IMG/VR virus record: IMGVR_UViG_3300023096_000001
Coordinates: 32,244 to 96,243 of that record
Direction: 5' to 3' (one strand)
Source: a virus
DNA: 64,000 nt
Part shown: piece by piece, positions 1 to 64,000 of the stretch
How the letters are laid out: each line of letters starts with the position of its first letter
How positions within the stretch are numbered: position 1 is the first letter of the stretch
Notes under the pieces: generated by a model
What the model saw: the letters and a program-made list of their open reading frames with translations, nothing else
Databases searched by the model: none
What the model was told of the DNA's origin: nothing
Position numbers and translations under genes: made by a program

Positions 1-57
1 AGGAAAAGGCGGACCGAAAGTGGAGGCCTTGAAGATTATTTTTTTTAACAATGAAAA

Positions 58-216
58 ATGGAACTTACTCGTACAACGATAACCTTGCCAAAAGAAATCC
101 GGCCAGAGTTTATTAAAGACGTGCCAGAAGCTGTAGAGGTGGAGGGCGTCACATACATCCGGGAAGATATTGTTCAAAAGGCACTCAAAACAAAGTTTGA
201 AAATTCACAGAATTAA
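58..216 (+). CDS. small protein of unknown function (52 aa)
   Basis: An open frame from ATG 58 to TAA 216 encodes a 52-residue protein beginning MELTRTTITLP. A short beta-type N-terminus (TTITLPKEI) is followed by a helical, charged C-terminus, a layout seen in ribbon-helix-helix or antitoxin-like proteins, but no signature residue confirms this. It is the only + strand gene left of 7567 and is followed by a good + strand terminator at 292-320, so it is probably the last gene of a rightward unit entering from outside the window. An open frame ending with TAA at 46-48 may be the tail of the preceding gene. Function is not recognised. Confidence 0.55.
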   Translation: MELTRTTITLPKEIRPEFIKDVPEAVEVEGVTYIREDIVQKALKTKFENSQN

Positions 217-289
217 ATTAATTTTGAAGCCTACACTTTATGTTTTTTTTCTTCTAATTCTTTGTAGTGCTGGTCCCATTGCAAAACAT

Positions 290-985
290 TTAGTCGCTCT
301 TGATCGGGGCGACTTTTTTTTCTTTCATCACGCCAATCGCTACTAATATCATCGTTAAAGATTCTACTGCTACAGGAATATCCGTTACAACCTTTAGAAA
401 GTTTTTCCCTTCCCAAACATATTCACTCTGATACACAATAGTGCAAAACAGAGCTGAGCAGTGATAAACCAATAAACACGATACAATCCAGAATACTGCT
501 GAACGGGTCAAATCTTTGATGTAAAGCTCTTGAATAAGTTCTGAGTAAAATAACAGGCACAGAAATAAAATGAATGCAGATCGAAGTGGAAGAGAGAAAG
601 ATACGTACTTATGGTTATGAAGATCATTTACGATCGGATTTGACCATATGAGATCAACACTAAATAATGCCACATAGCTAATCGTTAATATAGTCACAAG
701 CATCTTCCTGGGTTTATCTAAGAAGATATACTGAAAGAATAACCCCGTTAAAATAGCACTTACTAAGACCCAAGTATTGCAGATCAGTAAGGTATTCATG
801 CTCTGGCAAGCCATAAAAAGGCCAATGCTGTCAAGAATAAACTTAAAAGATAAGTATACAGTAAAAACGCGCAAAGGATGACTTAACTCCTTGCGCGTTA
901 ATAGAAGTATCAGTGGCAAAATTGTAATTGCTGCGTTGATACCGTATACAGGATATACGATAAAATATTTTAAAATGTTAGTCAT
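290..985 (-). CDS. polytopic membrane protein, unknown function
   Basis: A 231-residue protein with about six or seven hydrophobic stretches spread over its length (for example residues 15-30, 50-65, 75-90, 95-115, 140-155 and 170-190), ending in a short basic tail. I place the start at ATG 985, whose ATGA overlaps the stop of the upstream gene (982-984), rather than at an earlier in-frame codon. It is the last gene of the leftward block. The pattern resembles bacterial 5-7TM sensory regions without a kinase domain, but no family can be named. Together with the next gene upstream it may be a host-derived accessory pair. Confidence 0.75.
   Translation of the reverse strand: MTNILKYFIVYPVYGINAAITILPLILLLTRKELSHPLRVFTVYLSFKFILDSIGLFMACQSMNTLLICNTWVLVSAILTGLFFQYIFLDKPRKMLVTILTISYVALFSVDLIWSNPIVNDLHNHKYVSFSLPLRSAFILFLCLLFYSELIQELYIKDLTRSAVFWIVSCLLVYHCSALFCTIVYQSEYVWEGKNFLKVVTDIPVAVESLTMILVAIGVMKEKKVAPIKSD
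292..325 (+). terminator. intrinsic terminator for the rightward unit, embedded in the 3' end of the leftward gene
   Basis: AGTCGC (292-297) and GCGACT (309-314) form a 6-bp stem with an 11-nt loop, followed by an uninterrupted T run and more T-rich sequence to about 325. On the opposite strand the stem is followed by mixed sequence, so it is directional for + strand transcription. It overlaps the last codons (KVAPIKSD) of the leftward membrane-protein gene. Confidence 0.65.
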
Positions 986-1293
986 AAGCAGTTCGTAGGA
1001 CAAGGCGGGGGTGTATCTAATACTTTAACCTGCCCCTTTTTTACCGTATTATCCTTCGAGACAACTTCCACCACAGGACTTAAAGCAAACCCTCCTTCGC
1101 GCGCTACCTCTGCCAGGTGGATCCTGACACCGGTAATACTTTTCACAGGCACCCCTTCGATGAGTTCTTTGATGGCATCAATATCGAAGAAGAATGACTC
1201 GACGTAGATTTCTCCTTCTTGCAGCGTTCTTGCTTTGAATTTTTCGATGGAGGATTGTGCCTCTTGCAATGTTGTTAGTTTTCCTTTGGACAT
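982..1293 (-). CDS. conserved-looking protein with C-terminal Pro/Cys motif
   Basis: A 103-residue soluble protein. The N-terminal third is charged and helical; the centre (VESFFFDIDAIKELIEG) and the region RIHLAEVAREGGFALSP look like an alpha/beta fold; the C-terminus ends VLDTPPPCPTNCL with two cysteines. Similar hypothetical proteins with a DTPPPCP-type tail occur in Bacteroidota as far as I recall; no function is known. Its stop overlaps the ATG of the membrane-protein gene by 4 bases, so the two are translationally coupled and probably act together. Confidence 0.7.
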   Translation of the reverse strand: MSKGKLTTLQEAQSSIEKFKARTLQEGEIYVESFFFDIDAIKELIEGVPVKSITGVRIHLAEVAREGGFALSPVVEVVSKDNTVKKGQVKVLDTPPPCPTNCL

Positions 1294-1357
1294 GATCTGT
1301 TCTTAAATAGTTGAAATGCCGAAATTACCTACTTTTAGGTATACATCCAAAAGGATT

Positions 1358-1618
1358 TTAGTTATCGGTATTGACTAGTTTCCTGCTGACAAACTTCTCA
1401 CATTCTCCCAGGATAAACGCCAATGCTTTCTCATAAGAATCTTCTGCATGAAATTTCTTATCAACGAGTGGGTTAAATACCTCACTCGAAGGAAGATGTT
1501 TGAAGTACACCCGGTAAAGGATTTGCTCTGTGCTATCCTTGAAAGAAAAACATGTGATCAGGATGCGATGGTTATTGTAATAATAAGCTACTTGTTCGAG
1601 TAATTCTTCTATGGTCAT
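1358..1618 (-). CDS. unknown small protein (86 aa)
   Basis: 86 residues, mixed alpha/beta, with aromatic-rich strands (ILITCFSF, ILYRVYFKHL) and a C-terminal helix (YEKALAFILGECEKFVSRK). It starts at ATG 1618, overlapping the stop of the gene before it (ATGA). A 64-base gap separates it from the next gene downstream and holds nothing obvious. No family recognised. Confidence 0.65.
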   Translation of the reverse strand: MTIEELLEQVAYYYNNHRILITCFSFKDSTEQILYRVYFKHLPSSEVFNPLVDKKFHAEDSYEKALAFILGECEKFVSRKLVNTDN

Positions 1619-1797
1619 AAAAAACTCTCTTTATAGTCAGGCGAAATACTTTGCATAAATTCTATTTCTTCCTTCGTGAATTGAACATCTCCATATTTAT
1701 CAGTATCCATCATATTGAAAACAAAGTCTACTCCTTCCATCCATTCAACATGTTGTCGATATTTCTCAAGAAGTTTTTTATAGTCTATATTCTCCAT
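1615..1797 (-). CDS. unknown small acidic protein (60 aa)
   Basis: The ATG at 1797, two bases after the stop of the upstream gene, is the likeliest start and gives MENIDYKKLLEKY...; a longer frame would overlap the upstream gene. The middle contains DTDKYGDVQFTKEE, which recalls an EF-hand loop (Asp at positions 1 and 3, Gly at 6) but lacks the acidic residue at position 12, so calcium binding is unlikely. Coupled to the downstream 86-residue gene by ATGA. Confidence 0.6.
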   Translation of the reverse strand: MENIDYKKLLEKYRQHVEWMEGVDFVFNMMDTDKYGDVQFTKEEIEFMQSISPDYKESFL

Positions 1798-1799
1798 AA

Positions 1800-2165
1800 T
1801 TAATATCCGTTCATATTTACTTTCCACGCCTCAGCGAGGCTATCTTCTTTTGCATTTTCTTCTGGAGATAATTGCGCTTTAATACTCTCCAACTCTTCAG
1901 AGACTTTCACTGCCAGGTATTCTTTATAAAGAGAACTTCCTACGTGAAAGGCGCAGTTTTCAAGGATGCTATCCGGGTGAAATTCATCTAGGTTGACGAC
2001 TCTGGGGTACTGTGATCCTTTGTAGGCATAAAACCGGCAGTATCGTACGCATATCTTACTGTTTTTAGGCACATACTCATGCAGGGGTCTGTGTAGCTTG
2101 TACACGCCTTCTGAGAGGTGCTGTACGCCATTTTTTAAGGTAAAGCGTGGTTCGCGAAGTTTCAT
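1800..2165 (-). CDS. unknown protein (121 aa)
   Basis: 121 residues with a beta-rich N-terminal half (ICVRYCRFYAYKG) and a strongly acidic helical C-terminal third. Start ATG 2165 overlaps the stop of the upstream gene by 4 bases. No recognised domain; the operon position suggests an early accessory phage protein. Confidence 0.65.
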   Translation of the reverse strand: MKLREPRFTLKNGVQHLSEGVYKLHRPLHEYVPKNSKICVRYCRFYAYKGSQYPRVVNLDEFHPDSILENCAFHVGSSLYKEYLAVKVSEELESIKAQLSPEENAKEDSLAEAWKVNMNGY

Positions 2166-2431
2166 AACTTTAATAGTTGAGATTTCATTTCTTTGAGAAA
2201 GCTTGCTTTAAGAGAGAATTCATCGAAGAAGTCTTTAGGCTTATCTTCCCAAGAATCTGTGTCTTGCTTGATGCCCGCTTTCCAGAAAACTTCTACTGTG
2301 CAGGGAATCGTATCTGTGCCATTATGAGAGGTATTCGCAATCTCGTAGCTGCCTATTGACATCGATAGCCACCAGTGTTTCTTAAGAAATTCTCTCATCT
2401 CCTGTTCGGAAAAATATAATTCTAGTTTCAT
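2162..2431 (-). CDS. unknown protein (89 aa)
   Basis: 89 residues; begins MKLELYFSEQEMREFLKKH, a strand followed by a helix, then a central Thr/Cys strand region and a C-terminal Lys-rich helix. The start codon at 2431 is preceded three bases away by the GAACCAC leader motif (2435-2441), which supports this start. Function unknown. Confidence 0.65.
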   Translation of the reverse strand: MKLELYFSEQEMREFLKKHWWLSMSIGSYEIANTSHNGTDTIPCTVEVFWKAGIKQDTDSWEDKPKDFFDEFSLKASFLKEMKSQLLKL

Positions 2432-2434
2432 TTG

Positions 2435-2441
2435 GTGGTTC
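2435..2441 (-). promoter_or_regulatory. GAACCAC leader motif
   Basis: CGAACCACC lies 3 bases upstream of ATG 2431 behind an AT-rich stretch (TTTAAATTCAAT). Confidence 0.45.
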
Positions 2442-2449
2442 GATTGAAT

Positions 2450-2719
2450 TTAAATATACCCAAAGCAGATACCCACTGCGCGTCCCACCTCTTCAAGATT
2501 CACGTCTTTAGAACTAAAGTGCTGATCAAGAATCACCCGGAGCATGGACATCTTTTCGTTTTCATTGCCCATCAAGTGAACTGCTGCGGAGAAGCCCGCC
2601 TTGAAGTCTGCTTCGATGAATTTGCCGAGTTGTTTTGTGGCACGAGGATCGCCCTCAGATCCCTCTAATTGATAAAGGGCGTACTGCTTGGCGTATTTGT
2701 TTAGAAGTTTTTGGCTCAT
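2450..2719 (-). CDS. unknown helical protein (89 aa)
   Basis: 89 residues, mostly helical: MSQKLLNKYAKQYAL..., a Gly/Asp turn, then two more helices ending AVGICFGYI. It begins with MSQKL, as does the next gene upstream (2731-2949), which may be coincidence. The start is supported by a GAACCAC motif one base from the ATG. No family recognised. Confidence 0.65.
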   Translation of the reverse strand: MSQKLLNKYAKQYALYQLEGSEGDPRATKQLGKFIEADFKAGFSAAVHLMGNENEKMSMLRVILDQHFSSKDVNLEEVGRAVGICFGYI

Positions 2720-2720
2720 G

Positions 2721-2727
2721 GTGGTTC
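2721..2727 (-). promoter_or_regulatory. GAACCAC leader motif
   Basis: CCGAACCACCATG: the motif is separated from ATG 2719 by a single base, too close for a Shine-Dalgarno interaction. Confidence 0.45.
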
Positions 2728-2730
2728 GGA

Positions 2731-2949
2731 TTAAATATCAATATCCCAAACAATTTTCAGGTATTGCTTTGTTTCTATGGAATAAAAAGGTGTATCCTCG
2801 CCGTATCCATCACCAGAGTAATGCTCTGTGCCCTCCACCAATATACTGCCATCAGCAAGCAGATGATACTTTACAAGTGTAGTATAACCATGCCTCTTAC
2901 CAACGAAGAAGCTTCTTATTATTTCGATAGGCATAAGTTTTTGGCTCAT
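2731..2949 (-). CDS. unknown beta-rich protein (72 aa)
   Basis: 72 residues with alternating strands ([20 protein letters not shown]) and a C-terminal [10 protein letters not shown]. Start ATG 2949 overlaps the stop of the upstream zinc-finger protein gene (ATGA). Nothing identifies its function. Confidence 0.6.
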
Positions 2950-3614
2950 CTCACTGATACAGAATTTTCATAATGAACTTTCCTTCCGCAGACCAATTGA
3001 GGCTTCCCTTCAACATAATATTTAGACCATCCGCCTTTCCATCCTCTCTTCCCGCACCTGTCGCACTTCTTGATGTGATTTCTGTAAAAATTAGTTATGA
3101 AACAGAATTTAATTTCCCAATGATGGACATGCCAACGAGGGTGTTTATACCATGGTCTTGATTTATGAGAAATATCTGACATAATTATACTGGCAAGTTC
3201 GGATATAGGTCGATTAAGTCGCTTTAGATCATCCGAAATAGAGTCGATTGGATTTTCGCAAAAGTGAATAATTTCGTGAAGATGGTTTTTCATAAAATTA
3301 TCCACTTTTCTGCTACTGTACCCAAATAACACATTAGCTGCAGTTCTGTACATTTCAACCGCTAGCCCTATTTCAGAAAACTTAGCTATGCCATCTGGCG
3401 TGTACCAGTATCTTAGATTAAACTCAAAATCTGAAATAATTCGGGTTTTTATCTTTTCATCTAAATGCCTAGAGCGGATAAACCAGCCACAGCTATCATC
3501 ATCACCATGAATATCAGGGTCAACATGCCAAATGTCAATCAGTGATTCCCTGTATCCACTTTTACGTTTAAAAGGACTTTTTATAGAAAAAGCTAATGTT
3601 CTTGGATCGTGCAT
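2946..3614 (-). CDS. phage protein with HDPRT start and C-terminal zinc-finger-like Cys cluster
   Basis: 222 residues. The N-terminus ([14 protein letters not shown] ... [18 protein letters not shown]) and the central [17 protein letters not shown] are strongly patterned and match, from memory, a family of phage hypothetical proteins found in several host groups. Near the C-terminus CDRCG followed about 25 residues later by another Cys suggests a zinc-binding knuckle, and the His-rich segment may add ligands. No enzymatic function is known to me. The GAACCAC motif lies 13 bases upstream of the start. It is the largest well-patterned soluble protein of the left block. Confidence 0.7.
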
Positions 3615-3627
3615 AATATAAGTTTTA

Positions 3628-3634
3628 GTGGTTC
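3628..3634 (-). promoter_or_regulatory. GAACCAC leader motif
   Basis: CCCGAACCACT, 13 bases before ATG 3614; a longer, A/T-rich gap than at most other copies. Confidence 0.4.
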
Positions 3635-3644
3635 GGGTGAAAAA

Positions 3645-3878
3645 TCAATTATCCCAGTTGGAGCCATACGCTTCATTTCTCGCTTCAGACTCCTCTTTTG
3701 AGAGTTTTCCGTCAGGCTTTACCGCGCTATAGTTCGACAATTTGTCAAGGGTGCCTGGGATGGTGTTGACGATCACAAGATCATATTCTTGGTTTACACC
3801 GATCAATTCGACCTTCTCTTTAGAAGCTTTATTGGTCGCGGTATACTTTTCGCCTTTTTTGAATTTTTGCTCTGCCAT
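3645..3878 (-). CDS. unknown small protein, possibly SH3-like (77 aa)
   Basis: 77 residues. The first half (FKKGEKYTATNKASKEKVELIGVNQEYDLVIVNT) reads as a small beta-barrel with a basic N-terminus; the C-terminus (KLSKEESEARNEAYGSNWDN) is charged and flexible. Followed by a 30-base gap to the HDPRT gene. Function not recognised. Confidence 0.6.
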   Translation of the reverse strand: MAEQKFKKGEKYTATNKASKEKVELIGVNQEYDLVIVNTIPGTLDKLSNYSAVKPDGKLSKEESEARNEAYGSNWDN

Positions 3879-3922
3879 GACTGTTTGTGATTAAGTTTGA
3901 TCATTACTGTAAAAATCTATGC

Positions 3923-4162
3923 CTAGTTAAATAGGATTAGTGTATTCAAAACCCACAATTGAGTAGGATTGCCTTTTGTCCACCCAGGCCCGTCATCCCA
4001 AGGAATTGTGCATACATGATTAAGACATTCACCTTCACATCCCGATATCTTAAAACATTCTTGAGCAAGCTTGTTGCTCTTAGCACAAACGGGGAACTGA
4101 TGGTAGATAGGCCAAGTTTTCCCGTCTTCTTGATAGGTTTCAATAATAATAGGATTTTCCAT
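3923..4162 (-). CDS. small Cys-rich protein, possible metal binding (79 aa)
   Basis: 79 residues with five cysteines (CAKS, ECF, GCEGEC, VC), spaced so that CEGEC plus flanking Cys could hold zinc. The C-terminus (PTQLWVLNTLILFN) is hydrophobic. Start ATG 4162. A second frame over the same bases is shorter and lacks composition bias, so I prefer this one. Unknown function. Confidence 0.55.
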   Translation of the reverse strand: MENPIIIETYQEDGKTWPIYHQFPVCAKSNKLAQECFKISGCEGECLNHVCTIPWDDGPGWTKGNPTQLWVLNTLILFN

Positions 4163-4163
4163 G

Positions 4164-4442
4164 TTATTTAACCTTTAAGCGTTCACTTTCAATCCTTTGC
4201 AATTTACTAATTTTTAGCATTTTATGCCTATCAATCAAAAGAATTATTGTCCAGATTATCACATCCGCAATCAGAGCATACAGGTAATTCCACCGATCAG
4301 GATGCTCGTTTTTAAAGCTTGAGCAGACTAATATCAAAAAGATCATTCCGATCAAGGCCAACACCAAGGAGAGCTTCATCATAAGCCCTAACCATTGGTT
4401 GTACGAAGAGTATGCCTTAGATAGTTTATTTGACTGTTCCAT
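4164..4442 (-). CDS. small membrane protein with two TM segments
   Basis: 92 residues from ATG 4442, which overlaps the stop of the upstream gene as TGATG. Hydrophobic segments at about residues 20-40 (LVLALIGMIFLILVC) and 55-75 (YALIADVIIWTIILLI) indicate a helical hairpin with both ends probably cytoplasmic and a basic C-tail. Could act at the host membrane early in infection; that is inference from location only. Confidence 0.65.
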   Translation of the reverse strand: MEQSNKLSKAYSSYNQWLGLMMKLSLVLALIGMIFLILVCSSFKNEHPDRWNYLYALIADVIIWTIILLIDRHKMLKISKLQRIESERLKVK

Positions 4443-4636
4443 CACTCTTTCGATTTATTTTTCTTAAAATTAACCCTTCTCGCGGCTTTCCTTGACATGG
4501 AGGTGCAGTGATAATATCCACACTCGTTACACAGATACAGATGAAAGTCCGGGTTGTGCGTTTCAAGTTTGAAGACACGCACAACCGCTTTTGCTTCTTT
4601 TCGGGTAAGGTATCTTCTTTTCTGGGCACACTTCAT
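4442..4636 (-). CDS. small zinc-ribbon protein
   Basis: 64 residues. MKC..KRRYLTRKEAKAVVRVF is followed by YLCNECGYYHCTS, the Y-x-C-x2-C-G-x-x-H signature of small zinc-ribbon proteins common in phages, with a basic tail (KAARRVNFKKNKSKE). Likely zinc site: the first Cys, the CxxC pair and the His/Cys after it. Usually of unknown function, possibly nucleic-acid binding. Overlaps the neighbouring genes at both ends. Confidence 0.7.
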   Translation of the reverse strand: MKCAQKRRYLTRKEAKAVVRVFKLETHNPDFHLYLCNECGYYHCTSMSRKAARRVNFKKNKSKE

Positions 4637-4881
4637 ACCACAAACCTTTCGCCGCCTTTTGTCAGAGAATACCGCACAAACTTCTCGTGGATGATTTGCT
4701 GCTGGATGAGCCCATAGCGCATAAGCACTTTAAAGGTGCACCATGCAGGTTTTGCTGTAAATACAGTATAATGCCCGTTTTGTTTTTGCAACTCCCACGC
4801 TCCCCGAAATAGAAAGCTGGCGCCGGGATTCTTTTGTAGTTCTCTAATTAGCGCCTCTTGAGGCTTGGATAGTCTTGTCAT
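4633..4881 (-). CDS. winged-helix-like protein
   Basis: 82 residues: helix (LSKPQEALIRELQKN), a turn, AKPAWCTFKVLMRYGLIQQQ as a candidate recognition-helix region, then a beta hairpin (VRYSLTKGGERFVV) like the wing of small transcription regulators. The pattern 'L..YGLI.......YSLT..G' is the typical ending of winged helix-turn-helix proteins. It might regulate early transcription. Confidence is moderate because the fold is judged by eye. Confidence 0.55.
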   Translation of the reverse strand: MTRLSKPQEALIRELQKNPGASFLFRGAWELQKQNGHYTVFTAKPAWCTFKVLMRYGLIQQQIIHEKFVRYSLTKGGERFVV

Positions 4882-4882
4882 T

Positions 4883-5113
4883 TTAATATCCCCATTTAAC
4901 TTTTAAATTCCTAGCCTCCTCTTTCCCTTCTTCGCCAAATTTTTCTAATACAGCTATCGTGATATCAGTGTCTACATTAGCAGACTCCATGAACGAAGAG
5001 AAATATTCAAGTAATAATTGTTTTTTATCTTCTCCTTCGGGGTTTATTTCATTAAGAAAATTACTTAAATCACTGGTAAGGCAATTTTCAATTTGTTTAT
5101 TAGTTTTCATCAT
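4883..5113 (-). CDS. unknown acidic protein (76 aa)
   Basis: 76 residues, acidic and helical (NFLNEINPEGEDKKQLLLEYFSSF), ending LKVKWGY. A possible start at the second Met does not change much. The stop lies one base before the winged-helix gene start; its own start overlaps the stop of the upstream gene (ATGA). Unknown. Confidence 0.6.
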   Translation of the reverse strand: MMKTNKQIENCLTSDLSNFLNEINPEGEDKKQLLLEYFSSFMESANVDTDITIAVLEKFGEEGKEEARNLKVKWGY

Positions 5114-5469
5114 CTTAAAAGTCTTGTTAAATCATTAATCAATATATCTCCAGAAGGCTCTACCCATGAGCCGCGAAGGCTGACCCCATAATCAAGAAAG
5201 CCTTTGTTATCAAGGATACTGAGCACAATGTATGCTGCACCTTGTATGCCTCCGAAAACTTCATTCACAAGCTCGTCGTGGTATTTGTTGGTTTTGGGTC
5301 TATCTCTTAAATGAACTAACGTGTCAAGAATCAACTGCGCTGAGTCATGAAAGTCATCTATCTCTAACATTCCATTACAGATCATGCTTTTAGGAGTATC
5401 GTAATGAGTGCCTTCATACAAGTACATTCCCGTTGCCTCGTCGAAGTAATTTTCATAGGGTTGTATCAT
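5110..5469 (-). CDS. unknown protein (119 aa)
   Basis: 119 residues with a Tyr-rich N-terminus (PYENYFDEATGMYLYEGTHYD) and a helical middle (DSAQLILDTLVHLRDR), then EVFGGIQGAAYIVLSILDNKG. Coupled to both neighbours by 4-base overlaps, so co-translated. No family recognised. Confidence 0.6.
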   Translation of the reverse strand: MIQPYENYFDEATGMYLYEGTHYDTPKSMICNGMLEIDDFHDSAQLILDTLVHLRDRPKTNKYHDELVNEVFGGIQGAAYIVLSILDNKGFLDYGVSLRGSWVEPSGDILINDLTRLLR

Positions 5470-5699
5470 GGTTGTTGTGCTTTTTTATTTTCCTCCTCGA
5501 TAAACTCTTTTGGGTACTTCCCGCAATTATCAGCTTTAATTTGCGCAATATCTTTCAAGTCAAGCTTGCCCCCTTTCCTGAGGACACCATCATAGAGATT
5601 TACAATCAAATCTACATACATTTCAGGCATAGCAAAACCTGTCAGTTTCAAAGCGAAGTCCAGATAAGTTACTTTTTCTTGTTGTGATAATTTTGGCAT
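5466..5699 (-). CDS. unknown helical protein (77 aa)
   Basis: 77 residues, helical throughout, rich in Lys/Glu, start ATG 5699. Segment YVDLIVNLYDGVLRKGGKLDLKDIAQIKAD could be a small helical bundle. The 5' end overlaps the last 31 bases of a tiny membrane-protein gene (5669-5797). Unknown function. Confidence 0.6.
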   Translation of the reverse strand: MPKLSQQEKVTYLDFALKLTGFAMPEMYVDLIVNLYDGVLRKGGKLDLKDIAQIKADNCGKYPKEFIEEENKKAQQP

Positions 5700-5797
5700 A
5701 ATAATCTTTTCTTTTTAACTGCCGTCCGAAAAGCAATCCCTCCCGTGATCAGCAAGGTGAATATTAAAACAAGTAATCCTGTGAGGGTGTCGTTCAT
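5669..5797 (-). CDS. tiny single-pass membrane protein (42 aa)
   Basis: A 42-residue frame whose ATG (5797) overlaps the stop of the upstream gene as ATGA. MNDTLTGLLVLIFTLLITGG is one hydrophobic helix, followed by a basic tail (KKKRLLCQ, KKK), giving the N-out/C-in topology predicted by the positive-inside rule. The coupling and the otherwise empty gap argue that it is real. Its 3' end overlaps the next gene in another frame. Confidence 0.55.
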   Translation of the reverse strand: MNDTLTGLLVLIFTLLITGGIAFRTAVKKKRLLCQNYHNKKK

Positions 5798-6333
5798 GAT
5801 TCAACAGGCTTTACTGAATCGAATATTCCAAATTGTTGTTCATCATAATTCCAAGCGTAGACAATAAATCTACTCCCAAGCATTCCTATAAATAAACCTG
5901 TGCCTAAAATCTGTCCATGTATATTTAGACAGTTCACTCTTTCTCCATTTTTTGGTATCCATTTTTTCTCTAAGGGCTTTTCTTCTTTATCATCCGGCCA
6001 TGATGTTTTCTTTTCAATCACCTCTCCTTGATAAACTTTGTGCCCAAGAATAGTTTCTATAAACTTTATATGACTGTGAGTTAGTTGTCGAGTGTTTCCG
6101 TACGGTTCAGGTATCCATATCAAGCCATCTTCTTTAACGATCAACTTACTTCCATAGTTATTAAAACCACTTTGATAGTGCCTCCACATAACAGTTTCTC
6201 CATTTTTTGTTTCAGCAGTCTCTGGATAGTAGGCCGCCTGTTGGATGTCTCCAAAAATAAACTCTTCCAGACGTCTCACGTCTTCGTTATTTCCATAAAG
6301 AGTAGGCGCTTTATAAGTTTGAATTGTTTCCAT
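5794..6333 (-). CDS. unknown two-part protein (179 aa)
   Basis: 179 residues. Residues 1-100 hold an alpha/beta region (EEFIFGDIQQAAYYPET ... GLIWIPEPYGNTRQLTHSHIKFIETI). After a charged linker (KKTSWPDDKEEKPLEKKW) a C-terminal beta-rich part (GERVNCLNIHGQILGTGLFIGMLGSRFIVYAW) looks like a small barrel. The start at 6333 sits one base from a GAACCAC motif. No function recognised. Confidence 0.65.
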   Translation of the reverse strand: METIQTYKAPTLYGNNEDVRRLEEFIFGDIQQAAYYPETAETKNGETVMWRHYQSGFNNYGSKLIVKEDGLIWIPEPYGNTRQLTHSHIKFIETILGHKVYQGEVIEKKTSWPDDKEEKPLEKKWIPKNGERVNCLNIHGQILGTGLFIGMLGSRFIVYAWNYDEQQFGIFDSVKPVES

Positions 6334-6334
6334 G

Positions 6335-6341
6335 GTGGTTC
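6335..6341 (-). promoter_or_regulatory. GAACCAC leader motif
   Basis: GAGAACCACCATG, one base before ATG 6333, after TTTAAAAA. Here the base before GAACCAC is A rather than C. Confidence 0.45.
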
Positions 6342-6347
6342 TCGTTT

Positions 6348-6590
6348 TTAAATTATAAGCATTTTTTTATGAATATAACAACTCTTGTCACTGAATCCTT
6401 TGATAGCGGACTTGATCTCCATTTTATCTTTATGAGAGCCGCCGTTTCTAAAAACTCTCACCTTTAAAAAATCCGTTTTTTTCTCATTTTCTTCTCCTTC
6501 ATTTTCTACTTCAGTCTTAAAGCCGGTGATTACAAATTTTTGGTCAATGCCTATTGCTATAAACTCATCTCCTATGCTGATTTCCTCCAT
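6348..6590 (-). CDS. unknown beta-rich protein (80 aa)
   Basis: 80 residues, acidic N-terminal half (MEEISIGDEFIAIGIDQKFVITGFKTEVENEGEENEKKT), then KVRVFRNGG and a basic C-terminus. Reads as a compact beta protein. The gap to the upstream gene is 12 bases, suggesting one transcript. Unknown. Confidence 0.6.
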   Translation of the reverse strand: MEEISIGDEFIAIGIDQKFVITGFKTEVENEGEENEKKTDFLKVRVFRNGGSHKDKMEIKSAIKGFSDKSCYIHKKMLII

Positions 6591-6602
6591 AAAGAATCTT
6601 GT

Positions 6603-6938
6603 TTAGTATTGGTTAACATTATAAGTATTGGAAATTAAACCCTCGAATCCTTTCGAGTGAAGCTTATAAAGCATAGATTCTTCTTTTTTAATTTTTTTTA
6701 GAAAGCAAATTGGGGCAGATTTTAAAGAATTTCCTAAAATAATTTTTGTGTGCCCATTTTTTAATTTTGGGTCAAATAAGTTAGAAGAAACTCCATAAAA
6801 TCGATTCCCTGAAGTATAAAACTCTTCAAATATTTCTCCTTTAGAAAATTTTCCGAACTTTTGTATTAAGACAAACACATCAAGGAACTCTTTTTCATTT
6901 CGCCCGTCAGAGAGATACTTTGTAAGTTTATGTTTCAT
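6603..6938 (-). CDS. unknown Lys-rich protein, first gene of the leftward block
   Basis: I choose ATG 6938 (MKHKLTKYLSDGRNEKEF) because the frame upstream of it overlaps the promoter-like box at 7017-7024 and reads like non-coding sequence. 111 residues, strongly basic, low complexity in Lys/Phe/Asn, with a helical middle (LIQKFGKFSKGEIFEEFY). As the first gene behind the promoter it may be an early host-interaction protein, but that is inference. Confidence 0.6.
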   Translation of the reverse strand: MKHKLTKYLSDGRNEKEFLDVFVLIQKFGKFSKGEIFEEFYTSGNRFYGVSSNLFDPKLKNGHTKIILGNSLKSAPICFLKKIKKEESMLYKLHSKGFEGLISNTYNVNQY

Positions 6939-7016
6939 AAGGATTACTTTATAAAGGGTAAGACTGTTTTTTTGAACGCTATTCCGGAAGTTGTCTCTTA
7001 CAGGCCCCCTTACCCC

Positions 7017-7024
7017 CAAACATA
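7017..7024 (-). promoter_or_regulatory. Bacteroidota-type -7 box for the leftward block
   Basis: Reading leftward, TATGTTTG is an exact match to TAnnTTTG. A TTG triplet lies 28 bases further upstream; the usual -33 position is only T-rich. Transcription would start near 7010, giving a leader of about 70 bases before ATG 6938. Confidence 0.4.
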
Positions 7025-7363
7025 AGTTTAGTGATAAATTAGCTGTAAAAGACAACAACGTAAACTTTGTTAAAACTGTTTTCCAGTTACGAATTCACGT
7101 TGGAGAAACCAAATCAACTGGTAGTTTCCCTGTGGAGTAATTCGGGTTTCCAGTCCCGTTGGCGACTTTCCTGTTCTCCTTTGTCTCAGATTGCGTCATA
7201 TGTCATCCGACCCCCCAACTGTAACGCTTTTTTACAATGGCACCAATCGATCCAAATTTGGGTGCAGAATACCATCAACCCTTTCGGGATTTTTATTTTA
7301 AATGAATGATTTGAGATTGTTCTGCCCGCAGCATAATAAATCAGAAGAGATTCATTTGGGCAT

Positions 7364-7400
7364 AAAAAAAGCCCATTCAAAGGTGCATCTTCAAATGGGC
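7364..7400 (-). terminator. intrinsic terminator (leftward)
   Basis: GCCCATT at the 5' side pairs with AATGGGC at the 3' side, extended inward by two G-U and two A-U pairs to 11 bp around an 8-base loop; T7 follows at 7370-7364. No gene reads into it from the right, which is why it points to a non-coding transcript. Confidence 0.65.
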
Positions 7401-7450
7401 GTGCTATAGGTCTGAACCGAAGCGCAATATTTATCTATCGAGATGCACCA
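7364..7450 (-). ncRNA. candidate structured leftward RNA (attenuator or small RNA)
   Basis: Reading leftward, the RNA would begin near 7450 with GGTGCATCT (7449-7441), continue through a 40-base segment with a short GGT/ACC hairpin, and end in an 11-bp hairpin (7400-7371) followed by seven T. The hairpin's 8-base loop, GATGCACC, is exactly complementary to the 5' end. The stem is complete only on this strand, because two inner pairs are G-U when transcribed leftward and mismatches the other way. This geometry fits a pseudoknot or a terminator/antiterminator switch. The nearest downstream gene starts 426 bases away, so a free small RNA is also possible. Confidence 0.45.
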
Positions 7451-7451
7451 A

Positions 7452-7484
7452 GAATGATAAATACTGATAGAACAAACTTACAAA
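7452..7484 (-). promoter_or_regulatory. possible promoter of the leftward RNA
   Basis: TTTG (7484-7481) and TATCATTC (7459-7452) are separated by 21 bases, the normal spacing for the Bacteroidota -33/-7 pair. The -7 box differs from TAnnTTTG at two positions. The predicted start falls at the first bases of GGTGCATCT. Confidence 0.3.
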
Positions 7485-7566
7485 CAGAAATATTCCCTTG
7501 CAAGTATTTTAAATAATTTTTCTGTAATATTGTGTAATAAAACTTTTTAACCTACTACTGTATTCC

Positions 7567-10116
7567 ATGCAATTCGATCAGCAAGACTTTTATGACGAAC
7601 TAACGCAGATCAAGATTACCGACGACGGGACGTTCCCTGGCAAGCGTAAACGCGTTCTGGATGCACCTTTGCTGGTATGGAAGCCGGAATACGAAAAAGA
7701 CGACACGCTGTTTCTGAACCAGATTCAGCAGATCAGCGACACGATGCTGTTTAACGAGTCGGGTATCTACGACGATGACAACCCGAACACACCCCATCTT
7801 TTTGATGTCGCCAAGGGAAAGATCAACCCGAAGGATTATATCGCCGCAGAGATGGCGTATGGGTATAAGGGGTTAACCCCGGTCCGTGACAATCACTTCT
7901 TTTACTCTGCAAAATCGCACACGTTAGGCGAGATCGTGAAGCAGCCGTTTAAATATACCGTGCGCAACATTAGCATGGAGTTTACCGACAAAAAGCTCCG
8001 TGAAGACAGAAAGAATGCAAAGGCGCTGATGAAAACGATGCTTGCGCAGCAGCTTGCTTCAGAGGATGGCGTGAATGCAGAATTTCTGGCAGATAAAAAT
8101 ATCAGTTTAGCTGCTCCGGTCGATGAGCTTTTAGGCAGACTCTTCCCGAGGGAAAAAATGGAGCTTATCCTTTTTAAGCTTTTGGGGCATATCGATAACG
8201 AGCAAAACCTTTTGATGTTGGCTCGGGACTGTTTCGATAATAAGTTTGACATCAATTCGGAATTCGCCTTTGTAGATGTAGTGAATGGAGAGGTGGTTGT
8301 AAAGCACGTACACCCTTCGAACGTGCGTATGCTAGCGAAAAGAGGGGTGAGAACCTTCGAAGACCCAGGAGTCAATGCAGTGAGTGTGCTGGATTACTTA
8401 ACCATGACCGAGATCATGGATGAATATGGGGAGGCGCTGGACACAGGCACCGGTGCTAGAGGACTGTTAGAAGCCGCGAAAAAACTAAGCAAAGGCGAGA
8501 CATTCAATTACGACCCTGCTAGGCCCTACTTCTCCGAATATTACCGCACCAATATTTTAACCTCCGTAGCGCATGACTTTAATCAGGGCGATCCTAAATT
8601 CGGCAGAGCTGACTACTTCAACAATATCTTTTATCCATTTCGCAAAGGCGCTTATTCTTTAACGAATACCATCTTAAAACAGCGCATGTTTTTCAAGGTT
8701 GCTGTGCCGAAGCGTTATCTGGTGGAGATCAATGGTAAAGCGACAACCGCAAAAGAAGTAGAAAAATGGCGCAAAAGCATTGATGACGACCGCAGTATGC
8801 AGGTGGAGTTTATCGAGCTGGATCCGAACCAGAAACCGCCCAAAGGGTATACAGAGGACAAACACAAGCAGGAGGTCTGGGAGGCTACGCGTATTGGGCA
8901 TGGCACTCTTTTGAATGTGGGCCGGTATAAGTATGCTGCGGAGAAGAAAAGCAAAGAGCGGTATGTAGGCTATCCGATCATTGGTCAGATCAGCCGGGAA
9001 AAATCTTTGGTACTGGTGGGTGAGAATGTTGCCCGCATGGTGAACACCATTTACAACCGTATTGAAGAGATTATCAACCTTTCGGGGCTCAGCACAGCGC
9101 TTTTAATTGATGAAGCGATCATTGGCTCAGGGCATGCGAAAGACGCCATATACAGCGCAAAAAAGGCCGGCATCTTGATGTACAATTCCTCGAAGATGGT
9201 GGGCGCAAACCCTTTCACGCAAAAGCATTTGACGATGCTGGAGATGGGAAACCACATCGCAGAGGTAAACAACATGTTCTTTTTGATTGGCACACTGACG
9301 GAAGGCTACAACCGGATCATTGGCACAAGTGAGCAGGTGCAAGGAATCTCTAAACCGTATGAGTCAGGGGCGAAACAGCAGATGAATGTGGCCGCTCAGA
9401 GTCAATTGAAGGTAGAGAAATTCTATGAGCACAATCTTTTCATGAACCAAGTGCTTCAAAGAACTGGTGACGTAGCGAAGTTTGTTTACTCCCGCGAAGG
9501 GTATATCAATGTGGCTTTAACCGATGGCGAGCGTGAGTTTTTAAAGTTGAGCAAAGACTTGCATTTGGCAGATTTTGATATTAAATTAGAGTCTGGTGCG
9601 GCACTGAAAGACAAGAAGGCTATCCTTGATTCTGCCGTGATGCAGGTGCTTTCTTCGGGCGGTATTGACATGCTGGAACCTTTGATCAATATCCTGTACA
9701 CAGAAAACCCGGCAGAGGCGCTGTCTATTTTGAGAAAAGCAAAAGAGGATTTACAGGCAGCAGGTCAGGCTCAACAGCAACAAGCGGCGCAGGCGCAGCA
9801 AATCCAAGCACAGGTCCAACAGGAGAAAAATCAGGTTCCGGTACAGGTAGCACAAGTAAACGCACAATCCGCAGACAATGTGCAGCGCTTAAAGTCCGAA
9901 GAACAGCGTTTGCGTGAAGATGCTAAAGGTGATCTTAATGACATCAACAACAGTAATAAAGTGCAGGATAGACTGCTTGAGCATGAGCTGCAAGGGGATG
10001 ACCGTCAAAGACAGGCTTCTTTGGAGGCGCAGTTAGAGCAGCTTCGTGCCGAGAACGAGATGCTTAAAAATATGAGCACACAGCCGCGGCAAAATAGTCC
10101 AGAACCACCACAATAA
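7567..10116 (+). CDS. portal protein
   Basis: 849 residues, first gene of the rightward late block. The central region around residues 225-300 (FAFVDVVNGEVVVKHVHPSNVRMLA, then DYLTMTEIMDEYGEAL) follows the pattern of crAss-like and related podovirus portals: a strand pair, a 'P-x-N' turn, then a helix with a Tyr-Gly. Later helices (residues 480-620) would form stem and crown. From about residue 715 the C-terminus is Gln/Ala-rich and coiled-coil-like, ending in a disordered Pro tail, often seen in portals with a long barrel. Length (about 850) is within the range for this group. The portal is the DNA gate of the capsid. Identification is by pattern, not by search. Confidence 0.75.
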   Translation: MQFDQQDFYDELTQIKITDDGTFPGKRKRVLDAPLLVWKPEYEKDDTLFLNQIQQISDTMLFNESGIYDDDNPNTPHLFDVAKGKINPKDYIAAEMAYGYKGLTPVRDNHFFYSAKSHTLGEIVKQPFKYTVRNISMEFTDKKLREDRKNAKALMKTMLAQQLASEDGVNAEFLADKNISLAAPVDELLGRLFPREKMELILFKLLGHIDNEQNLLMLARDCFDNKFDINSEFAFVDVVNGEVVVKHVHPSNVRMLAKRGVRTFEDPGVNAVSVLDYLTMTEIMDEYGEALDTGTGARGLLEAAKKLSKGETFNYDPARPYFSEYYRTNILTSVAHDFNQGDPKFGRADYFNNIFYPFRKGAYSLTNTILKQRMFFKVAVPKRYLVEINGKATTAKEVEKWRKSIDDDRSMQVEFIELDPNQKPPKGYTEDKHKQEVWEATRIGHGTLLNVGRYKYAAEKKSKERYVGYPIIGQISREKSLVLVGENVARMVNTIYNRIEEIINLSGLSTALLIDEAIIGSGHAKDAIYSAKKAGILMYNSSKMVGANPFTQKHLTMLEMGNHIAEVNNMFFLIGTLTEGYNRIIGTSEQVQGISKPYESGAKQQMNVAAQSQLKVEKFYEHNLFMNQVLQRTGDVAKFVYSREGYINVALTDGEREFLKLSKDLHLADFDIKLESGAALKDKKAILDSAVMQVLSSGGIDMLEPLINILYTENPAEALSILRKAKEDLQAAGQAQQQQAAQAQQIQAQVQQEKNQVPVQVAQVNAQSADNVQRLKSEEQRLREDAKGDLNDINNSNKVQDRLLEHELQGDDRQRQASLEAQLEQLRAENEMLKNMSTQPRQNSPEPPQ
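10102..10108 (+). promoter_or_regulatory. GAACCAC copy at the end of the portal gene
   Basis: CAGAACCACCACAATAA forms the last codons of the portal gene and ends 19 bases before ATG 10128. It may be a leader motif that doubles as coding sequence, or chance. Confidence 0.25.
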
Positions 10117-10127
10117 CGCGATAACCC

Positions 10128-10286
10128 ATGGCAAAAGGATACAAAAGATTCACGGCTAAACACGGACAAAAGCGCCCGGAGAAGCCTTTGGAAGAAACGC
10201 CTGAAAAGGATGTTTTTGATAGTATCTCTGAAAAGCAGAATGCTAAAGGAATTGAGGACTTTTTCGAACCAACTAAAAATTATTGA
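10128..10286 (+). CDS. small basic protein (52 aa)
   Basis: ATG 10128 to TGA 10286 encodes MAKGYKRFTAKHGQKRPEKP... ending DFFEPTKNY. The N-terminal half is strongly basic, the C-terminal half acidic and helical. It fills the gap between the portal and the next gene exactly (2 bases before ATG 10289), which supports its reality. Possibly a minor virion component or an internal DNA-contacting peptide; no family recognised. Confidence 0.6.
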   Translation: MAKGYKRFTAKHGQKRPEKPLEETPEKDVFDSISEKQNAKGIEDFFEPTKNY

Positions 10287-10288
10287 CC

Positions 10289-10933
10289 ATGACGGTTCAC
10301 ATCGACCCTCTTACTGGACAACCTCTTTTCATTATGGATCAAATCATGATGATTGAAGTGTTCAGAAATATTTATGAAGAGTTCGGAATTCATGGCATTT
10401 ATTATTGCGTATTCTTTGGCTGGGCAGCAAGTCCCTATGCTTCGATCACAAACATTCAAGAGAAACACGAACTCGTGAGCGATGAAGTAAATAACTCTAA
10501 ATACTATGATCCTGTAACAAAAACAGATGAGAGGCGTTCTAAAAGAGCTGTGCCTTGTCCATTGCCTCCTACACCTTTGGTGATCGGGTCTAATAATAAG
10601 CCCATTCCGAAGTCGGATCGAGAAAAGAAAGAAGATGAACGCATTGCGATGATTATAAAAGGCTGTAACCGGGTGAATAAGCTCGCTAGGGTGCCGGTCT
10701 TAGAAAGTAAGATTCAATACATGGCAATTATTGACCGCATCTGGGACGGCTTAAAACAGCCCTTTGACGGAAGAGACCTTGCAAAAGCTAAAGACGGAGC
10801 AGCTCTTCAAAAGCTTCTTTTAGGAAACAGAAAGGATGCAGAAAATAACCTTGAAGATGTACTACGTCAAGAAAGAGAAATACTCACGAAAGCCGACACC
10901 ATGGCTTCTTTAAACGACTTTTGGTTGAGCTGA
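10289..10933 (+). CDS. unknown protein downstream of portal
   Basis: 214 residues from ATG 10289; an earlier TTG at 10283 overlaps the previous gene and is less likely. The N-terminus has a hydrophobic, aromatic segment (residues 25-50, IYEEFGIHGIYYCVFFGWAA), followed by a Pro-rich linker (CPLPPTPLVIG) and a charged helical C-terminal half. Its stop TGA overlaps the next start as TGATG. The position between portal and adaptor-type genes suggests a head-tail joining or internal role. Confidence 0.6.
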   Translation: MTVHIDPLTGQPLFIMDQIMMIEVFRNIYEEFGIHGIYYCVFFGWAASPYASITNIQEKHELVSDEVNNSKYYDPVTKTDERRSKRAVPCPLPPTPLVIGSNNKPIPKSDREKKEDERIAMIIKGCNRVNKLARVPVLESKIQYMAIIDRIWDGLKQPFDGRDLAKAKDGAALQKLLLGNRKDAENNLEDVLRQEREILTKADTMASLNDFWLS

Positions 10934-11652
10934 TGGCATCATTTAAATTTCCGAAAACAAATCCTGAATCGATACGCGGTATGGCGTATGCAATCCGAAA
11001 CGAAATCTCGGGCGGAATTGCTGTGGATGACAACCGCTTTTCGATACGTCAGATCGAGATGGAGATACGCCATACAGCAGCACTCCTTCAAAAACAGGAG
11101 GACTTGGCGAATGAGGCGCTTGGAATATTACCTTCCGAAGCACGTGCGACGCCTTATCCTTGCATTCCGATGATTGACAGCAAGCAATTCAAATGCAAGT
11201 GTACGAAGTCGGGAGGACGGTTTAAAGAGGCATCCATTCCGAAAATGTATGACTGGAGAGGACATTCCTTGATTTACTATGTAGGAAATACAGACCTTGA
11301 TATGGAATTTGTTCCATTAACAAGTATCTTTGAGATCAACGCATTAGGAGAGGATCTTAATAAGCCTACTTACTTTATTCTGGGACAGAAAATATTTGTA
11401 TCGCTTCCGAAAAAGTATGCCTTGATGTGTGAGATCACTGTAATAGGTGTGCCGGAAGATCCGACTGCAACGAGTGGCAAATGTTTCGATGTATGGAATA
11501 TCGCCTGGAATGCGCCGGGTCACATCAAGGCTCTGACAAAGGAGCGTGTAATGCAGACGATGGGAAGTACATTCCTTCAGACGGGTCAGTCAAGAGATAT
11601 TCGCAACAATGGACAGGCAGGAAATCAAGTAGTCACAACACAAACCGCATAG
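10933..11652 (+). CDS. probable head-tail connector/ring protein
   Basis: 239 residues from ATG 10933 (TGATG overlap with the previous stop). N-terminal helices (ESIRGMAYAIRNEISGGIAVDDNRFSIRQIEMEIRHT in pieces) match the layout of structural proteins found next to crAss-like portals: an amphipathic helix, 'DD..FS.RQI', and a following helix. The middle contains CKCTKSGG and beta strands (YFILGQKIFVSLPKKY), and the C-terminus is Gln/Asn-rich and flexible. I infer a ring protein of the neck; the exact role is uncertain. Confidence 0.6.
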   Translation: MASFKFPKTNPESIRGMAYAIRNEISGGIAVDDNRFSIRQIEMEIRHTAALLQKQEDLANEALGILPSEARATPYPCIPMIDSKQFKCKCTKSGGRFKEASIPKMYDWRGHSLIYYVGNTDLDMEFVPLTSIFEINALGEDLNKPTYFILGQKIFVSLPKKYALMCEITVIGVPEDPTATSGKCFDVWNIAWNAPGHIKALTKERVMQTMGSTFLQTGQSRDIRNNGQAGNQVVTTQTA

Positions 11653-11677
11653 AGATGAAATCTTTTAAAGATATTAT

Positions 11678-11884
11678 ATGGTAGTTGCAGAAGCAGTAAG
11701 GCTTTTACAAGAGATGCCTCAGCATTTAGAGCTTCTTTTGGATTGCTCTAGAGGTGGCGATAAGGGATTTGTATTCAAGCAACCTGAAAATATTGATGTT
11801 GTTCAAGACCCAACGGATGATAACCGTGAATTTGTTTTGATTGGCACATTCGGAGAAAAACCTGATTTGGATAATTTAAATTAA
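11678..11884 (+). CDS. unknown small protein (68 aa)
   Basis: 68 residues: a helix (EAVRLLQEMPQHLELLLDC) then a charged beta-type region ending FGEKPDLDNLN. It lies 25 bases after the ring-type gene and 11 bases before the next. No family recognised. Confidence 0.6.
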   Translation: MVVAEAVRLLQEMPQHLELLLDCSRGGDKGFVFKQPENIDVVQDPTDDNREFVLIGTFGEKPDLDNLN

Positions 11885-11886
11885 AC

Positions 11887-11893
11887 GAACCAC
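11887..11893 (+). promoter_or_regulatory. GAACCAC leader motif
   Basis: TTAAACGAACCACCTATG: two bases from ATG 11896, overlapping nothing coding. Confidence 0.45.
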
Positions 11894-11895
11894 CT

Positions 11896-12177
11896 ATGAA
11901 ACGATTAGATTTTTTAAAGTCCTTGATAGGCATTCCTGTTGCAGCTAAAGTTTTAACCCAACCTGAAGAGGTTGACATGAAAAAGATTTTGCGTCAGGCG
12001 AAGAAAGCTGAGATTGTATTCTATACGCCAATTTCTAGTGAAGGATCTCACTTTGAGGTATTACCTAATGGTAATGTAAGGTTAAGTATTCCTAACGTGC
12101 TGAATCAAGATCAGGGAAGATATATTGAATGTATCGATGAAAGCGGTATCGTGCCGCCACAAACAATAAAGCTTTGA
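11896..12177 (+). CDS. small protein with Tat-like N-terminus and VLPNGNVRL motif
   Basis: 93 residues. The first 20 (MKRLDFLKSLIGIPVAAKVL) resemble a twin-arginine signal, with KR in place of RR, then DFLK and a hydrophobic stretch. The C-terminal part holds FEVLPNGNVRLSIP, nearly the same as FQVLPNGNVRLDMP in the 41387-42160 protein, so the two share a short structural unit. The stop overlaps the next gene's TTG start (TTGA). Whether the N-terminus is a true signal or a virion-anchoring helix cannot be decided here. Confidence 0.6.
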   Translation: MKRLDFLKSLIGIPVAAKVLTQPEEVDMKKILRQAKKAEIVFYTPISSEGSHFEVLPNGNVRLSIPNVLNQDQGRYIECIDESGIVPPQTIKL

Positions 12178-12809
12178 AAACATACAGCCTTGAATATTTG
12201 ATGTCTCAGGTGAATAAAACCATCATGGCGCCTTCGCCGGAGTCTATCCGTATCGGGGTGATGACAGGGGTGCGTCAAGTATTCAGAAAGATTGGCATTC
12301 ATTTGGTTTGCGGATTCAACCCCGACGAAGAAATTCAGATTACCGAAAATAAATTCAGAATACCGGATAAGGTAATCTCCATTGAGAATGTGTTCGATTC
12401 GCCTCATCAATGGGAGCACTATCAATCCTATCATACGTTAGGCACGCGTTCTCGGGATCATGACGGATATAAGGTCAATGCCGGATTGTACACCGGGAAA
12501 AGGCTTGCTTACAGGGAGACCCCTTTAGAGCTTTACTTCCCGAACCTCAGACAAGGGACTGCTTACATGGCGTGTCATTATTTGTATGAAGACCAAGACG
12601 GAGAAATCATGATCCCGGAGATTGTGTACATGGCATGTCTTCAATATTGCAGCTATTTACTGCTGGATATGAGTAACAACCCGCGTAATCCGAAGTGGCA
12701 AGAAAGGTTGATTATGAAGCAAAATGCAGATCAGGCGATTCTTGAAGCGAGAGGCGACATTAATCAAACAAAGACAAGCGATCACAAAACAGCACGATTT
12801 TTAAGATAA
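12174..12809 (+). CDS. probable tail/neck adaptor protein
   Basis: 211 residues if translation starts at TTG 12174 (TTGA overlap with the previous stop); ATG 12201 would give 202. N-terminal helix with 'MSQVNKTIMAPSPESIRIGVMTGVRQVFRKIGIHL', a central beta region (FRIPDKVISIENVF), and a C-terminal helical part with 'NPRNPKWQERLIMKQNADQAILEARGD'. Adaptor-type proteins (T7 gp11-like) have this helix-beta-helix organisation, and its position directly before the nozzle-type gene matches the tail tubular A/B order. Identification is by pattern. Confidence 0.55.
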   Translation: MKTYSLEYLMSQVNKTIMAPSPESIRIGVMTGVRQVFRKIGIHLVCGFNPDEEIQITENKFRIPDKVISIENVFDSPHQWEHYQSYHTLGTRSRDHDGYKVNAGLYTGKRLAYRETPLELYFPNLRQGTAYMACHYLYEDQDGEIMIPEIVYMACLQYCSYLLLDMSNNPRNPKWQERLIMKQNADQAILEARGDINQTKTSDHKTARFLR

Positions 12810-12812
12810 TTA

Positions 12813-15800
12813 ATGGCATCATCGCAAACCTTTACGAATACATTTGTCGGCGGCATGATCTCTACGATCGATCCGCACGAGCAGCCTAATTCCACTTACC
12901 GTTATGCCATCGGAGGAAGGCTGAGTTATAATCGCACGGATGATCCCAATCAGACTTTAGATGAGAATGTAAAAAATGGAAAGACACGCGCGTTTAGCAA
13001 TGCAAAAGGAAATTCTTTTTCGTTTACACTGTGTCAGGGCTATCAACCCATCGGTAGTGTAGAAACGACAAAAGGCGCTGTCATTTTTTCAACTAACGGG
13101 ACCAACTCTGAGATCGGGTTTTTAACGGTCAATGACAATATTTACAAAGAAGGATACGCGAAATACATCACGCTTTACAACGACAGATCCGATCCAAATG
13201 CGGATTTTTTGCATTTTAACATCGATAAGTACATCCACGGATTTAGCGTTTACGAAAACGAGTTTATCGAACGGGTGTACTGGGTAGACGGATACAACCA
13301 AAAGAGGGTAATTAATTTACCGTTATTCTATAAAGAAGACGGCTCAACGTGGCATAACCAAGGCAGTTGTACTTCAACCTCAAATTATCCAAAGTATTTG
13401 AGTGCGCATGCAATGGACGACCGGATGGATTTAACTTTCCCAAAGGTTAAATTTTGGAAGCGTATTCCTGGAAGATTAAAGAGCGGGCAGTATCAGGTGG
13501 CTGTGCAGTATGTCAGCAAGACAGGGCACACTAGCGTTTGGAGTACATTGACAAGACCTGTATGGGTAACAACGGCAAAATTGGATGGGAACATCACTAT
13601 TGCGGATACAACCTATCAAAATGCCTATAAAGCGAATCATCACAACCGGTTTATGTCTGTCTCGAATGTGATGACCGAAGAAGGTCTTGCATTCACGATA
13701 GAGCAGATCGATCCACGCTGGGATCAAATCAGGGTGTGTTATTCTTACAGCGTATCGCCGGATGCTTTTCAGGAAGCGAATGTATTCAGAACCTATGATA
13801 TTACCAATACGACACTTGTTTTAGAGCTAAATTCTCATACAGGTGTAGGCTTGTCTTTGGACGAATTAAATCAGCGCTTTGAAACGGTCTTGGTGACAGG
13901 GGCCACTGCGCAGCAGGAATCCCGTTCGTGGGATGCTGATCTAGAGACGTTACCTGATTTAACGCTGGACTTGAGAAGTGTGAAGGTAGATGCTACTTTT
14001 CGGTATTACAAGCCAGACCACACCTTAGATCAAGAGTTTGCTCCGTTATTTAACCCGGTCTCAGGACGCAATGACAATGATCCGTTGACAAATACCGCTC
14101 CAACAAATAAAACCATTAAGACGGTTAATTTTACAGGAGATGAAGAGACGTATGCGATTGTCGATGATTATGAGTCTTACAAGGGACAACTTTTTAGTCA
14201 CTTGTTTAAGGGGTATTTCCGAGGGGAGACGTATGCTTGGGCGGTTGTGTTGATAGATCGAAAGGGAAACCCATTGTTCGCACAGCATATTACAGACCAA
14301 ACATTTCACAATCAATTCGACACAAAAGATGCCGATGGGAATCCGATCGATTATACGCTCAGCCGACAAAACAATGACGGGTCGTATGATCTACGGGTAA
14401 TGGGGGCAAAATTCTCCAATCTGAGAATCCCGCATAGTGTGATGTACGATAAGTTTGGCAAGCTAAATGTGAGCGGGTTTAGTATTGTCAGAACGAAGCG
14501 CATTGAAAGAGTTGCCAATCAAGGGGTGCTGATCAATTGTTATACAACTACCAATGGTACTACAGATACGGATAATGACCGATGGGTTCAACCTCACTTG
14601 TTTGTTTCCAATCAGTATATGCCTGAATATTGGCCGGGGCAAGTACCTAACAGCCATTTGTATTCGGGCGCAGTGGGATCTAATTATGAGAAGAAAGGGA
14701 ATGATGATGCTGAGGAAGGTGGCTTGAATGCCAGTCATTACTTCAACTATTATTCTCCTGACATTCTAATAGAAGGAAAACTTCCCGAGAATTATTTATC
14801 AGGGGAAATGCAGATGATTGGATTTGGTCATGCAGCCCGCGTTGAAAAAACACCGATTACGGGTAGAAAAAATCATCCTTATACAAAGAATTACCGGTCA
14901 CTTCCTTTGGAGTGGCCTATATACAATAATCTGTTAAAATACGGTCGCCCAAAACTGGGAGACAAGTCGAGAATAAAATTTGCGACCTTGCATACGCTGG
15001 GAAAGTTTGGTATTTACAAAGGAGATACGATACCATTCGACCCAGAGACTTCCGATATTTACGACTTCCGTGCAAACACCTGGGCCACTTTGTTATGGCA
15101 GGGGTATTTTAGCAATGACGGCTCGGGCACCCTGGTTGATTTTGAAGATGTTAATCCTGACAGCCCTTTTAGTGCTTCTCTCATGCCCAATGCGGTAATT
15201 ATGAAGTTATCTGACTTTGAGGCCGTGGATGTGATCGAGAGCCTTCAGTTGAAGTCTACGTACCGGACTTCCAACATGGTTGTTACGCCTGATAATTATT
15301 ATACGGCGGATAATACCAGTTCACTGGATGCCCGCAGGTATTTTTCTACGGGGCATTATCAGCCAATCACGCAGGCTGTCCTTGATAAGGTTAAAAAGAA
15401 CCTGGATGATCAGGGACAGATTATAGACTATCAATTCGATGGCATAGAGGTTTTCGGAGGCGACTGTTATAATAATTTATTCGACTTTACGAGACTTGTT
15501 GCAGAGTACAGTGATTGCAATAAATTTAATGGAAAATACCCTTCGTATTCTGTTTCAAATATTATTCCAAACGAAAGTAAGTACAATATTGCTTTGCTTG
15601 CGGGAAGAAGATTTGCTGCGAATGCGGTTTACCCACAGGATGTGGCGTGCGAGAATCAGGACTTACAATTATCGAACGGGATATCCGCTGATCAACCGGC
15701 AGATTGGAATTATAACGAAGTGCTTCTCTTGGAAGAAAATGCTCAGTTTTTCCTTCCAAAGCCAACGGAGCTAAAGATTGTCACCAAACAGCCCAATGTA

Positions 15801-16943
15801 ATACGATTCTCTCCAAGGAAAACACCGGGAGAGCTGGAAGATTCTTACCGTCAAAAGTTGCCTTTGGACTATGGTAATTCACAAGGAGAATTCGGACGGA
15901 TACAACGCTTATTGCCTTCTTTCTCTTATTTGTATGTTCTGCAGGAAAAAGGATTGTTTAGTTTATTGACGCAGTTAGACAGGGCAATAGCGACTGATAC
16001 GGGCTCTATCCAAATCTCAAGTGGGTCTGTTTTCTCAGGCGTTCGACCGGTGAGTAAAATTTACGGCACAGCGCACCGAAATTCAGCGTGGGTGTACAAT
16101 GACAACCTGGGTTACGTAGATGCGCGTATGGGTAAAATTGTCGTATTTAGCCAGGCGGGTGTTGATCCAGCGAGTGATAACGATTCTATATCAGACCCAA
16201 TCGCTGAAAAGAGTATTTATTTTGACAAGGAAATTTCGCATCAGCCAGGGCGTTTTATAGACATTCTTAGCGGTATTGATATCGAAAACAATGAAGTACT
16301 GACAACGTTTTTCTTTAAGGGTCTTGAGAATGTATCGACTCCGAATATGTATAACCGGGAAGATGAGTTAAGGACATTCTCGATGATTTATAGCAGAGAG
16401 ACGGGGAACTTTCATGGAGAGTCTTATAATATTGCCCCATTCTATTTCAATATTCGTAGATTCTTGTTAACTTCAAACCCTGTAACAGGCAAAGAAAGTG
16501 AGATATTCCTTTCGAACCATGGACTTTATGGAAGTTATTTCAGAAGTTTCAAGCCGACGATTTTGGAGTTTATTGTTAACCCGGAGCCGCGTGCAAGAAA
16601 AACTTTTGACGTGATTTATTTTAACGTGAACCACGAAGGATGGGAGCGCATTTCGAAGGTGAAGTTCAGGGCGGGAAATAATATCCACGAGGTGACGCTG
16701 GCAGAAATTACCGCAGGCGTGATCACGCATAATGATGACCGGTTTAAATTTGACGGATCCTTGTTGCATGGGCCTTCTAATGAAATCGACGACCTGATGC
16801 TGAAAGAAAAGTTGAAACATACCTATCTTGTGGTGACTGTAACTATTGACAACGGCATGCAGATGATCGATGCAAAGAATATTCAATGTTCGTTGACTAA
16901 TACGGATTTTAAGTTTAGAATCAATTCGCCCAATCAGTTTTAA
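12813..16943 (+). CDS. tail nozzle/stabilization protein
   Basis: 1376 residues. The start (SSQTFTNTFVGGMISTIDPHEQPNSTYRYAIGGR, in pieces) carries the 'GGM....D....P...YR.A.n' signature of crAss-like tail stabilization (nozzle) proteins, followed by long beta-rich domains. Cys content is low and Asn/Tyr/Asp content high, as in virion beta-propeller or barrel proteins. Its size exceeds typical podovirus nozzles (about 800), so it may carry additional outer domains between residues 550 and 900. It directly follows the adaptor-type gene and precedes the internal proteins, consistent with the lower tail tube. Confidence 0.7.
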   Translation: MASSQTFTNTFVGGMISTIDPHEQPNSTYRYAIGGRLSYNRTDDPNQTLDENVKNGKTRAFSNAKGNSFSFTLCQGYQPIGSVETTKGAVIFSTNGTNSEIGFLTVNDNIYKEGYAKYITLYNDRSDPNADFLHFNIDKYIHGFSVYENEFIERVYWVDGYNQKRVINLPLFYKEDGSTWHNQGSCTSTSNYPKYLSAHAMDDRMDLTFPKVKFWKRIPGRLKSGQYQVAVQYVSKTGHTSVWSTLTRPVWVTTAKLDGNITIADTTYQNAYKANHHNRFMSVSNVMTEEGLAFTIEQIDPRWDQIRVCYSYSVSPDAFQEANVFRTYDITNTTLVLELNSHTGVGLSLDELNQRFETVLVTGATAQQESRSWDADLETLPDLTLDLRSVKVDATFRYYKPDHTLDQEFAPLFNPVSGRNDNDPLTNTAPTNKTIKTVNFTGDEETYAIVDDYESYKGQLFSHLFKGYFRGETYAWAVVLIDRKGNPLFAQHITDQTFHNQFDTKDADGNPIDYTLSRQNNDGSYDLRVMGAKFSNLRIPHSVMYDKFGKLNVSGFSIVRTKRIERVANQGVLINCYTTTNGTTDTDNDRWVQPHLFVSNQYMPEYWPGQVPNSHLYSGAVGSNYEKKGNDDAEEGGLNASHYFNYYSPDILIEGKLPENYLSGEMQMIGFGHAARVEKTPITGRKNHPYTKNYRSLPLEWPIYNNLLKYGRPKLGDKSRIKFATLHTLGKFGIYKGDTIPFDPETSDIYDFRANTWATLLWQGYFSNDGSGTLVDFEDVNPDSPFSASLMPNAVIMKLSDFEAVDVIESLQLKSTYRTSNMVVTPDNYYTADNTSSLDARRYFSTGHYQPITQAVLDKVKKNLDDQGQIIDYQFDGIEVFGGDCYNNLFDFTRLVAEYSDCNKFNGKYPSYSVSNIIPNESKYNIALLAGRRFAANAVYPQDVACENQDLQLSNGISADQPADWNYNEVLLLEENAQFFLPKPTELKIVTKQPNVIRFSPRKTPGELEDSYRQKLPLDYGNSQGEFGRIQRLLPSFSYLYVLQEKGLFSLLTQLDRAIATDTGSIQISSGSVFSGVRPVSKIYGTAHRNSAWVYNDNLGYVDARMGKIVVFSQAGVDPASDNDSISDPIAEKSIYFDKEISHQPGRFIDILSGIDIENNEVLTTFFFKGLENVSTPNMYNREDELRTFSMIYSRETGNFHGESYNIAPFYFNIRRFLLTSNPVTGKESEIFLSNHGLYGSYFRSFKPTILEFIVNPEPRARKTFDVIYFNVNHEGWERISKVKFRAGNNIHEVTLAEITAGVITHNDDRFKFDGSLLHGPSNEIDDLMLKEKLKHTYLVVTVTIDNGMQMIDAKNIQCSLTNTDFKFRINSPNQF

Positions 16944-16945
16944 AG

Positions 16946-19324
16946 ATGGCATTATTTAACACATATCTACCGATACAAACTATCCAGCCTCGAAAAAGAA
17001 ATTTTTCGGGGTCTTGGCTTGATACGGCTAAATTAAATATACTCGGAACCCGAACTGATGGGTCAGAAAACGGATGGGGAAAGATAGCGAATGTAGCTCT
17101 TCCTACTGTTTTGGGAGCTGTAGCAGGCTACTTTTCAGGCGGAACGGCCACGGGATTAGGTGTGTCTGCAGGCAACTTACTTAACAAGGGTATGAATCTC
17201 GGAGCTAAAAATATCCTCGGAGGTACAGACAGCCAATTCCAGCAAATAGCTGCGACAAATAACCAAGAGCGAGATGACTCTTTAATCTCGTTGCTAGGAA
17301 ATGTTGCGGGTCAAGCCGCTGGCGCAGCAAAAACCTCTGGCATATTTGATTCTAACAAGCCTCTTTCTTTAAAGAGCGACTTTACCACGAATTCGCAAGG
17401 GAAGGCTTTTGATAGTATGATCCGTGGGCAGAATAATCAATTAAGTGGATTCGCCGGGAATGCGTCTCAAGCGGCAACTCCTAGTGGGTTTGGAGTGGCA
17501 GCAAATGCTTTGCCAAAGACTTCTTTTTTGGATGCGCTGATGAATAATACTCAGGGGCAGAACAACCAAAATAATGTACTTTCCAGTGCGGTAGGTTTGC
17601 TGAATCAGTTCAATCAGAGCCAAGCAAACGCACAGGGCATGATGAATCCTGCTAACGCGGGACAATTCCAGATGAATACCTCTCAAGGGCAAACCAGCTC
17701 GATCATTGAAAGACCGGGAGATAATAGTAATATTACCTGGCTTGATGACAATGTCAAAAAGAATAAGCAAGTAGGACAGACTACGTTGCCGAACTCTCTT
17801 TATGGGGGATACTCGGGTCCGAATGGTTTTGCTGAAGGAGGTAAGAGTGAGACGGGCAAGATTTACGATAGCGAAGATAAAACCTCAGAGGATTACTTTA
17901 TGATCCCTATTGAGACGGCAAAAGAGTATGGGGTTTCCAGTTTACTGGATGCTATGTCTATCGGGGCGGGACGGTTCGAGGAAAGAATCTTCGACCAGGA
18001 AAGTAATATCAAACAGGAGGCAATTATGAAAGCGAATTTGCCGGTAGAAAAAAAGAAAACATTATTGGGAGAGCATATCTACGAAGAGTTATTAACCCAT
18101 AAAGATTTAATGCCTGAAAAGCAGAATTTTGCCATAGGAGGTAAGATAAAATATAAAACAGACGCAAAGGCTTCTTCGGGAATAAAAGACTTCCAACAGG
18201 CTTATAACGAGTGGAGTCGGAACCAAGGGCTTCCTGCGATATCGGTGGATGGAAAGTATGGACCACAGACTTCAGCTGCTGTAACGAACTGGAATGCGAG
18301 TAACTTCGGAAGAGAAATTTATGTCGATGCAGTAAGCCAAGGCACCAAGAATGGCATTAGAACCAAGGCGATCAAAGACCTGACTTTGGAATCTGCGTTT
18401 TCTCCTCGTTCGTATGTAGGAAGAGATTTTAAAAGCGCTATCCGTGGGTATGACGACAAAGGCAATCCTGTGACGGAGCGCAGTGCTCAGAATTATACCG
18501 GAGGGAATTTGACCCTTGGGGGAACAAATCCTTTGGCAGGGGATGCTTTGGCGAGAACGAATGCGGACACGGGTGCTTTGGCAACCGGGAACTCACAATC
18601 GTCTTCTCCGGCTGTAAACCCATCAGCGGGTACTTCTGCGCCAGTAGCGGGATTAACACCTTTTCAAAGACAAAATGCTTTCGGGAACTTGGCAGATTTA
18701 GCAGTAGCAGGTATTGGTGCGATTACGGCAGCTAACAATCCTATCCCAAGATATAAACCGAGTTCGGAATATACCAACATGCTCTCGCAAGTGTATGCGC
18801 AGAAAGACCAAGGGTTCACGCCTAATGAGCAGGCACTTGTCAATCAGGGCTTGCAAAATAATTATGCGCAGAGTGTAAATACCATACGACAAGCTGTAGG
18901 AGGAGGGGCTTCTCAAGGAGCGGTGTTAGGAGCTTTGGGTTCAGCTTCGGCTCAGCTCAATAGTGCTACTTTAAATGCGGCTGTGCAAGATGACACGCTT
19001 CGCCGGAATAACTTCCAAAACTATCAGCGCGCAGTGAATGCTGATGAGCTTTTGAATCAGAATCTTTTTGCGCAAGATCAGCAAGCGGCTTTGGCTCAAA
19101 GATCAGCGGGACTTCAGATGCTTGACGCAGGACTTCAAAATATTGCCGAACGTCAGCAGTTTAATTCGCAGTATGGTCCGGGGACAACATATGACCAGTT
19201 ACAGCAGGCACAACTAGCGGGCGCACAAAAACAAAATCAATTGGCAGAGGCGTATCCGATGATCTATGCGAATGCGTTACGCGAACAAGTAAAAAGAGTT
19301 GCCACGAATAACTTGAAAATTTAA
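16946..19324 (+). CDS. internal virion/tail protein with peptidoglycan-binding-like domain
   Basis: 792 residues. N-terminal 300 are Gly/Asn/Gln/Ala-rich with a hydrophobic Gly-rich stretch near residues 55-75. Residues about 411-455 form a PG_binding_1-like unit: DFQQAYNEWSRNQGLPAIS then VDGKYGPQTSAAV, the usual 'vDG.yGp.T..AV' core. The C-terminal third (residues 620-790) is helical and Gln/Ala-rich. No catalytic domain for peptidoglycan cleavage was found in it, so I infer a structural or ejected protein that touches the wall during DNA entry, while the cutting activity may be in a partner. Confidence 0.65.
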   Translation: MALFNTYLPIQTIQPRKRNFSGSWLDTAKLNILGTRTDGSENGWGKIANVALPTVLGAVAGYFSGGTATGLGVSAGNLLNKGMNLGAKNILGGTDSQFQQIAATNNQERDDSLISLLGNVAGQAAGAAKTSGIFDSNKPLSLKSDFTTNSQGKAFDSMIRGQNNQLSGFAGNASQAATPSGFGVAANALPKTSFLDALMNNTQGQNNQNNVLSSAVGLLNQFNQSQANAQGMMNPANAGQFQMNTSQGQTSSIIERPGDNSNITWLDDNVKKNKQVGQTTLPNSLYGGYSGPNGFAEGGKSETGKIYDSEDKTSEDYFMIPIETAKEYGVSSLLDAMSIGAGRFEERIFDQESNIKQEAIMKANLPVEKKKTLLGEHIYEELLTHKDLMPEKQNFAIGGKIKYKTDAKASSGIKDFQQAYNEWSRNQGLPAISVDGKYGPQTSAAVTNWNASNFGREIYVDAVSQGTKNGIRTKAIKDLTLESAFSPRSYVGRDFKSAIRGYDDKGNPVTERSAQNYTGGNLTLGGTNPLAGDALARTNADTGALATGNSQSSSPAVNPSAGTSAPVAGLTPFQRQNAFGNLADLAVAGIGAITAANNPIPRYKPSSEYTNMLSQVYAQKDQGFTPNEQALVNQGLQNNYAQSVNTIRQAVGGGASQGAVLGALGSASAQLNSATLNAAVQDDTLRRNNFQNYQRAVNADELLNQNLFAQDQQAALAQRSAGLQMLDAGLQNIAERQQFNSQYGPGTTYDQLQQAQLAGAQKQNQLAEAYPMIYANALREQVKRVATNNLKI

Positions 19325-19325
19325 C

Positions 19326-20915
19326 ATGGCTACTGGAGGGTATTATAATAATTCGGCTTCTGATCTGTTAACGGCGATTAAGCCGCGTGATAATTGGGCA
19401 GCTCGTTCGCAAGCAAAAAGAGATGAACTTCAATACGGCAATATTCTTGAAGCAAGAGCGCGTCAGGAAGCTCAGGAGTCGCAGGCTGCGGTACAGGGAC
19501 AAATGGAGTTTATCCAGCAAGTACAGGCGCTTCCTTTGGAGGAACCCGACAAAGTGCGTGTGGGTGGGTTTGTAGACAGTGCCTTAAATGATATTTTAAA
19601 AAATATTGACAAAAATTACCAAGGTAATGCGCGTAGGTATTTTGAGACGGAGGGTGTGATTGGATTAAGCCAACTTAAGAATAGTCTGTTGAATTCTCCT
19701 GTATACCTGCAAGCGCAAAGCAACAAAGCCGAGATGGATTCTATTCGTAAGGCGATGGCCGATCAAAAGGAACTTATTGGCGAGTTTACACCGGATGGGA
19801 AATACATCACCGCGCAGCAGCGTATTCTGGATTTTCAAAACGGGGTTACTGACCGTGTGCGATTCTCGGGTGCGTATGATCCTTCAAAAGTAAATGCTGC
19901 TGAGTTTTTTGGCAAGCAGTATGCGCCAGGCGGAAGTAAGTTTGTCAGGACAGCTGTTGGAGAAGAAGAAAAGCTGGGATATGCCATGCAGGAGCTTGGC
20001 GGTACAGCAGGGTTGGATTATTATCAAAAGAGTTTAAAAGGCAAAAAGATTTACCATAAAGTAGATCCGATTGAAGATAAGAAGCTATTTGATTTAAAGG
20101 TAGCTGGTGAAGGGTTGGATATGCAATTGACGCGCTCTCAGATCAACGAGAACAATGCACAGGCGGCAAAAGCCCGTGCTGATGCTGCTAAAAAAGCTAC
20201 AGATGCTGCGCCTGCGACAAGTCAGTCTTACTTTCAAAAGACTTTGGCAACGAATTTAGGCGCAAAACCTGTGACGACTTTCAATCCTGCGGTGGCGAGT
20301 AATAGTATCATTCCGCAGCTAGGCGTCAGTGTAGGCAGCATTACAAAGTCTTCCGGTGGTAAACCTGCATTGGTGTTTAATCAGTTCGAGAATATTGCTG
20401 GAGACAAATATGCCAATGCTGCGTTGAATATTGTCACGAAAGAGTTAGGGGGCAAGAAAACTTATAGTGGCTCACTGCCTGGCTTGGTAGATACGTCAGG
20501 TCCCGGAGCATATGTGAACTTACAGAATGTGCCGCATACAATATCCAAAAGTGATTCGTATATTTACACAGATGGAGCTGAGGAAACAAACCGCGCGACG
20601 CAAGGAAAGACAATCCCCGACAGAGCATGGAAATATTACGAGGCTGTTGTCACAGAGGCTAACGCAAAAGCAAATAAAAATGTGCCAGGTTTCTCGGTAC
20701 AAGGGAAAGAGTTAAAAACCTTGTATAAGGATAAAAAGACAGGGAATGATGTGAAAGGATATGTTTTTAAAGGATATGTACCTGTAACGAATTACCTTAA
20801 TGATCCCGTCCTGGATCAAACCTTAACAAAGGGCCTTTCTGGCGTAAAAACGGCGAACGAAATATTTGATCAGCAACCAACCACCAAACCGCCAGTGGTT
20901 TTCGACTGGAAGTAA
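19326..20915 (+). CDS. structural/internal virion protein
   Basis: 529 residues, Ala/Gln/Lys-rich. Helices dominate residues 20-130 (AARSQAKRDELQYGNILEAR then QEAQESQAAVQGQMEFIQQV) with a helical stretch at 265-295 (NENNAQAAKARADAAKKA); the rest is mixed. It sits between the PG-binding-like protein and the giant protein, where podoviruses keep their set of ejected core proteins. No family motif can be named. Confidence 0.6.
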   Translation: MATGGYYNNSASDLLTAIKPRDNWAARSQAKRDELQYGNILEARARQEAQESQAAVQGQMEFIQQVQALPLEEPDKVRVGGFVDSALNDILKNIDKNYQGNARRYFETEGVIGLSQLKNSLLNSPVYLQAQSNKAEMDSIRKAMADQKELIGEFTPDGKYITAQQRILDFQNGVTDRVRFSGAYDPSKVNAAEFFGKQYAPGGSKFVRTAVGEEEKLGYAMQELGGTAGLDYYQKSLKGKKIYHKVDPIEDKKLFDLKVAGEGLDMQLTRSQINENNAQAAKARADAAKKATDAAPATSQSYFQKTLATNLGAKPVTTFNPAVASNSIIPQLGVSVGSITKSSGGKPALVFNQFENIAGDKYANAALNIVTKELGGKKTYSGSLPGLVDTSGPGAYVNLQNVPHTISKSDSYIYTDGAEETNRATQGKTIPDRAWKYYEAVVTEANAKANKNVPGFSVQGKELKTLYKDKKTGNDVKGYVFKGYVPVTNYLNDPVLDQTLTKGLSGVKTANEIFDQQPTTKPPVVFDWK

Positions 20916-20925
20916 TAAGTAACCC

Positions 20926-23900
20926 ATGGGAAAACAGCAGAATTCTTCAATAAAACCACTTGATTATTTTGCCGATATAAAGTCGGTTGTTGTGCCAGAT
21001 CAATTCCGTCAGGTACTCTCTCAGAGTGGACGAGACCCGGACGTTTGGCAGGCAGAACTCAATACACGAATCAAGCAAGGGGGAGAAACAAAGTTCGATG
21101 CAATCAATCGGGCTTTTTCTGCATTTGACCAAGTTGGGCAGACAAATAAATATACCAGTCTTCTTCAGCAGGCAGCAAAGGATAAAGAGACGCGCAGAGC
21201 GGAAACAGAATCAAGACGTGCAGGTAGGGAAGAACGTTCCTTAAACACGGCATCTACTTCAGAGGTGCCTGAGATCGACGTAAAAGAAGCAGTAAAAGAA
21301 ACCATTACACCTAATCCCACCGAGCGAGTTAGCGCATCTACTGCTTTTTTTGGATCTCTTTACAACTCTTTGGCAGGGTTAGTGGAAGGCACGGTAAATT
21401 CTTTAAGTGATGCCGATAATTTTGTGCAGCTTTCTAAAGGGAACCCTGTGCCGATGATTATTGAGAATGCTCAGAATAAAAAAGCCATTAAGGATAATTT
21501 TAACAAGATTAAAGTTGATCTGGATGAGCAGACTAAAAAATCTCCTTTTAACTTCTCAACCAATAAGGTAGGAAATCTTGAAGTAGACTTTAGTGAAGCA
21601 GATGATCCTAAAAGGTGGTTGGCTTCATTAGGAAGTGGTGTAGGGAGTTTAGTCTCTATTCTGGCGCCCAATAAAAAGGCAAGTTTCTTGATGTCTTTTA
21701 TGCAGCAGTACACCGGCAATCAGGATGATGCTTTAGAAGCGGGTCTTGTAGGTCCGCAAGCGGTATTGTATACAACAGGCACATCTTTGGTGCAATCGGC
21801 CTTAGAGCTCGTAGGAGATCAGGGTATCTTAAAAGCACTGAAGGGAGATGCCGGGAAAGAGGTGATTAAACAAGTGGTGAAAGATAAAGCAGGACGAGCG
21901 ATTACGGATCTTGCAGAGAAAGGCATTACGAAGGACATATTTAATGATGTTGTCGAGCGCACTTTCAAGGAATCTGTGTCAGACTTAGCTAATAAGAATC
22001 TGGTTGATTCCTATAAAAAGATTGCCGGTAACTTATGGGGGAAATTCAAGAAGGGAGCAGCTCCTGAAGCGGTAACAGAATTCCTTCAGGAGTGGACTAC
22101 TTATGGAGCACAGCGTGGATATAATGCTTTGATGGCGGACGAGAAGACTACACCTGGACAAGGAGAATTTCAGACTGATGCTTTTAAGACCTTAGGAGAT
22201 GCTTCTTTTGGGGCATTGCTCGGAGGGTTCTTAGGCGGATCGATAGGTTCATTTGCGCCCAATTCAAAAGAGTTGCATGAGACTTTAGGCGCGTTTGTGA
22301 GTTCTGATATTAAAACGCAGTTAGCGGCGAATCCAAATCTTTCACTGGAAGACTTGAAAGGGAATGCTCGTGTCAAAGGTCTTTTAGATGTGGCTACGCA
22401 GAATGGTCAATTCAATGATGCGAATGGTCAGCTGGATCAGGCAAAGTTGGAACAGGTCGCCAAAAAAGCAGATTTGCTTTATGACACGTTCTACGAGTTT
22501 AAAGATTTACCGAATCTGAGCGGAGAAGACCGTCTGTCGATGTTCAACATTACCGATACCCGAAACCGCTTACAGGAAACACAGACTCAGTTCGCGGCAG
22601 GTGTACAACAGGTAAACGAAATCGAAGCACAGGTACAGCAGGCGCGTGCTGAAGGTAATCTTTTGGCAGCTACCAAGCTAGAGGCAACAAGAGCGACCGT
22701 AGAACAGCAGCTTGGCGAGAAAAACCCTGAGACGGGAGAATATCTGGCGGCAGAAGAATTAACTCAGCAGGCTCAGAAAACAGAATCTATTTTTAACCAG
22801 GCAATCCCGGAGATTACCAATGCAGACCCTGGTAGGAAAGCTTTAGGAAGGTCTTTCTTAAATAGCAACCTTTTCCCGGATGATAATTTTACACCGGACA
22901 GTGAAACGATTCTTTCTGATGGATCGCTTGTTGTGCGTGATGATAACTCAACAGCGATTCGTCTAGTGAATACTGTACCGGTGCAGCCTGAAAGTGACAT
23001 TACCTCCCAGCTGGATAAGGGCACTTACAAACCGATCACGCGGTTTACCAAAGAGTATGTGCCTATCAATAACTATCAGGCGTATGCGGAAGCGGCGAAT
23101 AACATTGCCTCTGATAACACACAGCGTGCAACAGATGCGGCAAAATCTCCCTATGATTACAGGCAAGATGCGACAGATTTGATTGGTGTTGCCTCACAAG
23201 CCGCAGCCACTTTGAGCGCCAACCCTTCGGTGTATGATGCGGTGTCAGATCGTGTCACGAAGGCCTATGAATTTTACACCCAAATTGCCGAGAAAGACGC
23301 GAAGAGTACAACTCCTTCGGTGCCTGCTTTGACAGAAGAAGAATTCCAGAATGCTGTAGGGTTTTTGCCGGCAGTGAATGGTGTCCGCGTGGATCCGTTT
23401 GAGCAAACTATTCTGGCGAAGCAAGCAGAACTAAATATCCCGGCAGATGTTGCTTCGCTTTATACACCCTCTAATGATGCTATTGACACGATCCTTGACA
23501 TTGAAGAGGGTAATACGAACGTGCCTATCAAAACCGTCGAGAAGTCAATCAAAGAGCTAACATCGCTTCGTAAGCTATGGCAAAACAAGAGAAAGTCCTC
23601 GCGTAGAGAATACACACTTCCGCAGATTGATGAAGTGGTAGGTGCGATTGAGAATGATTTGAACACGTTAGCGAATGAAATTTCCTATCAACAGGCTCCT
23701 GAACTAAGACCTGAAAGGATTGCTGCACCAGAACCAGCAACGCCTGCGGAGCCAGTAGCTCCAACAGAGGCAGAGATTGAGCAAGCGCAGACACAAGAGC
23801 CTGTTGCGGAAGATCCTGTACAAGAAAATACAACCGAACCACAAGCCCAGCAACCTATAACAGAACCAGCCAATGAAAATCCTGTCAGCGAAGGAACTCG

Positions 23901-26900
23901 CCGCAATACCCGAAAGCCACGCTCAGTCAAACAGCAGTACGTTGCGGAGGCAGAACTCGCGCGGGCTCTCGAATCTACTCAAGACAGCGCAGAGCCGGTA
24001 CGACCGGAGCCTGGACTTCCAGAACAAAGTACAGAGGAGACTATCCCAAGCGAAGAAACAGAACAATCTCTCGCAGACCTTGCTGGACAACTTGACAGCC
24101 TCAGCGAAGAAATTGGATCAGCAGACGGACAAATACAGGAAGTCAATCGAAGACTTAACGATGTCCTTGACGAAACTGCCGGAGACGTCAGCGGAAGCGA
24201 ACCGGATACTCAGACGGAAGCAGCGCCGGTACGAGAGCGTGTAAGCAATCCTACGACAGTTCAAAATGTGCTGACGCAGATCACCAAGGCATTCCCAAAT
24301 GTAGATGTTGTAGTGCCAGCTAACTTGCAAGAATTTATGCAAGAGGCGGGACTTCCTATTGATGCAAACGCGCCTACAGGATTTATCCGTAGCGGACAAG
24401 TCTTTTTGAATCCACAAACCATCCAAAATGATCCGAACACACCCATTCATGAGTTCGGGCACATCTGGTCGTTATGGGCAAAAACAAACAATCCTGAATT
24501 ATACAATAAAGGAATGTCACTTATTCAGAATAGCTCCTATTTAAGGAATATCAAACGCGACAGAAATTATAAAGGACTGTCCGAAGAAGCGCAAATCGAT
24601 GAGGCGCTTGCAAAAGCGATTGGTGATAAAGGAGCACAGTTTGTGGGAGCCAATCGTAAGGCAGACTTTAAAAAGTGGCTTAACCAGGTATTTAAGAACA
24701 TCCAGTCGTATTACAATTCGATCAAGTCCATTGCCGGGTTAACCCCTGAGCAGATGGCTGATTTAGCGGTAGATGAGTTTGCGGCCAATGTCGCAGAGGA
24801 TTTGCTTTCAGGCAATGAGATTTCAGGGATTGATAGTGCAGCGGTAAATGCGATTATGAACCCTGTATCGGAAACTGCAATAGAAACTACCACCGAGCCA
24901 GCTCCTGTTGAAGAAGCGTCTGCACCACAGGAAGATACTGTAGTAGAATCTGAAAAGGCAATGGCGTGGGATATGCCTGTTTTGTTTACTTCTAAGGTGG
25001 TAAGTCCTGAGGTAGGGCGTAATGTTTCTTTCGACCAAGCGGGCACCCCTACAAGAGGTGTGATTGAAGGAGAAGACGGTGAATTTTACAAAGTGCGCGG
25101 CACCCGGAGTGGAAAGCTTTATACCGTTCCTAAAAGTGAAGTATCTGATGCAGTATTGTTCTCTTTTGGAATGTCAGGCTCAGGTGAGCAGTTAGGTACA
25201 CAGCAGGAATTAAAAAATGATGCTACAGCAGATTTGCGTTCAGCAGGTGTGTATGGGGTGCTTGATAAAAAGCTAACGACTGCACAGAAAAATCTTATTG
25301 ACAAGACGGCGAAGAAGTTTGGCTGGAAATATTTAGGGGCACAAGAGGTGGGCGGTGTTAAAGTGGATGATCGGTGGGAGCGTGACATCTCGAAAGACAT
25401 GGATTCGTTCTTTCTTGCCGATGGGAAAATGGCATTCATCCCTTTAAAAGGTAAAGAAGGTGCGCCTGGCCGCGTGGCAGAAGGGGTGAAGCAAACAGAG
25501 ACATGGCTTGAAAAACTGCGTTCGACAGCAAATCCTGCTTATAAAACTGCACTGTGGCTTGTTGATTCTTCCTTCGATAGATTAAATAATATCGAGACGT
25601 TTGTCAAGGCGATGGACGGACAAGAGCGCCTCTATAAGCAGCTGATCTCTGACGTTAAGCGTATGGGTTCTCAAAACCGGAATTACGCCTTTAATATTTT
25701 AGGTAGACAGTATGAAGATTTTAGACGACAGCTTGGAAAGTATGCAGTCCACAAAGGATCCTCTACGTTAGAATCTGTAGAAAAGGTGCCTGTAGAGTTG
25801 GTTCAATGGGACCGTAATTTAGGGAAATCGGTTAAACGAAATGTATCACTACCTGCTTCTGTGGTGATGAATATTGTGGCGTCACACCAATCACAGCGTG
25901 CGATGGGAGAGGCCTATACTAAGAAAAAAGCCAAAGACTCCATGGGTGTGGAATACGATGAAGATCATACTTCTTTAGTGATTGATAGTTATTATGATAC
26001 AAATCCAGACGACATTAATTTATTCTGGAAAGACAAAGGTGGCGTGGCGGACGTGCATAAAGGTGTGCATTTTAAAAGAGATGTAATGCTTGAGGCGAAT
26101 GCCAAAGGGGAGTTAGAAGTGGTGCAAGACGGTCGTCAATACGGATTGTTTACGCAATCGGAGATGGACCGGATGGAAGATTATGTCATGAATAGTGGAC
26201 CGGCTGACCTTCGTGAAGGATATCAGAAAGTAAAGGCTGCTTTCAATGATGCACAGGTTAGAGAGTTGATTCGTAAAGAAAACGATGAGGCGATCAATCC
26301 GGCAGATCCCTTTGTGCTGGTGCCTGATTACTCGCCGCTTCAATCTGTGAATAGTGTCAGTGCTCAGGATAAAGTAAATTCTTTTTCTCCGAACCTCGAA
26401 GACGCCAAGCAGCTTAATGAAAGAACATCGCGTCCTGAAGCGATTTATGCGGAAGACATTCTTGACAGCTTTGATTACTATAAAGAATCTGTAGGTCACA
26501 TTTTGGGCAGTACACGTCTTGTTCACAACTTAAAGAATTTACAACAGGCAATCAGTACTGACTACGAAGGACCATTAAAAGGTCGTATCGATGGAATATT
26601 AAGTGATACGATTAAAAATCTTCAGAGTTACCGTCAATCTCAGTTTGAGACATCTCGCAAAGAAAAGGCTTTGAGACCGCTGCTTCTTTTGATGGGAAAA
26701 TATACGGGCAATATCTTTAGAAGCAACTTGGGTATTTCTACCAAACAGATTGGCACCTGGTTCTCGGCAATGGGATTGGGCTATATCGACAACAAATATA
26801 TGTTCGGCAATCTTGAAATATGGGGTGCCATGGCAAAGATGTCCTTCGGCGGTTCTTTGTGGGACCGTTTTGCAGGAGGATCTATTGTCGAGGCTACCGG

Positions 26901-28077
26901 TAAAGGTTTAAAGGTGGGCAGTATTGACACACAAGAAGCTGATTATATCAGGGATTTGTTAGGAGATAATATTACGGATGCTACCGCAAAAGAAGAACAC
27001 AAAAGAAATTGGGCTACGGTCATTCAGCGTGTGGTGTATGGTCAGAGCCAATATACTGAATCTGCTGATTTGGGACAGTTACGGTTTACGCGTGCCGGTC
27101 TTGCGAAGACAAAGCAGCTATGGAATTATTCAGACGCCATGTTCGAAGAATATGGTATGGCAAACATTCGTAGGCTAGACCGTGCCGTTATTTTGGGTTA
27201 CATGGTAGCTGCGAAAAGACAGGTCGCTGACGAGGTAGCTGCCGGAAAGGTAAAGCCAGAAGATGCAGATGCAAGAGCGGCTGAACTTACGACAGAGACT
27301 TTATACCTGACCAACCAAATGAGTGACCCTTCGGACTTAACCATGCTTCAGCGGAACCCTACTTTTGCAAACCGGATTATAGGCATGTATAGTGGACAGA
27401 CGCAAAAGCTATGGAATCAGATGGCGGGTGCTGCGATAGATTATTTTAAGTATGCTGACACAGCGACTCCCGAGGAGAAAGCGCTACTTCAGAATCGGTT
27501 GATCGGATCTTTAGCTTCGAACTTGCTTGTGAATACGATGTGGATGGCGACAGCCAACTTAGGGGCATCTGTGTTAAGAGGATGGCTTTCTGGTGCCGAT
27601 GACAAAGAAGATGGCTATTACCAAGATAAATTCAAATGGGATGTTGCTCGGTATATGACCGGCATTGCGCCAGGGTGGTGGTCTCAGGTTGCCAGCTTTG
27701 TAATTTCTGACATTGACAATGAGAAGTGGAAGGATGAAATCTTTGACGTGCCAGGTTCTGATGCGGTTTCTCAGGCATGGGAGCTCACCAAAGCAACATA
27801 TGGTTTGACGGCTAGTGTTTTTGTTGACAAGACTGAGAAAGAGAAAACAAAGCTTTTAAATGATTTTACTTATAACTTCTCAAAGATATTTGGCGTGTTA
27901 AGTGGTGTGCCTAAAACATGGATTGATCCGGTAGCAAAGCGCTTAAAGGAGACGACCAAAGCACCAAAAGGCATTAAAGAAGATGATATTCAAATCGATG
28001 GCGAAACAGCAGTTGATCCAACTATTTTAGAGCCTTCTGGCGAAGAAGAGGCTCCAGAATATTTATATGATAATTAA
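20926..28077 (+). CDS. giant polyvalent internal virion protein with HExxH zincin-like domain
   Basis: 2383 residues. Seen: residues 55-100 charged helix; a Gly-rich hydrophobic segment near 425-442 (FGALLGGFLGGSIGSF); long helical/coiled stretches (560-620); Glu/Pro/Gln-rich linkers (about 925-1010); then IHEFGHIWSLW with H1175, E1176, H1179 and, about 47 residues on, DEALAKAIGDKG, where a Glu could be the third zinc ligand; further globular regions up to a hydrophobic C-terminal region (2190-2290). This organisation, a HEFGH peptidase-like unit inside a multi-domain chain, is known from phage 'large polyvalent protein' families that travel in the capsid and enter the host with the DNA. No RNA-polymerase DxDxD motif was noticed. 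It is the likely core ejection protein of this phage. Confidence 0.7.
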   Translation: MGKQQNSSIKPLDYFADIKSVVVPDQFRQVLSQSGRDPDVWQAELNTRIKQGGETKFDAINRAFSAFDQVGQTNKYTSLLQQAAKDKETRRAETESRRAGREERSLNTASTSEVPEIDVKEAVKETITPNPTERVSASTAFFGSLYNSLAGLVEGTVNSLSDADNFVQLSKGNPVPMIIENAQNKKAIKDNFNKIKVDLDEQTKKSPFNFSTNKVGNLEVDFSEADDPKRWLASLGSGVGSLVSILAPNKKASFLMSFMQQYTGNQDDALEAGLVGPQAVLYTTGTSLVQSALELVGDQGILKALKGDAGKEVIKQVVKDKAGRAITDLAEKGITKDIFNDVVERTFKESVSDLANKNLVDSYKKIAGNLWGKFKKGAAPEAVTEFLQEWTTYGAQRGYNALMADEKTTPGQGEFQTDAFKTLGDASFGALLGGFLGGSIGSFAPNSKELHETLGAFVSSDIKTQLAANPNLSLEDLKGNARVKGLLDVATQNGQFNDANGQLDQAKLEQVAKKADLLYDTFYEFKDLPNLSGEDRLSMFNITDTRNRLQETQTQFAAGVQQVNEIEAQVQQARAEGNLLAATKLEATRATVEQQLGEKNPETGEYLAAEELTQQAQKTESIFNQAIPEITNADPGRKALGRSFLNSNLFPDDNFTPDSETILSDGSLVVRDDNSTAIRLVNTVPVQPESDITSQLDKGTYKPITRFTKEYVPINNYQAYAEAANNIASDNTQRATDAAKSPYDYRQDATDLIGVASQAAATLSANPSVYDAVSDRVTKAYEFYTQIAEKDAKSTTPSVPALTEEEFQNAVGFLPAVNGVRVDPFEQTILAKQAELNIPADVASLYTPSNDAIDTILDIEEGNTNVPIKTVEKSIKELTSLRKLWQNKRKSSRREYTLPQIDEVVGAIENDLNTLANEISYQQAPELRPERIAAPEPATPAEPVAPTEAEIEQAQTQEPVAEDPVQENTTEPQAQQPITEPANENPVSEGTRRNTRKPRSVKQQYVAEAELARALESTQDSAEPVRPEPGLPEQSTEETIPSEETEQSLADLAGQLDSLSEEIGSADGQIQEVNRRLNDVLDETAGDVSGSEPDTQTEAAPVRERVSNPTTVQNVLTQITKAFPNVDVVVPANLQEFMQEAGLPIDANAPTGFIRSGQVFLNPQTIQNDPNTPIHEFGHIWSLWAKTNNPELYNKGMSLIQNSSYLRNIKRDRNYKGLSEEAQIDEALAKAIGDKGAQFVGANRKADFKKWLNQVFKNIQSYYNSIKSIAGLTPEQMADLAVDEFAANVAEDLLSGNEISGIDSAAVNAIMNPVSETAIETTTEPAPVEEASAPQEDTVVESEKAMAWDMPVLFTSKVVSPEVGRNVSFDQAGTPTRGVIEGEDGEFYKVRGTRSGKLYTVPKSEVSDAVLFSFGMSGSGEQLGTQQELKNDATADLRSAGVYGVLDKKLTTAQKNLIDKTAKKFGWKYLGAQEVGGVKVDDRWERDISKDMDSFFLADGKMAFIPLKGKEGAPGRVAEGVKQTETWLEKLRSTANPAYKTALWLVDSSFDRLNNIETFVKAMDGQERLYKQLISDVKRMGSQNRNYAFNILGRQYEDFRRQLGKYAVHKGSSTLESVEKVPVELVQWDRNLGKSVKRNVSLPASVVMNIVASHQSQRAMGEAYTKKKAKDSMGVEYDEDHTSLVIDSYYDTNPDDINLFWKDKGGVADVHKGVHFKRDVMLEANAKGELEVVQDGRQYGLFTQSEMDRMEDYVMNSGPADLREGYQKVKAAFNDAQVRELIRKENDEAINPADPFVLVPDYSPLQSVNSVSAQDKVNSFSPNLEDAKQLNERTSRPEAIYAEDILDSFDYYKESVGHILGSTRLVHNLKNLQQAISTDYEGPLKGRIDGILSDTIKNLQSYRQSQFETSRKEKALRPLLLLMGKYTGNIFRSNLGISTKQIGTWFSAMGLGYIDNKYMFGNLEIWGAMAKMSFGGSLWDRFAGGSIVEATGKGLKVGSIDTQEADYIRDLLGDNITDATAKEEHKRNWATVIQRVVYGQSQYTESADLGQLRFTRAGLAKTKQLWNYSDAMFEEYGMANIRRLDRAVILGYMVAAKRQVADEVAAGKVKPEDADARAAELTTETLYLTNQMSDPSDLTMLQRNPTFANRIIGMYSGQTQKLWNQMAGAAIDYFKYADTATPEEKALLQNRLIGSLASNLLVNTMWMATANLGASVLRGWLSGADDKEDGYYQDKFKWDVARYMTGIAPGWWSQVASFVISDIDNEKWKDEIFDVPGSDAVSQAWELTKATYGLTASVFVDKTEKEKTKLLNDFTYNFSKIFGVLSGVPKTWIDPVAKRLKETTKAPKGIKEDDIQIDGETAVDPTILEPSGEEEAPEYLYDN

Positions 28078-28092
28078 GATTCCCGAACCCCC

Positions 28093-28569
28093 ATGCAAAT
28101 AATCATTGACAATCTTTACATCGGCAATCAGTACGACTTTCTCCCGGAAGGATGGGCTGTTGTAAACTGTGGGAAGTCACCTTGGCATCAGCAAGCCGTA
28201 GGCTATACGAAAAGTCTTGATAGCGCTCATCGGAACTATTTAATCCATGAGACAGAAGACGCGCTCAGTTTAAACCTTGTAGATGCTCCTTTCGAGTTTA
28301 AGCCACAATACACCGATCCTATCTTCAAGAAAGCATTTGAGTTTATCAATGCAAATAGAAAATCCCGACCGGTGTTGGTGCGCTGTAACCAAGGTTTATC
28401 AAGGTCTCCTTCGATTGTGCTGGCTTACCTTGGAAAGATGCTTCTGACAGCAGGTGATTATTATGAAGAGGCGCGCGAAGAGTTTAAAGACCTTTACCCA
28501 GACTATGCGCCAGGTAAAGGTGTAGAGGCATATTTGAAGAACGGTTGGGATAGGATTATTAAGTTGTAA
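28093..28569 (+). CDS. dual-specificity/tyrosine phosphatase-like protein
   Basis: 158 residues. The signature loop VRCNQGLSRSPS (C98, R104; C-x5-R followed by Ser) is that of cysteine-dependent protein phosphatases of the DSP type, and the protein length equals a minimal DSP domain. An Asp upstream (NLVDAPFEF) is a candidate general acid. A GAACCCCC variant of the leader motif lies next to the ATG. It stands between the giant internal protein and the scaffold/capsid genes, so it is probably expressed late; it could act on virion proteins, RNA 5' ends or host proteins. Its 3' end overlaps the convergent S4-domain gene by 11 bases. Confidence 0.8.
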   Translation: MQIIIDNLYIGNQYDFLPEGWAVVNCGKSPWHQQAVGYTKSLDSAHRNYLIHETEDALSLNLVDAPFEFKPQYTDPIFKKAFEFINANRKSRPVLVRCNQGLSRSPSIVLAYLGKMLLTAGDYYEEAREEFKDLYPDYAPGKGVEAYLKNGWDRIIKL

Positions 28570-28741
28570 TAAATTCATGATTTATTTTGCCTATTCTTAC
28601 TATTTTAGGAGCTACAGCTACTTCTATATTTGAATCTACTTTAACTCCGTCGAATTTGACAGCTCCCATAGCAATTAGTCTTCTAGCTTCTCCCTTAAAC
28701 TGAACTGCTTTACTTCCTACAATAATGTCAACTGCTTCCAT
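28559..28741 (-). CDS. stand-alone S4-like RNA-binding domain protein (60 aa)
   Basis: 60 residues. The stretch FKGEARRLIAMGAVKFDG followed by VKVD and, after 15 residues, IVRIGK matches the S4 fold as seen at the C-terminus of tyrosyl-tRNA synthetases: 'SK.EARRLI.qGAVk.dG.kv.D ... i..GK..f'. The whole protein is just this domain. S4 domains bind structured RNA. The gene runs against the late genes and follows the DnaA-like gene by 24 bases, so the two probably form one leftward transcript. It could control phage or host translation or bind a structured phage RNA; the target is unknown. Confidence 0.7.
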   Translation of the reverse strand: MEAVDIIVGSKAVQFKGEARRLIAMGAVKFDGVKVDSNIEVAVAPKIVRIGKINHEFITT

Positions 28742-28765
28742 ATTATTTATTTATAAAAAGTTAAA

Positions 28766-29287
28766 TTATACAAATTCCAAACGTTCATCCAGCAATCCCT
28801 CTTCAGAGGCAATCCTCTGAGCGATCTTCCCAATTGAGAATAAATGTTTCTGGTTTTCTAAGTCTTCAGCATTCTTAGGCATGAGAGCGCCCATATAAGC
28901 CGGCTTGTGATTAATGGCTGCTACATGGCTATACCAATGATAGTTTGCTTTCATGGTACCATTCGCCACGTGCATAATGTTCACCATAATACTTGTATGC
29001 CATTTCCTGGCATGGGACACTCTTTTGATGTGATCCGGTATGGCATTGTAGTCTCCGTACTGCCCCATTCTAACACGGTGGAAGTCTGTAAACTTAATGT
29101 CGAAGTATTCGATTACCGCCAGCTCAATGATTTGCGTAGCGCTCTTCATATCGCCGTTTTTAGATATTAAACTGTAAAATAATTCTTCGATGGTGTTTTC
29201 GATACCATGTATTCTTTCTTCGGCATGCGATAATCTTGTGATCAAATGGTTGACCAATTGAATCAATCCATCTTCGGTTTTCGACAT
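28766..29287 (-). CDS. DnaA-domain-IV-like DNA-binding protein
   Basis: 173 residues from ATG 29287. After an N-terminal coiled-coil-like helix (residues 5-40), the segment IIELAVIEYFDIKFTDFHRVR resembles the start of DnaA domain IV ('I...Va.yy.ik..dl....R'), and SHARKWHTSIMVNIMHVANG then WYSHVAAINHK resembles its 'aRq.am.la.el' helix and the 'RDHtTVlHA' recognition motif. The AAA+ ATPase part of DnaA is absent. I infer a sequence-specific DNA-binding protein, perhaps acting on an origin or promoters. The family call is tentative. Confidence 0.55.
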   Translation of the reverse strand: MSKTEDGLIQLVNHLITRLSHAEERIHGIENTIEELFYSLISKNGDMKSATQIIELAVIEYFDIKFTDFHRVRMGQYGDYNAIPDHIKRVSHARKWHTSIMVNIMHVANGTMKANYHWYSHVAAINHKPAYMGALMPKNAEDLENQKHLFSIGKIAQRIASEEGLLDERLEFV

Positions 29288-29347
29288 AAACAATATATTT
29301 TATTTTCTGCCCGAAATATACTAAAAATATCCGTCGCAAAAAAGGAC

Positions 29348-29386
29348 TTGTAAGTCGAAATCTATATTGCGCTCTATCTAAATTTG
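29348..29386 (+). promoter_or_regulatory. candidate late promoter for scaffold/capsid genes
   Basis: TTGTAAGTCGAA (29348-29359) lies 31 bases (start to start) before TAAATTTG (29379-29386), an exact TAnnTTTG -7 box. The same 12-mer and spacing occur at 37598. Start of transcription would be near the GAACCAC motif, 29 bases before ATG 29415. Confidence 0.5.
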
Positions 29387-29392
29387 AATCCA

Positions 29393-29399
29393 GAACCAC
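29393..29399 (+). promoter_or_regulatory. GAACCAC leader motif
   Basis: CAGAACCACAAAAC, 15 bases before ATG 29415 and 6 bases after the -7 box, so it would lie at or next to the 5' end of the mRNA. Confidence 0.4.
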
Positions 29400-29414
29400 A
29401 AAACAAAATATACA

Positions 29415-30350
29415 ATGGCGGATTCACTTGCATTAGATGCTTTCGAAAAGTTTAACCAGGAGATGGGATTCTCTGACAAGGATGATTCCTCGTTTGCGGG
29501 GTCTCCTATTGGATTTGACGATCAAATTGTAAAAGAACTCGAAAACCGCGTAAAAAGTACAATCCCTAAAGGAGTAGATACGCAGCGCAATGATGCGGAC
29601 GCAGCCGATCCTGAAAACTTTATTCCTGAGTATTGGAAAGGTCATGAGGATTTAATTACAAAAGGATTTGAGATCGAAGAGGATAAGACCAATTATTCTC
29701 AGCTGGCGATGCAGAAGTTTGGATCAGAGTATTCTCATTTAAACTCTCCAGAGCAGGTTTACGACGAATCTTTCCGTCAGACAGAAGGCGGCAATTATTT
29801 GAGTCAAAATCCTCGCTTCAGAGAGGCGCAAAAAGTATTGCAAGGCGGTGTTACCGATGCGGATTTAGTGCGCCAAGTGCTTCGCGAAAAGATGGATGCG
29901 GACCCGATCACGTTCTCTCGCAGAATGTTTGACGAACGTATTTCGGAGCTATTTGATGAAGATGGCTTAAATGAAGATGGCAAACGCATGGCAAATGCTT
30001 TCAAAGGGCATTATAAAAATGAATATGACAGAATCCTTCAGGAAGCCACCACTCATGCGGATAGTGCGCTTCAAAAGGAAAAAGAATACAGAAATGTCTT
30101 AACCGAGTCTTTGGAAAAGTTTAGCCCGTTCGGGGTGGAGCTTCCTGAGGATGCTAAGAACTACCTTAAGCAACTCGTTAAAAAAAATATGGTTAATCCT
30201 TCTCAGCCGAAGACTCCAGAGGAACGCGCTGAACGTGCTATTAACGAAGCGATTTTCTCGGATAAAAAGCTCTTGGCAACTTTGCTTCGGGCAGTAGATA
30301 AAAGAGGTGTTGAAGTTGGTAAAACCCAAAAATTTAAAAGTAAATACTAA
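29415..30350 (+). CDS. probable capsid scaffolding protein
   Basis: 311 residues, acidic N-terminal two thirds, highly charged and helical (residues 120-200 and 205-250), with a basic C-terminus ending KTQKFKSKY. Acidic helical proteins with a basic C-terminal tail immediately before the capsid gene (6-base gap) are typical scaffolds, where the basic tail binds capsid subunits. It may instead be an internal head protein. A promoter and GAACCAC motif precede it. Confidence 0.6.
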   Translation: MADSLALDAFEKFNQEMGFSDKDDSSFAGSPIGFDDQIVKELENRVKSTIPKGVDTQRNDADAADPENFIPEYWKGHEDLITKGFEIEEDKTNYSQLAMQKFGSEYSHLNSPEQVYDESFRQTEGGNYLSQNPRFREAQKVLQGGVTDADLVRQVLREKMDADPITFSRRMFDERISELFDEDGLNEDGKRMANAFKGHYKNEYDRILQEATTHADSALQKEKEYRNVLTESLEKFSPFGVELPEDAKNYLKQLVKKNMVNPSQPKTPEERAERAINEAIFSDKKLLATLLRAVDKRGVEVGKTQKFKSKY

Positions 30351-30356
30351 AACGCA

Positions 30357-31934
30357 ATGGCAGACAAACTTAGAATAAGCGCTGGCTTCGGTAGCCGAAA
30401 AAGAGTAGCTGGAGATATCGCGCTTCGTGATGACTTGTTAGCTAAATACCCTGAGCAGTTTATCACTCAGATTATAAGTCGCATGAATCCGCGCTCACCT
30501 TGGTTGGTGTTTGGCAATCTTTTCGGGGAGGGCCAGGATATGTATACTAAGGATAAAGGTTTCGAAGTTGAAACTTCTACCATTGGAGCAGAATTTATCA
30601 GAATCGTTGAGGAAACGAAATATCGTCAGGTTTCACGTGTCGTGGATAACTCGCAAGTGCCAGATGTACTTACAGCGGGTGTGCCTTTTGACCTATCTCT
30701 TGACTTTGGCATCCTTGACGAAGACGAACAGGTTAAGCTTCGTGATGCCCGTACCATGCTTCGTGTTGTGTCACGCCGTATCAATAATCATGGGCACCTT
30801 GATGTTACGTTTGTATTGTCAGGTCAGGTAGGTGACACTGCGCCAGGAAGTCTTCTTCGTGTAGGCAGTCCTGTTCATTGGGGCTTTGGTAACACAAAAG
30901 GAGAAGGGTCTTCTCTTCCAAACAGCTTGCCGCTTGGTGCTTACAAAAAGAATACATTTGTAAACCCAACCATGATTACGCGTTATGGATGGCAAGAGAC
31001 AGGTTCTTATATCTCTGATGAAGTGGCAATGTTCGGTATCGAAAATGCCATGGACGGGTCTAAATCAATGATCAGAACTTCTCTTCCAAAAGAGGCGCTT
31101 GAATCATTCTTGACAAGTTTGGATGGTCAAATCATGGACTCTGTTTCCAACTTCGATCCAGAGACACTTGAAATTAACGGGTACAAAGGAAACTCTCCTT
31201 ATCCAGACCGTCCTTCATACGCTGGTGTTCGTCAACAACTTGACCAAGCACACTTTCAGTATTTCCATCCTGTTAAAGCATCACTACCTTCTAATCTAAA
31301 TCGGATTGAAAGTATTATGCAACAAATCCGTCAGGTATTCCCTAATTCGGATGTGTTGGTTGTAGGAGAAGGTGCCGGTATTAAGTGGGTGAAACAAGCA
31401 ATTCGTTTTGCTCAGTCTACTTCAGGTGTAACCTTGTTCAGAAATGTGCCGGCTGATGGTAAAGTCGATATTGGCTTTGCGATTAACCGCTACATCACAG
31501 ATGAAGGTAATCTGTATATGTATGATATGACAGATGCTTACCAGCCGAGCGGAGATTACGACACCTTCACATATGCGGGAATTACAAGCAGCGATCGTAG
31601 CCGTGAGCTATATTTCATCCCTGTGAAAACCTCAGCCGATGGTAGACGATTGAAGTCATTTAAATTGTACACCAAGTCGGGCGTTGGACCAAATGGCAAC
31701 CGAGTAAACCGTGGCTTTGTTTATAACAAGATTCGTGGAAATACCGGCGAACTTGATGGTTTAAATGGCGATCAATTAATGAACTTGAATGATGGGTCGT
31801 TGGAAGACATGGTTAGAAATCCATCTCGCTATGAGACAGGATCTACCTATGATGGAAATCAACACATGCTTCTTGCAGAGAATGTGCCTTACATCGATGT
31901 GTATGGTATCATCAAATTGACTTTGGAAAGATAA
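30357..31934 (+). CDS. probable major capsid protein
   Basis: 525 residues, beta-rich, no low-complexity or membrane segments. Its place directly behind the scaffold, its length (about 500 in Bacteroidota podoviruses) and an N-terminal amphipathic region (DDLLAKYPEQFITQIISRM) followed by long alternating strands and helices fit an HK97-fold capsid protein. The segment NRIESIMQQIRQVFPNSDVLVVGEGAG resembles an A-domain helix-strand pair. No diagnostic motif exists for this fold in sequence, so the call rests mainly on context. Confidence 0.65.
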   Translation: MADKLRISAGFGSRKRVAGDIALRDDLLAKYPEQFITQIISRMNPRSPWLVFGNLFGEGQDMYTKDKGFEVETSTIGAEFIRIVEETKYRQVSRVVDNSQVPDVLTAGVPFDLSLDFGILDEDEQVKLRDARTMLRVVSRRINNHGHLDVTFVLSGQVGDTAPGSLLRVGSPVHWGFGNTKGEGSSLPNSLPLGAYKKNTFVNPTMITRYGWQETGSYISDEVAMFGIENAMDGSKSMIRTSLPKEALESFLTSLDGQIMDSVSNFDPETLEINGYKGNSPYPDRPSYAGVRQQLDQAHFQYFHPVKASLPSNLNRIESIMQQIRQVFPNSDVLVVGEGAGIKWVKQAIRFAQSTSGVTLFRNVPADGKVDIGFAINRYITDEGNLYMYDMTDAYQPSGDYDTFTYAGITSSDRSRELYFIPVKTSADGRRLKSFKLYTKSGVGPNGNRVNRGFVYNKIRGNTGELDGLNGDQLMNLNDGSLEDMVRNPSRYETGSTYDGNQHMLLAENVPYIDVYGIIKLTLER

Positions 31935-31946
31935 CAATAACAAAAC

Positions 31947-31953
31947 GAACCAC
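31947..31953 (+). promoter_or_regulatory. GAACCAC leader motif
   Basis: AAAACGAACCACATATTATG, 5 bases before ATG 31959, in the 24-base gap after the capsid gene. Confidence 0.45.
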
Positions 31954-31958
31954 ATATT

Positions 31959-32978
31959 ATGACTTTAGTAACAGCTTCCATAAAGCAAACTTCGGCTATT
32001 AGGAAAGAGCTATATCCTCCGAAGAGAACTCAGGTGATTTCATCTGGGTTCTCCGGGAAGATTGAGCCTGATAAGCCCGCCCGTGAGTTTAGTTTCACGA
32101 GTGACGGAGATGACGTTGTAGATCTCATTATCGAAGGCACAAAAACATTCGACTTGAGCGATCCGATTGACAAACACAACTGGGATGTATTAAATATCTT
32201 TTGTGCATTAAATCCTTATAGTGCAAAGAGTTTATTGCTTTACAACCCACAAGAAGCAGTTGAGCGTCAGATTACTAAAGACAAACAAATCTTTGAAGTG
32301 GAGAAATTCCTTCGGGATCATGAGCAGGATGAGATTTTATTGGGACAGTTGTATAGACGCGTTGTAGGTCCTGCTACTGGATTGACGGCAAAGCAGATAT
32401 TCAATAAACTCATTAACGTCGCAAAAGAAGATTCAGACAAATTCATGGTGGGTGATAAAATTGTCAGCCTTACACAGGATTTTGAATTAATGGCACTTTT
32501 GGACATAGCACTTGAAAAGGGTATTGTCTTTAAGGACAGCGAGGGTCGTATTAAGAAAGACCGTGATACCATTTACGCCAAAAGCCAGGAGGACGCTGCA
32601 TTTCAGTTAAAAAGCGATGTAGACTTTAAGGTGTACTTGCAAAGAGGTGTTGATCCGAAAGCAACTGGCAAGCAGCAGCCTTACGAGCCCAAATTTGAAG
32701 ATTCTGATTTTGTTAAACTTGCATCTTCTCTTGGGAAGGAAGTGGGAACAAAAACGCTGGATAACCAAGGATTGGGTGATGACGAAGATACGATCAAGGT
32801 AAATATCGAAGACTTTAAAGATGCTTCTCTTATTCATGTAGAAGGGAAAGGCCCTCAGACAAAGTATTTGATCCCAACGATCACGCAGGAGAAGTTCACC
32901 AAAAAAGAGCTTGTTGCATTCTTCCAGAAGAATCAGCCTTTTTATGATCAACTAAAAGAAAGTGTCCAAGTTAAATAA
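31959..32978 (+). CDS. unknown structural-module protein (339 aa)
   Basis: 339 residues, Lys/Asp/Glu-rich. N-terminal part with strands (REFSFTSDGDDVVDLIIEGTK), middle helices, C-terminal segment TKYLIPTITQEKFTKKELVAFFQKNQPFYDQL that reads like a 'SAP-type' or stapling helix pair. The stop TAA shares its last base with the next ATG (TAATG). Position after the capsid suggests head assembly or completion. Not recognised further. Confidence 0.6.
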   Translation: MTLVTASIKQTSAIRKELYPPKRTQVISSGFSGKIEPDKPAREFSFTSDGDDVVDLIIEGTKTFDLSDPIDKHNWDVLNIFCALNPYSAKSLLLYNPQEAVERQITKDKQIFEVEKFLRDHEQDEILLGQLYRRVVGPATGLTAKQIFNKLINVAKEDSDKFMVGDKIVSLTQDFELMALLDIALEKGIVFKDSEGRIKKDRDTIYAKSQEDAAFQLKSDVDFKVYLQRGVDPKATGKQQPYEPKFEDSDFVKLASSLGKEVGTKTLDNQGLGDDEDTIKVNIEDFKDASLIHVEGKGPQTKYLIPTITQEKFTKKELVAFFQKNQPFYDQLKESVQVK

Positions 32979-33625
32979 TGCCGAAATTAACCAACCTTGA
33001 GATATTCAGGTACGCCTCTGAAAAGATCGACAAATCTAATTCTCCTGATGTTCAGAAATTAGCTTTTGTTTGGATGTATGAAGAGGCTCGGTTAGAATGG
33101 CTTCGTTTAAAGAGCAAAGATTTTGAGGTCACAGAAGCACAGCGCTCTGATCTGAGAATCTTTATCCGGGATACAGACTTAGGGAATGTTCGTAAATCAT
33201 ACATCAGTGATAATTTAAATGTCGCATTTATTTTAGGTGTATGGGCAGACTTTGATTTTGAATGCAATGGTACGGTCAATACATATACCAGGCCGATTAT
33301 GCCTTTGAGTATTGATGAAGCTGCTGAGGCGATGACAGATCCCTTTAATCAGCCGGACGATGAATTTCCCCGGTATGTTGAAAGAAGAGACGTGCAAGGG
33401 CTTTATTTTGATATACTGAGCACAAATGTACCGAAAGGTGTTTCTGTTTTTTACGTCAAAAAGCCAAACCCTTACGCATTGTTAACGGATCCAAGCGGTT
33501 TCACCGAAGAGGATCAGGCGCAACAGTATGATATCATTGACAGAGCAGTAATGAAATATGAACTCAGCATTGAGAACTTTAACAAGTATCAGGGTATGGG
33601 TCAGGAAGTTCAAACAAACGGATAA
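32978..33625 (+). CDS. probable head-completion/adaptor protein
   Basis: 215 residues. Helical N-terminus (NLEIFRYASEKIDKS, WMYEEARLEWLRLKSKDFEVT), a beta core (YVERRDVQGLYFDIL), the segment VSVFYVKKPNP and a C-terminal helix (YDIIDRAVMKYELSIENF). The 'yvkkP.P ... iId.AV..yE' ending is a pattern of head-tail adaptor-like proteins in Bacteroidota phages as I know them. Translation is coupled to the upstream gene. Confidence 0.5.
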   Translation: MPKLTNLEIFRYASEKIDKSNSPDVQKLAFVWMYEEARLEWLRLKSKDFEVTEAQRSDLRIFIRDTDLGNVRKSYISDNLNVAFILGVWADFDFECNGTVNTYTRPIMPLSIDEAAEAMTDPFNQPDDEFPRYVERRDVQGLYFDILSTNVPKGVSVFYVKKPNPYALLTDPSGFTEEDQAQQYDIIDRAVMKYELSIENFNKYQGMGQEVQTNG

Positions 33626-33644
33626 AATTTAATTAATAATAACA

Positions 33645-34814
33645 ATGAGAGAAAGACCTTTTGGTGTTCACAAAAGACAGCCAGGCGACTGCGGACAGTC
33701 TCCTGAGTTAGCCATCTACTATTCTGGAGCAACCACGGAAGTGCCTGTGCTGGAATTTGGAAACATTGTATTTAAGGGAGGGACTTCTCTTTACCCGGCT
33801 AAAACTACAGGGATTGGCACGGGTGACGGTAGTGCAACGGCAAGCAATTTCCATAAACTTCCATATCAAAATATTTTAAACGGAGGCTCAGGCGTAAAGA
33901 TCCGCAGCTGTGGCACAGACCTGAAGCAGAAGGTCCGCTTTATGTGTCTTACGCCAGGCGCTTGTGAAATCGACGAGACGGTCTCTGTAGAGGTGCGTGC
34001 GATTGCGGATTGCGAACATCCGAAATGGATGAACTGGTCAAACCCGAAAGAAGCATACTTTGAGCTGGGCTGTATTGAGACTTGTACTCAGAAGTTAAAC
34101 AAGCTGGTATCTCTTTTCAATAGCGATCCAGACTCTCCGGTAGTTGCTTCCAATGTAGGAAACATCTATTTAGAACTTGAATCGAAGGTAGCGGGTGTAG
34201 GCTTTGATGTAGTACGTGTACAAGGGCTTACAGAACCCGATGTGATCGTGCCAAACTTCCGCCGTACTTATACTGCTTTCAAAATGAGAGAGTGGTTTGG
34301 TGATGAGATATTTGGGCAATGTGATGCTGACAAATGTCTTTCAGCGATTGAAATTCATGAGATGGTTTATGAGCCTGTTCGTAAATTCGGAGGCACATCG
34401 AATCCAGCCACGGACCCAACGCATTTTGAACCTGTAAAGAAGACTGTCACGGTTGTATTTGACCCGGCTATTACCAATAGTCAGTCTGCTTACACAGCAC
34501 TTGTTGCATTGTTAAATCCAACAGCATACAGCGCAGCGCTTGATAAAAAAGCCGCTTCGACAACTGCTTCTGATTTTGCGGTCTATGGATTCTGCGTAAC
34601 GCGTACAGACGCCGGCTCGCCAGCAAACCTAGCGACAGCGCAAACAGATTACACCAATAGCAATACGGTTTCTGTTTCCAGAAGTGATTATCAAGGCGGC
34701 AAGTCATTCTATACTGTGGTATCTAAGGTAGCAACAGCGCCGACAGCGGTATCTGGCGATACAGTGGCAGTAGGATACTGTGGAGAGGATGACGAGAACG
34801 TTGCAGGAGTTTAA
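33645..34814 (+). CDS. Cys-containing virion protein, function unknown
   Basis: 389 residues with about a dozen Cys spread in pairs (RSCGTDLK, FMCLTPGACE, LGCIETCTQ, QCDADKC), a beta-rich body, and an Ala/Thr/Ser-rich C-terminal third that looks like an added surface domain (residues 265-380). No transmembrane segments. Context, between head-completion and terminase genes, suggests a capsid decoration or neck protein. A terminator-like hairpin follows at 34906. Confidence 0.6.
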   Translation: MRERPFGVHKRQPGDCGQSPELAIYYSGATTEVPVLEFGNIVFKGGTSLYPAKTTGIGTGDGSATASNFHKLPYQNILNGGSGVKIRSCGTDLKQKVRFMCLTPGACEIDETVSVEVRAIADCEHPKWMNWSNPKEAYFELGCIETCTQKLNKLVSLFNSDPDSPVVASNVGNIYLELESKVAGVGFDVVRVQGLTEPDVIVPNFRRTYTAFKMREWFGDEIFGQCDADKCLSAIEIHEMVYEPVRKFGGTSNPATDPTHFEPVKKTVTVVFDPAITNSQSAYTALVALLNPTAYSAALDKKAASTTASDFAVYGFCVTRTDAGSPANLATAQTDYTNSNTVSVSRSDYQGGKSFYTVVSKVATAPTAVSGDTVAVGYCGEDDENVAGV

Positions 34815-34905
34815 AACCTAGCGAAAGTTAATCGAACAATTGCTTTGCAGTGGGCAAGGTGATGTATAAAGAAAAAGGTTCTTGGTGGTTCGGGAACTTT
34901 CGTGG

Positions 34906-34942
34906 GGGCTCTCAATTAAAACGGAGAGCCCTTTACTATTTT
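34906..34942 (+). terminator. hairpin, probable terminator, flanked by an inverted GAACCAC copy
   Basis: GGGCTCTC (34906-34913) and GAGAGCCC (34924-34931) form a perfect 8-bp stem with a 10-base loop, followed by CTTTACTATTTT. The T tract is broken, so readthrough is likely. GTGGTTC (34885-34891) and GAACCAC (34947-34953) form an outer 7-bp inverted repeat that could fold the next gene's leader motif into the structure. Confidence 0.5.
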
Positions 34943-34946
34943 AAAA

Positions 34947-34953
34947 GAACCAC
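34947..34953 (+). promoter_or_regulatory. GAACCAC leader motif within an inverted repeat
   Basis: AAAAGAACCACATATG, 2 bases from ATG 34956; complementary to GTGGTTC at 34885-34891 across the terminator hairpin. Confidence 0.45.
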
Positions 34954-34955
34954 AT

Positions 34956-35306
34956 ATGACAATCAAAGAAACAATTTCACGGCTAAGAAAAGACCCAAGG
35001 GATGCTTGGTATTATATCCAAGGTACTTTTCGAATGAACCTTTACAATGGAAAGTTTAAGTGGCTTTTAAGGAAGCATATTCTTGAACAGTTTGAGTGGC
35101 GAAGGGATGAGACACCTGCCAAGCAGTGTGCTTTAAACAGAAGCTGCCTTTGTTGCGGATGCCTGACGCCAGACTTGTTTTTCTCAGATAAACCATGCAG
35201 TACGGGAAAAGACAAATGGTGCCAGGATCAAGAACTGGTGCAGTGTTATCCGGCGATGATGTCGCGCAGCAAATGGAATCAATATAAAAAATGTAAACGC
35301 AAATAA
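34956..35306 (+). CDS. small Cys-cluster phage protein, probable zinc binding
   Basis: 116 residues. RKDPRDAWYYIQGTFRMNLY, then LLRKHILEQFEWR, then a Cys-rich half: KQCALNRSCLCCGCLTPDLFF and further Cys (PCSTG, WCQ, QCYP). The pattern 'YYIQG.yR..LY...w.LRKHI.EQ...R......C...gsC..CGC.T ... CYP' is one I know from conserved small proteins of Bacteroidota phages; eight or more Cys would bind one or two zinc ions. Function not established. It lies between virion genes and the terminase. Confidence 0.65.
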   Translation: MTIKETISRLRKDPRDAWYYIQGTFRMNLYNGKFKWLLRKHILEQFEWRRDETPAKQCALNRSCLCCGCLTPDLFFSDKPCSTGKDKWCQDQELVQCYPAMMSRSKWNQYKKCKRK

Positions 35307-35308
35307 AC

Positions 35309-35315
35309 GAACCAC
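35309..35315 (+). promoter_or_regulatory. GAACCAC leader motif
   Basis: AAACGAACCACATG: the motif directly abuts ATG 35316 with no spacer. Confidence 0.45.
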
Positions 35316-35603
35316 ATGAGTTACTTCAGATTACAACATCAAGATTTTGGCAGCGTAAAATCAGGCGAAGCCGTTACTGTCGAATTTGTTAAAGTAGATA
35401 ATGCACCTAAGGTGCGCTCTACACAGGGCACTTGCCACTGTACCAATCCGACGGACTATCCTGACCGGGTTTCTTCTACATACACCGGCGAAGGGATTGC
35501 TCCCGGATCGGAGGGTATACGGATATCCAAACGTGTTATCGTAAACTTCGTAGATGGTACGGTTGAGAATTTACTGATCACAGGCACACTGCTTCCAAAA
35601 TGA
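35316..35603 (+). CDS. DUF1573-like single-domain protein
   Basis: 95 residues. QDFGSVKSGEAVTVEFVKVDN is followed by GTCHCTNP and IAPGSEGIRISKRVIVNF, the order of motifs in DUF1573: 'dfG.v..G....f...N ... CgCt ... i.PG..g.i.v.f'. DUF1573 is an Ig-like fold common in Bacteroidota surface proteins. With no signal peptide and a 4-base overlap with the terminase start (ATGA), it is probably a virion component, perhaps a capsid decoration protein. Confidence 0.6.
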   Translation: MSYFRLQHQDFGSVKSGEAVTVEFVKVDNAPKVRSTQGTCHCTNPTDYPDRVSSTYTGEGIAPGSEGIRISKRVIVNFVDGTVENLLITGTLLPK

Positions 35604-37588
35604 GTAAAGCGGTCGAGGATCTTTTGGTAGGCCGGGATATAGACCCTTTTACGCATCCGAACTCTGTTCAGGTGCTGTACCGTCCTGTTGTGGCACTTCA
35701 TGAAACAGACAAGGTGCCTCCTATTCCCAAGAAAGATCCTGAGGATCCGAACTTCAAATGGTGGGCGGAGCAGATTAAACGGTGTCAGCATGGATGGGTG
35801 GCTCCTGATGGGCATTACCTGAACGGGTTCCTTTATTTCTATCTGAACTTTTGCAAGATTCCTTTACGGAAGGAGGGTAGCACGACCTTCGATTATGACT
35901 ACCCTTTTTACCGGGATAACGATGAGGATATTCTCAATCAGATTTGGGCAAACCGGTACATGATGCTTCCGAATGGCAAGCGTAAGATGGCAAAGAGCCA
36001 CGTGGAAGCAAAACCTCGTGGGATTGCCTGGACAACGTTTACCTTGCTAGGCGTGGGTATATACTATTTTGTGTTTAAGAATGACTTGATCATGGGCTGC
36101 GCTTATCCGAATGATGAGGTGGTGACTACAGAACGTGATTGGTTTAAGAATACCTGGCTGAACTTGCATCCGATCTTTAAAAGAAGAGTCTGTAAAGAAG
36201 ATAAGAAGGTAAGAGAAATGGTTCTCTTGAATGACAATCAAAACAAATTTTCTATTGGATATAAAGTCGGAAGGATATCAATACCCGTAAGTGAATGCCT
36301 CTTTGATGTAATTGGTCAAGAGACCAAAGCCGGGGTTTACAAAGGGAAGCGTTTGAATCTTGCGATTGCTGCGGAGGCGGGTCTTTGGACAGGCGACTCT
36401 CTAAAAAACTATATCACAGAAAACGAACCTTCTATTCGTTTGGGAGATGAGCAGTGGGGGATGTTTCTGATTGGAGGCACATCTAACGCCATCATCAATA
36501 AATCGACGGCGTACAGGGAAATTTTCGAGAACCCAGGAGCTTACAATGCAACCAGGCACTTCACCCCGAAGAGCAAGGTATTGTTTGGTCATATTGATTA
36601 CTTCACCGGCAAGTCGAAGGTAGAGGAGGCTTTGGAACAGATTAAAAAGTCTCGTGAATCAAAGACTGGAGACCAGGATGCGTACAATCAGGAGCTTATC
36701 GAGAACCCACTCCACTGGGAAGAAGCATTCTTGCCTAACAACAAGACGTCTGCTTACAATGTAGCACTGATCAATGAGCACCTGACGTGGATCAAAATGA
36801 ACCATGCAAACCATTGGGTGAAGGGCCGGCTTGAATACATCATGGACTTGAATAATAAGCCTACAGGCCGTGTGCAATTTATCGAGGATGGTGTGGGCGA
36901 ATGGTTTATGAACAGGGAAGGAATGCCCACAGAAGCCTATGAGAACCTTCATATCGCAGCCATTGATGATAGATACAAAACAAGATATGGAAATCATAAA
37001 AACACGGCAGAAGATTCTCATAATGCAATGATCATTTACAGGAAACCTACAGGATATCCTATCAAGTCAGATATGCCTGTATGCGTGTATTATGGTAAGC
37101 ACCCAGATATGCTAGTGGCTTACGAAGAATTCTATAAAGGGATGTTATTTTATAACGTAGCGAAGACCCTTTACGAATACAACTCCGACTCTTTTATAAA
37201 CTTCCTTAGAGAAAAAAAGGAGCTAAGCCGCCTTTTTTATATAAATAACATTCCAGGTATCAAAGTCGGCAACGAAGAAAAACAAGAGATGACCCTTTTG
37301 GGTAGTATGTATTTCACTTCAGGGCGCTATAAAAACATCACATTGCCACTTATCCTGGAAGAACTTATCAAGTGGGGTACACGAAGAAATACGGATATTT
37401 CCTCGGCATTCCACCTTGTACTGTGGTTAATGGAGTTGACTGACTGCTTAGCGGTCACTGTGATGAATAAATCTTACGAAAATGAGAGCTATGTGGTTAG
37501 GCTTGGGCCGAGCAAGCAAGATACCCGATCTCATGATGACTCCGATTACCCCATGATCCGTCTAGGTCCTACCTATGCGTACTCTTGA
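35600..37588 (+). CDS. terL: terminase large subunit
   Basis: 662 residues. ATPase: a degenerate Walker A at about 139-147 (AKPRGIAWT), Walker B about 252-262 (LNLAIAAEAG, the catalytic Glu in 'EAG'), and coupling motif FLIGGTSN at about 289-296. Nuclease: AAIDDRY at about 453-459 (metal-binding Asp), DSHNAMIIYRKP about 471-482, and a C-terminal SSAFHLVLWL helix. 'G.rL.l.i..EAG.w.' and 'GG.s.GTsN' follow the crAss-like terminase pattern. It cuts and pumps DNA into the prohead through the portal. No small subunit was identified next to it. Confidence 0.85.
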   Translation: MSKAVEDLLVGRDIDPFTHPNSVQVLYRPVVALHETDKVPPIPKKDPEDPNFKWWAEQIKRCQHGWVAPDGHYLNGFLYFYLNFCKIPLRKEGSTTFDYDYPFYRDNDEDILNQIWANRYMMLPNGKRKMAKSHVEAKPRGIAWTTFTLLGVGIYYFVFKNDLIMGCAYPNDEVVTTERDWFKNTWLNLHPIFKRRVCKEDKKVREMVLLNDNQNKFSIGYKVGRISIPVSECLFDVIGQETKAGVYKGKRLNLAIAAEAGLWTGDSLKNYITENEPSIRLGDEQWGMFLIGGTSNAIINKSTAYREIFENPGAYNATRHFTPKSKVLFGHIDYFTGKSKVEEALEQIKKSRESKTGDQDAYNQELIENPLHWEEAFLPNNKTSAYNVALINEHLTWIKMNHANHWVKGRLEYIMDLNNKPTGRVQFIEDGVGEWFMNREGMPTEAYENLHIAAIDDRYKTRYGNHKNTAEDSHNAMIIYRKPTGYPIKSDMPVCVYYGKHPDMLVAYEEFYKGMLFYNVAKTLYEYNSDSFINFLREKKELSRLFYINNIPGIKVGNEEKQEMTLLGSMYFTSGRYKNITLPLILEELIKWGTRRNTDISSAFHLVLWLMELTDCLAVTVMNKSYENESYVVRLGPSKQDTRSHDDSDYPMIRLGPTYAYS

Positions 37589-37597
37589 AAAAGAGCG

Positions 37598-37636
37598 TTG
37601 TAAGTCGAATGCTAAGAGGCGTGCCCAGTATCTTTA
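37598..37636 (+). promoter_or_regulatory. candidate late promoter downstream of terminase
   Basis: TTGTAAGTCGAA (37598-37609) and TATCTTTA (37629-37636) repeat the 31-base start-to-start geometry seen at 29348. The -7 box differs from TAnnTTTG at the last base. It precedes ATG 37659. Confidence 0.45.
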
Positions 37637-37658
37637 AACTGTTAACTGCGATTTTATT

Positions 37659-38342
37659 ATGATATCACCCGATTTCTCTATTGTACAGGCTGAATGTGAT
37701 GAGCTTACCTTCGAAGACATTACGCCTGCATATTCCCCACGGACTCCCTGGGGTTATGGCGCGATCAATACAGATGCGGCAGATATTGTGAAAACAGAGA
37801 TTTCGCTTGACTTTGGCATCAACGGCTATTATAAATTCGAGCGGCAGTGGAATCAAACACAAGGTCCTTGGACGATTCACGCTTATGATATTCCTTATCA
37901 GAAGCAAACACCCGGTTGTAGTGACTGTGGGGTGCCTTGCGGATGCGAAGGATGTTCGGATGTGCCGGATTTGGATCCTGACTGCAACGGATATATGACA
38001 GGATTCCCTGAAGGATGTATCACGGCAAAGTTTGAGATATTTAGCCAAGGCGCTACGTCAGAAATTTTTGTTTCAGAGGGCGTGAAAGTAAAGCGTATCA
38101 TCAGTACCTGTTATAAAGACAAACGGGTCAGAGACCTTGCGAACAAGTTGACGTTAGGCGACGATTGCAAATACAATTTCTTTTTAAGCAGTGCCAAGCG
38201 TAAAGAATATATGAACACGGTCGTGCTTGCCAAGATGAAATTGGATTTGTCGGCAGCTGAACCGGAAGGGTGTGACTGTGAATGTATTGCTTCCCGGATA
38301 AAACTGGTAGGCGCAGAACTTGACTCGATCCCACTGCGATGA
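37659..38342 (+). CDS. Cys-rich virion-type protein, unknown
   Basis: 227 residues. A central cluster (CSDCGVPCGCEGCSD, about residues 87-101, plus Cys at DPDCNG and EGCITAK) could bind metal or form disulfides; a second pair (CDCEC) is near residue 210. The rest is beta-type. Its last bases overlap the next start (ATGA). Position suggests a surface protein module that begins here and continues to 45817. No family known. Confidence 0.6.
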   Translation: MISPDFSIVQAECDELTFEDITPAYSPRTPWGYGAINTDAADIVKTEISLDFGINGYYKFERQWNQTQGPWTIHAYDIPYQKQTPGCSDCGVPCGCEGCSDVPDLDPDCNGYMTGFPEGCITAKFEIFSQGATSEIFVSEGVKVKRIISTCYKDKRVRDLANKLTLGDDCKYNFFLSSAKRKEYMNTVVLAKMKLDLSAAEPEGCDCECIASRIKLVGAELDSIPLR

Positions 38343-38557
38343 AAATATTTAGCGCCTATGAGCTCCAAAAGAGGATTATCAAGACTGCAAGTGAAATGGA
38401 TTGTGAAAACAACCGCCTCGCTAAGCAGGGTAAAGCTTCCAATGAAATAGACGAAGCCATTTTTGAGATGATGTTTCTGTACCCTTTTCTGCCTTACTGG
38501 CCGGTAGAGGTTTTAAGACAGAAAGAGTGTTACCTGAACGATAAATACGGATTATAA
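38339..38557 (+). CDS. unknown small protein (72 aa)
   Basis: 72 residues, two helices (AYELQKRIIKTASEMDCENNRLAKQ and DEAIFEMMFLYPFLPYW) and a C-terminal LRQKECYLNDKYGL. Overlaps both neighbours (ATGA before; TAATG after), so it belongs firmly to this operon. Possibly a chaperone for the following tail protein, by position only. Confidence 0.6.
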   Translation: MKIFSAYELQKRIIKTASEMDCENNRLAKQGKASNEIDEAIFEMMFLYPFLPYWPVEVLRQKECYLNDKYGL

Positions 38558-40614
38558 TGTGCGGATGCCCTGAATTAGATTGCAATTGCCAAGAGCCATG
38601 CACGGATTGCATTGCCCCTGACACGATGATTGTTCGCAATATCGCGAAACCGTCACTGTGTGATGACATCATTGATTTGATCGGAGGTGGCAATGAAGGT
38701 CCGGGTTGTCAGCTAAAAATGGGTGGCGCAATTATTTCAGGCACAACCATAACGTTGACTGTTGTGGGAAGCAATGGTGCTGTTGAGTTTAGCCGAGATG
38801 GAATTTCCTGGCAGGATAGTCCAACGTTTTCAAATCAACCAGCAGGTCCTCATAAGTATTTTGCACGGGAAAAGAAGAATAATGCGTGCGTTGCCGCAGC
38901 TTACACAACTGTGCCGGGCTGTACAACGCCAGCGCCTTCCGTAGTCACGCCTGTGAATTATGTCGTAGGTCAGTCTGCTCAACCGTTATCGGCTACAGGG
39001 GTAGCCCTGAAATGGTATACCAATGCGACGGGTGGTACAGGTTCAAATTTAGTGCCTGTCCCGATTACAACATCTGTAGGCACTACGCTTTATTATGTCA
39101 GCCAGACGTTAAATGGTTGTGAAGGACCAAGAGCGGTCATCCAGGTGATCGTATCAGGAAGTGGCTGTGTACCGGGTCCCGTTGTAGATGTAGTTCCCCA
39201 AGAGACATTATGTATCGGAGGCTTTCTTCAAATAAAGACTACTGACGGATGTACTCAGTCTTACCGATCAACAACGACAGCGTGTGGAGGAGGTGGGACT
39301 TGTGTAATTCCATCAGGTCCCGTATTCGTAGAGACTGTTTCTTCGACCTGTTCTCAATCGGGACAATTCTTAAACAATGGACACTTCGAATATGGCCCTG
39401 TAACGGGAGGCGACCGGTATGCTTTATGGCTTCCAAGCTCAGGCAATCCAAGACCGACTTATAATCAGAGTACAGCAATCCCTAGTGGAGGCTATATCAA
39501 TGTAACGGGCGTACCAGGCTCATCGACAGATAAATCCTACCGGTTGATTATTTTCAATCAGACTACGGAATGTTACCTGGAAAAGATTGCCAATTTCGGG
39601 TATACGACCTGTGATCCAACGTGTGTGCAACCTTTCTTCCAGTTTGAGAAGTCAGACCCAACATGTAGCGGACAGGCGACCGTTAGCAATGGTCAGTTAA
39701 AAATGATCAATGTGACCAATGGCACGCGCTATCAGGTTTGTGTAGGAGCAATTTTTAACTGCCCATCGAACTATGACACAGCAACGCCAATTACCTCTCC
39801 GGCAAGCACCGTTGTGGTCAATAATATTGGCTTTACCGCGAATGAGGAATTTAGGGATTACAATGTGCGTGTGTTCAACGGCAGGGCAGATTGCTTTACC
39901 ACGATCGCGTATAAGTTTTACAATCCTTGTTATGTGCCTTCTTGTGTATCGCCTACAACGGGTACGCCTGTTGTAACGCAGGCTACTTGCGCTGGTAACG
40001 GTGTGATTAATAACAATGCCTCGATCACGATACCTTCGGTAGGGAATGCCACGAAATATGGCTACTCTTTAGGATCTGTTTATTCTGGCGCTGATTATAG
40101 CACAGCGTATGATGTTGTTGGCAGCCAGATTAATATTGCTTCGCTAGCAGGATCTGCCAATGCGACCAGTTATGTAGTGCGCATATTCAACGGTAGAAAT
40201 GACTGTTATGTAGATAAGCCTATCACCGTAGCAGGAAAGAATTGCCAGGAGGCGTGTGTTAACCCGACTTTTACGATAGGTAGCCTGGCTCCGACTTGTA
40301 ACTCAGGCGTGTCTAACAACAACGGAAATGTCTCGATTAACAACATCGCAAACGGAACCCGTTGGCAGCTGTGTATTGATACGACATTCACCTGTACGCC
40401 GAATTACGACGGAGCAACTTCCTTTACAGGAGTAGGTCCTTTGGTGGTGTTGCCTAATATGGGCTACTCGACAGGCCAGGAGTACAGAGACTTTACGGTG
40501 CGGGTTTACAACAACTCAGCAACTTGTTTTACGGACCACACGCTTCGGACTTATAATCCATGTTTTGTGTGCTGTACGATGGGTGTTACTTCAGTAGAAT
40601 TGAATAACGTCTAA
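38557..40614 (+). CDS. Cys-rich multi-Ig-like virion protein
   Basis: 685 residues. N-terminal Cys-rich segment (CGCPELDCNCQEPC), then a domain at about 130-215 (YVVGQSAQPLSATGVALKWY ... LYYVSQTLNGCEGP) typical of T9SS-type Ig-like domains of Bacteroidota, then four tandem repeats of about 105 residues starting at C249, C356, C463 and C567, each with 'C......C......n.......ngtrY...' and 'Y.vRvfN....C'. The repeats probably form disulfide- or metal-stabilised beta sandwiches. There is no signal peptide. Likely a virion surface fibre that contacts host or environment. Confidence 0.6.
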   Translation: MCGCPELDCNCQEPCTDCIAPDTMIVRNIAKPSLCDDIIDLIGGGNEGPGCQLKMGGAIISGTTITLTVVGSNGAVEFSRDGISWQDSPTFSNQPAGPHKYFAREKKNNACVAAAYTTVPGCTTPAPSVVTPVNYVVGQSAQPLSATGVALKWYTNATGGTGSNLVPVPITTSVGTTLYYVSQTLNGCEGPRAVIQVIVSGSGCVPGPVVDVVPQETLCIGGFLQIKTTDGCTQSYRSTTTACGGGGTCVIPSGPVFVETVSSTCSQSGQFLNNGHFEYGPVTGGDRYALWLPSSGNPRPTYNQSTAIPSGGYINVTGVPGSSTDKSYRLIIFNQTTECYLEKIANFGYTTCDPTCVQPFFQFEKSDPTCSGQATVSNGQLKMINVTNGTRYQVCVGAIFNCPSNYDTATPITSPASTVVVNNIGFTANEEFRDYNVRVFNGRADCFTTIAYKFYNPCYVPSCVSPTTGTPVVTQATCAGNGVINNNASITIPSVGNATKYGYSLGSVYSGADYSTAYDVVGSQINIASLAGSANATSYVVRIFNGRNDCYVDKPITVAGKNCQEACVNPTFTIGSLAPTCNSGVSNNNGNVSINNIANGTRWQLCIDTTFTCTPNYDGATSFTGVGPLVVLPNMGYSTGQEYRDFTVRVYNNSATCFTDHTLRTYNPCFVCCTMGVTSVELNNV
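39301..40575 (+). repeat. four tandem Ig-like domain repeats (protein level)
   Basis: Repeat starts at 39301, 39622, 39943 and 40255, spaced 321, 321 and 312 bases. Repeats 2 and 4 are the most alike (NGTRYQVCV / NGTRWQLCI; NEEFRDYNVRVFN / GQEYRDFTVRVYN). DNA identity is low enough that recent slippage duplication is unlikely. Confidence 0.65.
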
Positions 40615-40619
40615 ATATA

Positions 40620-40626
40620 GAACCAC
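40620..40626 (+). promoter_or_regulatory. GAACCAC leader motif
   Basis: ATATAGAACCACTAATCATG, 5 bases before ATG 40632. Confidence 0.45.
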
Positions 40627-40631
40627 TAATC

Positions 40632-41390
40632 ATGGCAGAGAAAATTGTAGTATCGACGACAATAAAGCTTCCTGAGGGCTACGTACCTACAGAGGCTGAA
40701 ATTGCCAGCATTCAAAAGATTATCGATCAGGGAGGTATTGTCCCTCCCGATCCCGAGAAAGGGAAATGCGATGCAGGACCAAAGCCACTACGTGTGACGG
40801 TAAAAAGTGACTCGTTGTTGAGTGTAGACTGGCATGGCGTGAAGGTGACGCCGGTAGACTGGCTTGTTGAGGAGTTGAGCGGAACGGATCTAAGTAAAGG
40901 TCAGCTAGAGCCGAAAGGGGCCACAATTGAGTTGAAGTTGACGGCACCTCTGTCGAAGCTGATTCCTCAGTATAAAGTGGTGCTGACCGGAGTGGAGTGT
41001 ACCGGAGAAGGAGCGCTGGTGTTTGACAACCCTTTCTATGAAAAACCTTCTGTAGAGAATCCTTGTAAAGGAGGTCCTACGCCGCTAAACGCAAAGATGG
41101 TTTCTGAAAAAGGAATTGATGTGGAATGGTGGGGCGACGGGGTGACGCCTTTGGATTGGCAGGTGACAGGAAGTGACTCCAATTTGCTAGGAAAAGGACA
41201 GTTAACGCCTAAAGCTTCGGACAGAGGCCATGTGCTTTTAGCTTTAACAGAAATCCCTAAGCCAGGCGACAACATCACAGTGGTGCTGACGGGTGTGAAA
41301 TGTGAAGGAGGTGGCGCATTGACTTTTCAGGTGCCTTCTTTGAGTGATAATGTTAAGATTGATTCCATCGAGGTAACGCAGAAAGCATGA
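40632..41390 (+). CDS. two-domain duplicated protein, probable virion surface
   Basis: 252 residues. After an N-terminal helix-containing part come two similar units, about 45-135 and 145-235: KCDAGPKPLRVTV / PCKGGPTPLNAKM, VDWHGVKVTPVDW / VEWWGDGVTPLDW, KGQLEPK / KGQLTPK, KVVLTGVECTGEGAL / TVVLTGVKCEGGGAL. This is a clear internal duplication of a beta domain with a conserved Cys pair. The stop overlaps the next ATG. Function unknown; context suggests a capsid- or tail-bound surface protein. Confidence 0.65.
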   Translation: MAEKIVVSTTIKLPEGYVPTEAEIASIQKIIDQGGIVPPDPEKGKCDAGPKPLRVTVKSDSLLSVDWHGVKVTPVDWLVEELSGTDLSKGQLEPKGATIELKLTAPLSKLIPQYKVVLTGVECTGEGALVFDNPFYEKPSVENPCKGGPTPLNAKMVSEKGIDVEWWGDGVTPLDWQVTGSDSNLLGKGQLTPKASDRGHVLLALTEIPKPGDNITVVLTGVKCEGGGALTFQVPSLSDNVKIDSIEVTQKA

Positions 41391-42160
41391 ATAATCTAAA
41401 AATTACGTTAACGGCATCTTCTTTGACGGGGTTAACCCCTGGCGTAGGGGGCGCGTATAACTTTATCGTAGATTTTCTCAAGTCTGACGGTACGCCCTTG
41501 AATAGCCCCAATGTGCCTAATTCGACGAATCTATCCGTTACACCTTCGGGTTCTACCTTTGTTTTGAATATCCCGATCACCAGTGGCGACTATACTATTT
41601 TAGGCATCACGATTAAGATATACAACCAATCCCGGCAGAACTGCTGTGTGACAAGCACAAATTACAACCTTTACAATACAAGCTCGGACGCTCCGGCGCC
41701 TACGGTAGGTGTGCGTGACGGGAAGCGCACGGTAGAAGCGAATGGCGCTTATTATGACATTGTAAACAGCGAGTTTGCTTTCTTCCAGGTGCTACCTAAT
41801 GGAAATGTAAGGCTGGATATGCCTACTTCACAGTCTAGTTTTAACGGACAAAGAACGGTGTCGCCTATTGTGTTGGATAGCTTCTGGGCGGATATGAAAG
41901 ATAACAACCCTGATCAGTTAGCGGCTTTGCGGTCTTCCGGTGGAATTGCGATGCACGACTTTACGCAGCTTACAGTCTATGGTTATCCGGCCCGTACGGA
42001 CTGGGGAACGACATTGAGAGAGATAAAAGAAGGCAATCCTATCCATGTCTGGTGGAGCTTTGGCAATAATGATGCTTCAAATGGGGTAGATAAAACGTAT
42101 TCCAATAACAGTGGACAATTGCACCGGGCGTCTATTTATAAATATAAACTAAGTTACTAA
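41387..42160 (+). CDS. virion-type protein with N-terminal domain shared with the 43700 protein
   Basis: 257 residues. Residues 1-100 (MNNLKITLTASSLTGLTP ... ITSGDYTILGITIKIYNQSRQNCC) align along their length with the N-terminus of the 43700-45817 protein. The rest holds FFQVLPNGNVRLDMP and a beta-rich C-terminus ending LHRASIYKYKLSY. The shared N-terminal unit probably docks both proteins to the same site on the particle. Coupled to the upstream gene by ATGA. Confidence 0.6.
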   Translation: MNNLKITLTASSLTGLTPGVGGAYNFIVDFLKSDGTPLNSPNVPNSTNLSVTPSGSTFVLNIPITSGDYTILGITIKIYNQSRQNCCVTSTNYNLYNTSSDAPAPTVGVRDGKRTVEANGAYYDIVNSEFAFFQVLPNGNVRLDMPTSQSSFNGQRTVSPIVLDSFWADMKDNNPDQLAALRSSGGIAMHDFTQLTVYGYPARTDWGTTLREIKEGNPIHVWWSFGNNDASNGVDKTYSNNSGQLHRASIYKYKLSY

Positions 42161-42161
42161 C

Positions 42162-43691
42162 ATGGCTTTCGTAGAACAAAGAGAGCCTATATGGCTTAAA
42201 AAAAATGACTGGTTTTCGTCTTTTCAATTGTATGACGCTTTAGTGGTAAACCACAACAAGCGCTACATGATCACCAAGCGCGTACAAGATATCCCGTTAA
42301 GTAAAATTGTCGGCGTGCCGGGTTCTCCAGGGTTAACCAATGGAATCCAGGCACAGTACGAAGATGTGAATAACGGAGTAATCCCTTATGATAAGACGTG
42401 GACGAATGCCCGTGCTTATAACTTTGACGACTCGGTTGACAACTTGGCCTTGTCCGTATTTTATGGCAACAGGCATCCTTCTATTGTGTTTGCACAGTTA
42501 ATGGAAGACTCGAATATCCATGGCAGCTCCAACCCAGATCAAGCTTCGCGGTATGCAAAGTGCGAAGCAATTTTGGCAAGGGTAGCTCAGCTCCTTTTGG
42601 AGAATGACGGTGTCTCTGTAGAAAACAACTGGATTATTGCGGATTACTTCTGCGGTATCTACGGATGGGCGACCAATGCTCAAATGGATGACATTGGATA
42701 TCTTACCGCGGTGGCGCAAGTACAATCAGTAGCAGAAGCTCGCAAGACCAACCGAAATAATGAAGGCGTTTATACGACAAATAACTACGAGCAGTATGGT
42801 GGATACAACTATCGCCATAGAATTCTGCCTGGTTATATTGAAGGATTGGGGACGCAGTTTCAGGGCAGAGGTTTGTACTCTGCTGTATACAACATCGAGC
42901 GAAATTATATCCAGCGTAATAACCGCAAGTGTATTTGTTATGCCAATGGCACTGTAGAAGGATTAACCCTTCCAGGTACAGACCGATCAGGGGTTTGGCA
43001 ACGGTTTCCTGTGCGTGATGCAGGAGGTGATTTAATCAGGTTGTCTTCTATTGAAGGGAATTATGATCTTCTGAAAGCATATGCCTTGATTCACTTGTTG
43101 ATGACGGAAGGGTACGTAATTTGGGATGACAACGGCAAGTTTGGGTTAAATGACAAGCGTTTTGATGTGGCTTATTACGGTGGCGCAGAGCCTTGGAAAA
43201 ACAAATGGCAACCTGATGGAGGTCCTATTACGCAGTATCAGCCTGGAGCTCCTGGGCATCCAATCTCCCAGAACACAGGAGGACAGTTCGCCGGGAATCC
43301 AGCTTCTCATAATAACGGATCGTGGGCAGGGAATTACATCTACGGCCAGATCTGGGATAGAACGACGACTTCGCTGAAGTGGGCTACGTTCAACTACAAT
43401 GAGAACGGGAATCAGCGTTCAGGCTATTACAATGGAGATACACCTGAGATGGGTGTGCTGGGAACAGGAGAAGTGTCAAGATATGGTGTTTCTAACTATG
43501 CTTCTGCCAATGCAGCGCGCCAATTCTACGAAGGTATGCGCCCGATGCTTTGGAAAGGCACAGGTCCTGCCGGCAGTGTGTATGTAGGGTTAAACATTCA
43601 TGCCGGGTTTGCGGGGACAACAACGTATAACACGCCTGACGGAAGTTTTACCCATAAAGGCAATGGTATTTTTGCATTCAAAATTCAATAA
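42162..43691 (+). CDS. unknown large virion-associated protein (509 aa)
   Basis: 509 residues, Tyr/Trp/Asn/Gly-rich, no signal peptide or TM segment. Contains helical segments around residues 95-190 (a cluster of charged helices with CEAILARVAQLLLENDG) and strongly aromatic parts (YGGYNYRHRILPGYIEGLGTQFQGRG in pieces). The composition resembles carbohydrate-active or glycan-binding proteins, but no catalytic motif can be assigned. It sits between two proteins that share an N-terminal domain, suggesting one surface complex. Confidence 0.55.
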   Translation: MAFVEQREPIWLKKNDWFSSFQLYDALVVNHNKRYMITKRVQDIPLSKIVGVPGSPGLTNGIQAQYEDVNNGVIPYDKTWTNARAYNFDDSVDNLALSVFYGNRHPSIVFAQLMEDSNIHGSSNPDQASRYAKCEAILARVAQLLLENDGVSVENNWIIADYFCGIYGWATNAQMDDIGYLTAVAQVQSVAEARKTNRNNEGVYTTNNYEQYGGYNYRHRILPGYIEGLGTQFQGRGLYSAVYNIERNYIQRNNRKCICYANGTVEGLTLPGTDRSGVWQRFPVRDAGGDLIRLSSIEGNYDLLKAYALIHLLMTEGYVIWDDNGKFGLNDKRFDVAYYGGAEPWKNKWQPDGGPITQYQPGAPGHPISQNTGGQFAGNPASHNNGSWAGNYIYGQIWDRTTTSLKWATFNYNENGNQRSGYYNGDTPEMGVLGTGEVSRYGVSNYASANAARQFYEGMRPMLWKGTGPAGSVYVGLNIHAGFAGTTTYNTPDGSFTHKGNGIFAFKIQ

Positions 43692-43699
43692 GTGATTCT

Positions 43700-45817
43700 G
43701 TGAATAATATTAAAATCAACATAAGCATTGACAGTCTGTCCCGGTTGACTCCAATTGGGACAGATACCTATCAACTTGCCGTTAAATTTTACAACAGCAA
43801 TGGTTCTTTGTTGGTGAATAGTAATATTCCAAATCCATATGTTGCAACCGTTACCACAACCAGTACCTCTTTTTCAATTAATGTTCCGATCACAGAAGGT
43901 ATTTACAGTATCCCGGATGTGACGGTACGTGTTTTTGCCAATAATGAATCGAACTGTTGTTTTGCTTTTGCCAACTTTGATCTTGATAATGACTTTGAGT
44001 GTAACTTTACCGTCGATGCCACATTTATCCAGTGTAACCGGATTATCGGCACAGAGCTGGCAAATGGAACACCTCCTTATATTATCAACGTAACAGAGGT
44101 TTCCGATCCTACGACTGAAAGGTTTTTGGATCGTGCAGGTTCTTTTGTGTTTTACAACCCGATTGAAGGCGCTGCTACGTATAAAGTGAAATTTACAGAT
44201 GCGAATGGTTGCATGGATGAAGATGAAATTTCCATCACATGTAACCCCACAGCGCCTACTTTCGACAGCAGTATTGTTCAGCCGGTATGTAATGGAACAA
44301 ACTTAACTCCTGGCAACGTAAGGCTATCCAATGTATCTAATGGCACACGTTATAAAGTTTGCTACAACAATACGTTTACCTGTGGCGACTGTGGAGCGAG
44401 TGATGGCTTTGTCAATCAGACTGGAGATACTGTCATCGGCATATTTCCCGCGCCGCAAGGTCAAACGCAGAATGTGGTGATACGCGTATATAATGGAGAC
44501 TCCTGTGATGTGTATACGGATTTTCCTGCCGCATTGGTTAGTCCAACCTGTGCGAGTGGTTGTACGCTAACATTCACTATCAACACGCCTACCTGTACCA
44601 CGATTCCAGTCACGGTGACAGGGGCTTCGGGAGGATTAACTATTAGCGTTCGTAAAGTCGGTGAAGGATATGAGCGGTATAGAAGTTACAGTTCAGGTGT
44701 GATTGGATGGGAGCCCGCCACAGACGGCAATCCAGGCACATACAACGTACAGATTACCGATGCGGCAGGGTGTTCTCATGTAGAAAGTTTTACGATCACT
44801 TGTGGGGGTGGCGGTCCAGGACCTGATCCGAAGCCGAATGGCGCGATGGAGTATACCCAGCCAAGCTGTAACAATGGAAACTTAGTACCGGGGACGGTTC
44901 GTTTCTACAACATGGTGAATGCGACCCGTTACAAAATTTGTTACGGCACGGGTGTGTTTAACTGTGACAACTGCTCGGTAAGTGATGGAAATATTAATCA
45001 AAGCGGAGATACGTTCATTCCGATCTTTCCTCCGACGCAAGGCACGCAAGAAGTAACTACGATCCGAATCTATAACGGTACAGGATGCGATGCGTACATC
45101 GATGCAACGATCCTGATGACAAGTCCTGTTTGTGGAGGCAATGATACGAACATTAACATATGCAACTCGAGCAACAGCGCGGGTGGTGTGGGAGGCAGTA
45201 GAGAGTATGTGTATCTAAACAATACTTCATCCCAGTTGAGTGTATACTGGGAATGGTATACCTCGAACTTCCCTGACAGGTTACGTGTCCAGGTGAACAA
45301 TATTACCTGGTTTGACACCTTCTGTGCGGGCCCGCTTCCTAACACCTGTAACCCTCCCGGAAGTTGTCAATATCAACCTGAGTACACTTATGGAAAGATT
45401 GACCTTCCTGTAGGTTCTACTGTTAAATTTATTATTGATGGAGATTGCGGGGGCGGCAGTGTAGGGGGTACAGTCTGGGGCTTTAAGTCGAAATGTGTGC
45501 CTTTCAACGTGGCACCTGTCACCTATACCGGAGCGGCTATCCCTTGCTCGATTAACATTAGCCAGGCTGTGACTTCAGGAGGAAACACGATTTACATCGA
45601 CCGCTGGGGTGGAGGAACTTCGGGGCAATACCAGTTTGGGATCCAGCCTGAATCAGCTGCGAATGTGACGACAGTAAACTGGGTGCAGGATAACACGATT
45701 GGCGATCCGGATGCGGGAATGCTTTTCACGGGTCTTACGACAGGCGTGAACTATAGAGTATGGATTCGAGACAAAAATAACACCGGGTGCTTGGCCTGGA
45801 TCAACAGAACACCATGA
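43700..45817 (+). CDS. Cys-rich Ig-like virion protein with GTG start
   Basis: 705 residues from GTG 43700; the N-terminal match to the 41387 protein (MNNIKINISIDSLSRLTP, ITEGIYSIPDVTVRVF, SNCCF) fixes the start. Two repeats near 190-295 and 380-485 (GNVRLSNVSNGTRYKVCYNN / GTVRFYNMVNATRYKICYG in pieces, CGDCGASDGF / CDNCSVSDGN, RVYNGDSCD / RIYNGTGCD) resemble the repeats of the 38557 protein. The C-terminal third is Gly/Cys-rich and lectin-like in composition. Probably another surface fibre; its stop overlaps the first lysis gene. Confidence 0.65.
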   Translation: MNNIKINISIDSLSRLTPIGTDTYQLAVKFYNSNGSLLVNSNIPNPYVATVTTTSTSFSINVPITEGIYSIPDVTVRVFANNESNCCFAFANFDLDNDFECNFTVDATFIQCNRIIGTELANGTPPYIINVTEVSDPTTERFLDRAGSFVFYNPIEGAATYKVKFTDANGCMDEDEISITCNPTAPTFDSSIVQPVCNGTNLTPGNVRLSNVSNGTRYKVCYNNTFTCGDCGASDGFVNQTGDTVIGIFPAPQGQTQNVVIRVYNGDSCDVYTDFPAALVSPTCASGCTLTFTINTPTCTTIPVTVTGASGGLTISVRKVGEGYERYRSYSSGVIGWEPATDGNPGTYNVQITDAAGCSHVESFTITCGGGGPGPDPKPNGAMEYTQPSCNNGNLVPGTVRFYNMVNATRYKICYGTGVFNCDNCSVSDGNINQSGDTFIPIFPPTQGTQEVTTIRIYNGTGCDAYIDATILMTSPVCGGNDTNINICNSSNSAGGVGGSREYVYLNNTSSQLSVYWEWYTSNFPDRLRVQVNNITWFDTFCAGPLPNTCNPPGSCQYQPEYTYGKIDLPVGSTVKFIIDGDCGGGSVGGTVWGFKSKCVPFNVAPVTYTGAAIPCSINISQAVTSGGNTIYIDRWGGGTSGQYQFGIQPESAANVTTVNWVQDNTIGDPDAGMLFTGLTTGVNYRVWIRDKNNTGCLAWINRTP

Positions 45818-46143
45818 TCGCAGTTTGGTTATTTATTAAAAACAACAAAAAGCTGGTAATATCTGTCGCGGTGCTGCTGGCGCTATTTATCTACGGAGCT
45901 ATTCTTTCGATGAAACTTCGTAATGCGAATGATAGAATTAAAACGCTTACCTATGAATCGCAGTCCGATTCTGCATTGATTTTAACACTGACCCGTGACA
46001 AGGTTGATTTATTAAATGATACCGCTAAATACCGAAGCGAAATCAGGGCTATCGCTGAGGATGTGAAACATTTAAGGCAGACAGAAGATGTAAGGGGGTT
46101 GGTAAAGAAATACCCTAGTCTGGAAGAGCTTAAACGAAAATGA
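45814..46143 (+). CDS. N-terminal TM plus coiled-coil protein (spanin- or holin-type)
   Basis: 109 residues from ATG 45814 (ATGA with the previous stop). One TM helix at about 12-30 (LVISVAVLLALFIYGAIL) is followed by a charged helical region (NANDRIKTLTYESQSDSALILTLTRDK in pieces) up to the C-terminus. This is the topology of an inner-membrane i-spanin (Rz-like). It is the first of five overlapping genes that end with the endolysin. Confidence 0.55.
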   Translation: MIAVWLFIKNNKKLVISVAVLLALFIYGAILSMKLRNANDRIKTLTYESQSDSALILTLTRDKVDLLNDTAKYRSEIRAIAEDVKHLRQTEDVRGLVKKYPSLEELKRK

Positions 46144-46496
46144 TTATGAGAACCGCCGTCCTTTTTTTAGTGTTAGTAAGTATGCCTTGGCTCAGTTTTG
46201 CACAGGCGAAAGAAGATTCTTTAAGCCAATTCAAATACCTGTACAAAGAGCAGAAATTCCCGTTTGATAGTGGTGTAGCGATCTCAGATGCACAGTATAG
46301 TTTTTTATTGAGGCAGAGTATCTACACTAAATTGGATCACCGGATTGATAATGCGTTAAAGCCTGTGCCTAAGATTGTATACGAGACGAAGGAAGTGAGA
46401 AAGAAAGGCGATGGCAATAAAGTGGTTTGGTTTCTTTCAGGCACAGCAGCTGGCGTAATAGTGTCCCAAGTTATAGCAATTTTAGTAAAAAAATGA
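46140..46496 (+). CDS. lysis-cassette protein with signal peptide and C-terminal TM
   Basis: 118 residues. The N-terminus (residues 1-22, ending SFAQA) is a Sec signal peptide with Ala-Gln at the cleavage site, and a hydrophobic helix at about 92-112 (VVWFLSGTAAGVIVSQVIAIL) would anchor the C-terminus. The middle is charged. The form fits a periplasm-facing lysis protein (holin, spanin partner or regulator). ATG overlaps the preceding stop. Confidence 0.55.
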   Translation: MIMRTAVLFLVLVSMPWLSFAQAKEDSLSQFKYLYKEQKFPFDSGVAISDAQYSFLLRQSIYTKLDHRIDNALKPVPKIVYETKEVRKKGDGNKVVWFLSGTAAGVIVSQVIAILVKK

Positions 46497-46551
46497 GTAC
46501 TTTGTGGGGAGCCACCATCACCTTATAACCCAACGTCAAAATCGATGAAAA

Positions 46552-46953
46552 ATGAAAATTACTTGGTGGCTCGACTTAAACAGTGATGCGAAGAGACTAC
46601 TGGCAGGATGTTTTATAGTCATTAGTGTGCTCGCAGGAACTGTAGTTTATTTGTTTAAAGAAATTGGCAATACGCGTACTTATTACGAAGCAGAGTTAAA
46701 GATTGAGCGGTCGGAGAAATTAAAAGCGTTAGCAGAAAAAGAAGCTTCTAAATCAGAATCTGACCGTGAAAAGTTTAAGATGGTTAAAGATTTATATGAA
46801 GAACAAAAAGCCCTAAACGAAAAGCAAGTTGCGATTAACGAGAAGCAACGGGAAGAAAACGCAAGACAGCAGCAGATCAACATGCAGAACCGTAAAACTA
46901 CTGAGAGCACGAAATCAACTATTCAGCAGATAAAAGCGGTAATTACCGATTGA
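46552..46953 (+). CDS. TM plus long coiled-coil protein of the lysis cassette
   Basis: 133 residues: TM helix about 14-36 (AKRLLAGCFIVISVLAGTVV), then a long Lys/Glu/Gln-rich coiled coil to the C-terminus. Topology again fits an Rz-type i-spanin; of the two candidates this has the longer coiled coil. The start lies inside the loop of a 9-bp inverted repeat (46509-46517 with 46564-46572). Confidence 0.6.
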   Translation: MKITWWLDLNSDAKRLLAGCFIVISVLAGTVVYLFKEIGNTRTYYEAELKIERSEKLKALAEKEASKSESDREKFKMVKDLYEEQKALNEKQVAINEKQREENARQQQINMQNRKTTESTKSTIQQIKAVITD

Positions 46954-46956
46954 AAA

Positions 46957-47412
46957 ATGAAAATGAAAAGTATTCTCTTTCTATTATCGTCAGCCATGCT
47001 CCTGTTCGCTTTTGGCGACAGAGCACAGAACAGCTTCTCACAGCAGGCTCCCAAGCTAAGCGAGAGTAAGGCGAAAGTGAATTACGATAGCATCCGCCTG
47101 GCGCGGGTTAGCGATAGCCTTCGCATAGAGTTGGAGAAGACGAAAGTGATTGTGGCAGAAACGCAGACCATCACCGAGGAGAGTAAACAACTAACACAGG
47201 ATCTTTTGATCAACAAGGAAAAGCATACTCAGGTTAAAAATCTGGCAACGCAGACGCTTCGGGTGGCTGTTTACAAATCGGACCGAATGCCTATGAATTT
47301 TAATGTGCACCCTATCAAGGAGGAGAAGCCGGTGCCTGTTATTGTGTTGACGCCTCCAAAAGACACGGTGATATTAAAAAAGAAGAAAAAGTTTAGGTGG
47401 CCTTGGAAATGA
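46957..47412 (+). CDS. exported lysis-cassette protein, possible o-spanin-type
   Basis: 151 residues with a hydrophobic N-terminus (MKMKSILFLLSSAMLLFAFG) that looks like a signal peptide or anchor, a charged helical middle (RVSDSLRIELEKTKVIVAETQ) and a very basic C-terminus (KKKKKFRWPWK). There is no lipobox Cys, so a lipoprotein o-spanin is not supported; a membrane-anchored partner is more likely. The stop overlaps the endolysin start (ATGA). Confidence 0.55.
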   Translation: MKMKSILFLLSSAMLLFAFGDRAQNSFSQQAPKLSESKAKVNYDSIRLARVSDSLRIELEKTKVIVAETQTITEESKQLTQDLLINKEKHTQVKNLATQTLRVAVYKSDRMPMNFNVHPIKEEKPVPVIVLTPPKDTVILKKKKKFRWPWK

Positions 47413-48074
47413 TCGATCTGGATTCTTTTATAGCAGTAGCAAAAAAAGTATTCCCTAAAAGCAGAATTGCAGAATTCGATTCTTTTTGGGAACAGGCTTT
47501 TGCGTATGCGTCTATTGATAGTAATTTAAGAGCAGTCATGTTTTTGGCGCAGGTCGGGCATGAGTGTCAAGGGTTTACCAAGTTTGAAGAGAATTTAAAT
47601 TATACAGCGCAGAGACTGGCGGACATCTGGCCTTCAAGGTTTGCTGTTGACAAGAATGCAAAGATAAAGACCCCTAACGAAACGGCTGTAAAAATTCAGC
47701 GGAAACCGGAATTAATCGGGAACGCGGTATACTCCGGGCGAATGGGAAATAAGGCGCCAGGAGATGGCTATAAGTATAGAGGTCGAGGCCTGATTATGCT
47801 GACGGGTTTAAACAATTACCGGGATAGCGATAATGCTTTTAACATGAACGGGAAGATTATCTCAAATCCTGATCTTTTATTGACTCCGTACTGGGGTTTA
47901 ATTACGTCTGCGCGGTACTGGAAGCGTAATGATATTAACCGGTACGCTGATGTTAAAGACATTGCTGGTGCAAGAAAGGCGATCAATGGAGGGCTGATTG
48001 GGCTTGGCGACGTGACGCTGTATTATAACAAGATTTCAAAGCTAATTAATAATAACTCACAAATAACTACTTAA
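47409..48074 (+). CDS. GH19-type endolysin
   Basis: 221 residues from ATG 47409 (ATGA with the previous stop; a GTG at 47397 would overlap more). MFLAQVGHECQGFTKFEENLNY carries the two acidic residues expected of GH19 chitinase/lysozyme (E52 and E60/E61), followed by NAVYSGRMGN and GDGYKYRGRGLIMLTGLNNY, the canonical 'Y.GR..N...GDG..yRGRG.iqlTG..NY' block. It would cleave peptidoglycan glycan strands. Without a signal peptide it needs the membrane proteins just upstream for export or holin-mediated release. Confidence 0.85.
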   Translation: MIDLDSFIAVAKKVFPKSRIAEFDSFWEQAFAYASIDSNLRAVMFLAQVGHECQGFTKFEENLNYTAQRLADIWPSRFAVDKNAKIKTPNETAVKIQRKPELIGNAVYSGRMGNKAPGDGYKYRGRGLIMLTGLNNYRDSDNAFNMNGKIISNPDLLLTPYWGLITSARYWKRNDINRYADVKDIAGARKAINGGLIGLGDVTLYYNKISKLINNNSQITT

Positions 48075-48077
48075 CGC

Positions 48078-50510
48078 ATGTCCTTCGAAAGAAATCCTAA
48101 AAGAGGTTTTATCCCTAGTCTATCAGAAATGTGGCAGAGTATCAACAGCCTGTGGTGCAAAATTAGAGATTTAGAGTCTTTGGTGGGCACATCTACTCCA
48201 GCTGTATCTCAGTACAGTCAAGTTACAATACAAGAGCTGCGTGATGCCGATGTCTTTACACAGAATTCCTTTATCATTATTGATGAAGGCTTAGAAGGGT
48301 TGTTTGTGTATGACGCTGATGACACGACTTCAACAGACGACGGGATTACCGTGCTTGTAAAGGACAACAAGCGGTATATCCGCAAAGATTGGCGTGATCT
48401 ACCTTATTTTATCCCTGTTGCCGGCTCGCAAGCGACAGTATCGAGGTATCTTAAAACAGGCAATACTTATTACGGATTAATTTCTCAGTATACAGGTAGG
48501 GAGATTACTGTAAATCAGGCGGTCACCAAAATCAATGGGGATCCCTCTGAAAGCGAAGATAATATAAAAGATACCGATATTGACAATATTGTTTATTTTA
48601 AGTTTGCAGATGGAAATTATGGAATTCGCAATTGGGAGAATGGAGTTCTTTACCCTGAAGAGTTTGGCGCAAAACCGGATGCTGTTTTAATAAACAATGC
48701 CTATGTAGGAACGGACTGCACAGCTGCATTCCAGAAAATGTTTGACAGTGCGCCAATATCTGGTGTTGCCATTGAATTATCTGCTGGTAAATATATCATA
48801 AGAGATACGATAAAACCTAAGTTAAACAACGATAGCTATAAAATTATACTAAGAGGGAAAGGGGAAGGGGTTTCTTACATCGTAGGTGCTGGAGATGGAT
48901 TAATCGGGAAAAATCTTTTAGAATTAACGCCTGCAGGTTCTGGAGTTTCTCCTAAAAAGGATTCTAATATTCGTATTCATGATATTGAATTTCATGCGAA
49001 AAAGGCGGATATGTGCATCTACGCCAACAAGGTTATTTTCTTTAGGCTCGACCACTGTGCGTTAAGAGGAGGGGAGGAGATGTGTTTGAAAGTAGGAGAT
49101 GATACCGGAGATAACTATCTGGCAGATATTTCAGACAACTACTTCAATACCGTTACGGTCAATGGGGGCCAGAATACGGCTTTGATGGAGATCAACTCTT
49201 TTTATGCTAAAATTACCAAAAACACAGGCGATGGAGGGTTTTATGCGTTAAAAACAAACCTTGTACAGAGTTATATTTCAGGAAATATTTTTGAAGGATA
49301 CAAGTTCGCGGGGATTTACAGCAAGTTTAGTGGCGGAGGGGGTTGTGAAATCATAGGCAACAATTTTAGACCGTATTCATTGTATGATCCTAACGGGCTA
49401 TTCAATGGAGAGATGCACGGTATTTATATCGAATCTATAACCGGAGGGGTTTCTGCCAATGTGATCAGCGGCAATGAAATTATAATTCCTGCGCCTGAAA
49501 ACTTAAACAAAGTCGTCAGTTATAGTATTGCTTCAGGACTTGTACCTGAGCCACAGGATAATGCCTATAAAATCGTAGGTGTGACCAGCGGTGCAACAGG
49601 TAGACTTGTAGGCTGGAATCAGCAAGAGCAGCGGCTTCAGATTGAAGTTTTGACAGGCACTTTCCAAGCTGAGAGTATTATCCAGGGGACTACAAATGGA
49701 ACTGCAATTATATCGTCACTTATCGATAATCACACCTACGGAATTTCTTTGCTGGGGAATGCAGGCTCGAATGTCGTGACAGGAAACCGGGTTGAAGGCT
49801 GTGAATGGAGTATGCAAATAGAGAGCGCAGATAACAGCATTGTAGGTAATAAATTTCAAGGGATACATAATGGTCTTTTGATAAAAAACAACACCCATAT
49901 TATAGGAAACAGTATCGCGCTGTCAGGTTCGGGTAGTCATGTTGCTGCGAAAAGAATAGGATCTCCGGTTGTAAAATTTGAAGCGAATAGTTACGGCTCG
50001 TCCACTCTGGAGAATATCGATTCAACGCTTCGGGTTCCTGCGGATGTATACGGGAAAAACTTTGTCTCAGAATCGGCAGACGTTAATTCTAGCTTTTCAG
50101 GGTTTGTTATAAATGTCGCAAATAAAAAGATATGGGGACTAGAAAGGGTTGGAGCGCAAACAGGATCAAATGACGGATCTAATCTTACTCTGAGTAGATT
50201 TGCTGATGATGGTACATTGCTGGGTACTACTTTTAAGGTTGATAGAAGATATGGCTATTTTGACTTTCAAGTATGTCCTTCATCTACAGTAGCTCCTACC
50301 GACCCTTCAAATCTTACTAGAAAAGATTATGTAGATTCTAGGAAAGCGGCAAGTTCCCCGACTACAGCACTTATAAATACAGCTGTTGGCTCTGGCAATC
50401 CTCCCACACAAGCCGAATTCAACGCATTGGTTGATAATTATAATAAGTTATTGGTCAATTTTGAGGACTTGAAGGATAAGATGATTGTTGGAGGGATTTT
50501 ATCTGCCTGA
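48078..50510 (+). CDS. tail spike with pectate-lyase-3 type beta-helix
   Basis: 810 residues. N-terminal part (about 1-110) has a short coiled coil and an adaptor-like segment (FVYDADDTTSTDDGITVL ... RYIRKDW). Around residue 195, PEEFGAKPDA then TDCTAAFQKMFD and AIELSAGKYIIRDTI is the 'fGa..D...D.t.A.q.a ... l..G.Y' start of a pectate_lyase_3 beta-helix, with Asn/Gly-rich coils after it (residues 300-560). The C-terminal 50 residues include a helical trimerisation-type segment. Probably recognises or cuts a surface polysaccharide. Confidence 0.7.
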   Translation: MSFERNPKRGFIPSLSEMWQSINSLWCKIRDLESLVGTSTPAVSQYSQVTIQELRDADVFTQNSFIIIDEGLEGLFVYDADDTTSTDDGITVLVKDNKRYIRKDWRDLPYFIPVAGSQATVSRYLKTGNTYYGLISQYTGREITVNQAVTKINGDPSESEDNIKDTDIDNIVYFKFADGNYGIRNWENGVLYPEEFGAKPDAVLINNAYVGTDCTAAFQKMFDSAPISGVAIELSAGKYIIRDTIKPKLNNDSYKIILRGKGEGVSYIVGAGDGLIGKNLLELTPAGSGVSPKKDSNIRIHDIEFHAKKADMCIYANKVIFFRLDHCALRGGEEMCLKVGDDTGDNYLADISDNYFNTVTVNGGQNTALMEINSFYAKITKNTGDGGFYALKTNLVQSYISGNIFEGYKFAGIYSKFSGGGGCEIIGNNFRPYSLYDPNGLFNGEMHGIYIESITGGVSANVISGNEIIIPAPENLNKVVSYSIASGLVPEPQDNAYKIVGVTSGATGRLVGWNQQEQRLQIEVLTGTFQAESIIQGTTNGTAIISSLIDNHTYGISLLGNAGSNVVTGNRVEGCEWSMQIESADNSIVGNKFQGIHNGLLIKNNTHIIGNSIALSGSGSHVAAKRIGSPVVKFEANSYGSSTLENIDSTLRVPADVYGKNFVSESADVNSSFSGFVINVANKKIWGLERVGAQTGSNDGSNLTLSRFADDGTLLGTTFKVDRRYGYFDFQVCPSSTVAPTDPSNLTRKDYVDSRKAASSPTTALINTAVGSGNPPTQAEFNALVDNYNKLLVNFEDLKDKMIVGGILSA

Positions 50511-50565
50511 CTTAGATTGAAAAATATTACTTTGATTTATCTAACAAAAAAGCGCCTTAAAATCC

Positions 50566-50802
50566 ATGAGACTAACAGGAGATAATTACACAGACCTTCG
50601 CCGGCTGAACTGTCAAATAGAAAAGCTGGAAACGGAAGGCGTTGAAGGGAAGTCCGCTTACCAGGTTGCTGTTGACGAGGGGTTCGTCGGCACAGAAGAA
50701 GAGTGGCTGGCAAGCCTGCAAGGGCCGGAAGGGCCACAGGGTCCTCAAGGGCCAGCAGGAGGCGGTTCTAATACAGTTTATAACAATACAGTAGGATTTT
50801 AA
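50566..50802 (+). CDS. small collagen-like tail protein
   Basis: 78 residues. The middle (SAYQVAVDEGFVGTEEEWLAS) is a small domain common in tail fibres, followed by a GPEGPQGPQGPAG collagen-like triplet run and a Gly/Asn C-terminus (GGGSNTVYNN). The first 28 residues are a charged helix. It is followed by the next spike gene after 3 bases. A short trimeric connector between spike units is likely. Confidence 0.6.
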   Translation: MRLTGDNYTDLRRLNCQIEKLETEGVEGKSAYQVAVDEGFVGTEEEWLASLQGPEGPQGPQGPAGGGSNTVYNNTVGF

Positions 50803-50805
50803 GCT

Positions 50806-53277
50806 ATGGCGATCGTAAATAATTTAATACCGGGAAAGCTGCATCCTGTCACAGGCGAAGATTTACGCCCAACAGTAGTTACTGTTTGGCAAGACGGGAC
50901 AACACCTATGACAGATGCGCTCTGCGGAGGTCTCTACAATAAAGATACCGAAGCAAGCTCTCCTACGTTTGGCTCTTACTTCAAATGGAATGCCGCAGGT
51001 CCTTGGCCGGTGAGCCGTTTAACGACGATTACGCAAGCAAAATTTCAAAAGCTGATCAATGATTTCGGGAGCAATCCTGCGACGATTGTGCTCGATAAAA
51101 CGGTTGCAATCACAAGCAATATGACGATCCCTGCCAATGTTAAAATAGACTGGGTTCCAGGAGCTACATTTAATATATCGACAGGAGTTGTACTGACTTT
51201 GCTAAGTACAATAAATGAGCAAAACCAACAATTATTTTCTGGTTTAGGGAATGTTATTTTAAATGTTGCGAGAGTCAATGTTAAGTGGTTCGGGGCGGTA
51301 GATGATTTTAATACGACTACTTTAACGGGCACCGATAATACAGTTGCTTTCGAAAAAGCAACAAATGCCATTATTGATGGGAGATCTAGCGTTGTTGTAG
51401 TTCCTCGGGGCAGATATGGACTACTGTATTACATAGTTAAAAATGTTTCTTTGATAGGAGAAGGGCGCGTAAGCTTTAGTGCTATGACCAGCTCGGAGCC
51501 TTCGTTTTTTAGACTAATGGAAGGGACGGTTCGTGATATAAGGCTAGAGAATTTTAATCTTTCGGGAAATCCCAATAATCCAGGACAGGTTGGATTTGAT
51601 GCTACGGCTATTTATTCTCCAACAGAAAATACAGGTGGTTGGTGGTATAGTAGCATGAGTGATGTCAATATTAGAGGGTTCTTAGGCCATCAAATGAACT
51701 TCACTGCTCTTGACCCTAACATCTCAGGCACATTCAGGGATATTGCCAATCAGTTCTTAACTTTTAATAGAGTCACTGCTTTTAGGAGCAACGCGACCAC
51801 AAGGGCTTTGCGGGCAAATGGGCAATTTGGGCAGATTCAGTTTAATGGATGTGAATTTGATGGAGCAGCAGAGAATACTTTGGTAGATTCAGTAAATGTT
51901 GAGCTCATCTCAAGTGTAACAACAGGAGATACGGATCAGATATATAGCGTAGACTTTAATTTATGTACCTTTCAGAATGGAGATAAAGGAGTTAGGACAT
52001 CCTTTGTGAAAACGGTCAATTTAAATGGATGTCATTTTGAAAATTTGGCAAGGCCTATTTATATAGAGACAGGGAGTCAAGTGAATGTGTTAAACAACTA
52101 CTTTGGAGCCTGTGGATTAGGGTCTCGGATAACAAATGCGACAATTGAAGGATGTCTTGCTTATGTAGGATCTACTTGTGAGATGAGTTTTGATGGTTGT
52201 GCTGTATCAGGAGCTCATGATTTTACTATTATAGGAGATGGATTAAGTGGAGTAAACTATGGATCTGCAAATAAATTTGTTCCTACTTATAAAACAATTG
52301 ATTATCAAGGATCTGTAACAGGAGCCGGGGTGTTGACTATTAACTCTCATTCTGGCCGAATTTTAGTGAACGCTACTACTACTGAGTTAAATACTATATC
52401 TTCTACAAAAGGGGTCGGTAATGAGATTGTACTTACCCCGCTAGGCACCTTAACATTAAATGTTACGGGCAATATTGCGATTCCGATTGCTTTAACGAAG
52501 CTTATATTTAGAGCGGGACAGTTAATCACTTTAAGAAGAAGGGGGGCAAAATGGGATGTGATAAATGTTAATGATTCGTTTTTCACTCAATTCACGGGGA
52601 GTCCTGAAGGTGTTATTGTTGCAGCAAAAAGCACTATAGGGTATCGGACAGACGCGAGCGTTAATGGCTCTGTTTACTTTAAGTCTATAGAAGACGCCGG
52701 AGCTAACAATACAGGATGGATCGCTATCACGCCTAAAATAATAAGAACTTTAATCAATGCAACGCCTAAAACAGCTAACTATACGATAACAGCTGATGAT
52801 TCTACAATATTATACAACGCGACCTCAGGAAACTTAAATGCGACTCTGCCTTCGGCATCTTCTTCGTTCTCGGTAGATTCTGGCAGGATATATACCATAA
52901 AGAAAACAGATGCAACGGCGAATACTGTTACAGTTGTGGGATCTATTGATGGTGGGACTAATTTTGTATTGAGAAATCAAAACGAAGCGATAACTGTTCA
53001 ATCTACGGGCACAGACTTTAAAATAATAGATTATTACAACCCCAATGTAGAACAGTATCAAGTAAAGACTGCTTCAGGTACAGGTGTGCTGACGACAATT
53101 AACATTGCACATGGCCTTGGTTATACGCCTGTTTTGACAGGAATCGTGCCTAACAATGCAGCTTCTAACGTGCAGCCTTTAGTGACAGCCGATGCAACGA
53201 ATTTTATTTTTAATTACGCGGTAGCTCCGGCCAGTGGAACGAATAACCTAAGCTATAATATTTCTTATAAAAGATAA
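50806..53277 (+). CDS. tail spike with pectate-lyase-3 type beta-helix
   Basis: 823 residues. After an N-terminal attachment region, NVKWFGAVDDFN then GTDNTVAFEKATNAIIDG and VVVVPRGRYGLLYYIV mark the start of the beta-helix at about residue 162, with Gly/Asn coils to about 480. The C-terminal 200 residues are Ala/Thr/Asn-rich beta (TANTVTVVGSIDGGTNFVL), probably a trimer tip. The start ATG is 3 bases behind the collagen-like gene and its stop overlaps the next start (TAATG). Confidence 0.7.
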   Translation: MAIVNNLIPGKLHPVTGEDLRPTVVTVWQDGTTPMTDALCGGLYNKDTEASSPTFGSYFKWNAAGPWPVSRLTTITQAKFQKLINDFGSNPATIVLDKTVAITSNMTIPANVKIDWVPGATFNISTGVVLTLLSTINEQNQQLFSGLGNVILNVARVNVKWFGAVDDFNTTTLTGTDNTVAFEKATNAIIDGRSSVVVVPRGRYGLLYYIVKNVSLIGEGRVSFSAMTSSEPSFFRLMEGTVRDIRLENFNLSGNPNNPGQVGFDATAIYSPTENTGGWWYSSMSDVNIRGFLGHQMNFTALDPNISGTFRDIANQFLTFNRVTAFRSNATTRALRANGQFGQIQFNGCEFDGAAENTLVDSVNVELISSVTTGDTDQIYSVDFNLCTFQNGDKGVRTSFVKTVNLNGCHFENLARPIYIETGSQVNVLNNYFGACGLGSRITNATIEGCLAYVGSTCEMSFDGCAVSGAHDFTIIGDGLSGVNYGSANKFVPTYKTIDYQGSVTGAGVLTINSHSGRILVNATTTELNTISSTKGVGNEIVLTPLGTLTLNVTGNIAIPIALTKLIFRAGQLITLRRRGAKWDVINVNDSFFTQFTGSPEGVIVAAKSTIGYRTDASVNGSVYFKSIEDAGANNTGWIAITPKIIRTLINATPKTANYTITADDSTILYNATSGNLNATLPSASSSFSVDSGRIYTIKKTDATANTVTVVGSIDGGTNFVLRNQNEAITVQSTGTDFKIIDYYNPNVEQYQVKTASGTGVLTTINIAHGLGYTPVLTGIVPNNAASNVQPLVTADATNFIFNYAVAPASGTNNLSYNISYKR

Positions 53278-53870
53278 TGGCACAGATCGGCGCAGCACTT
53301 TTTGACCTGGCAACGGATCTTGTTAATCAAGGGGGGGCCGCAGGGATTCAGGTAAGAACCAACGGGGGTACTTCCTTCAACGATGGGCAGGCAGGGACGT
53401 ATGCGTGGAATGCTTCGAGCACGGCTACCCATGACGGGATCAACGTGATCAAGGTCACAGCGATCACAACCGGCAGGTGGGTCCGCCAGACGACGCCCGC
53501 TGCCAGCAATATCCCGATTGGAAATTTGCTTGCCAGTGATCTTGTCAGCTCTGCTCCCCGTTCGAATGGCACTACTTCAGCGGCAACGATTACGGTGAAT
53601 GTGGATACGACAGATAATTATAATGTAACCGCTTTAGTGGCGAACACGACGATTGCTGCACCAACGGGAACGCCGGTACAGAACCAGGAGCTGATCCTCC
53701 GCATTACGTCAGACGCCAGTATTCGCACGTTGACATGGAATGCCATCTTTAGAGCAGGTAGTGAACTGCCTCTACCGACCGCTACGATCGCGTCAAAAAC
53801 ACAGTATCTAGCGTTTATCTATAACGTTGAGGCTGTCAAGTGGGACTTTGTCGGCAGCACTACGTTATGA
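53277..53870 (+). CDS. tail adaptor-like protein, paralog of 56585
   Basis: 197 residues. Residues 1-75 (AQIGAALFDLATDLVNQGG, GGTSFNDGQAGTYAW, SSTATHDGINVIKVT, TGRWVRQ) closely match the start of the 56585-57088 protein. The C-terminal half (NVDTTDNYNVTALVANTTIAAPTG, IRTLTWN, YNVEAVKWDFVG) is a beta domain frequent in tail fibre proteins. No catalytic motif. Probably a domain that binds the next fibre to the particle. The stop overlaps the following ATG. Confidence 0.6.
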   Translation: MAQIGAALFDLATDLVNQGGAAGIQVRTNGGTSFNDGQAGTYAWNASSTATHDGINVIKVTAITTGRWVRQTTPAASNIPIGNLLASDLVSSAPRSNGTTSAATITVNVDTTDNYNVTALVANTTIAAPTGTPVQNQELILRITSDASIRTLTWNAIFRAGSELPLPTATIASKTQYLAFIYNVEAVKWDFVGSTTL

Positions 53871-54559
53871 TACTGATCAATGGATATAAGCGTTCTTCGG
53901 GTCCTCCGGCGGTACTCTCTGACGGGAATACGGCTGCGTGGTATAAATCCGATGAGACGGCTACTATTACCAAAGACGGGTCTCAAAAAGTTTCCCGTTG
54001 GAATGATTTTCTAGGCAGCGGACGTGATTTGACTTCTCCGAATGAAGACAGCACGCCGACATGGAGTGCGAACGGGATTGAATTTAATGGGGTATTTAAT
54101 TACATGACCGCAAACTTTACGCTGACACAGCCTGAGTTTACTTATATTGTCGTCAAGATATTCTCTGACGCAGCAGGTGCTTTGTATTGCGGCGCAAACT
54201 CGGGCGCGAATTGTCCGGTGTACATCAATAGTATCTCAGGCAGTGTGGCGACGTTAACGATGGAGGCTGGCGGTGGTGCGGTGAGTGCCGGGAATGCGCC
54301 TGTTGGATCGTTCATTATTTTGAGGACACTTTTTAACGGGGCGAGCTCAAAGTTTATCGTGAACAGTTTATCGCCTAACACAGGGAACCCAGGCACGAAT
54401 CCTTTGACAGGGTTTACGATCGGTTCTAACTATGGTATTGACTATGTAGGGAGCTTTTCTCATATTCAAGTCAAAGAGGTGATTCTTAGAAGGGTGGCTG
54501 ATAACAGTACCAACGAGACAGCGATTTATAATTACCTGAAAGCTAAATATTCACTCTGA
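53867..54559 (+). CDS. ConA/LamG-like lectin-type tail protein
   Basis: 230 residues from ATG 53867 (overlaps the previous stop as ATGA). WYKSDETATITKDGSQKVSRWND and NGIEFNGVFNYMTANFTLTQPEFTY are typical of concanavalin A/laminin-G-like jelly rolls, with IIL and FIIL strands and a late segment YVGSFSHIQVKEVILRR before a C-terminal helix. A carbohydrate-binding role is inferred from the fold type. The stop overlaps the ATG of the next spike (TGATG). Confidence 0.6.
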   Translation: MILINGYKRSSGPPAVLSDGNTAAWYKSDETATITKDGSQKVSRWNDFLGSGRDLTSPNEDSTPTWSANGIEFNGVFNYMTANFTLTQPEFTYIVVKIFSDAAGALYCGANSGANCPVYINSISGSVATLTMEAGGGAVSAGNAPVGSFIILRTLFNGASSKFIVNSLSPNTGNPGTNPLTGFTIGSNYGIDYVGSFSHIQVKEVILRRVADNSTNETAIYNYLKAKYSL

Positions 54560-56514
54560 TGGCAACCTATTACGTCAAGGCGGCTGGTGGCACAGGCTCT
54601 GGTCTGGATGATGCCAATGCGTGGAGCGCGGCCAAGTTCGCCTCGATGCAGGTATCTTCTTTGGCAGCTTCCGATACGATCCTTTTCAAAAGGGGTGATA
54701 CGTTTCCTGTGAAGATCCAATCCGAGAATGCAGGGCTCACCTATGGCAATTACGGTTCAGGGGCACTCCCGGTCATTACGGGGTTAACACAGCTTTCTTC
54801 GTGGACACTTTCGAGTGGCAATATTTATTATGCTACGCTTGATGTGCCTTCTTTGAATGCGATCACTTACAACGGGGTGATTAAATCACAAGGGCGTTAC
54901 CCGAAAACCGGGTATCTGATTTATACAGGGCATACAGGCAATGCTTCGATTAATGGGACTTCTGTTGGTACGATTCCTTTTGATCCGGCGGGTGGAGAGG
55001 TGGTGATCCGTAAGGAGCGTTTTATCCTCGACAGGCATACGATCACGTCCCGCAGCGGAAACACCTTAAATTACGCCTCAGCCAATGAATACGGCAACAA
55101 CACCAATTACAGCGGACTTGACGGCAATGGGTATTTCATACAGTCCCATCTAAGCGCTGTCACCCAAGAAGGAGACTGGTATTACGACAATCCGAATAAC
55201 CGGTTGTATGTACACTTTGGATCAGGCACCCCTTCAGGGAAAGTGATCAAAGCTTGTACACTTGACAAAAACATTCAGATCAACTCGCTTAATAATATCA
55301 CCTGTAACGGGCTTTCTTTTGAAGGGGCGAATGAGTATGGGGCTTGGATCATTGGCGCATCCACGGCGGATTTTAATGGGTGTAGCTGGGTTAGTCAGGG
55401 TGGCAATGCCCTCTATGGAGGGAATGTGAATGGAGTAACTATTGACGGATGCTCGATCACGGACTCCTTTAACAATGGGGTCATGTTTGAGTATAGCGCG
55501 AATAATATTACCCTCAATAATAATGTAATCACCAATTCGGGGATTGTGGCAGGTACGGGAAGGAGTGGGGATGCCGCGCAATGTGGGGTCTTTATTGCAG
55601 GAACGGGCGCAGTGATTACCAACAACCGGGTAATCAATTCAGGTTATAATGCCATTGACTGGACTGGCGACGGAGCTTTAGTAGAGAAAAACCTGGTGGA
55701 TACGTACTGCACGATCAAAGATGATGGAGGAGGAATTTACAATTTCATAGGACTTAACGGGATTATCCGTAAGAATATTGTGCTGAATGCCATTGGCGCT
55801 TATGAGGGTGCAAATTGGGGTTATTGGGAGCCGTTCGGTAAAGCCGCAGGGATTTACTTGGATAACGGAGCTGACACGCACAACTGCACGGTAACAGAGA
55901 ATGTAGTAGCAAACGGCGAGTGGGCGGGGATATTCATCAACAACAACGGCAGCAATGCCATCACCAATAATCTGGTTTACAACTGCCGGTATCAGTTTGC
56001 CATGACGGACTTCAACAACATCCCGCGCAACATTACGTTGACAGGCAATACCTTTATCGGGAAGACCGCCGATCAGCTGTGTTTCCGTATCGAGATGGGT
56101 TCGGATGACAACCTGGCTTTGCTGGGCACTTTTAACAACAATGTCTACGCAAGACCTGTCCGCGATACAGATACGTTCAGCATATACCGAAATTACGCCG
56201 GCGCTTCATATAGTGTAACCAACATCGATTTGGCTACATGGAAAAGCACATATAATCAGGACGCTGCTTCCGTGAAATCTTCTGTGAGTATGGCCGATGC
56301 AACCGATATGCGTTTTGATTACAACTATACCGCAGCGCCGGTGGATGTCACACTTGACGTGCCTCGCAAAGATGTAAACAATGTAAACTATACGGTTAAA
56401 ACGATTCCTGCTTACGTGGGTAGTGTGCTACTTCGAGCACTTTCTGTCAAGATAAGAACCCGTAACGGAAAGATTCTTACAAGAAACGGCAAGATATTAA
56501 CAACCGTTAACTAA
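54559..56514 (+). CDS. tail spike with right-handed beta-helix
   Basis: 651 residues. The N-terminus (ATYYVKAAGGTGSGLDDANAWSAAKFASM in pieces, DTILFKRGDTF) is the usual entry of right-handed beta-helix proteins, followed by many short Asn/Gly/Thr coils from about 250 to 530 (NNGVMFEYSANNITLNNNVI, GAVITNNRVINSGYNAI). The extreme C-terminus repeats TRNGKILTRNGKILT. It may be a polysaccharide depolymerase or binder; active-site acids cannot be assigned by eye. Confidence 0.7.
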   Translation: MATYYVKAAGGTGSGLDDANAWSAAKFASMQVSSLAASDTILFKRGDTFPVKIQSENAGLTYGNYGSGALPVITGLTQLSSWTLSSGNIYYATLDVPSLNAITYNGVIKSQGRYPKTGYLIYTGHTGNASINGTSVGTIPFDPAGGEVVIRKERFILDRHTITSRSGNTLNYASANEYGNNTNYSGLDGNGYFIQSHLSAVTQEGDWYYDNPNNRLYVHFGSGTPSGKVIKACTLDKNIQINSLNNITCNGLSFEGANEYGAWIIGASTADFNGCSWVSQGGNALYGGNVNGVTIDGCSITDSFNNGVMFEYSANNITLNNNVITNSGIVAGTGRSGDAAQCGVFIAGTGAVITNNRVINSGYNAIDWTGDGALVEKNLVDTYCTIKDDGGGIYNFIGLNGIIRKNIVLNAIGAYEGANWGYWEPFGKAAGIYLDNGADTHNCTVTENVVANGEWAGIFINNNGSNAITNNLVYNCRYQFAMTDFNNIPRNITLTGNTFIGKTADQLCFRIEMGSDDNLALLGTFNNNVYARPVRDTDTFSIYRNYAGASYSVTNIDLATWKSTYNQDAASVKSSVSMADATDMRFDYNYTAAPVDVTLDVPRKDVNNVNYTVKTIPAYVGSVLLRALSVKIRTRNGKILTRNGKILTTVN

Positions 56515-56584
56515 GTTCTTAAAAAAGTTTCCCGAACCAAAAGAAACTCTTAGTAACTTATGTGGTCAAAAAATAGCTTTAGCC

Positions 56585-57088
56585 ATGTCACAATTAGGAC
56601 CTACTTCGTTTGCATTAATTTCTGACCTGAGCAGTCAGGCGGGATCTCCCGGAGTTTCTGTGATGGTGAATGGCAAAACGTCCATGAATGACTCCTGGGG
56701 AGCGATCTACTTCTGGAGCGGTTCTTCAACGGCCACTGCTGACGGGTTTAGTGTTATTCAGGTAACAGGCGTAGCAACGGGGCGATGGATACGCCAGTCA
56801 GTCGCAATGAATGTGGTGTCTGCGGCGGCAACCCTTGATTTAGGGACCATTACAGGGTATTACACGTTCAATGGGACGACCGCTACCTGGAAGCTTCCCG
56901 CTTTGAGTGCCAGCATTACAGCACGTCTTATTTTAATCAATCAAGGCAGCGGTGCCGTGAATGTGATCTCGAATGCAGGTTTTGAAGACATTGACGATTC
57001 CGGCACTTCGCTCTCTTCGATTCAAATGATGCCCGGAGAGCACTATATTTTCTACAACAATTCGTTAAAGTTTACCTCGCTACAATAA
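56585..57088 (+). CDS. tail adaptor-like protein, paralog of 53277
   Basis: 167 residues; N-terminal 75 (SQLGPTSFALISDLSSQAG, GKTSMNDSWGAIYFW, SSTATADGFSVIQVT, TGRWIRQ) match the 53277 protein. The C-terminal half differs (ATWKLPALSASITARLILINQGSGAVNV), a small beta domain. It precedes the 57126 fibre as the 53277 protein precedes the lectin and spike genes, which suggests each copy is a docking unit for the fibre behind it. Confidence 0.6.
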   Translation: MSQLGPTSFALISDLSSQAGSPGVSVMVNGKTSMNDSWGAIYFWSGSSTATADGFSVIQVTGVATGRWIRQSVAMNVVSAAATLDLGTITGYYTFNGTTATWKLPALSASITARLILINQGSGAVNVISNAGFEDIDDSGTSLSSIQMMPGEHYIFYNNSLKFTSLQ

Positions 57089-57125
57089 CCCACTGATCGG
57101 ACATTTTTAACAAACCAATCAGACC

Positions 57126-58499
57126 ATGAAACGCTTATCCCACTTATTTTTCATCTTACTTACTTCGTCGGTTTCTTATGCACAGGTCGCCAGCCGGTTG
57201 ATCGCCAGTCAGGCCATACCTATTGATAGCGCCGTACTCAATGTGATGTTTGTCGATACCGTGGCCGGAGCTATGAACCGAACGTGGGTTGCCCGGACCT
57301 CTTCGTTAAAGTTTCGCACCCGTCAGATACGCGGCTTAAAGGATAGTGTTGCGCTTTTTACGGCACCTCTATACCGCCCGATGAGTTATGTGCCGACTTG
57401 GAGCCAAATCACTTCTAAGCCTACATTTTCGGCTGTGGCAACGAGTGGGAGTTATAATGATCTTTCAAGTAAGCCTACCATTCCGACTGTACCCTCCAAT
57501 GTGAGCGCTTTTGCAAACGATGCCGGGTATTTAACGAGTGTGCCCGCGCAGAGCTATGCGTCTCTCACAGGGAAGCCAAACCTTTCAGCAGTAGCGTTGT
57601 CGGGTAATTATTCTGATCTGAGTGGGCTTCCTACGATTCCGTCGGCACAGGTAAACTCTGACTGGAATAGCGCTTCAGGGGTGAGCCAGATACTCAACAA
57701 ACCTGTCATACCTACCAATACCAATCAACTTGTAAATGGGGCAGGGTTCTTGACAGGGATCACCTCTGCACAGATTGCCTCCGCTTTAGGTTTTACCCCT
57801 TATTCGAGCAGTAACCCGAACGGCTATATTTCTTCGGTGCCGGCACAGAGTTGGGCCTCGATCACAGGGAAGCCAACGTTTGCAGCTGTTGCCACCTCAG
57901 GGCTGTACAGTGATCTGTCTGGCGCACCTACTATTCCAACGACCACGAGTCAGATTACAGAGGGAAGTAGGCTGTACTATACAGACACCCGCGCAAGAGC
58001 AGCAGTCAGCTTAACCACTACAGGAAGTGGAGCCGCAACTTACAACCCTTCTACAGGAGCTTTAAATGTGCCTACTCCGACAGTATACACCGCTGGCACT
58101 GGTATTGACATTACATCTGGTGTGATCTCAAGTTCAGCGGCTGCTGTAACGTTTAACAATGCTCCTTCACGAACAATAGGCACTTCTTTTCAGGTCTCTA
58201 CGACACGTCCTGCGAGAGTTAGTTATACAGTTTCTTGCGTAACCGGACTTTCTTTATTAAATTTAAACAGTAATGCGCAGGCATTTTTGGAGATAAGTGC
58301 TAACAATAGCACCTGGATTACGGTGAATGGAGCTGGGTCAACAAAAACTTTAGCCGTATCTCTATCCGTAGGGATTAACGAGACAACGCTTTACAACTTG
58401 CAATGTGAAGTTCCTGCTGGGTGGTGGGTTCGTTTAAGAAGTGTAGTCTCAGGAGGTGGCACCGTTGCGTTTTCTTCAGGTCAGGAAGCTCAATACTAA
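57126..58499 (+). CDS. repeat-rich tail fibre with an N-terminal signal peptide
   Basis: 457 residues. MKRLSHLFFILLTSSVSYAQ has a basic n-region, a hydrophobic core and SYAQ, i.e. a standard Sec signal peptide. Residues about 90-310 carry at least four tail-fibre repeats of the form 'W.QITSKPTFSAVATSGSY.DLSSKPTIP' (SWASITGKPTFAAVATSGLY; SYASLTGKPNLSAVALSGNY). The C-terminus (FLEISANNSTWITVNGAG) is a beta tip. A phage fibre with a secretion signal is unusual. The gene follows the second adaptor by 37 bases. Confidence 0.65.
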   Translation: MKRLSHLFFILLTSSVSYAQVASRLIASQAIPIDSAVLNVMFVDTVAGAMNRTWVARTSSLKFRTRQIRGLKDSVALFTAPLYRPMSYVPTWSQITSKPTFSAVATSGSYNDLSSKPTIPTVPSNVSAFANDAGYLTSVPAQSYASLTGKPNLSAVALSGNYSDLSGLPTIPSAQVNSDWNSASGVSQILNKPVIPTNTNQLVNGAGFLTGITSAQIASALGFTPYSSSNPNGYISSVPAQSWASITGKPTFAAVATSGLYSDLSGAPTIPTTTSQITEGSRLYYTDTRARAAVSLTTTGSGAATYNPSTGALNVPTPTVYTAGTGIDITSGVISSSAAAVTFNNAPSRTIGTSFQVSTTRPARVSYTVSCVTGLSLLNLNSNAQAFLEISANNSTWITVNGAGSTKTLAVSLSVGINETTLYNLQCEVPAGWWVRLRSVVSGGGTVAFSSGQEAQY

Positions 58500-58505
58500 A
58501 ATAAT

Positions 58506-58910
58506 ATGCTTTATTATTATCCCGACTTTAGGGTTAGAAAATACAATAAGCCGAACGGACGCTTTTCGTGGTATGAAACCGTGGAGGAGACGTCCGTTCA
58601 TGGCGCTATTGATGATTTCATCGTGCCAGCAAATTTCGTTACTGATTTTGCCTCTGTGCCAAGATTATTTCAGGTATTGATTCCAGCTCATGGTCTTGCG
58701 ATGCCGCCATCTATCCTTCACGATTTCATGTATACTACTCAGCATTTCAAAGATAAACTCGGCGACCGTGCTGCAAGGTATTACGCAGATGACCTCTTCC
58801 GAAGAAATTTACTTGACATGGGCATCAAAAAGTGGCAGGTATTTGTGATGTTTTACGCTGTCAGATGGTTCGGCGCGAATCGTTGGCGGAAGAAAGGTGG
58901 TAGGAGTTAG
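58506..58910 (+). CDS. DUF1353 family protein
   Basis: 134 residues. IVPANFVTDFASVPRLFQVLIPAHG, PSILHDFMYTT, YADDLFRRNLLDMG and FYAVRWFGANRW follow DUF1353: 'vpagF.TDfASVPr......g.......lHD.lY ... aD..f...l...g ... aVr..G...W'. This family is widespread in phages and near lysis or tail genes; biochemical function is unknown. Last gene of the rightward block; its end overlaps a leftward gene by 4 bases, with no strong terminator between. Confidence 0.7.
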   Translation: MLYYYPDFRVRKYNKPNGRFSWYETVEETSVHGAIDDFIVPANFVTDFASVPRLFQVLIPAHGLAMPPSILHDFMYTTQHFKDKLGDRAARYYADDLFRRNLLDMGIKKWQVFVMFYAVRWFGANRWRKKGGRS

Positions 58911-59053
58911 CTAGACCAGCTTTTTCTAATCCTTCTTGATTCCTCCAACTCTTTCTCAATCTCCTTTCTCTGCGCTTTACTTTTTAGGAGCTGAAAGTAA
59001 AGGTAAACGATAATAGGCGCCATGACTGCAATGGGTCCGATGATGTATTCCAT
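58907..59053 (-). CDS. tiny membrane protein (48 aa)
   Basis: ATG 59053 to TAA 58907. Residues 3-22 (YIIGPIAVMAPIIVYLYFQLL) form a TM helix followed by a highly charged helical tail (KSKAQRKEIEKELEESRRIR). It is the last gene of the right leftward block and starts 9 bases behind the preceding stop, which supports it. Function unknown; topology resembles small accessory membrane proteins. Confidence 0.55.
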   Translation of the reverse strand: MEYIIGPIAVMAPIIVYLYFQLLKSKAQRKEIEKELEESRRIRKSWSS

Positions 59054-59061
59054 AGGGTTAT

Positions 59062-59277
59062 TTATTTTAAAGTTTCACTTTGTTTAAAATCTCCATCTGC
59101 GTCACAATGAGCAGGTGGATAACCGTGTTTCAGTATATTCTGATGCCTTAAGTGACGATTATAGAGCAAGAAAACTATCCTTAGCGGGAAGCATATCGTA
59201 GTACAAATGATTGAGAGAATTACAATAGAGCCAGCAAATCGCCAGAAAGAGCTTAGTGCAAATTCAAGGTATTCCAT
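59062..59277 (-). CDS. small TM protein with YPPAHCDADGD tail
   Basis: 71 residues: TM segment about 10-35 (WRFAGSIVILSIICTTICFP) extended by a second hydrophobic stretch (LRIVFLLYN), then HLRHQNILKHGYPPAHCDADGDF. A 'hGwPP.h.DADGD' tail is one I have seen in other phage membrane proteins. Cytoplasmic tail likely. Unknown function. Confidence 0.6.
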   Translation of the reverse strand: MEYLEFALSSFWRFAGSIVILSIICTTICFPLRIVFLLYNRHLRHQNILKHGYPPAHCDADGDFKQSETLK

Positions 59278-59284
59278 AACGAAA

Positions 59285-59548
59285 TTATATTTTATTGATT
59301 AAATCTCCCTTCACAAATTTAATTTTATTATACAAGGTAACAGTTTTTGGTTCGGGGCGCTCTACTTTAATTTTTCCTTTATCGTAGGCCTCAATGAGTA
59401 CCCATAAGTCTCTTCGTTCCTCATAAGAAAAGCTTTTAGAGTAAAATATGGCCCTGTTACTGCGAATGGTATAAGCCAAGGCATATCCCACGATGAAGGA
59501 TAATGCGGCAATGACAATTCCAATGAAAATCAAGTCTGAATTTGGCAT
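59285..59548 (-). CDS. small membrane protein (87 aa)
   Basis: 87 residues: a TM helix at about 5-27 (LIFIGIVIAALSFIVGYALAY), then a charged cytoplasmic domain (YEERRDLWVLIEAYDKGKIKVE) ending in a strand-rich tail. Three small membrane-protein genes (58907, 59062, 59285) sit side by side at the end of the operon. Confidence 0.6.
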   Translation of the reverse strand: MPNSDLIFIGIVIAALSFIVGYALAYTIRSNRAIFYSKSFSYEERRDLWVLIEAYDKGKIKVERPEPKTVTLYNKIKFVKGDLINKI

Positions 59549-59567
59549 AATGTTATTTGCTTAAAGT

Positions 59568-60020
59568 TTAATAATTACTTCCACTACGCCTTGAATTTTC
59601 CATCTCAGAACGCGCAAAGGCGATGCGCTGACCCATAGCATCCAAAATCTTATTGACCTGCTTTAAGAGCAAATCTACCTTATAAGAATCACTCTCTGCT
59701 TCCATCTCTCCCTTAATGTATTCTTCACTGGAGACAATACTACTCGTTTCGCTTTGTGTCATATTCTTTCCAGAGTTGATAAAACCCTGTTTCGACTTGG
59801 CTACCTCAATCTTTCGAATATAATAATTCGTGTTGTACCGCTGTTTGAGATCACCTGCGATGGATGCCAGGTTAAAGGAGCACGTGGCAAGATGATCTCT
59901 TACAGAAAGCAGCTTTTCGATGTCGGGTGTCTTGCAATTCTGGTGATACCATAAGATATCTTCGGCAATCATATCGAATATTTTTACATCCGATATTTTC
60001 ATTCTTGACTCAAAAGGCAT
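59568..60020 (-). CDS. unknown helical protein (150 aa)
   Basis: 150 residues, nearly all helical (ILWYHQNCKTPDIEKLLSVRDHLATC, NLASIAGDLKQRYNTNYYIRKIEVAKSK in pieces) with a C-terminal coiled coil (DLLLKQVNKILDAMGQRI). The 'ia.dlk.rYN..Y..RK...a' pattern is one I associate with conserved small phage proteins encoded in replication clusters, but no activity is known. Confidence 0.6.
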   Translation of the reverse strand: MPFESRMKISDVKIFDMIAEDILWYHQNCKTPDIEKLLSVRDHLATCSFNLASIAGDLKQRYNTNYYIRKIEVAKSKQGFINSGKNMTQSETSSIVSSEEYIKGEMEAESDSYKVDLLLKQVNKILDAMGQRIAFARSEMENSRRSGSNY

Positions 60021-60023
60021 ACG

Positions 60024-60209
60024 CTATTCAATTTTCTTCCACAAATTATACTTCAAATTTTTCAATAGATTCTCTTCCGAAAGAGGAAACGGCGCACCGT
60101 TCTTTGTCAGAGAAGAGACACACTGCGCCATCAAGGCATCCTTGCCGGAGAATTTCCCCCAGAAAACTTCGTAGGTGGTGTCGTCTGAGGTTTTGTAGTT
60201 GCCTGTCAC
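60024..60209 (-). CDS. unknown small protein (61 aa), GTG start
   Basis: 61 residues starting at GTG 60209, whose GTGA overlaps the stop of the upstream tiny membrane protein. TYEVFWGKFSGKDALMAQCVSSL is a beta/helix core; the C-terminus is basic (KNLKYNLWKKIE). Translational coupling with a GTG start suggests low-level expression. Confidence 0.55.
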   Translation of the reverse strand: MTGNYKTSDDTTYEVFWGKFSGKDALMAQCVSSLTKNGAPFPLSEENLLKNLKYNLWKKIE

Positions 60210-60310
60210 TGGACTTTTCTTTTTACGTTTAAATAAATTAACAGAACAATTAGTCCGCCAGCTGCGCCGGAAATGAATCCTACAAGACTGAATTCAAATA
60301 AGAGTATCAT
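60206..60310 (-). CDS. tiny membrane protein (34 aa)
   Basis: 34 residues, MILLFEFSLVGFISGAAGGL then IVLLIYLNVKRKVQ: one hydrophobic helix and a basic tail. The ATG (60310) is one base from a perfect GAACCAC motif, and the stop overlaps the GTG start of the next gene. These two features make it more credible than its length. Confidence 0.55.
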   Translation of the reverse strand: MILLFEFSLVGFISGAAGGLIVLLIYLNVKRKVQ

Positions 60311-60311
60311 G

Positions 60312-60318
60312 GTGGTTC
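60312..60318 (-). promoter_or_regulatory. GAACCAC leader motif
   Basis: AAACCGAACCACCATG, one base before ATG 60310, the same spacing as at 2721 and 6335 but in the other leftward block. Confidence 0.45.
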
Positions 60319-60327
60319 GGTTTTAAA

Positions 60328-60777
60328 TTACTTATAAATTGTTTTTGCAAGTTGATAAATATGTATCGCATCAGCAACATTGTCATCATTCCCTTCGTAG
60401 CCAAACCGCTCTCGAGCAGCCTTGATCATGGCAGGCTTCCCAGCATTGCCTTTCCCTGTCGCAAACTTCTTCACTTCAGAGGCTGAAACAGAGGCGTAGT
60501 TAACTCCTAACTCTTCGCAGGTGGTTTCTATCACGGAAACCATTTTAGCTGCGTGTATAATTGAATTAGCGTGTTGGCCGGCTACTCTTTCATATACAAT
60601 TGTATTGATCCCTGCTAACTGGATAACCTCTTTGAGTTTTGCCCGGAAGCGGAGCCCCTTCATGCCTTGTGACTCATCCTTTCGTGTGGTAAAATCCCAT
60701 ACTCCGTAATCATTATCTCCGCAGCACCACCCACAATGAGAAGCCTGATCGAGTGCCAATATTTTAATTTCGCTCAT
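60328..60777 (-). CDS. RuvC-like Holliday junction resolvase
   Basis: 149 residues, the usual length of phage RuvC-type resolvases. Expected acidic residues are present: D10 in ILALDQASHCGW, E63 in TIVYERV, and D132/D136 in NDDNVADAIHI. The central SVIETTCEELG and ASEVKKFATGKGNAGK are typical. It resolves or trims branched DNA before packaging. Its ATG overlaps the stop of the cupin-like gene (ATGA). Confidence 0.85.
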   Translation of the reverse strand: MSEIKILALDQASHCGWCCGDNDYGVWDFTTRKDESQGMKGLRFRAKLKEVIQLAGINTIVYERVAGQHANSIIHAAKMVSVIETTCEELGVNYASVSASEVKKFATGKGNAGKPAMIKAARERFGYEGNDDNVADAIHIYQLAKTIYK

Positions 60778-61175
60778 AATTTTTCTACGATTTTAAATTC
60801 TTCCCAATTCCACTGCCGAAAATAAGCCTTGTCGCCGTCAAACCTCCAGAAGCCCGGCTCGCGCACTTTCTCCTTTGGGAGCATCAGTGTGGTGCATCCT
60901 CCGATAGACATGCCGACGATCAAGTGAATGTCTGTGGCTTTAATTGTAAAAGAATCTCCTTTATCCCGGTGAATGATATCTCCGCTGGGAAATCTCTTTT
61001 CAATGTATGCTCCGTCAAGGATTGTGATATCCATGTCGCAAGGGTGATCATGCGGATCAGCATCTTCATGCTCAGGTTCCTTGAAATGGTGTATCACGAC
61101 AGGGACTTTTAACCCTTGGATGTGATATTTATCGAAGATTTCCGACATCGGTTCGTGTCTGATGGTTGGGGTCAT
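60774..61175 (-). CDS. cupin-like protein
   Basis: 133 residues from ATG 61175; an internal ATG at 61148 (MSEIFDKYH) follows GAACCG and could also be used. The segment ADPHDHPCDMDITILDGAYIEKRF has the His-rich first cupin motif, GDSFTIKATDIHLI the second, so a small metal-binding double-stranded beta-helix is plausible. Substrate unknown. It is translationally coupled to the RuvC gene, which suggests a nucleotide- or DNA-related role but does not prove it. Confidence 0.6.
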   Translation of the reverse strand: MTPTIRHEPMSEIFDKYHIQGLKVPVVIHHFKEPEHEDADPHDHPCDMDITILDGAYIEKRFPSGDIIHRDKGDSFTIKATDIHLIVGMSIGGCTTLMLPKEKVREPGFWRFDGDKAYFRQWNWEEFKIVEKL

Positions 61176-61187
61176 ATTTTTTTAAAT

Positions 61188-61661
61188 TTAATATAATTTT
61201 GGCTTTAAATCTGCTTTTAGATAAAGTGGGTGCCCTGGATATCCATTCTTGGTTTTATGAATTGCATGGAATTTCACATGGTTTAAATCATACGTATGGA
61301 CCGGCCAGTTTTTTAATTTCTTATGAGGAACACCGTATGCCAATACATGTAATTGACACTTCTCCGCCATCCATAAAATGTTTAAAATATTTGACCTGGG
61401 AAATAAATCAGGCTCAGAAACATTATTCAATTCAGCAGGCTTTGTGGCTATGTACGGAGAAATATTGCCGACATATATTCCTCCGTAGCCCCACGATTTT
61501 GCAAAGTTTATACATCGCGTGATTGTAGGATCATTTTCGTCTTCATCTGCCTTGCTGGGATTGTGCATAATGAAAAGAACTTTTGGTTTCTCATCATCCC
61601 AGATTCGCCACAACTGATAACGATACTGGCGACTTTCTGATAGAATTGCTCCTTTTTTCAT
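61188..61661 (-). CDS. DUF1643 family protein
   Basis: 157 residues. YRYQLWRIWDDEKPKVLFIMHNPSKADEDENDPTITRCINFA (in pieces) and SWGYGGIYVGNISPYIATKPAELN match DUF1643: 'R..L.R.W....p..lfimlNPS.ADe..dDpTi.rc..fa...Gyggl.v.Nl..y.at.p..l'. The family occurs in bacteria and phages with unknown activity. Start ATG 61661, two bases behind the stop of the next gene upstream. Confidence 0.75.
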   Translation of the reverse strand: MKKGAILSESRQYRYQLWRIWDDEKPKVLFIMHNPSKADEDENDPTITRCINFAKSWGYGGIYVGNISPYIATKPAELNNVSEPDLFPRSNILNILWMAEKCQLHVLAYGVPHKKLKNWPVHTYDLNHVKFHAIHKTKNGYPGHPLYLKADLKPKLY

Positions 61662-61663
61662 AA

Positions 61664-61876
61664 TTATTTTAAATTTTTCTTTATTCTAGTTTGTCTCTCT
61701 CCAGCAATTGCCATAAAATCAAAGCACTGTATTTTACAAGCGGGAGGATGTAATATCGCTCTTCTATCCGACTCAGATAAGCCTGAATTTCTGAACTCTA
61801 GGTAAACTCTATTCCACTCTTGGATATCAAATCTAACTTCCCCGGTAAGATTTTGACAATAGAAGTGAGCTTTCAT
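61664..61876 (-). CDS. unknown small protein (70 aa)
   Basis: 70 residues: FYCQNLTGEVRFDIQEWNRVYLEFRN, then LHPPACKIQCFDFMAIAGERQTRIKKN. Two Cys in ACKIQC plus an early Cys could bind metal weakly. Overlaps the stop of the upstream gene (ATGA). No family known. Confidence 0.6.
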   Translation of the reverse strand: MKAHFYCQNLTGEVRFDIQEWNRVYLEFRNSGLSESDRRAILHPPACKIQCFDFMAIAGERQTRIKKNLK

Positions 61877-62433
61877 TGGAATTTATTATAATATTTGAAA
61901 ACTTTTTTCAACTGAGATGCGTCTTTTATATGAAACTCCCAATCGTCTTTTGCAACTTCCTCTTCGATAACATCAATATAAAATGTCTTTGGTGTAAACG
62001 GGAAACTCTTTACGCATTGCCTGCTAAGTATTATCTCTCCGCCAAGTATAGCAGAACCTGAATATGTCATTCCGTGCTGATTCTTCCAGACAATAGCGTC
62101 TAAGTAATAAGCTTCATGCGTGGTACTTTTAAACAGAGCGGAGCATCTACAATTTTGATACATTCCTTCCTGCTCAGACACTAACGTCCATTCTTGCTCT
62201 ATCCCTGTAACTGGATAAATAGGTTTTTGTAGGAGTAAGCTTTTCAGTGTCTTCGATATCGCTTGTGCCGTATAAGGCGCCGAACCTCCACTTTGACCCG
62301 AATTGCCAAATTTTTCACAAAGAGACAATATTTCTTCTCTAAACTCTTCCACTAATGGTCGGTTGTCCGAATCCGTAAAGGAAGCACTGAGGACATCTAG
62401 CTCCATCGCAGCAAATCTATAAGTATTTGTCAT
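61873..62433 (-). CDS. unknown conserved-type phage protein (186 aa)
   Basis: 186 residues from ATG 62433 (MTNTYRFAAMELDVL); a GTG at 62460 would add 9. N-terminal helices are followed by an Ala/Ser/Gly linker and a beta domain with CRCSALFKSTTHEAYYLDAIVWKNQ and FPFTPKTFYIDVIEEE, which is a strongly conserved-looking block I recall from other phage hypothetical proteins. C-terminal helix with SQLKKVFKYYNKF. No function known; position in the replication block suggests DNA metabolism. Confidence 0.65.
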   Translation of the reverse strand: MTNTYRFAAMELDVLSASFTDSDNRPLVEEFREEILSLCEKFGNSGQSGGSAPYTAQAISKTLKSLLLQKPIYPVTGIEQEWTLVSEQEGMYQNCRCSALFKSTTHEAYYLDAIVWKNQHGMTYSGSAILGGEIILSRQCVKSFPFTPKTFYIDVIEEEVAKDDWEFHIKDASQLKKVFKYYNKFQ

Positions 62434-62488
62434 TCTTAATAAAGCAGTTAGCCTTAACACTGCCAGGTTTAAGTTTAATTATATCTTT

Positions 62489-62824
62489 CTAAATTTGATT
62501 GCGATGCCCTGCTCTAATCGCTATCCTAAGCTTCTCCAGCGCATTCTTCCTTTTCACAGCATTCCCACCGGCAAATAGCATAATAATAAACCCTCCATCA
62601 ATAAGCTCTTTATAAAGCGCCGTTTCAGGAGCCATGCGGATGATACTGTTGGAAGGATTCACCTGCAAATCTTTCAGCAGAAAGAGTATGTCATCAATGC
62701 GTACCTGGTCGTTGTACACCCATTCCATCTTAACCCGGCTGAAGATATTCACTTCGAGGTGTGTTTCGCTGGAAGGGGTTGATTCGATGTAGATTTCTGA
62801 TTTAATTTTGGCGGTGATTTTCAT
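62489..62824 (-). CDS. unknown protein (111 aa)
   Basis: 111 residues: a beta-rich first half (KITAKIKSEIYIE, THLEVNIFSRVKMEWVYND) and a helical second half with basic end (VKRKNALEKLRIAIRAGHRN). Overlaps the stop of the HNH gene by 4 bases. A small nucleic-acid-associated protein is possible; unproven. Confidence 0.6.
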   Translation of the reverse strand: MKITAKIKSEIYIESTPSSETHLEVNIFSRVKMEWVYNDQVRIDDILFLLKDLQVNPSNSIIRMAPETALYKELIDGGFIIMLFAGGNAVKRKNALEKLRIAIRAGHRNQI

Positions 62825-63393
62825 AAGTTATTCCAAGTTTTCCATTCTACTTTTTTATTCTTTTGAACCAGCCTCTTGATTACGTAAAAGCTCACGCCAT
62901 ACTGATCAGCAATATCTTGTTTCGTTGGAGTGCCTAACACTTTGCTCACTTTGCCAAATTGATAATTAGCTCTAATTTCTCGCACTTGATCATTCGTTAA
63001 TGTAGCGCAAGGGTTTTTATCTCCGTGAACAGATTTATTCCCTTCTCTAAAAGCATGTAAAGTATTTTGAGATTTACTTACCCATTCTAAATTATTTACA
63101 GAATTATCTGAACGATTAGAGTTTTTGTGGTTTACATCATCGAATCCAACCTCTGGAGTGCCCCAAAAAGTGAGTGCAATTATCCTGTGAACTTTTATAG
63201 TGCCAATCTTCCCATCAGAATCTCTTTTAAGCATTGTTCTTAAATACCCGCAAGCATCGGCATGTGGTTTCATAATGGCTTCTATACCTTTATTCTTCCA
63301 GTTAAAAGTTTTAATTCTTCCAAAGGTAGATGCTTCATACAAACTATATCCTGGTATAGTTTTCCAAATTTCTTCTGTGTCACTATAATTCAT
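62821..63393 (-). CDS. HNH homing endonuclease with NUMOD4
   Basis: 190 residues. EEIWKTIPGYSLYEASTFGRIKTF is a NUMOD4 domain; VHRIIALTFWGTPE and VNHKNSNRSDNSVNNLEWVS form the HNH core (His in 'NHK' and the NNLEW block); a C-terminal helix-turn-helix (KQDIADQYGVSFYVIKRLVQ) would contact DNA. It is a free-standing, likely mobile endonuclease gene lying directly downstream of the helicase gene, with a 12-base gap. Such genes spread between phages by cutting homing-less alleles. Confidence 0.8.
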   Translation of the reverse strand: MNYSDTEEIWKTIPGYSLYEASTFGRIKTFNWKNKGIEAIMKPHADACGYLRTMLKRDSDGKIGTIKVHRIIALTFWGTPEVGFDDVNHKNSNRSDNSVNNLEWVSKSQNTLHAFREGNKSVHGDKNPCATLTNDQVREIRANYQFGKVSKVLGTPTKQDIADQYGVSFYVIKRLVQKNKKVEWKTWNNL

Positions 63394-63405
63394 AAAGATG
63401 TCATT

Positions 63406-64000
63406 TTAAAATCCTGGATCAATATTTAGGTTTGTTTTTAGGGAGCCGTCTTCATTATAAAAACTTTCCTCAAATTCTTTTTCAATTTCACTTTTAACAG
63501 GTGGCTCCGCAAAGCTGCTGCCAATGGGTAGCTTGTTGATGTCGGTTAATTGCGGAGGTGGAGGCAAAACTTCCGGTTCGGGGAAATTAATTACTTCTTG
63601 TACGTTTCGCTTATTCCTTAACTCCATTTCATTTTCGTAAGCATAACCTTCCTCCGCATATCTCCCTGTCGGGGCATCATAAGAAAAAGCCACACTTCCA
63701 ACTTTACCTATGAACTTGAATTTTATCTTCTGGATATAGACCTTGACAGTATTCGTTATAAAATCTCTGGCAATGGATATACCGTTATCAGTTTTATTGA
63801 AAAAGTTTGCCGAACCGGCAATGTCATACATAGTCGCTACTAAGAAGTTACCATCTTTATCCTTACCCAGCTTGGTAGGGTGCGCAATTAAAAAGATATG
63901 GACCAAATTCTTTTTAGCAAAATTACTGATCTTGGTCATCAACTCACTTATATACTGCGTCTCTGTGTATCCTTTCGGAATTTTGTGTTCGATATAATTG
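63406..64000 (-). CDS. DnaB-like replicative helicase, C-terminal part (runs off the window)
   Basis: The frame stays open upstream of the first ATG to base 64000 (...IPKGYTETQYISELMTKISNF), so this is the C-terminal part of a longer gene. ELMTKISNFAKKNLVHIFLIAHPTK and YDIAGSANFFNKTDNGISIARD are the RecA-fold motifs 3 and 4 of SF4 helicases; KVYIQKIKFKFIGKVGSVAFSYDAPTGRY is the usual ending strand pair. The last 60 residues are a Pro/Glu-rich, flexible tail. It is the phage replication helicase; a primase or TOPRIM part may lie outside the window. Confidence 0.8.
   Translation of the reverse strand, partial: NYIEHKIPKGYTETQYISELMTKISNFAKKNLVHIFLIAHPTKLGKDKDGNFLVATMYDIAGSANFFNKTDNGISIARDFITNTVKVYIQKIKFKFIGKVGSVAFSYDAPTGRYAEEGYAYENEMELRNKRNVQEVINFPEPEVLPPPPQLTDINKLPIGSSFAEPPVKSEIEKEFEESFYNEDGSLKTNLNIDPGF

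Follow-up and report, generated by a model that had tools for sequence, protein, structure and literature searches.

A leftward unit in the late gene block of a distant crAss-like phage: a conserved DnaA-domain-IV-like gene and a variable cargo position that here holds a TyrRS-derived S4 domain

Phages are described as escaping the retron-Eco7 and Septu defence systems by means of tRNA-Tyr genes (PMC11555353, PMC13096335; in the parts of these papers available to us), and the C-terminal domain of tyrosyl-tRNA synthetase (TyrRS) binds the anticodon and variable arms of tRNA (PMC4275181, likewise in the part available). In the open-access literature we found no report of a phage S4-domain protein paired with a DnaA-like protein. 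Such a pair stands in the late genes of the virus analysed here, in a stretch of 64,000 nucleotides (hereafter the window) that covers positions 32244-96243 of the 96,243-bp IMG/VR virus record IMGVR_UViG_3300023096_000001. The features of the locus, in window coordinates, are:

28093..28569, + strand: dual-specificity-phosphatase-like gene (DSPc match, 1.2e-8), convergent with the leftward unit
28559..28741, - strand: S4 ORF, 60 aa, with its own ATG and stop; variable cargo, by homology a detached TyrRS C-terminal S4 domain
28766..29287, - strand: DNAL, 173 aa, ORF from the ATG at 29287; conserved anchor gene, DnaA-domain-IV-like (HTH), no ATPase
29288..29414, no strand: divergent spacer of 127 bp between DNAL and the scaffold-like gene; candidate control region
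29367..29386, + strand: 20-bp block TTGCGCTCTATCTAAATTTG, candidate promoter/operator within the spacer
29415..30350, + strand: scaffold-like gene, first rightward gene past the spacer; putative role, from its place before the capsid gene
30357..31934, + strand: major capsid protein, profile match to the major head protein of Azobacteroides phage ProJPt-Bp1
35600..37588, + strand: terminase large subunit, used for finding relatives

The first-pass annotation had described two - strand genes interrupting more than 50 kb of + strand late genes, as a leftward unit divergent from the scaffold and capsid genes, and this layout holds. Large rightward ORFs span 7567-58910 (about 51 kb) and DNAL and S4 are the sole leftward genes inside, where the other leftward ORFs of at least 90 aa overlap larger rightward ORFs and the choice of genes is ours. 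The S4 ORF starts 24 nt past the stop of DNAL. Most of the 21 phage records matched by the terminase are crAss-like; identities are 21-23%, apart from a short piece at 53%, the best match is in Azobacteroides phage ProJPt-Bp1 (order Crassvirales), and the portal protein shares 22% identity with that of the crAss-like cr50_1; because of these terminase and portal matches the virus is, by protein homology, a distant crAss-like phage. A four-member capsid profile (E 1.5e-4) also matches the place annotated as major head protein in ProJPt-Bp1. The left arm of the phage encodes a protein (L007:3840-5033, - strand) that matches the DNA polymerase III beta clamp (2.3e-12), and the 96,243-bp record lacks tRNA genes. 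Elsewhere in the window, a protein encoded at 61873-62460 (- strand) matches Tad3, the type I Thoeris inhibitor, over the cut-off (E 1.8e-22), and close to it, also on the - strand, lie genes for a DUF1643 protein (61188-61661; 9.8e-36) and for a homing-type endonuclease, HNH/NUMOD4 (62821-63393).

Direct searches with the DNAL and S4 proteins in viral contigs and phage genomes found no relative, and one phage (two records) at E 0.5 was taken as chance. Relatives were reached through capsid and terminase searches and then DNAL profile searches, which yielded three further genomes. L002 is a virome genome of 99,882 bp whose capsid and terminase are 64% and 77% identical to those of the window and whose late genes are syntenic; the second (locus L016, genome G002; terminase 53%) lies within a Dyadobacter sp. 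CY312 contig of 936,876 bp. The third, G522 (locus L023), was found by the DNAL profile among the 222 genomes of the family of Dyadobacter, and its DNAL member (E 8.8e-5 per genome, with 222 searched) was accepted partly on synteny: the G522 contig of 2,019,647 bp also carries matches to the terminase, the capsid and several neighbouring genes of the window phage, and its scaffold-like gene gives a weak match (E 1.7e-8 over 74 aa). We infer that the Dyadobacter and G522 phage genomes are apparent prophages because the phage genes sit inside such long contigs; Pfam recognised no integrase among four candidate ORFs from that part of the Dyadobacter contig, and no open-access literature treating prophage, crAss-like and Dyadobacter together was found. 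Searched with the DNAL alignment, viral contigs again gave L002 alone and genome contigs no match, while the DNAL profile matched G002 and G522 among the 222 genomes of the family and, among 390 genomes of the order, G002 and three rows at E 0.003-0.006 that were taken as chance. The terminase profile at E<=1e-20 matched G002 alone among 395 genomes of the class. In the widest terminase scan, at least 191 places were confirmed and 80 kept, and within its 78 new loci (2,801 ORFs) the DNAL profile matched L030 alone, which was left out as a fifth genome because it is the same DNA as G522 over 14,011 bp. In ten distant crAss-like loci inspected by eye, with scaffold and capsid assigned from ORF size and order, no leftward ORF of at least 70 aa lies between the scaffold-like and capsid-like ORFs, and the only rows from tblastn of the G522 member against phage genomes came from Vibrio phages (six records, E 4).

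DNAL is present in all four genomes, on the strand opposite the late genes and adjoining the scaffold-like gene, with identities to the window protein of 56% over 154 aa (L002), 35% over 149 aa (Dyadobacter) and 22% (G522). It is unnamed in Pfam, PHROG and NCBIfam, where the best row for any member is unrelated (E 0.046). The annotation had read it as resembling DnaA domain IV but lacking the ATPase; profile comparison and a predicted fold speak for the resemblance, and the Pfam family itself does not match. PF08299 (Bac_DnaA_C) had no match at E<=10 in either virus record, the 96-kb one or L002, with 12 of 14 control genomes positive, and was absent from the hmmscan rows of all four DNAL members. 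Aligned by hhalign with DnaA domain IV, the four-member DNAL profile scored 24.8 (P 0.0015; none of 200 column shuffles as high), and the best of 26 other phage families, some of them shadow ORFs, 20 three-membered and with one protein of more than 1,500 aa skipped, scored 16.7. With three members the score was 16.0, second of 27 rows, and with two members 19.5, which 2 of 100 shuffles reached; the signal thus depends largely on the fourth and most divergent member, that of G522. The predicted fold of this member (pLDDT 67, pTM 0.64) was compared with 235 aligned chains and the first three rows were all DnaA, at Z values that the tool's own note rates as middling for a helical model: the DNA-binding domain of M. 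tuberculosis DnaA (Z 7.7, rmsd 3.1, 91 of 95 residues), 8btg (Z 7.2) and Aquifex (Z 6.7), followed by an unrelated row at 5.7. With the same model, Foldseek found nothing in the PDB at E<=0.001 and listed no DnaA there, and in BFVD seven of the 50 rows shown, six of them in the top 14, are named 'DnaA C-terminal' at non-significant E values of 0.97-5.6. The two-sequence model of the window DNAL was poor (pLDDT 50), with no DnaA among its structural matches, and at the position aligned with the DHTTV motif the G522 member has FQTTF and the window member HKPAY. Because the Pfam profile does not match, we do not call DNAL a proven member of the DnaA domain IV family; the predicted fold of the G522 member and, weakly, the sequence support a DnaA-domain-IV-like protein that probably binds DNA, and a role of DNAL alone as regulator is plausible.

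The spacer between DNAL and the scaffold-like gene is of similar length throughout, 127 bp in the window and in L002, 122 bp in Dyadobacter and 121 bp in G522, and presumably carries control elements. L002 carries its 20-bp block with a single mismatch to the window sequence, and the block ends in TAAATTTG, which resembles the Bacteroidota -7 promoter element; scans of the locus for sigma-70-type promoters and terminators gave nothing above chance. A DnaA-like helix-turn-helix could instead act on replication, binding an origin or host DnaA boxes as initiator or decoy. Such a role, which would fit the predicted fold of the G522 member and the beta-clamp-matching protein of the left arm, seems to us rather unlikely. 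With the consensus that we assume for the DnaA box, no exact copy exists in the 96-kb record and one-mismatch boxes number 28, within the 24-38 of ten shuffles; none of the four spacers contains a box within two mismatches, and the DNAL gene lies in the capsid block, away from the clamp gene. Any site bound by DNAL in the spacers would therefore differ from the classical box.

The genes behind DNAL differ in each genome, as two examples show:

L002:7940-8401, - strand: cargo of 153 aa in the position of S4, unrelated to S4 and without a family in the libraries
L023:10960-11190, + strand: Acb2/Tad1 hairpin protein of 76 aa in G522 (PF24729, 6.1e-8, over the cut-off)

The S4 gene, found in one of the four genomes, is absent from the whole L002 record and, at E<=0.01, from the Dyadobacter genome, and an examination of 20 kb of G522 revealed neither it nor the phosphatase-like gene. 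The phosphatase-like gene is present in the window, L002 and Dyadobacter, where the 3' ends of this gene and of the leftward unit share 11, 11 and 6 nt, respectively, and in Dyadobacter DNAL abuts it with no ORF between. A resemblance of the 153-aa protein to Tad2, seen by eye in a motif, was dropped for want of library support. Behind the G522 DNAL we count seven same-strand ORFs, our choice among overlapping frames, with one opposite-strand ORF among them; besides the hairpin protein they include a 116-aa ORF, HAD_SAK_2 (5.8e-28), an HTH of the Xre type and a protein whose treble-clef match (PF14311) is weak and falls below the cut-off. Since DNAL is fixed and the following genes differ in each case, the unit reads as a fixed first gene with changing cargo; its description as a counter-defence slot leans mainly on one genome, G522, among four in all.

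The current cargo of the window phage had been annotated as consisting only of an S4-type RNA-binding domain, an assignment that the 60-aa ORF upholds through homology to the S4 domain of TyrRS. Its matches in the family libraries point to TyrRS. Against Pfam it matched PF22421 (TyrRS C-terminal) at E 6e-4 and 20.1 of 27 bits, and PF01479 (S4) at E 0.04 and 14.1 of 22.8 bits; both lie below the curated cut-offs, and we accordingly describe the protein as derived from the TyrRS domain and do not file it under a Pfam entry. Its best match is the C-terminal part of a Bacteroidota TyrRS (46% identity, E 1.9e-8, residues 3-54 of 60). Among 395 genomes of the phylum, 180 matched at E<=0.01, and nearly all matches listed fall in frames of some 400-495 aa, with listed exceptions of 114, 209 and 981. 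In each of the 15 loci examined, the matched ORF is 403-416 aa long and continues for 6-14 residues past the match to its C-terminus, with local alignments that start at S4 residues 1-16, end at 51-54 and show 36-50% identity, and a multiple alignment with the synthetases covers the whole S4 protein including the KGEARRLI motif. All three of the matched synthetases scanned are tyrS equivalogs, and for one of the Bacteroidota enzymes the nearest synthetase of solved structure is 1h3e. On this homology we identify the S4 protein as the tRNA-binding C-terminal domain of a tyrosyl-tRNA synthetase, detached from the rest of the enzyme. With a third-position GC of 0.15 it falls below that of all 232 sixty-codon late-gene pieces (mean 0.44, minimum 0.20) and of all 22 leftward-gene pieces, and because of this outlying composition we suggest that it was recently acquired. 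A decaying remnant or a spurious, functionless ORF would also account for a frame of only 60 codons with low third-position GC and with no relative in viral contigs, phage genomes or L002. This explanation we hold to be somewhat less probable even than a replication role for DNAL, as the frame spans the synthetase S4 domain with KGEARRLI, has its own ATG and stop, and has a gene-like codon score, which equals or exceeds that of 12.5% of the 232 late-gene pieces and is reached by 1.7% of 59 open shadow-frame pieces.

Our preferred explanation, held with moderate confidence, is that the leftward unit consists of the conserved, probably DNA-binding DNAL and a swappable downstream position whose present cargo is S4. 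DNAL would bind the 121-127-bp divergent spacer and control its own leftward transcript, the scaffold-capsid transcript, or both, and the cargo could thereby be expressed apart from the late genes. By analogy with TyrRS, S4 may bind tRNA-Tyr or a similar structured RNA, and it would be an accessory protein, most likely of counter-defence; searches against anti-defence families in Pfam, PHROGs and NCBIfam gave no match. DNAL and S4 are then best explained as neighbours by history and not as a co-evolved pair. The first-pass annotation had put forward the opposite, a functional regulatory pair that would switch between early and late expression with one dedicated RNA-binding and one DNA-binding protein, and had proposed conservation of the pair in relatives as a check. 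The two genes do lie 24 nt apart on the same strand, divergent from the scaffold-like gene, and are probably co-transcribed; the check nevertheless gave DNAL in four of four genomes and S4 in only one of these, and the third-position composition of S4 is outlying, so that we regard such a switch as very improbable. Still less probable is that S4 aids splicing or folding of phage RNA like the C-terminal domain of CYT-18 with group I introns, since the binding of varied RNAs, group I introns included, by TyrRS C-terminal domains (PMC4275181, in the part available) is set against a 96,243-bp record without any Rfam match at the gathering threshold and hence without a recognised group I intron.

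Starting from the cargo reading, a more specific function for S4 may be considered, namely that the captured 60-aa tail of TyrRS, by covering the variable-arm region, shields host tRNA-Tyr from nucleases of the PtuAB type (Septu, retron-Eco7) that cut the variable loop, a protein shield in place of a replacement tRNA, carried in a slot under a DnaA-like regulator. We offer this as speculation with a low probability; it is drawn by analogy from the binding of anticodon and variable arms by the TyrRS C-terminal domain (PMC4275181, as cited above in part). TIGR02646, the model used for PtuB-like Septu genes, matched over the cut-off in 23 of the 222 genomes of the family of the prophage hosts, which may not be the host family of the window phage, and at any strength in 34 of the 222; at all four loci examined of the 44 places listed, the matching gene is PtuB next to PtuA. 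Against the shield count the absence of both prophage hosts, G002 and G522, from these 34 genomes and the existence of PtuAB systems that do not target tRNA, as PtuAB of retron-Eco4 likely does not and nicked DNA is cited as the target of Septu of ATCC25922 (both PMC11555353, in the available part). If the slot reading is true, the position behind DNAL is where further counter-defence genes of this crAss-like lineage could be sought; if that of S4 is true, a stand-alone synthetase domain is in phage use, with tRNA-Tyr binding and a blunted Septu or retron-Eco7 response as predictions.

Compared with known systems, DNAL resembles DnaA domain IV (PF08299) in the predicted fold of its G522 member and is itself small, without the AAA+ ATPase, like the small ATPase-free phage proteins named 'DnaA C-terminal' in BFVD (e.g. 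A0A6J5M868, 118 aa). It differs from DnaA domain IV in the longer stretch ahead of the HTH-like part and HKPAY in place of DHTTV in the window protein, in having no Pfam match, and in a spacer free of DnaA boxes. With the Acb2/Tad1 type of anti-defence cargo the unit has in common the hairpin protein downstream of DNAL in G522, whereas the slot here lies within the structural block with a DnaA-like gene at its head and S4 matches no anti-defence family. The S4 protein is homologous to the TyrRS C-terminal S4 domain (PF22421/TIGR00234) across the domain and shares KGEARRLI with it, but is a stand-alone protein of 60 aa without the catalytic domain. Finally, the counter-measure proposed for S4 would centre on tRNA-Tyr, as does that of the phages that withstand retron-Eco7 and Septu; those phages supply a tRNA gene, whereas the phage described here, whose record holds no tRNA gene, would supply a tRNA-binding protein.

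Follow-up and report, generated by a model that had tools for sequence, protein, structure and literature searches.

A tail-fibre gene with a predicted Sec signal peptide and a conserved upstream partner in phages of Pseudomonas and, probably, Bacteroidota

INTRODUCTION

In tailed phages, both the synthesis of tail fibres and their attachment are assumed to take place in the cytoplasm. An export signal is carried by the phage T5 protein Llp, which acts around receptors and masks them by other means, being a lipoprotein and not a fibre. The closest described counterpart of the locus reported here is the gp24-gp25 pair of Pseudomonas phage AF, in which a gene encoding a beta-domain protein (phrog_35311) is directly followed by a gene encoding a fibre with a signal peptide (phrog_31472). 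PHROGs gives "unknown function" for both families, and no published function for gp24-gp25 was found in the literature that we searched.

Here, we describe a gene pair with the same adjacent order in a 64,000-nucleotide stretch (the window) of the IMG/VR virus record IMGVR_UViG_3300023096_000001. The two systems differ in that the AF leader is of a Pseudomonas type that lacks glutamine at the first position after cleavage (+1). Homology between the Bacteroidota-type beta-domain of the window and the Pseudomonas-type beta-domain could not be shown (hhalign probability of 6%); the two are alike in size and place. Relatives are referred to below by the L-numbers of the virus loci or records compared.

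RESULTS

In the 96-kb virus record, the structural module ends with a fibre region, and the fibre gene is located there, preceded by a gene for a 167-aa partner and followed by a DUF1353 gene (Table 1). Its reading frame is free of in-frame stops, and an earlier note on this DNA had its position, strand, and sequence right. A wrong start codon was rejected, as the called ATG directly opens the leader and a longer open frame is not listed. The DUF1353 gene was also rejected as a member of the module, as it was not found in the records of 11 relatives.

Table 1. Features of the fibre locus, with positions in the window
Feature	Position	Strand	Basis or remark
Partner, 167 aa: tailspike-type adaptor motif (residues ~27-71) and C-terminal beta-domain (78-164)	56585..57088	+	phrog_38440 match
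Beta-domain, candidate docking site	56816..57076	+	Same domain precedes the signal-peptide fibres of L003, L011, and L178
Fibre with predicted export, 457 aa	57126..58499	+	Signal peptide, N-domain, repeat shaft, TNF-like head
Signal peptide, residues 1-19, predicted cleavage SYA/Q (MKRLSHLFFILLTSSVSYA before Q)	57126..57182	+	Direct reading, rule-based scorer, Q-rule (PMC5837995)
Mature N-domain, residues 20 to ~90; candidate attachment end	57183..57395	+	Common to L003 (VASRLIASQAIPIDS / AATLLSTQAIPKDT)
Fibre-repeat shaft (SYNDLSSKPTIP... / DWNSASGVSQILNKP...)	57396..58145	+	Repeats, profile matches
C-terminal TNF-like jelly-roll head, about residues 341-457, with Cys371 and Cys427	58146..58496	+	Structure prediction
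DUF1353 protein (phrog_1158, annotated tail assembly chaperone)	58506..58910	+	6 nt downstream of fibre

Residues ~91-340 of the fibre consist of fibre repeats, with phrog_31472, the family of AF gp25, as the best match in a PHROG profile search (E = 1.8e-41) and a further match to the tail-fibre family phrog_9729 (E = 1.4e-10). As in the AF gp25 family, a signal peptide and an upstream beta-domain, here of the Bacteroidota type, accompany the profile match. A Pfam search of the fibre returned zero matches. The protein thus combines fibre repeats with a receptor-type tip, as a virion tail fibre does. It has no N-terminal virion-attachment domain of its own; a signal peptide stands in that place, and an adaptor motif is found on the upstream protein.

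The C-terminal head (residues 345-454, about the last 110) was modeled by AlphaFold with a pLDDT of 90.5, and the model matches TNF-like jelly rolls, among them a cyanophage needle and the lectins BC2L-C and PLTL, which are trimeric. BC2L-C and PLTL are alike in predicted fold but are stand-alone bacterial lectins with 10-15% identity to the head; a sequence search against solved structures gave nothing useful. TNF-like tips are already known from phage tail structures. The head is probably glycan- or receptor-binding. In BFVD, it comes closest to models of uncharacterised proteins from invertebrate iridescent viruses 22 and 25 (TM of 0.93-0.94, 27-28% identity), and a head common to phages and iridoviruses was unexpected.

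Exactly one copy of the head was present in each of the 15 virus records examined. Fibres of XAJ2, phiEa2809, and L002 carry the same head but have no signal peptide, and in L089-L091 the head lies behind a membrane-spanning N-terminus, with a second signal-peptide protein upstream. A search of 395 Bacteroidota and 369 Gammaproteobacteria genomes (764 in total, with positive controls) did not find the head, and capture of a bacterial gene was rejected on this basis. The same result bears on the idea that the protein is an exported bacterial-style adhesin that alters the surface of the infected host, in the manner of secreted fibre-like proteins of Bacteroidota or Bdellovibrio. Bacteria do have such adhesins (MAT proteins, PMC10769870), but besides the absence of the head from the sampled genomes, the gene sits in a tail-fibre module with virion-type neighbours. 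Its product matches no Pfam model, which leaves it without an S74 self-cleavage domain and without the C-terminal sorting domain of T9SS secretion, the C-terminus being the TNF-like head. We regard this role as improbable.

The earlier note had read a signal peptide ending in SYAQ on a protein made of tail-fibre repeats, and the scorer, the matches to phrog_31472 and phrog_9729, and the relatives all agree with that reading. Signal peptides were called with a rule-based scorer, and cleavage sites were set by rule and by eye. Residues 1-19 comprise an n-region with K/R, a charge-free hydrophobic core, and the cleavage motif S-Y-A, with serine at -3, alanine at -1, and glutamine at +1. This combination of n-region charge, core, small residues at -3 and -1, and +1 glutamine is that of a Sec and signal peptidase I substrate of a Bacteroidota host. 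Glutamine occupies +1 in about 71% of Bacteroidetes signal peptidase I substrates (PMC5837995). Among the relatives, it was found in all four Bacteroidota-type members (the window, L003, L011, and L178) and in no Pseudomonas-type member, although the four amount to two independent cases because they form two related pairs. Shine-Dalgarno-like motifs were found for 2 of 34 window genes, compared with 7 of 9 in phage AF; genes of Bacteroidota usually lack such motifs. The window portal protein had zero matches among named phages.

Signal peptides are rare among fibres. The same scorer flagged 7 of the 129 ORFs of at least 90 aa in the 96-kb record, and the window fibre was the only fibre flagged. 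Genes adjoining the endolysin are also among the seven. Two ORFs beside the endolysin (47397-48074), at 46140-46496 and 46957-47412, have signal-peptide-like N-termini (SFA/QAKED and DRA/QNSFSQ), both with glutamine at +1, and probably encode lysis-cassette proteins of the spanin kind. Among proteins found via the repeats, 6 of 64 distinct fibre N-termini carried a signal-peptide leader, so it is no general trait of repeat proteins. Another exported design may be represented by L028:7623-11204, a fibre-repeat protein of 1193 aa that has a signal peptide and lacks both the beta-domain and the TNF-like head.

Signal peptides recur in relatives from several phage lineages, including AF gp25, AH02 gp17, and Orisa gp38 of isolated Pseudomonas phages. 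This recurrence and the pattern at +1 rule out a chance hydrophobic N-terminus. The leader diverges more quickly than the domain that follows (53% identity compared with 93% for the N-domain between L081 and L171) while its character remains constant. An even number of cysteines (0, 2, or 4) was counted in 24 of 25 mature fibres. A single common position for a cysteine pair was rejected, as positions vary by lineage and only the even number recurs. Even counts are a mark of disulfides and would point to folding outside the cytoplasm. Taken together, the leader features, their rarity among fibres, the +1 glutamine, the constant leader character, and the even cysteines make it very likely that the fibre is exported by Sec and that residues 1-19 are removed by signal peptidase I.

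The note had also raised the possibility of a membrane-like anchor inside the virion. The hydrophobic N-terminus would then stay uncleaved, buried in the tail or in a partner, and the fibre would be assembled in the cytoplasm as usual. The fibre repeats and the genome position are typical of virion fibres, and the signal-peptide prediction comes from a rule-based scorer, both of which favour such an anchor. However, the +1 residue is host-matched, with glutamine in the Bacteroidota type only, and a signal peptidase-type motif lies immediately before the conserved mature start. The leader is also less conserved than the N-domain, and the cysteines are paired. We therefore consider an uncleaved anchor improbable.

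The partner has an adaptor of the kind found in tailspikes, lacks a signal peptide, and gave a structure model that matches tailspike and baseplate structures. Most signal-peptide fibres lie directly downstream of a gene ending in a beta-domain of ~90 aa. Pseudomonas phages have this domain as a small protein of its own (AF gp24, Orisa gp37). In L003, L011, and L178 it is the C-terminal part of a larger tail protein, and in the window it ends the adaptor-bearing protein. The partner and fibre genes are separated by 37 nt in the window and by 53 nt in L003, which excludes a ribosomal frameshift fusing them in these two cases. L085:5018-5422 (Orisa03_00037), annotated as 5'/3'-nucleotidase SurE, is a beta-domain partner (phrog_35311) and looks misannotated. 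The tailspike-type adaptor motif of the partner recurs in another short protein of the window, encoded at 53277-53870 before 53840-54559, and these two ORFs are perhaps a second adaptor-plus-partner pair. GDSL/SGNH esterase domains occur in tail proteins adjoining the fibre module in L003, L002, L011, and L085 (upstream).

A profile search of genome contigs with the Pseudomonas-type alignment returned 14 loci, matching mainly the shaft. Beta-domain and signal-peptide fibre were coupled in the shaft-driven set (Fisher P = 4.7e-6), and in the Pseudomonas type a signal-peptide fibre lay directly downstream of 21 of 21 beta-domain genes, usually overlapping by a few bases; some of the co-occurrence counts rest on loci that had been retrieved with signal-peptide fibres, and those loci also supplied the domain profiles. 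Because the Pseudomonas-type loci had been fetched with the fibre as query, we ran a search with the beta-domain only. It returned 15 loci, one of them weak, and in each of the other 14 (four of them new) the beta-domain was followed by a signal-peptide fibre. The exceptions to the coupling are AH02, L103, and L107, which have a signal-peptide fibre and no beta-domain neighbour.

The near-identical phages L002 and L011 (97% identity in the flanks) differ in one continuous segment, which begins inside the upstream tail gene and stops where the head starts. The L002 fibre opens with a virion adaptor, and the protein encoded upstream of it lacks a beta-domain; the L011 fibre opens with a signal peptide, and a beta-domain forms the end of its upstream protein. 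The head was kept across the exchange (97% identical). The reverse was seen in L102, L108, L109, and L110, in which the head was exchanged and the signal peptide, N-domain, and beta-domain stayed, and the L081/L171 pair, with its conserved N-domain, has heads of 20% identity. Swapping of heads while N-domain and beta-domain stay follows the usual logic of an attachment end and a recognition end. By this pattern, the N-domain behaves as the attachment end and the head as the recognition end, and the beta-domain is likely to be the partner of the N-domain.

DISCUSSION

The recurrence of the gene pair in unrelated phages of Bacteroidota and Pseudomonas suggests that, in some phages, a receptor-binding fibre is exported rather than built into the particle within the cytoplasm. 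We prefer, at nearly an even chance, to read the pair as a two-gene receptor-binding module: the exported fibre would fold in the periplasm, lysis would set it free, and it would then dock on a beta-domain carried by the virion. The fibre would be made beside its partner and exported by Sec, with signal peptidase I cutting off the leader. It would then fold into a homotrimer ending in the predicted TNF-like head, with a disulfide in many members. The partner would remain cytoplasmic, enter the virion by its tailspike-type adaptor, and expose the beta-domain, as its domain make-up suggests. At lysis, periplasmic fibres would meet released virions, the mature N-domain would dock on the beta-domain, and the particle would be completed outside the cell.

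Because the partner has no signal peptide and resembles a virion protein, fibre and partner would meet only after lysis, which makes docking of the exported fibre on released virions the most economical reading. The docking step itself we hold slightly more tentatively than the module as a whole. Against it, the membrane-anchored head variant of L089-L091 would suit a role at the envelope. A paper on a related phage states that the AF tail spike had been suggested as the sole virion component setting host specificity (PMC8951688), which speaks against gp25 as a working virion receptor-binding protein and against docking.

The earlier note had concluded that export would remove the fibre from the particle. 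This does not follow, since the fibre is tied to an upstream protein with a docking-like beta-domain; that link, together with the same head on a virion-adaptor fibre in a sister phage, gives attachment after lysis the better support. The C-terminal head, the upstream partner, and the recurrence in other phages were missing from that account.

The chief rival is receptor masking, also proposed in the note, in which a fibre displayed on or near the infected cell, or released, occupies receptors and never joins the virion, so blocking superinfection or keeping progeny from being trapped by debris. An export signal on a protein with a lectin-type TNF-like head would suit this role, as would the L089-L091 arrangement and the position of the fibre next to lysis genes in AF and Orisa. 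A blocker should, however, share its head with the virion receptor-binding protein of the same phage, and each record searched has a single head copy. Masking also leaves unexplained the L002/L011 exchange and the coupling of the fibre to the beta-domain of tail proteins. It is possible but weakened, and we consider it unlikely.

If the preferred reading of export and docking on the virion is correct, fibres could even be shared between progeny from different cells. With a conserved exported-fibre module, virion maturation would gain an extracytoplasmic step, or phages would gain a new exclusion device; such a module also bears on the finding of receptor-binding proteins in genomes. As a generalisation, that some tailed phages finish their receptor-binding apparatus outside the cytoplasm, by Sec export, oxidising periplasmic folding, and clipping of the fibre onto a docking domain after lysis, is a possibility that we put forward with more reserve than docking at this locus. 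The question can already be tested in the Pseudomonas isolates AH02, Orisa, and AF, the last of which has P. putida as its laboratory host.

A module of this sort, with tail fibres that are secreted, exported, or equipped with a signal peptide, was not described in the literature searched, which covered few subscription papers. The fibres of XAJ2 (a 207-aa protein), phiEa2809, and L002 have the same head on a repeat, coiled, or collagen shaft, but they have an adaptor-type N-terminus of their own in place of a signal peptide. The mosaic adhesive trimer (MAT) proteins of Bdellovibrio resemble the window fibre, as described, in having a signal peptide, a trimeric phage-fibre-like body, and varied tips (PMC10769870). 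A conserved beta-domain of ~130 aa follows their signal peptide. They are bacterial genes, many with S74, whereas the window fibre is a phage gene with a TNF-like head and without S74. The parts of the module are thus of known kinds, and, within the literature searched, their combination in phages is new.
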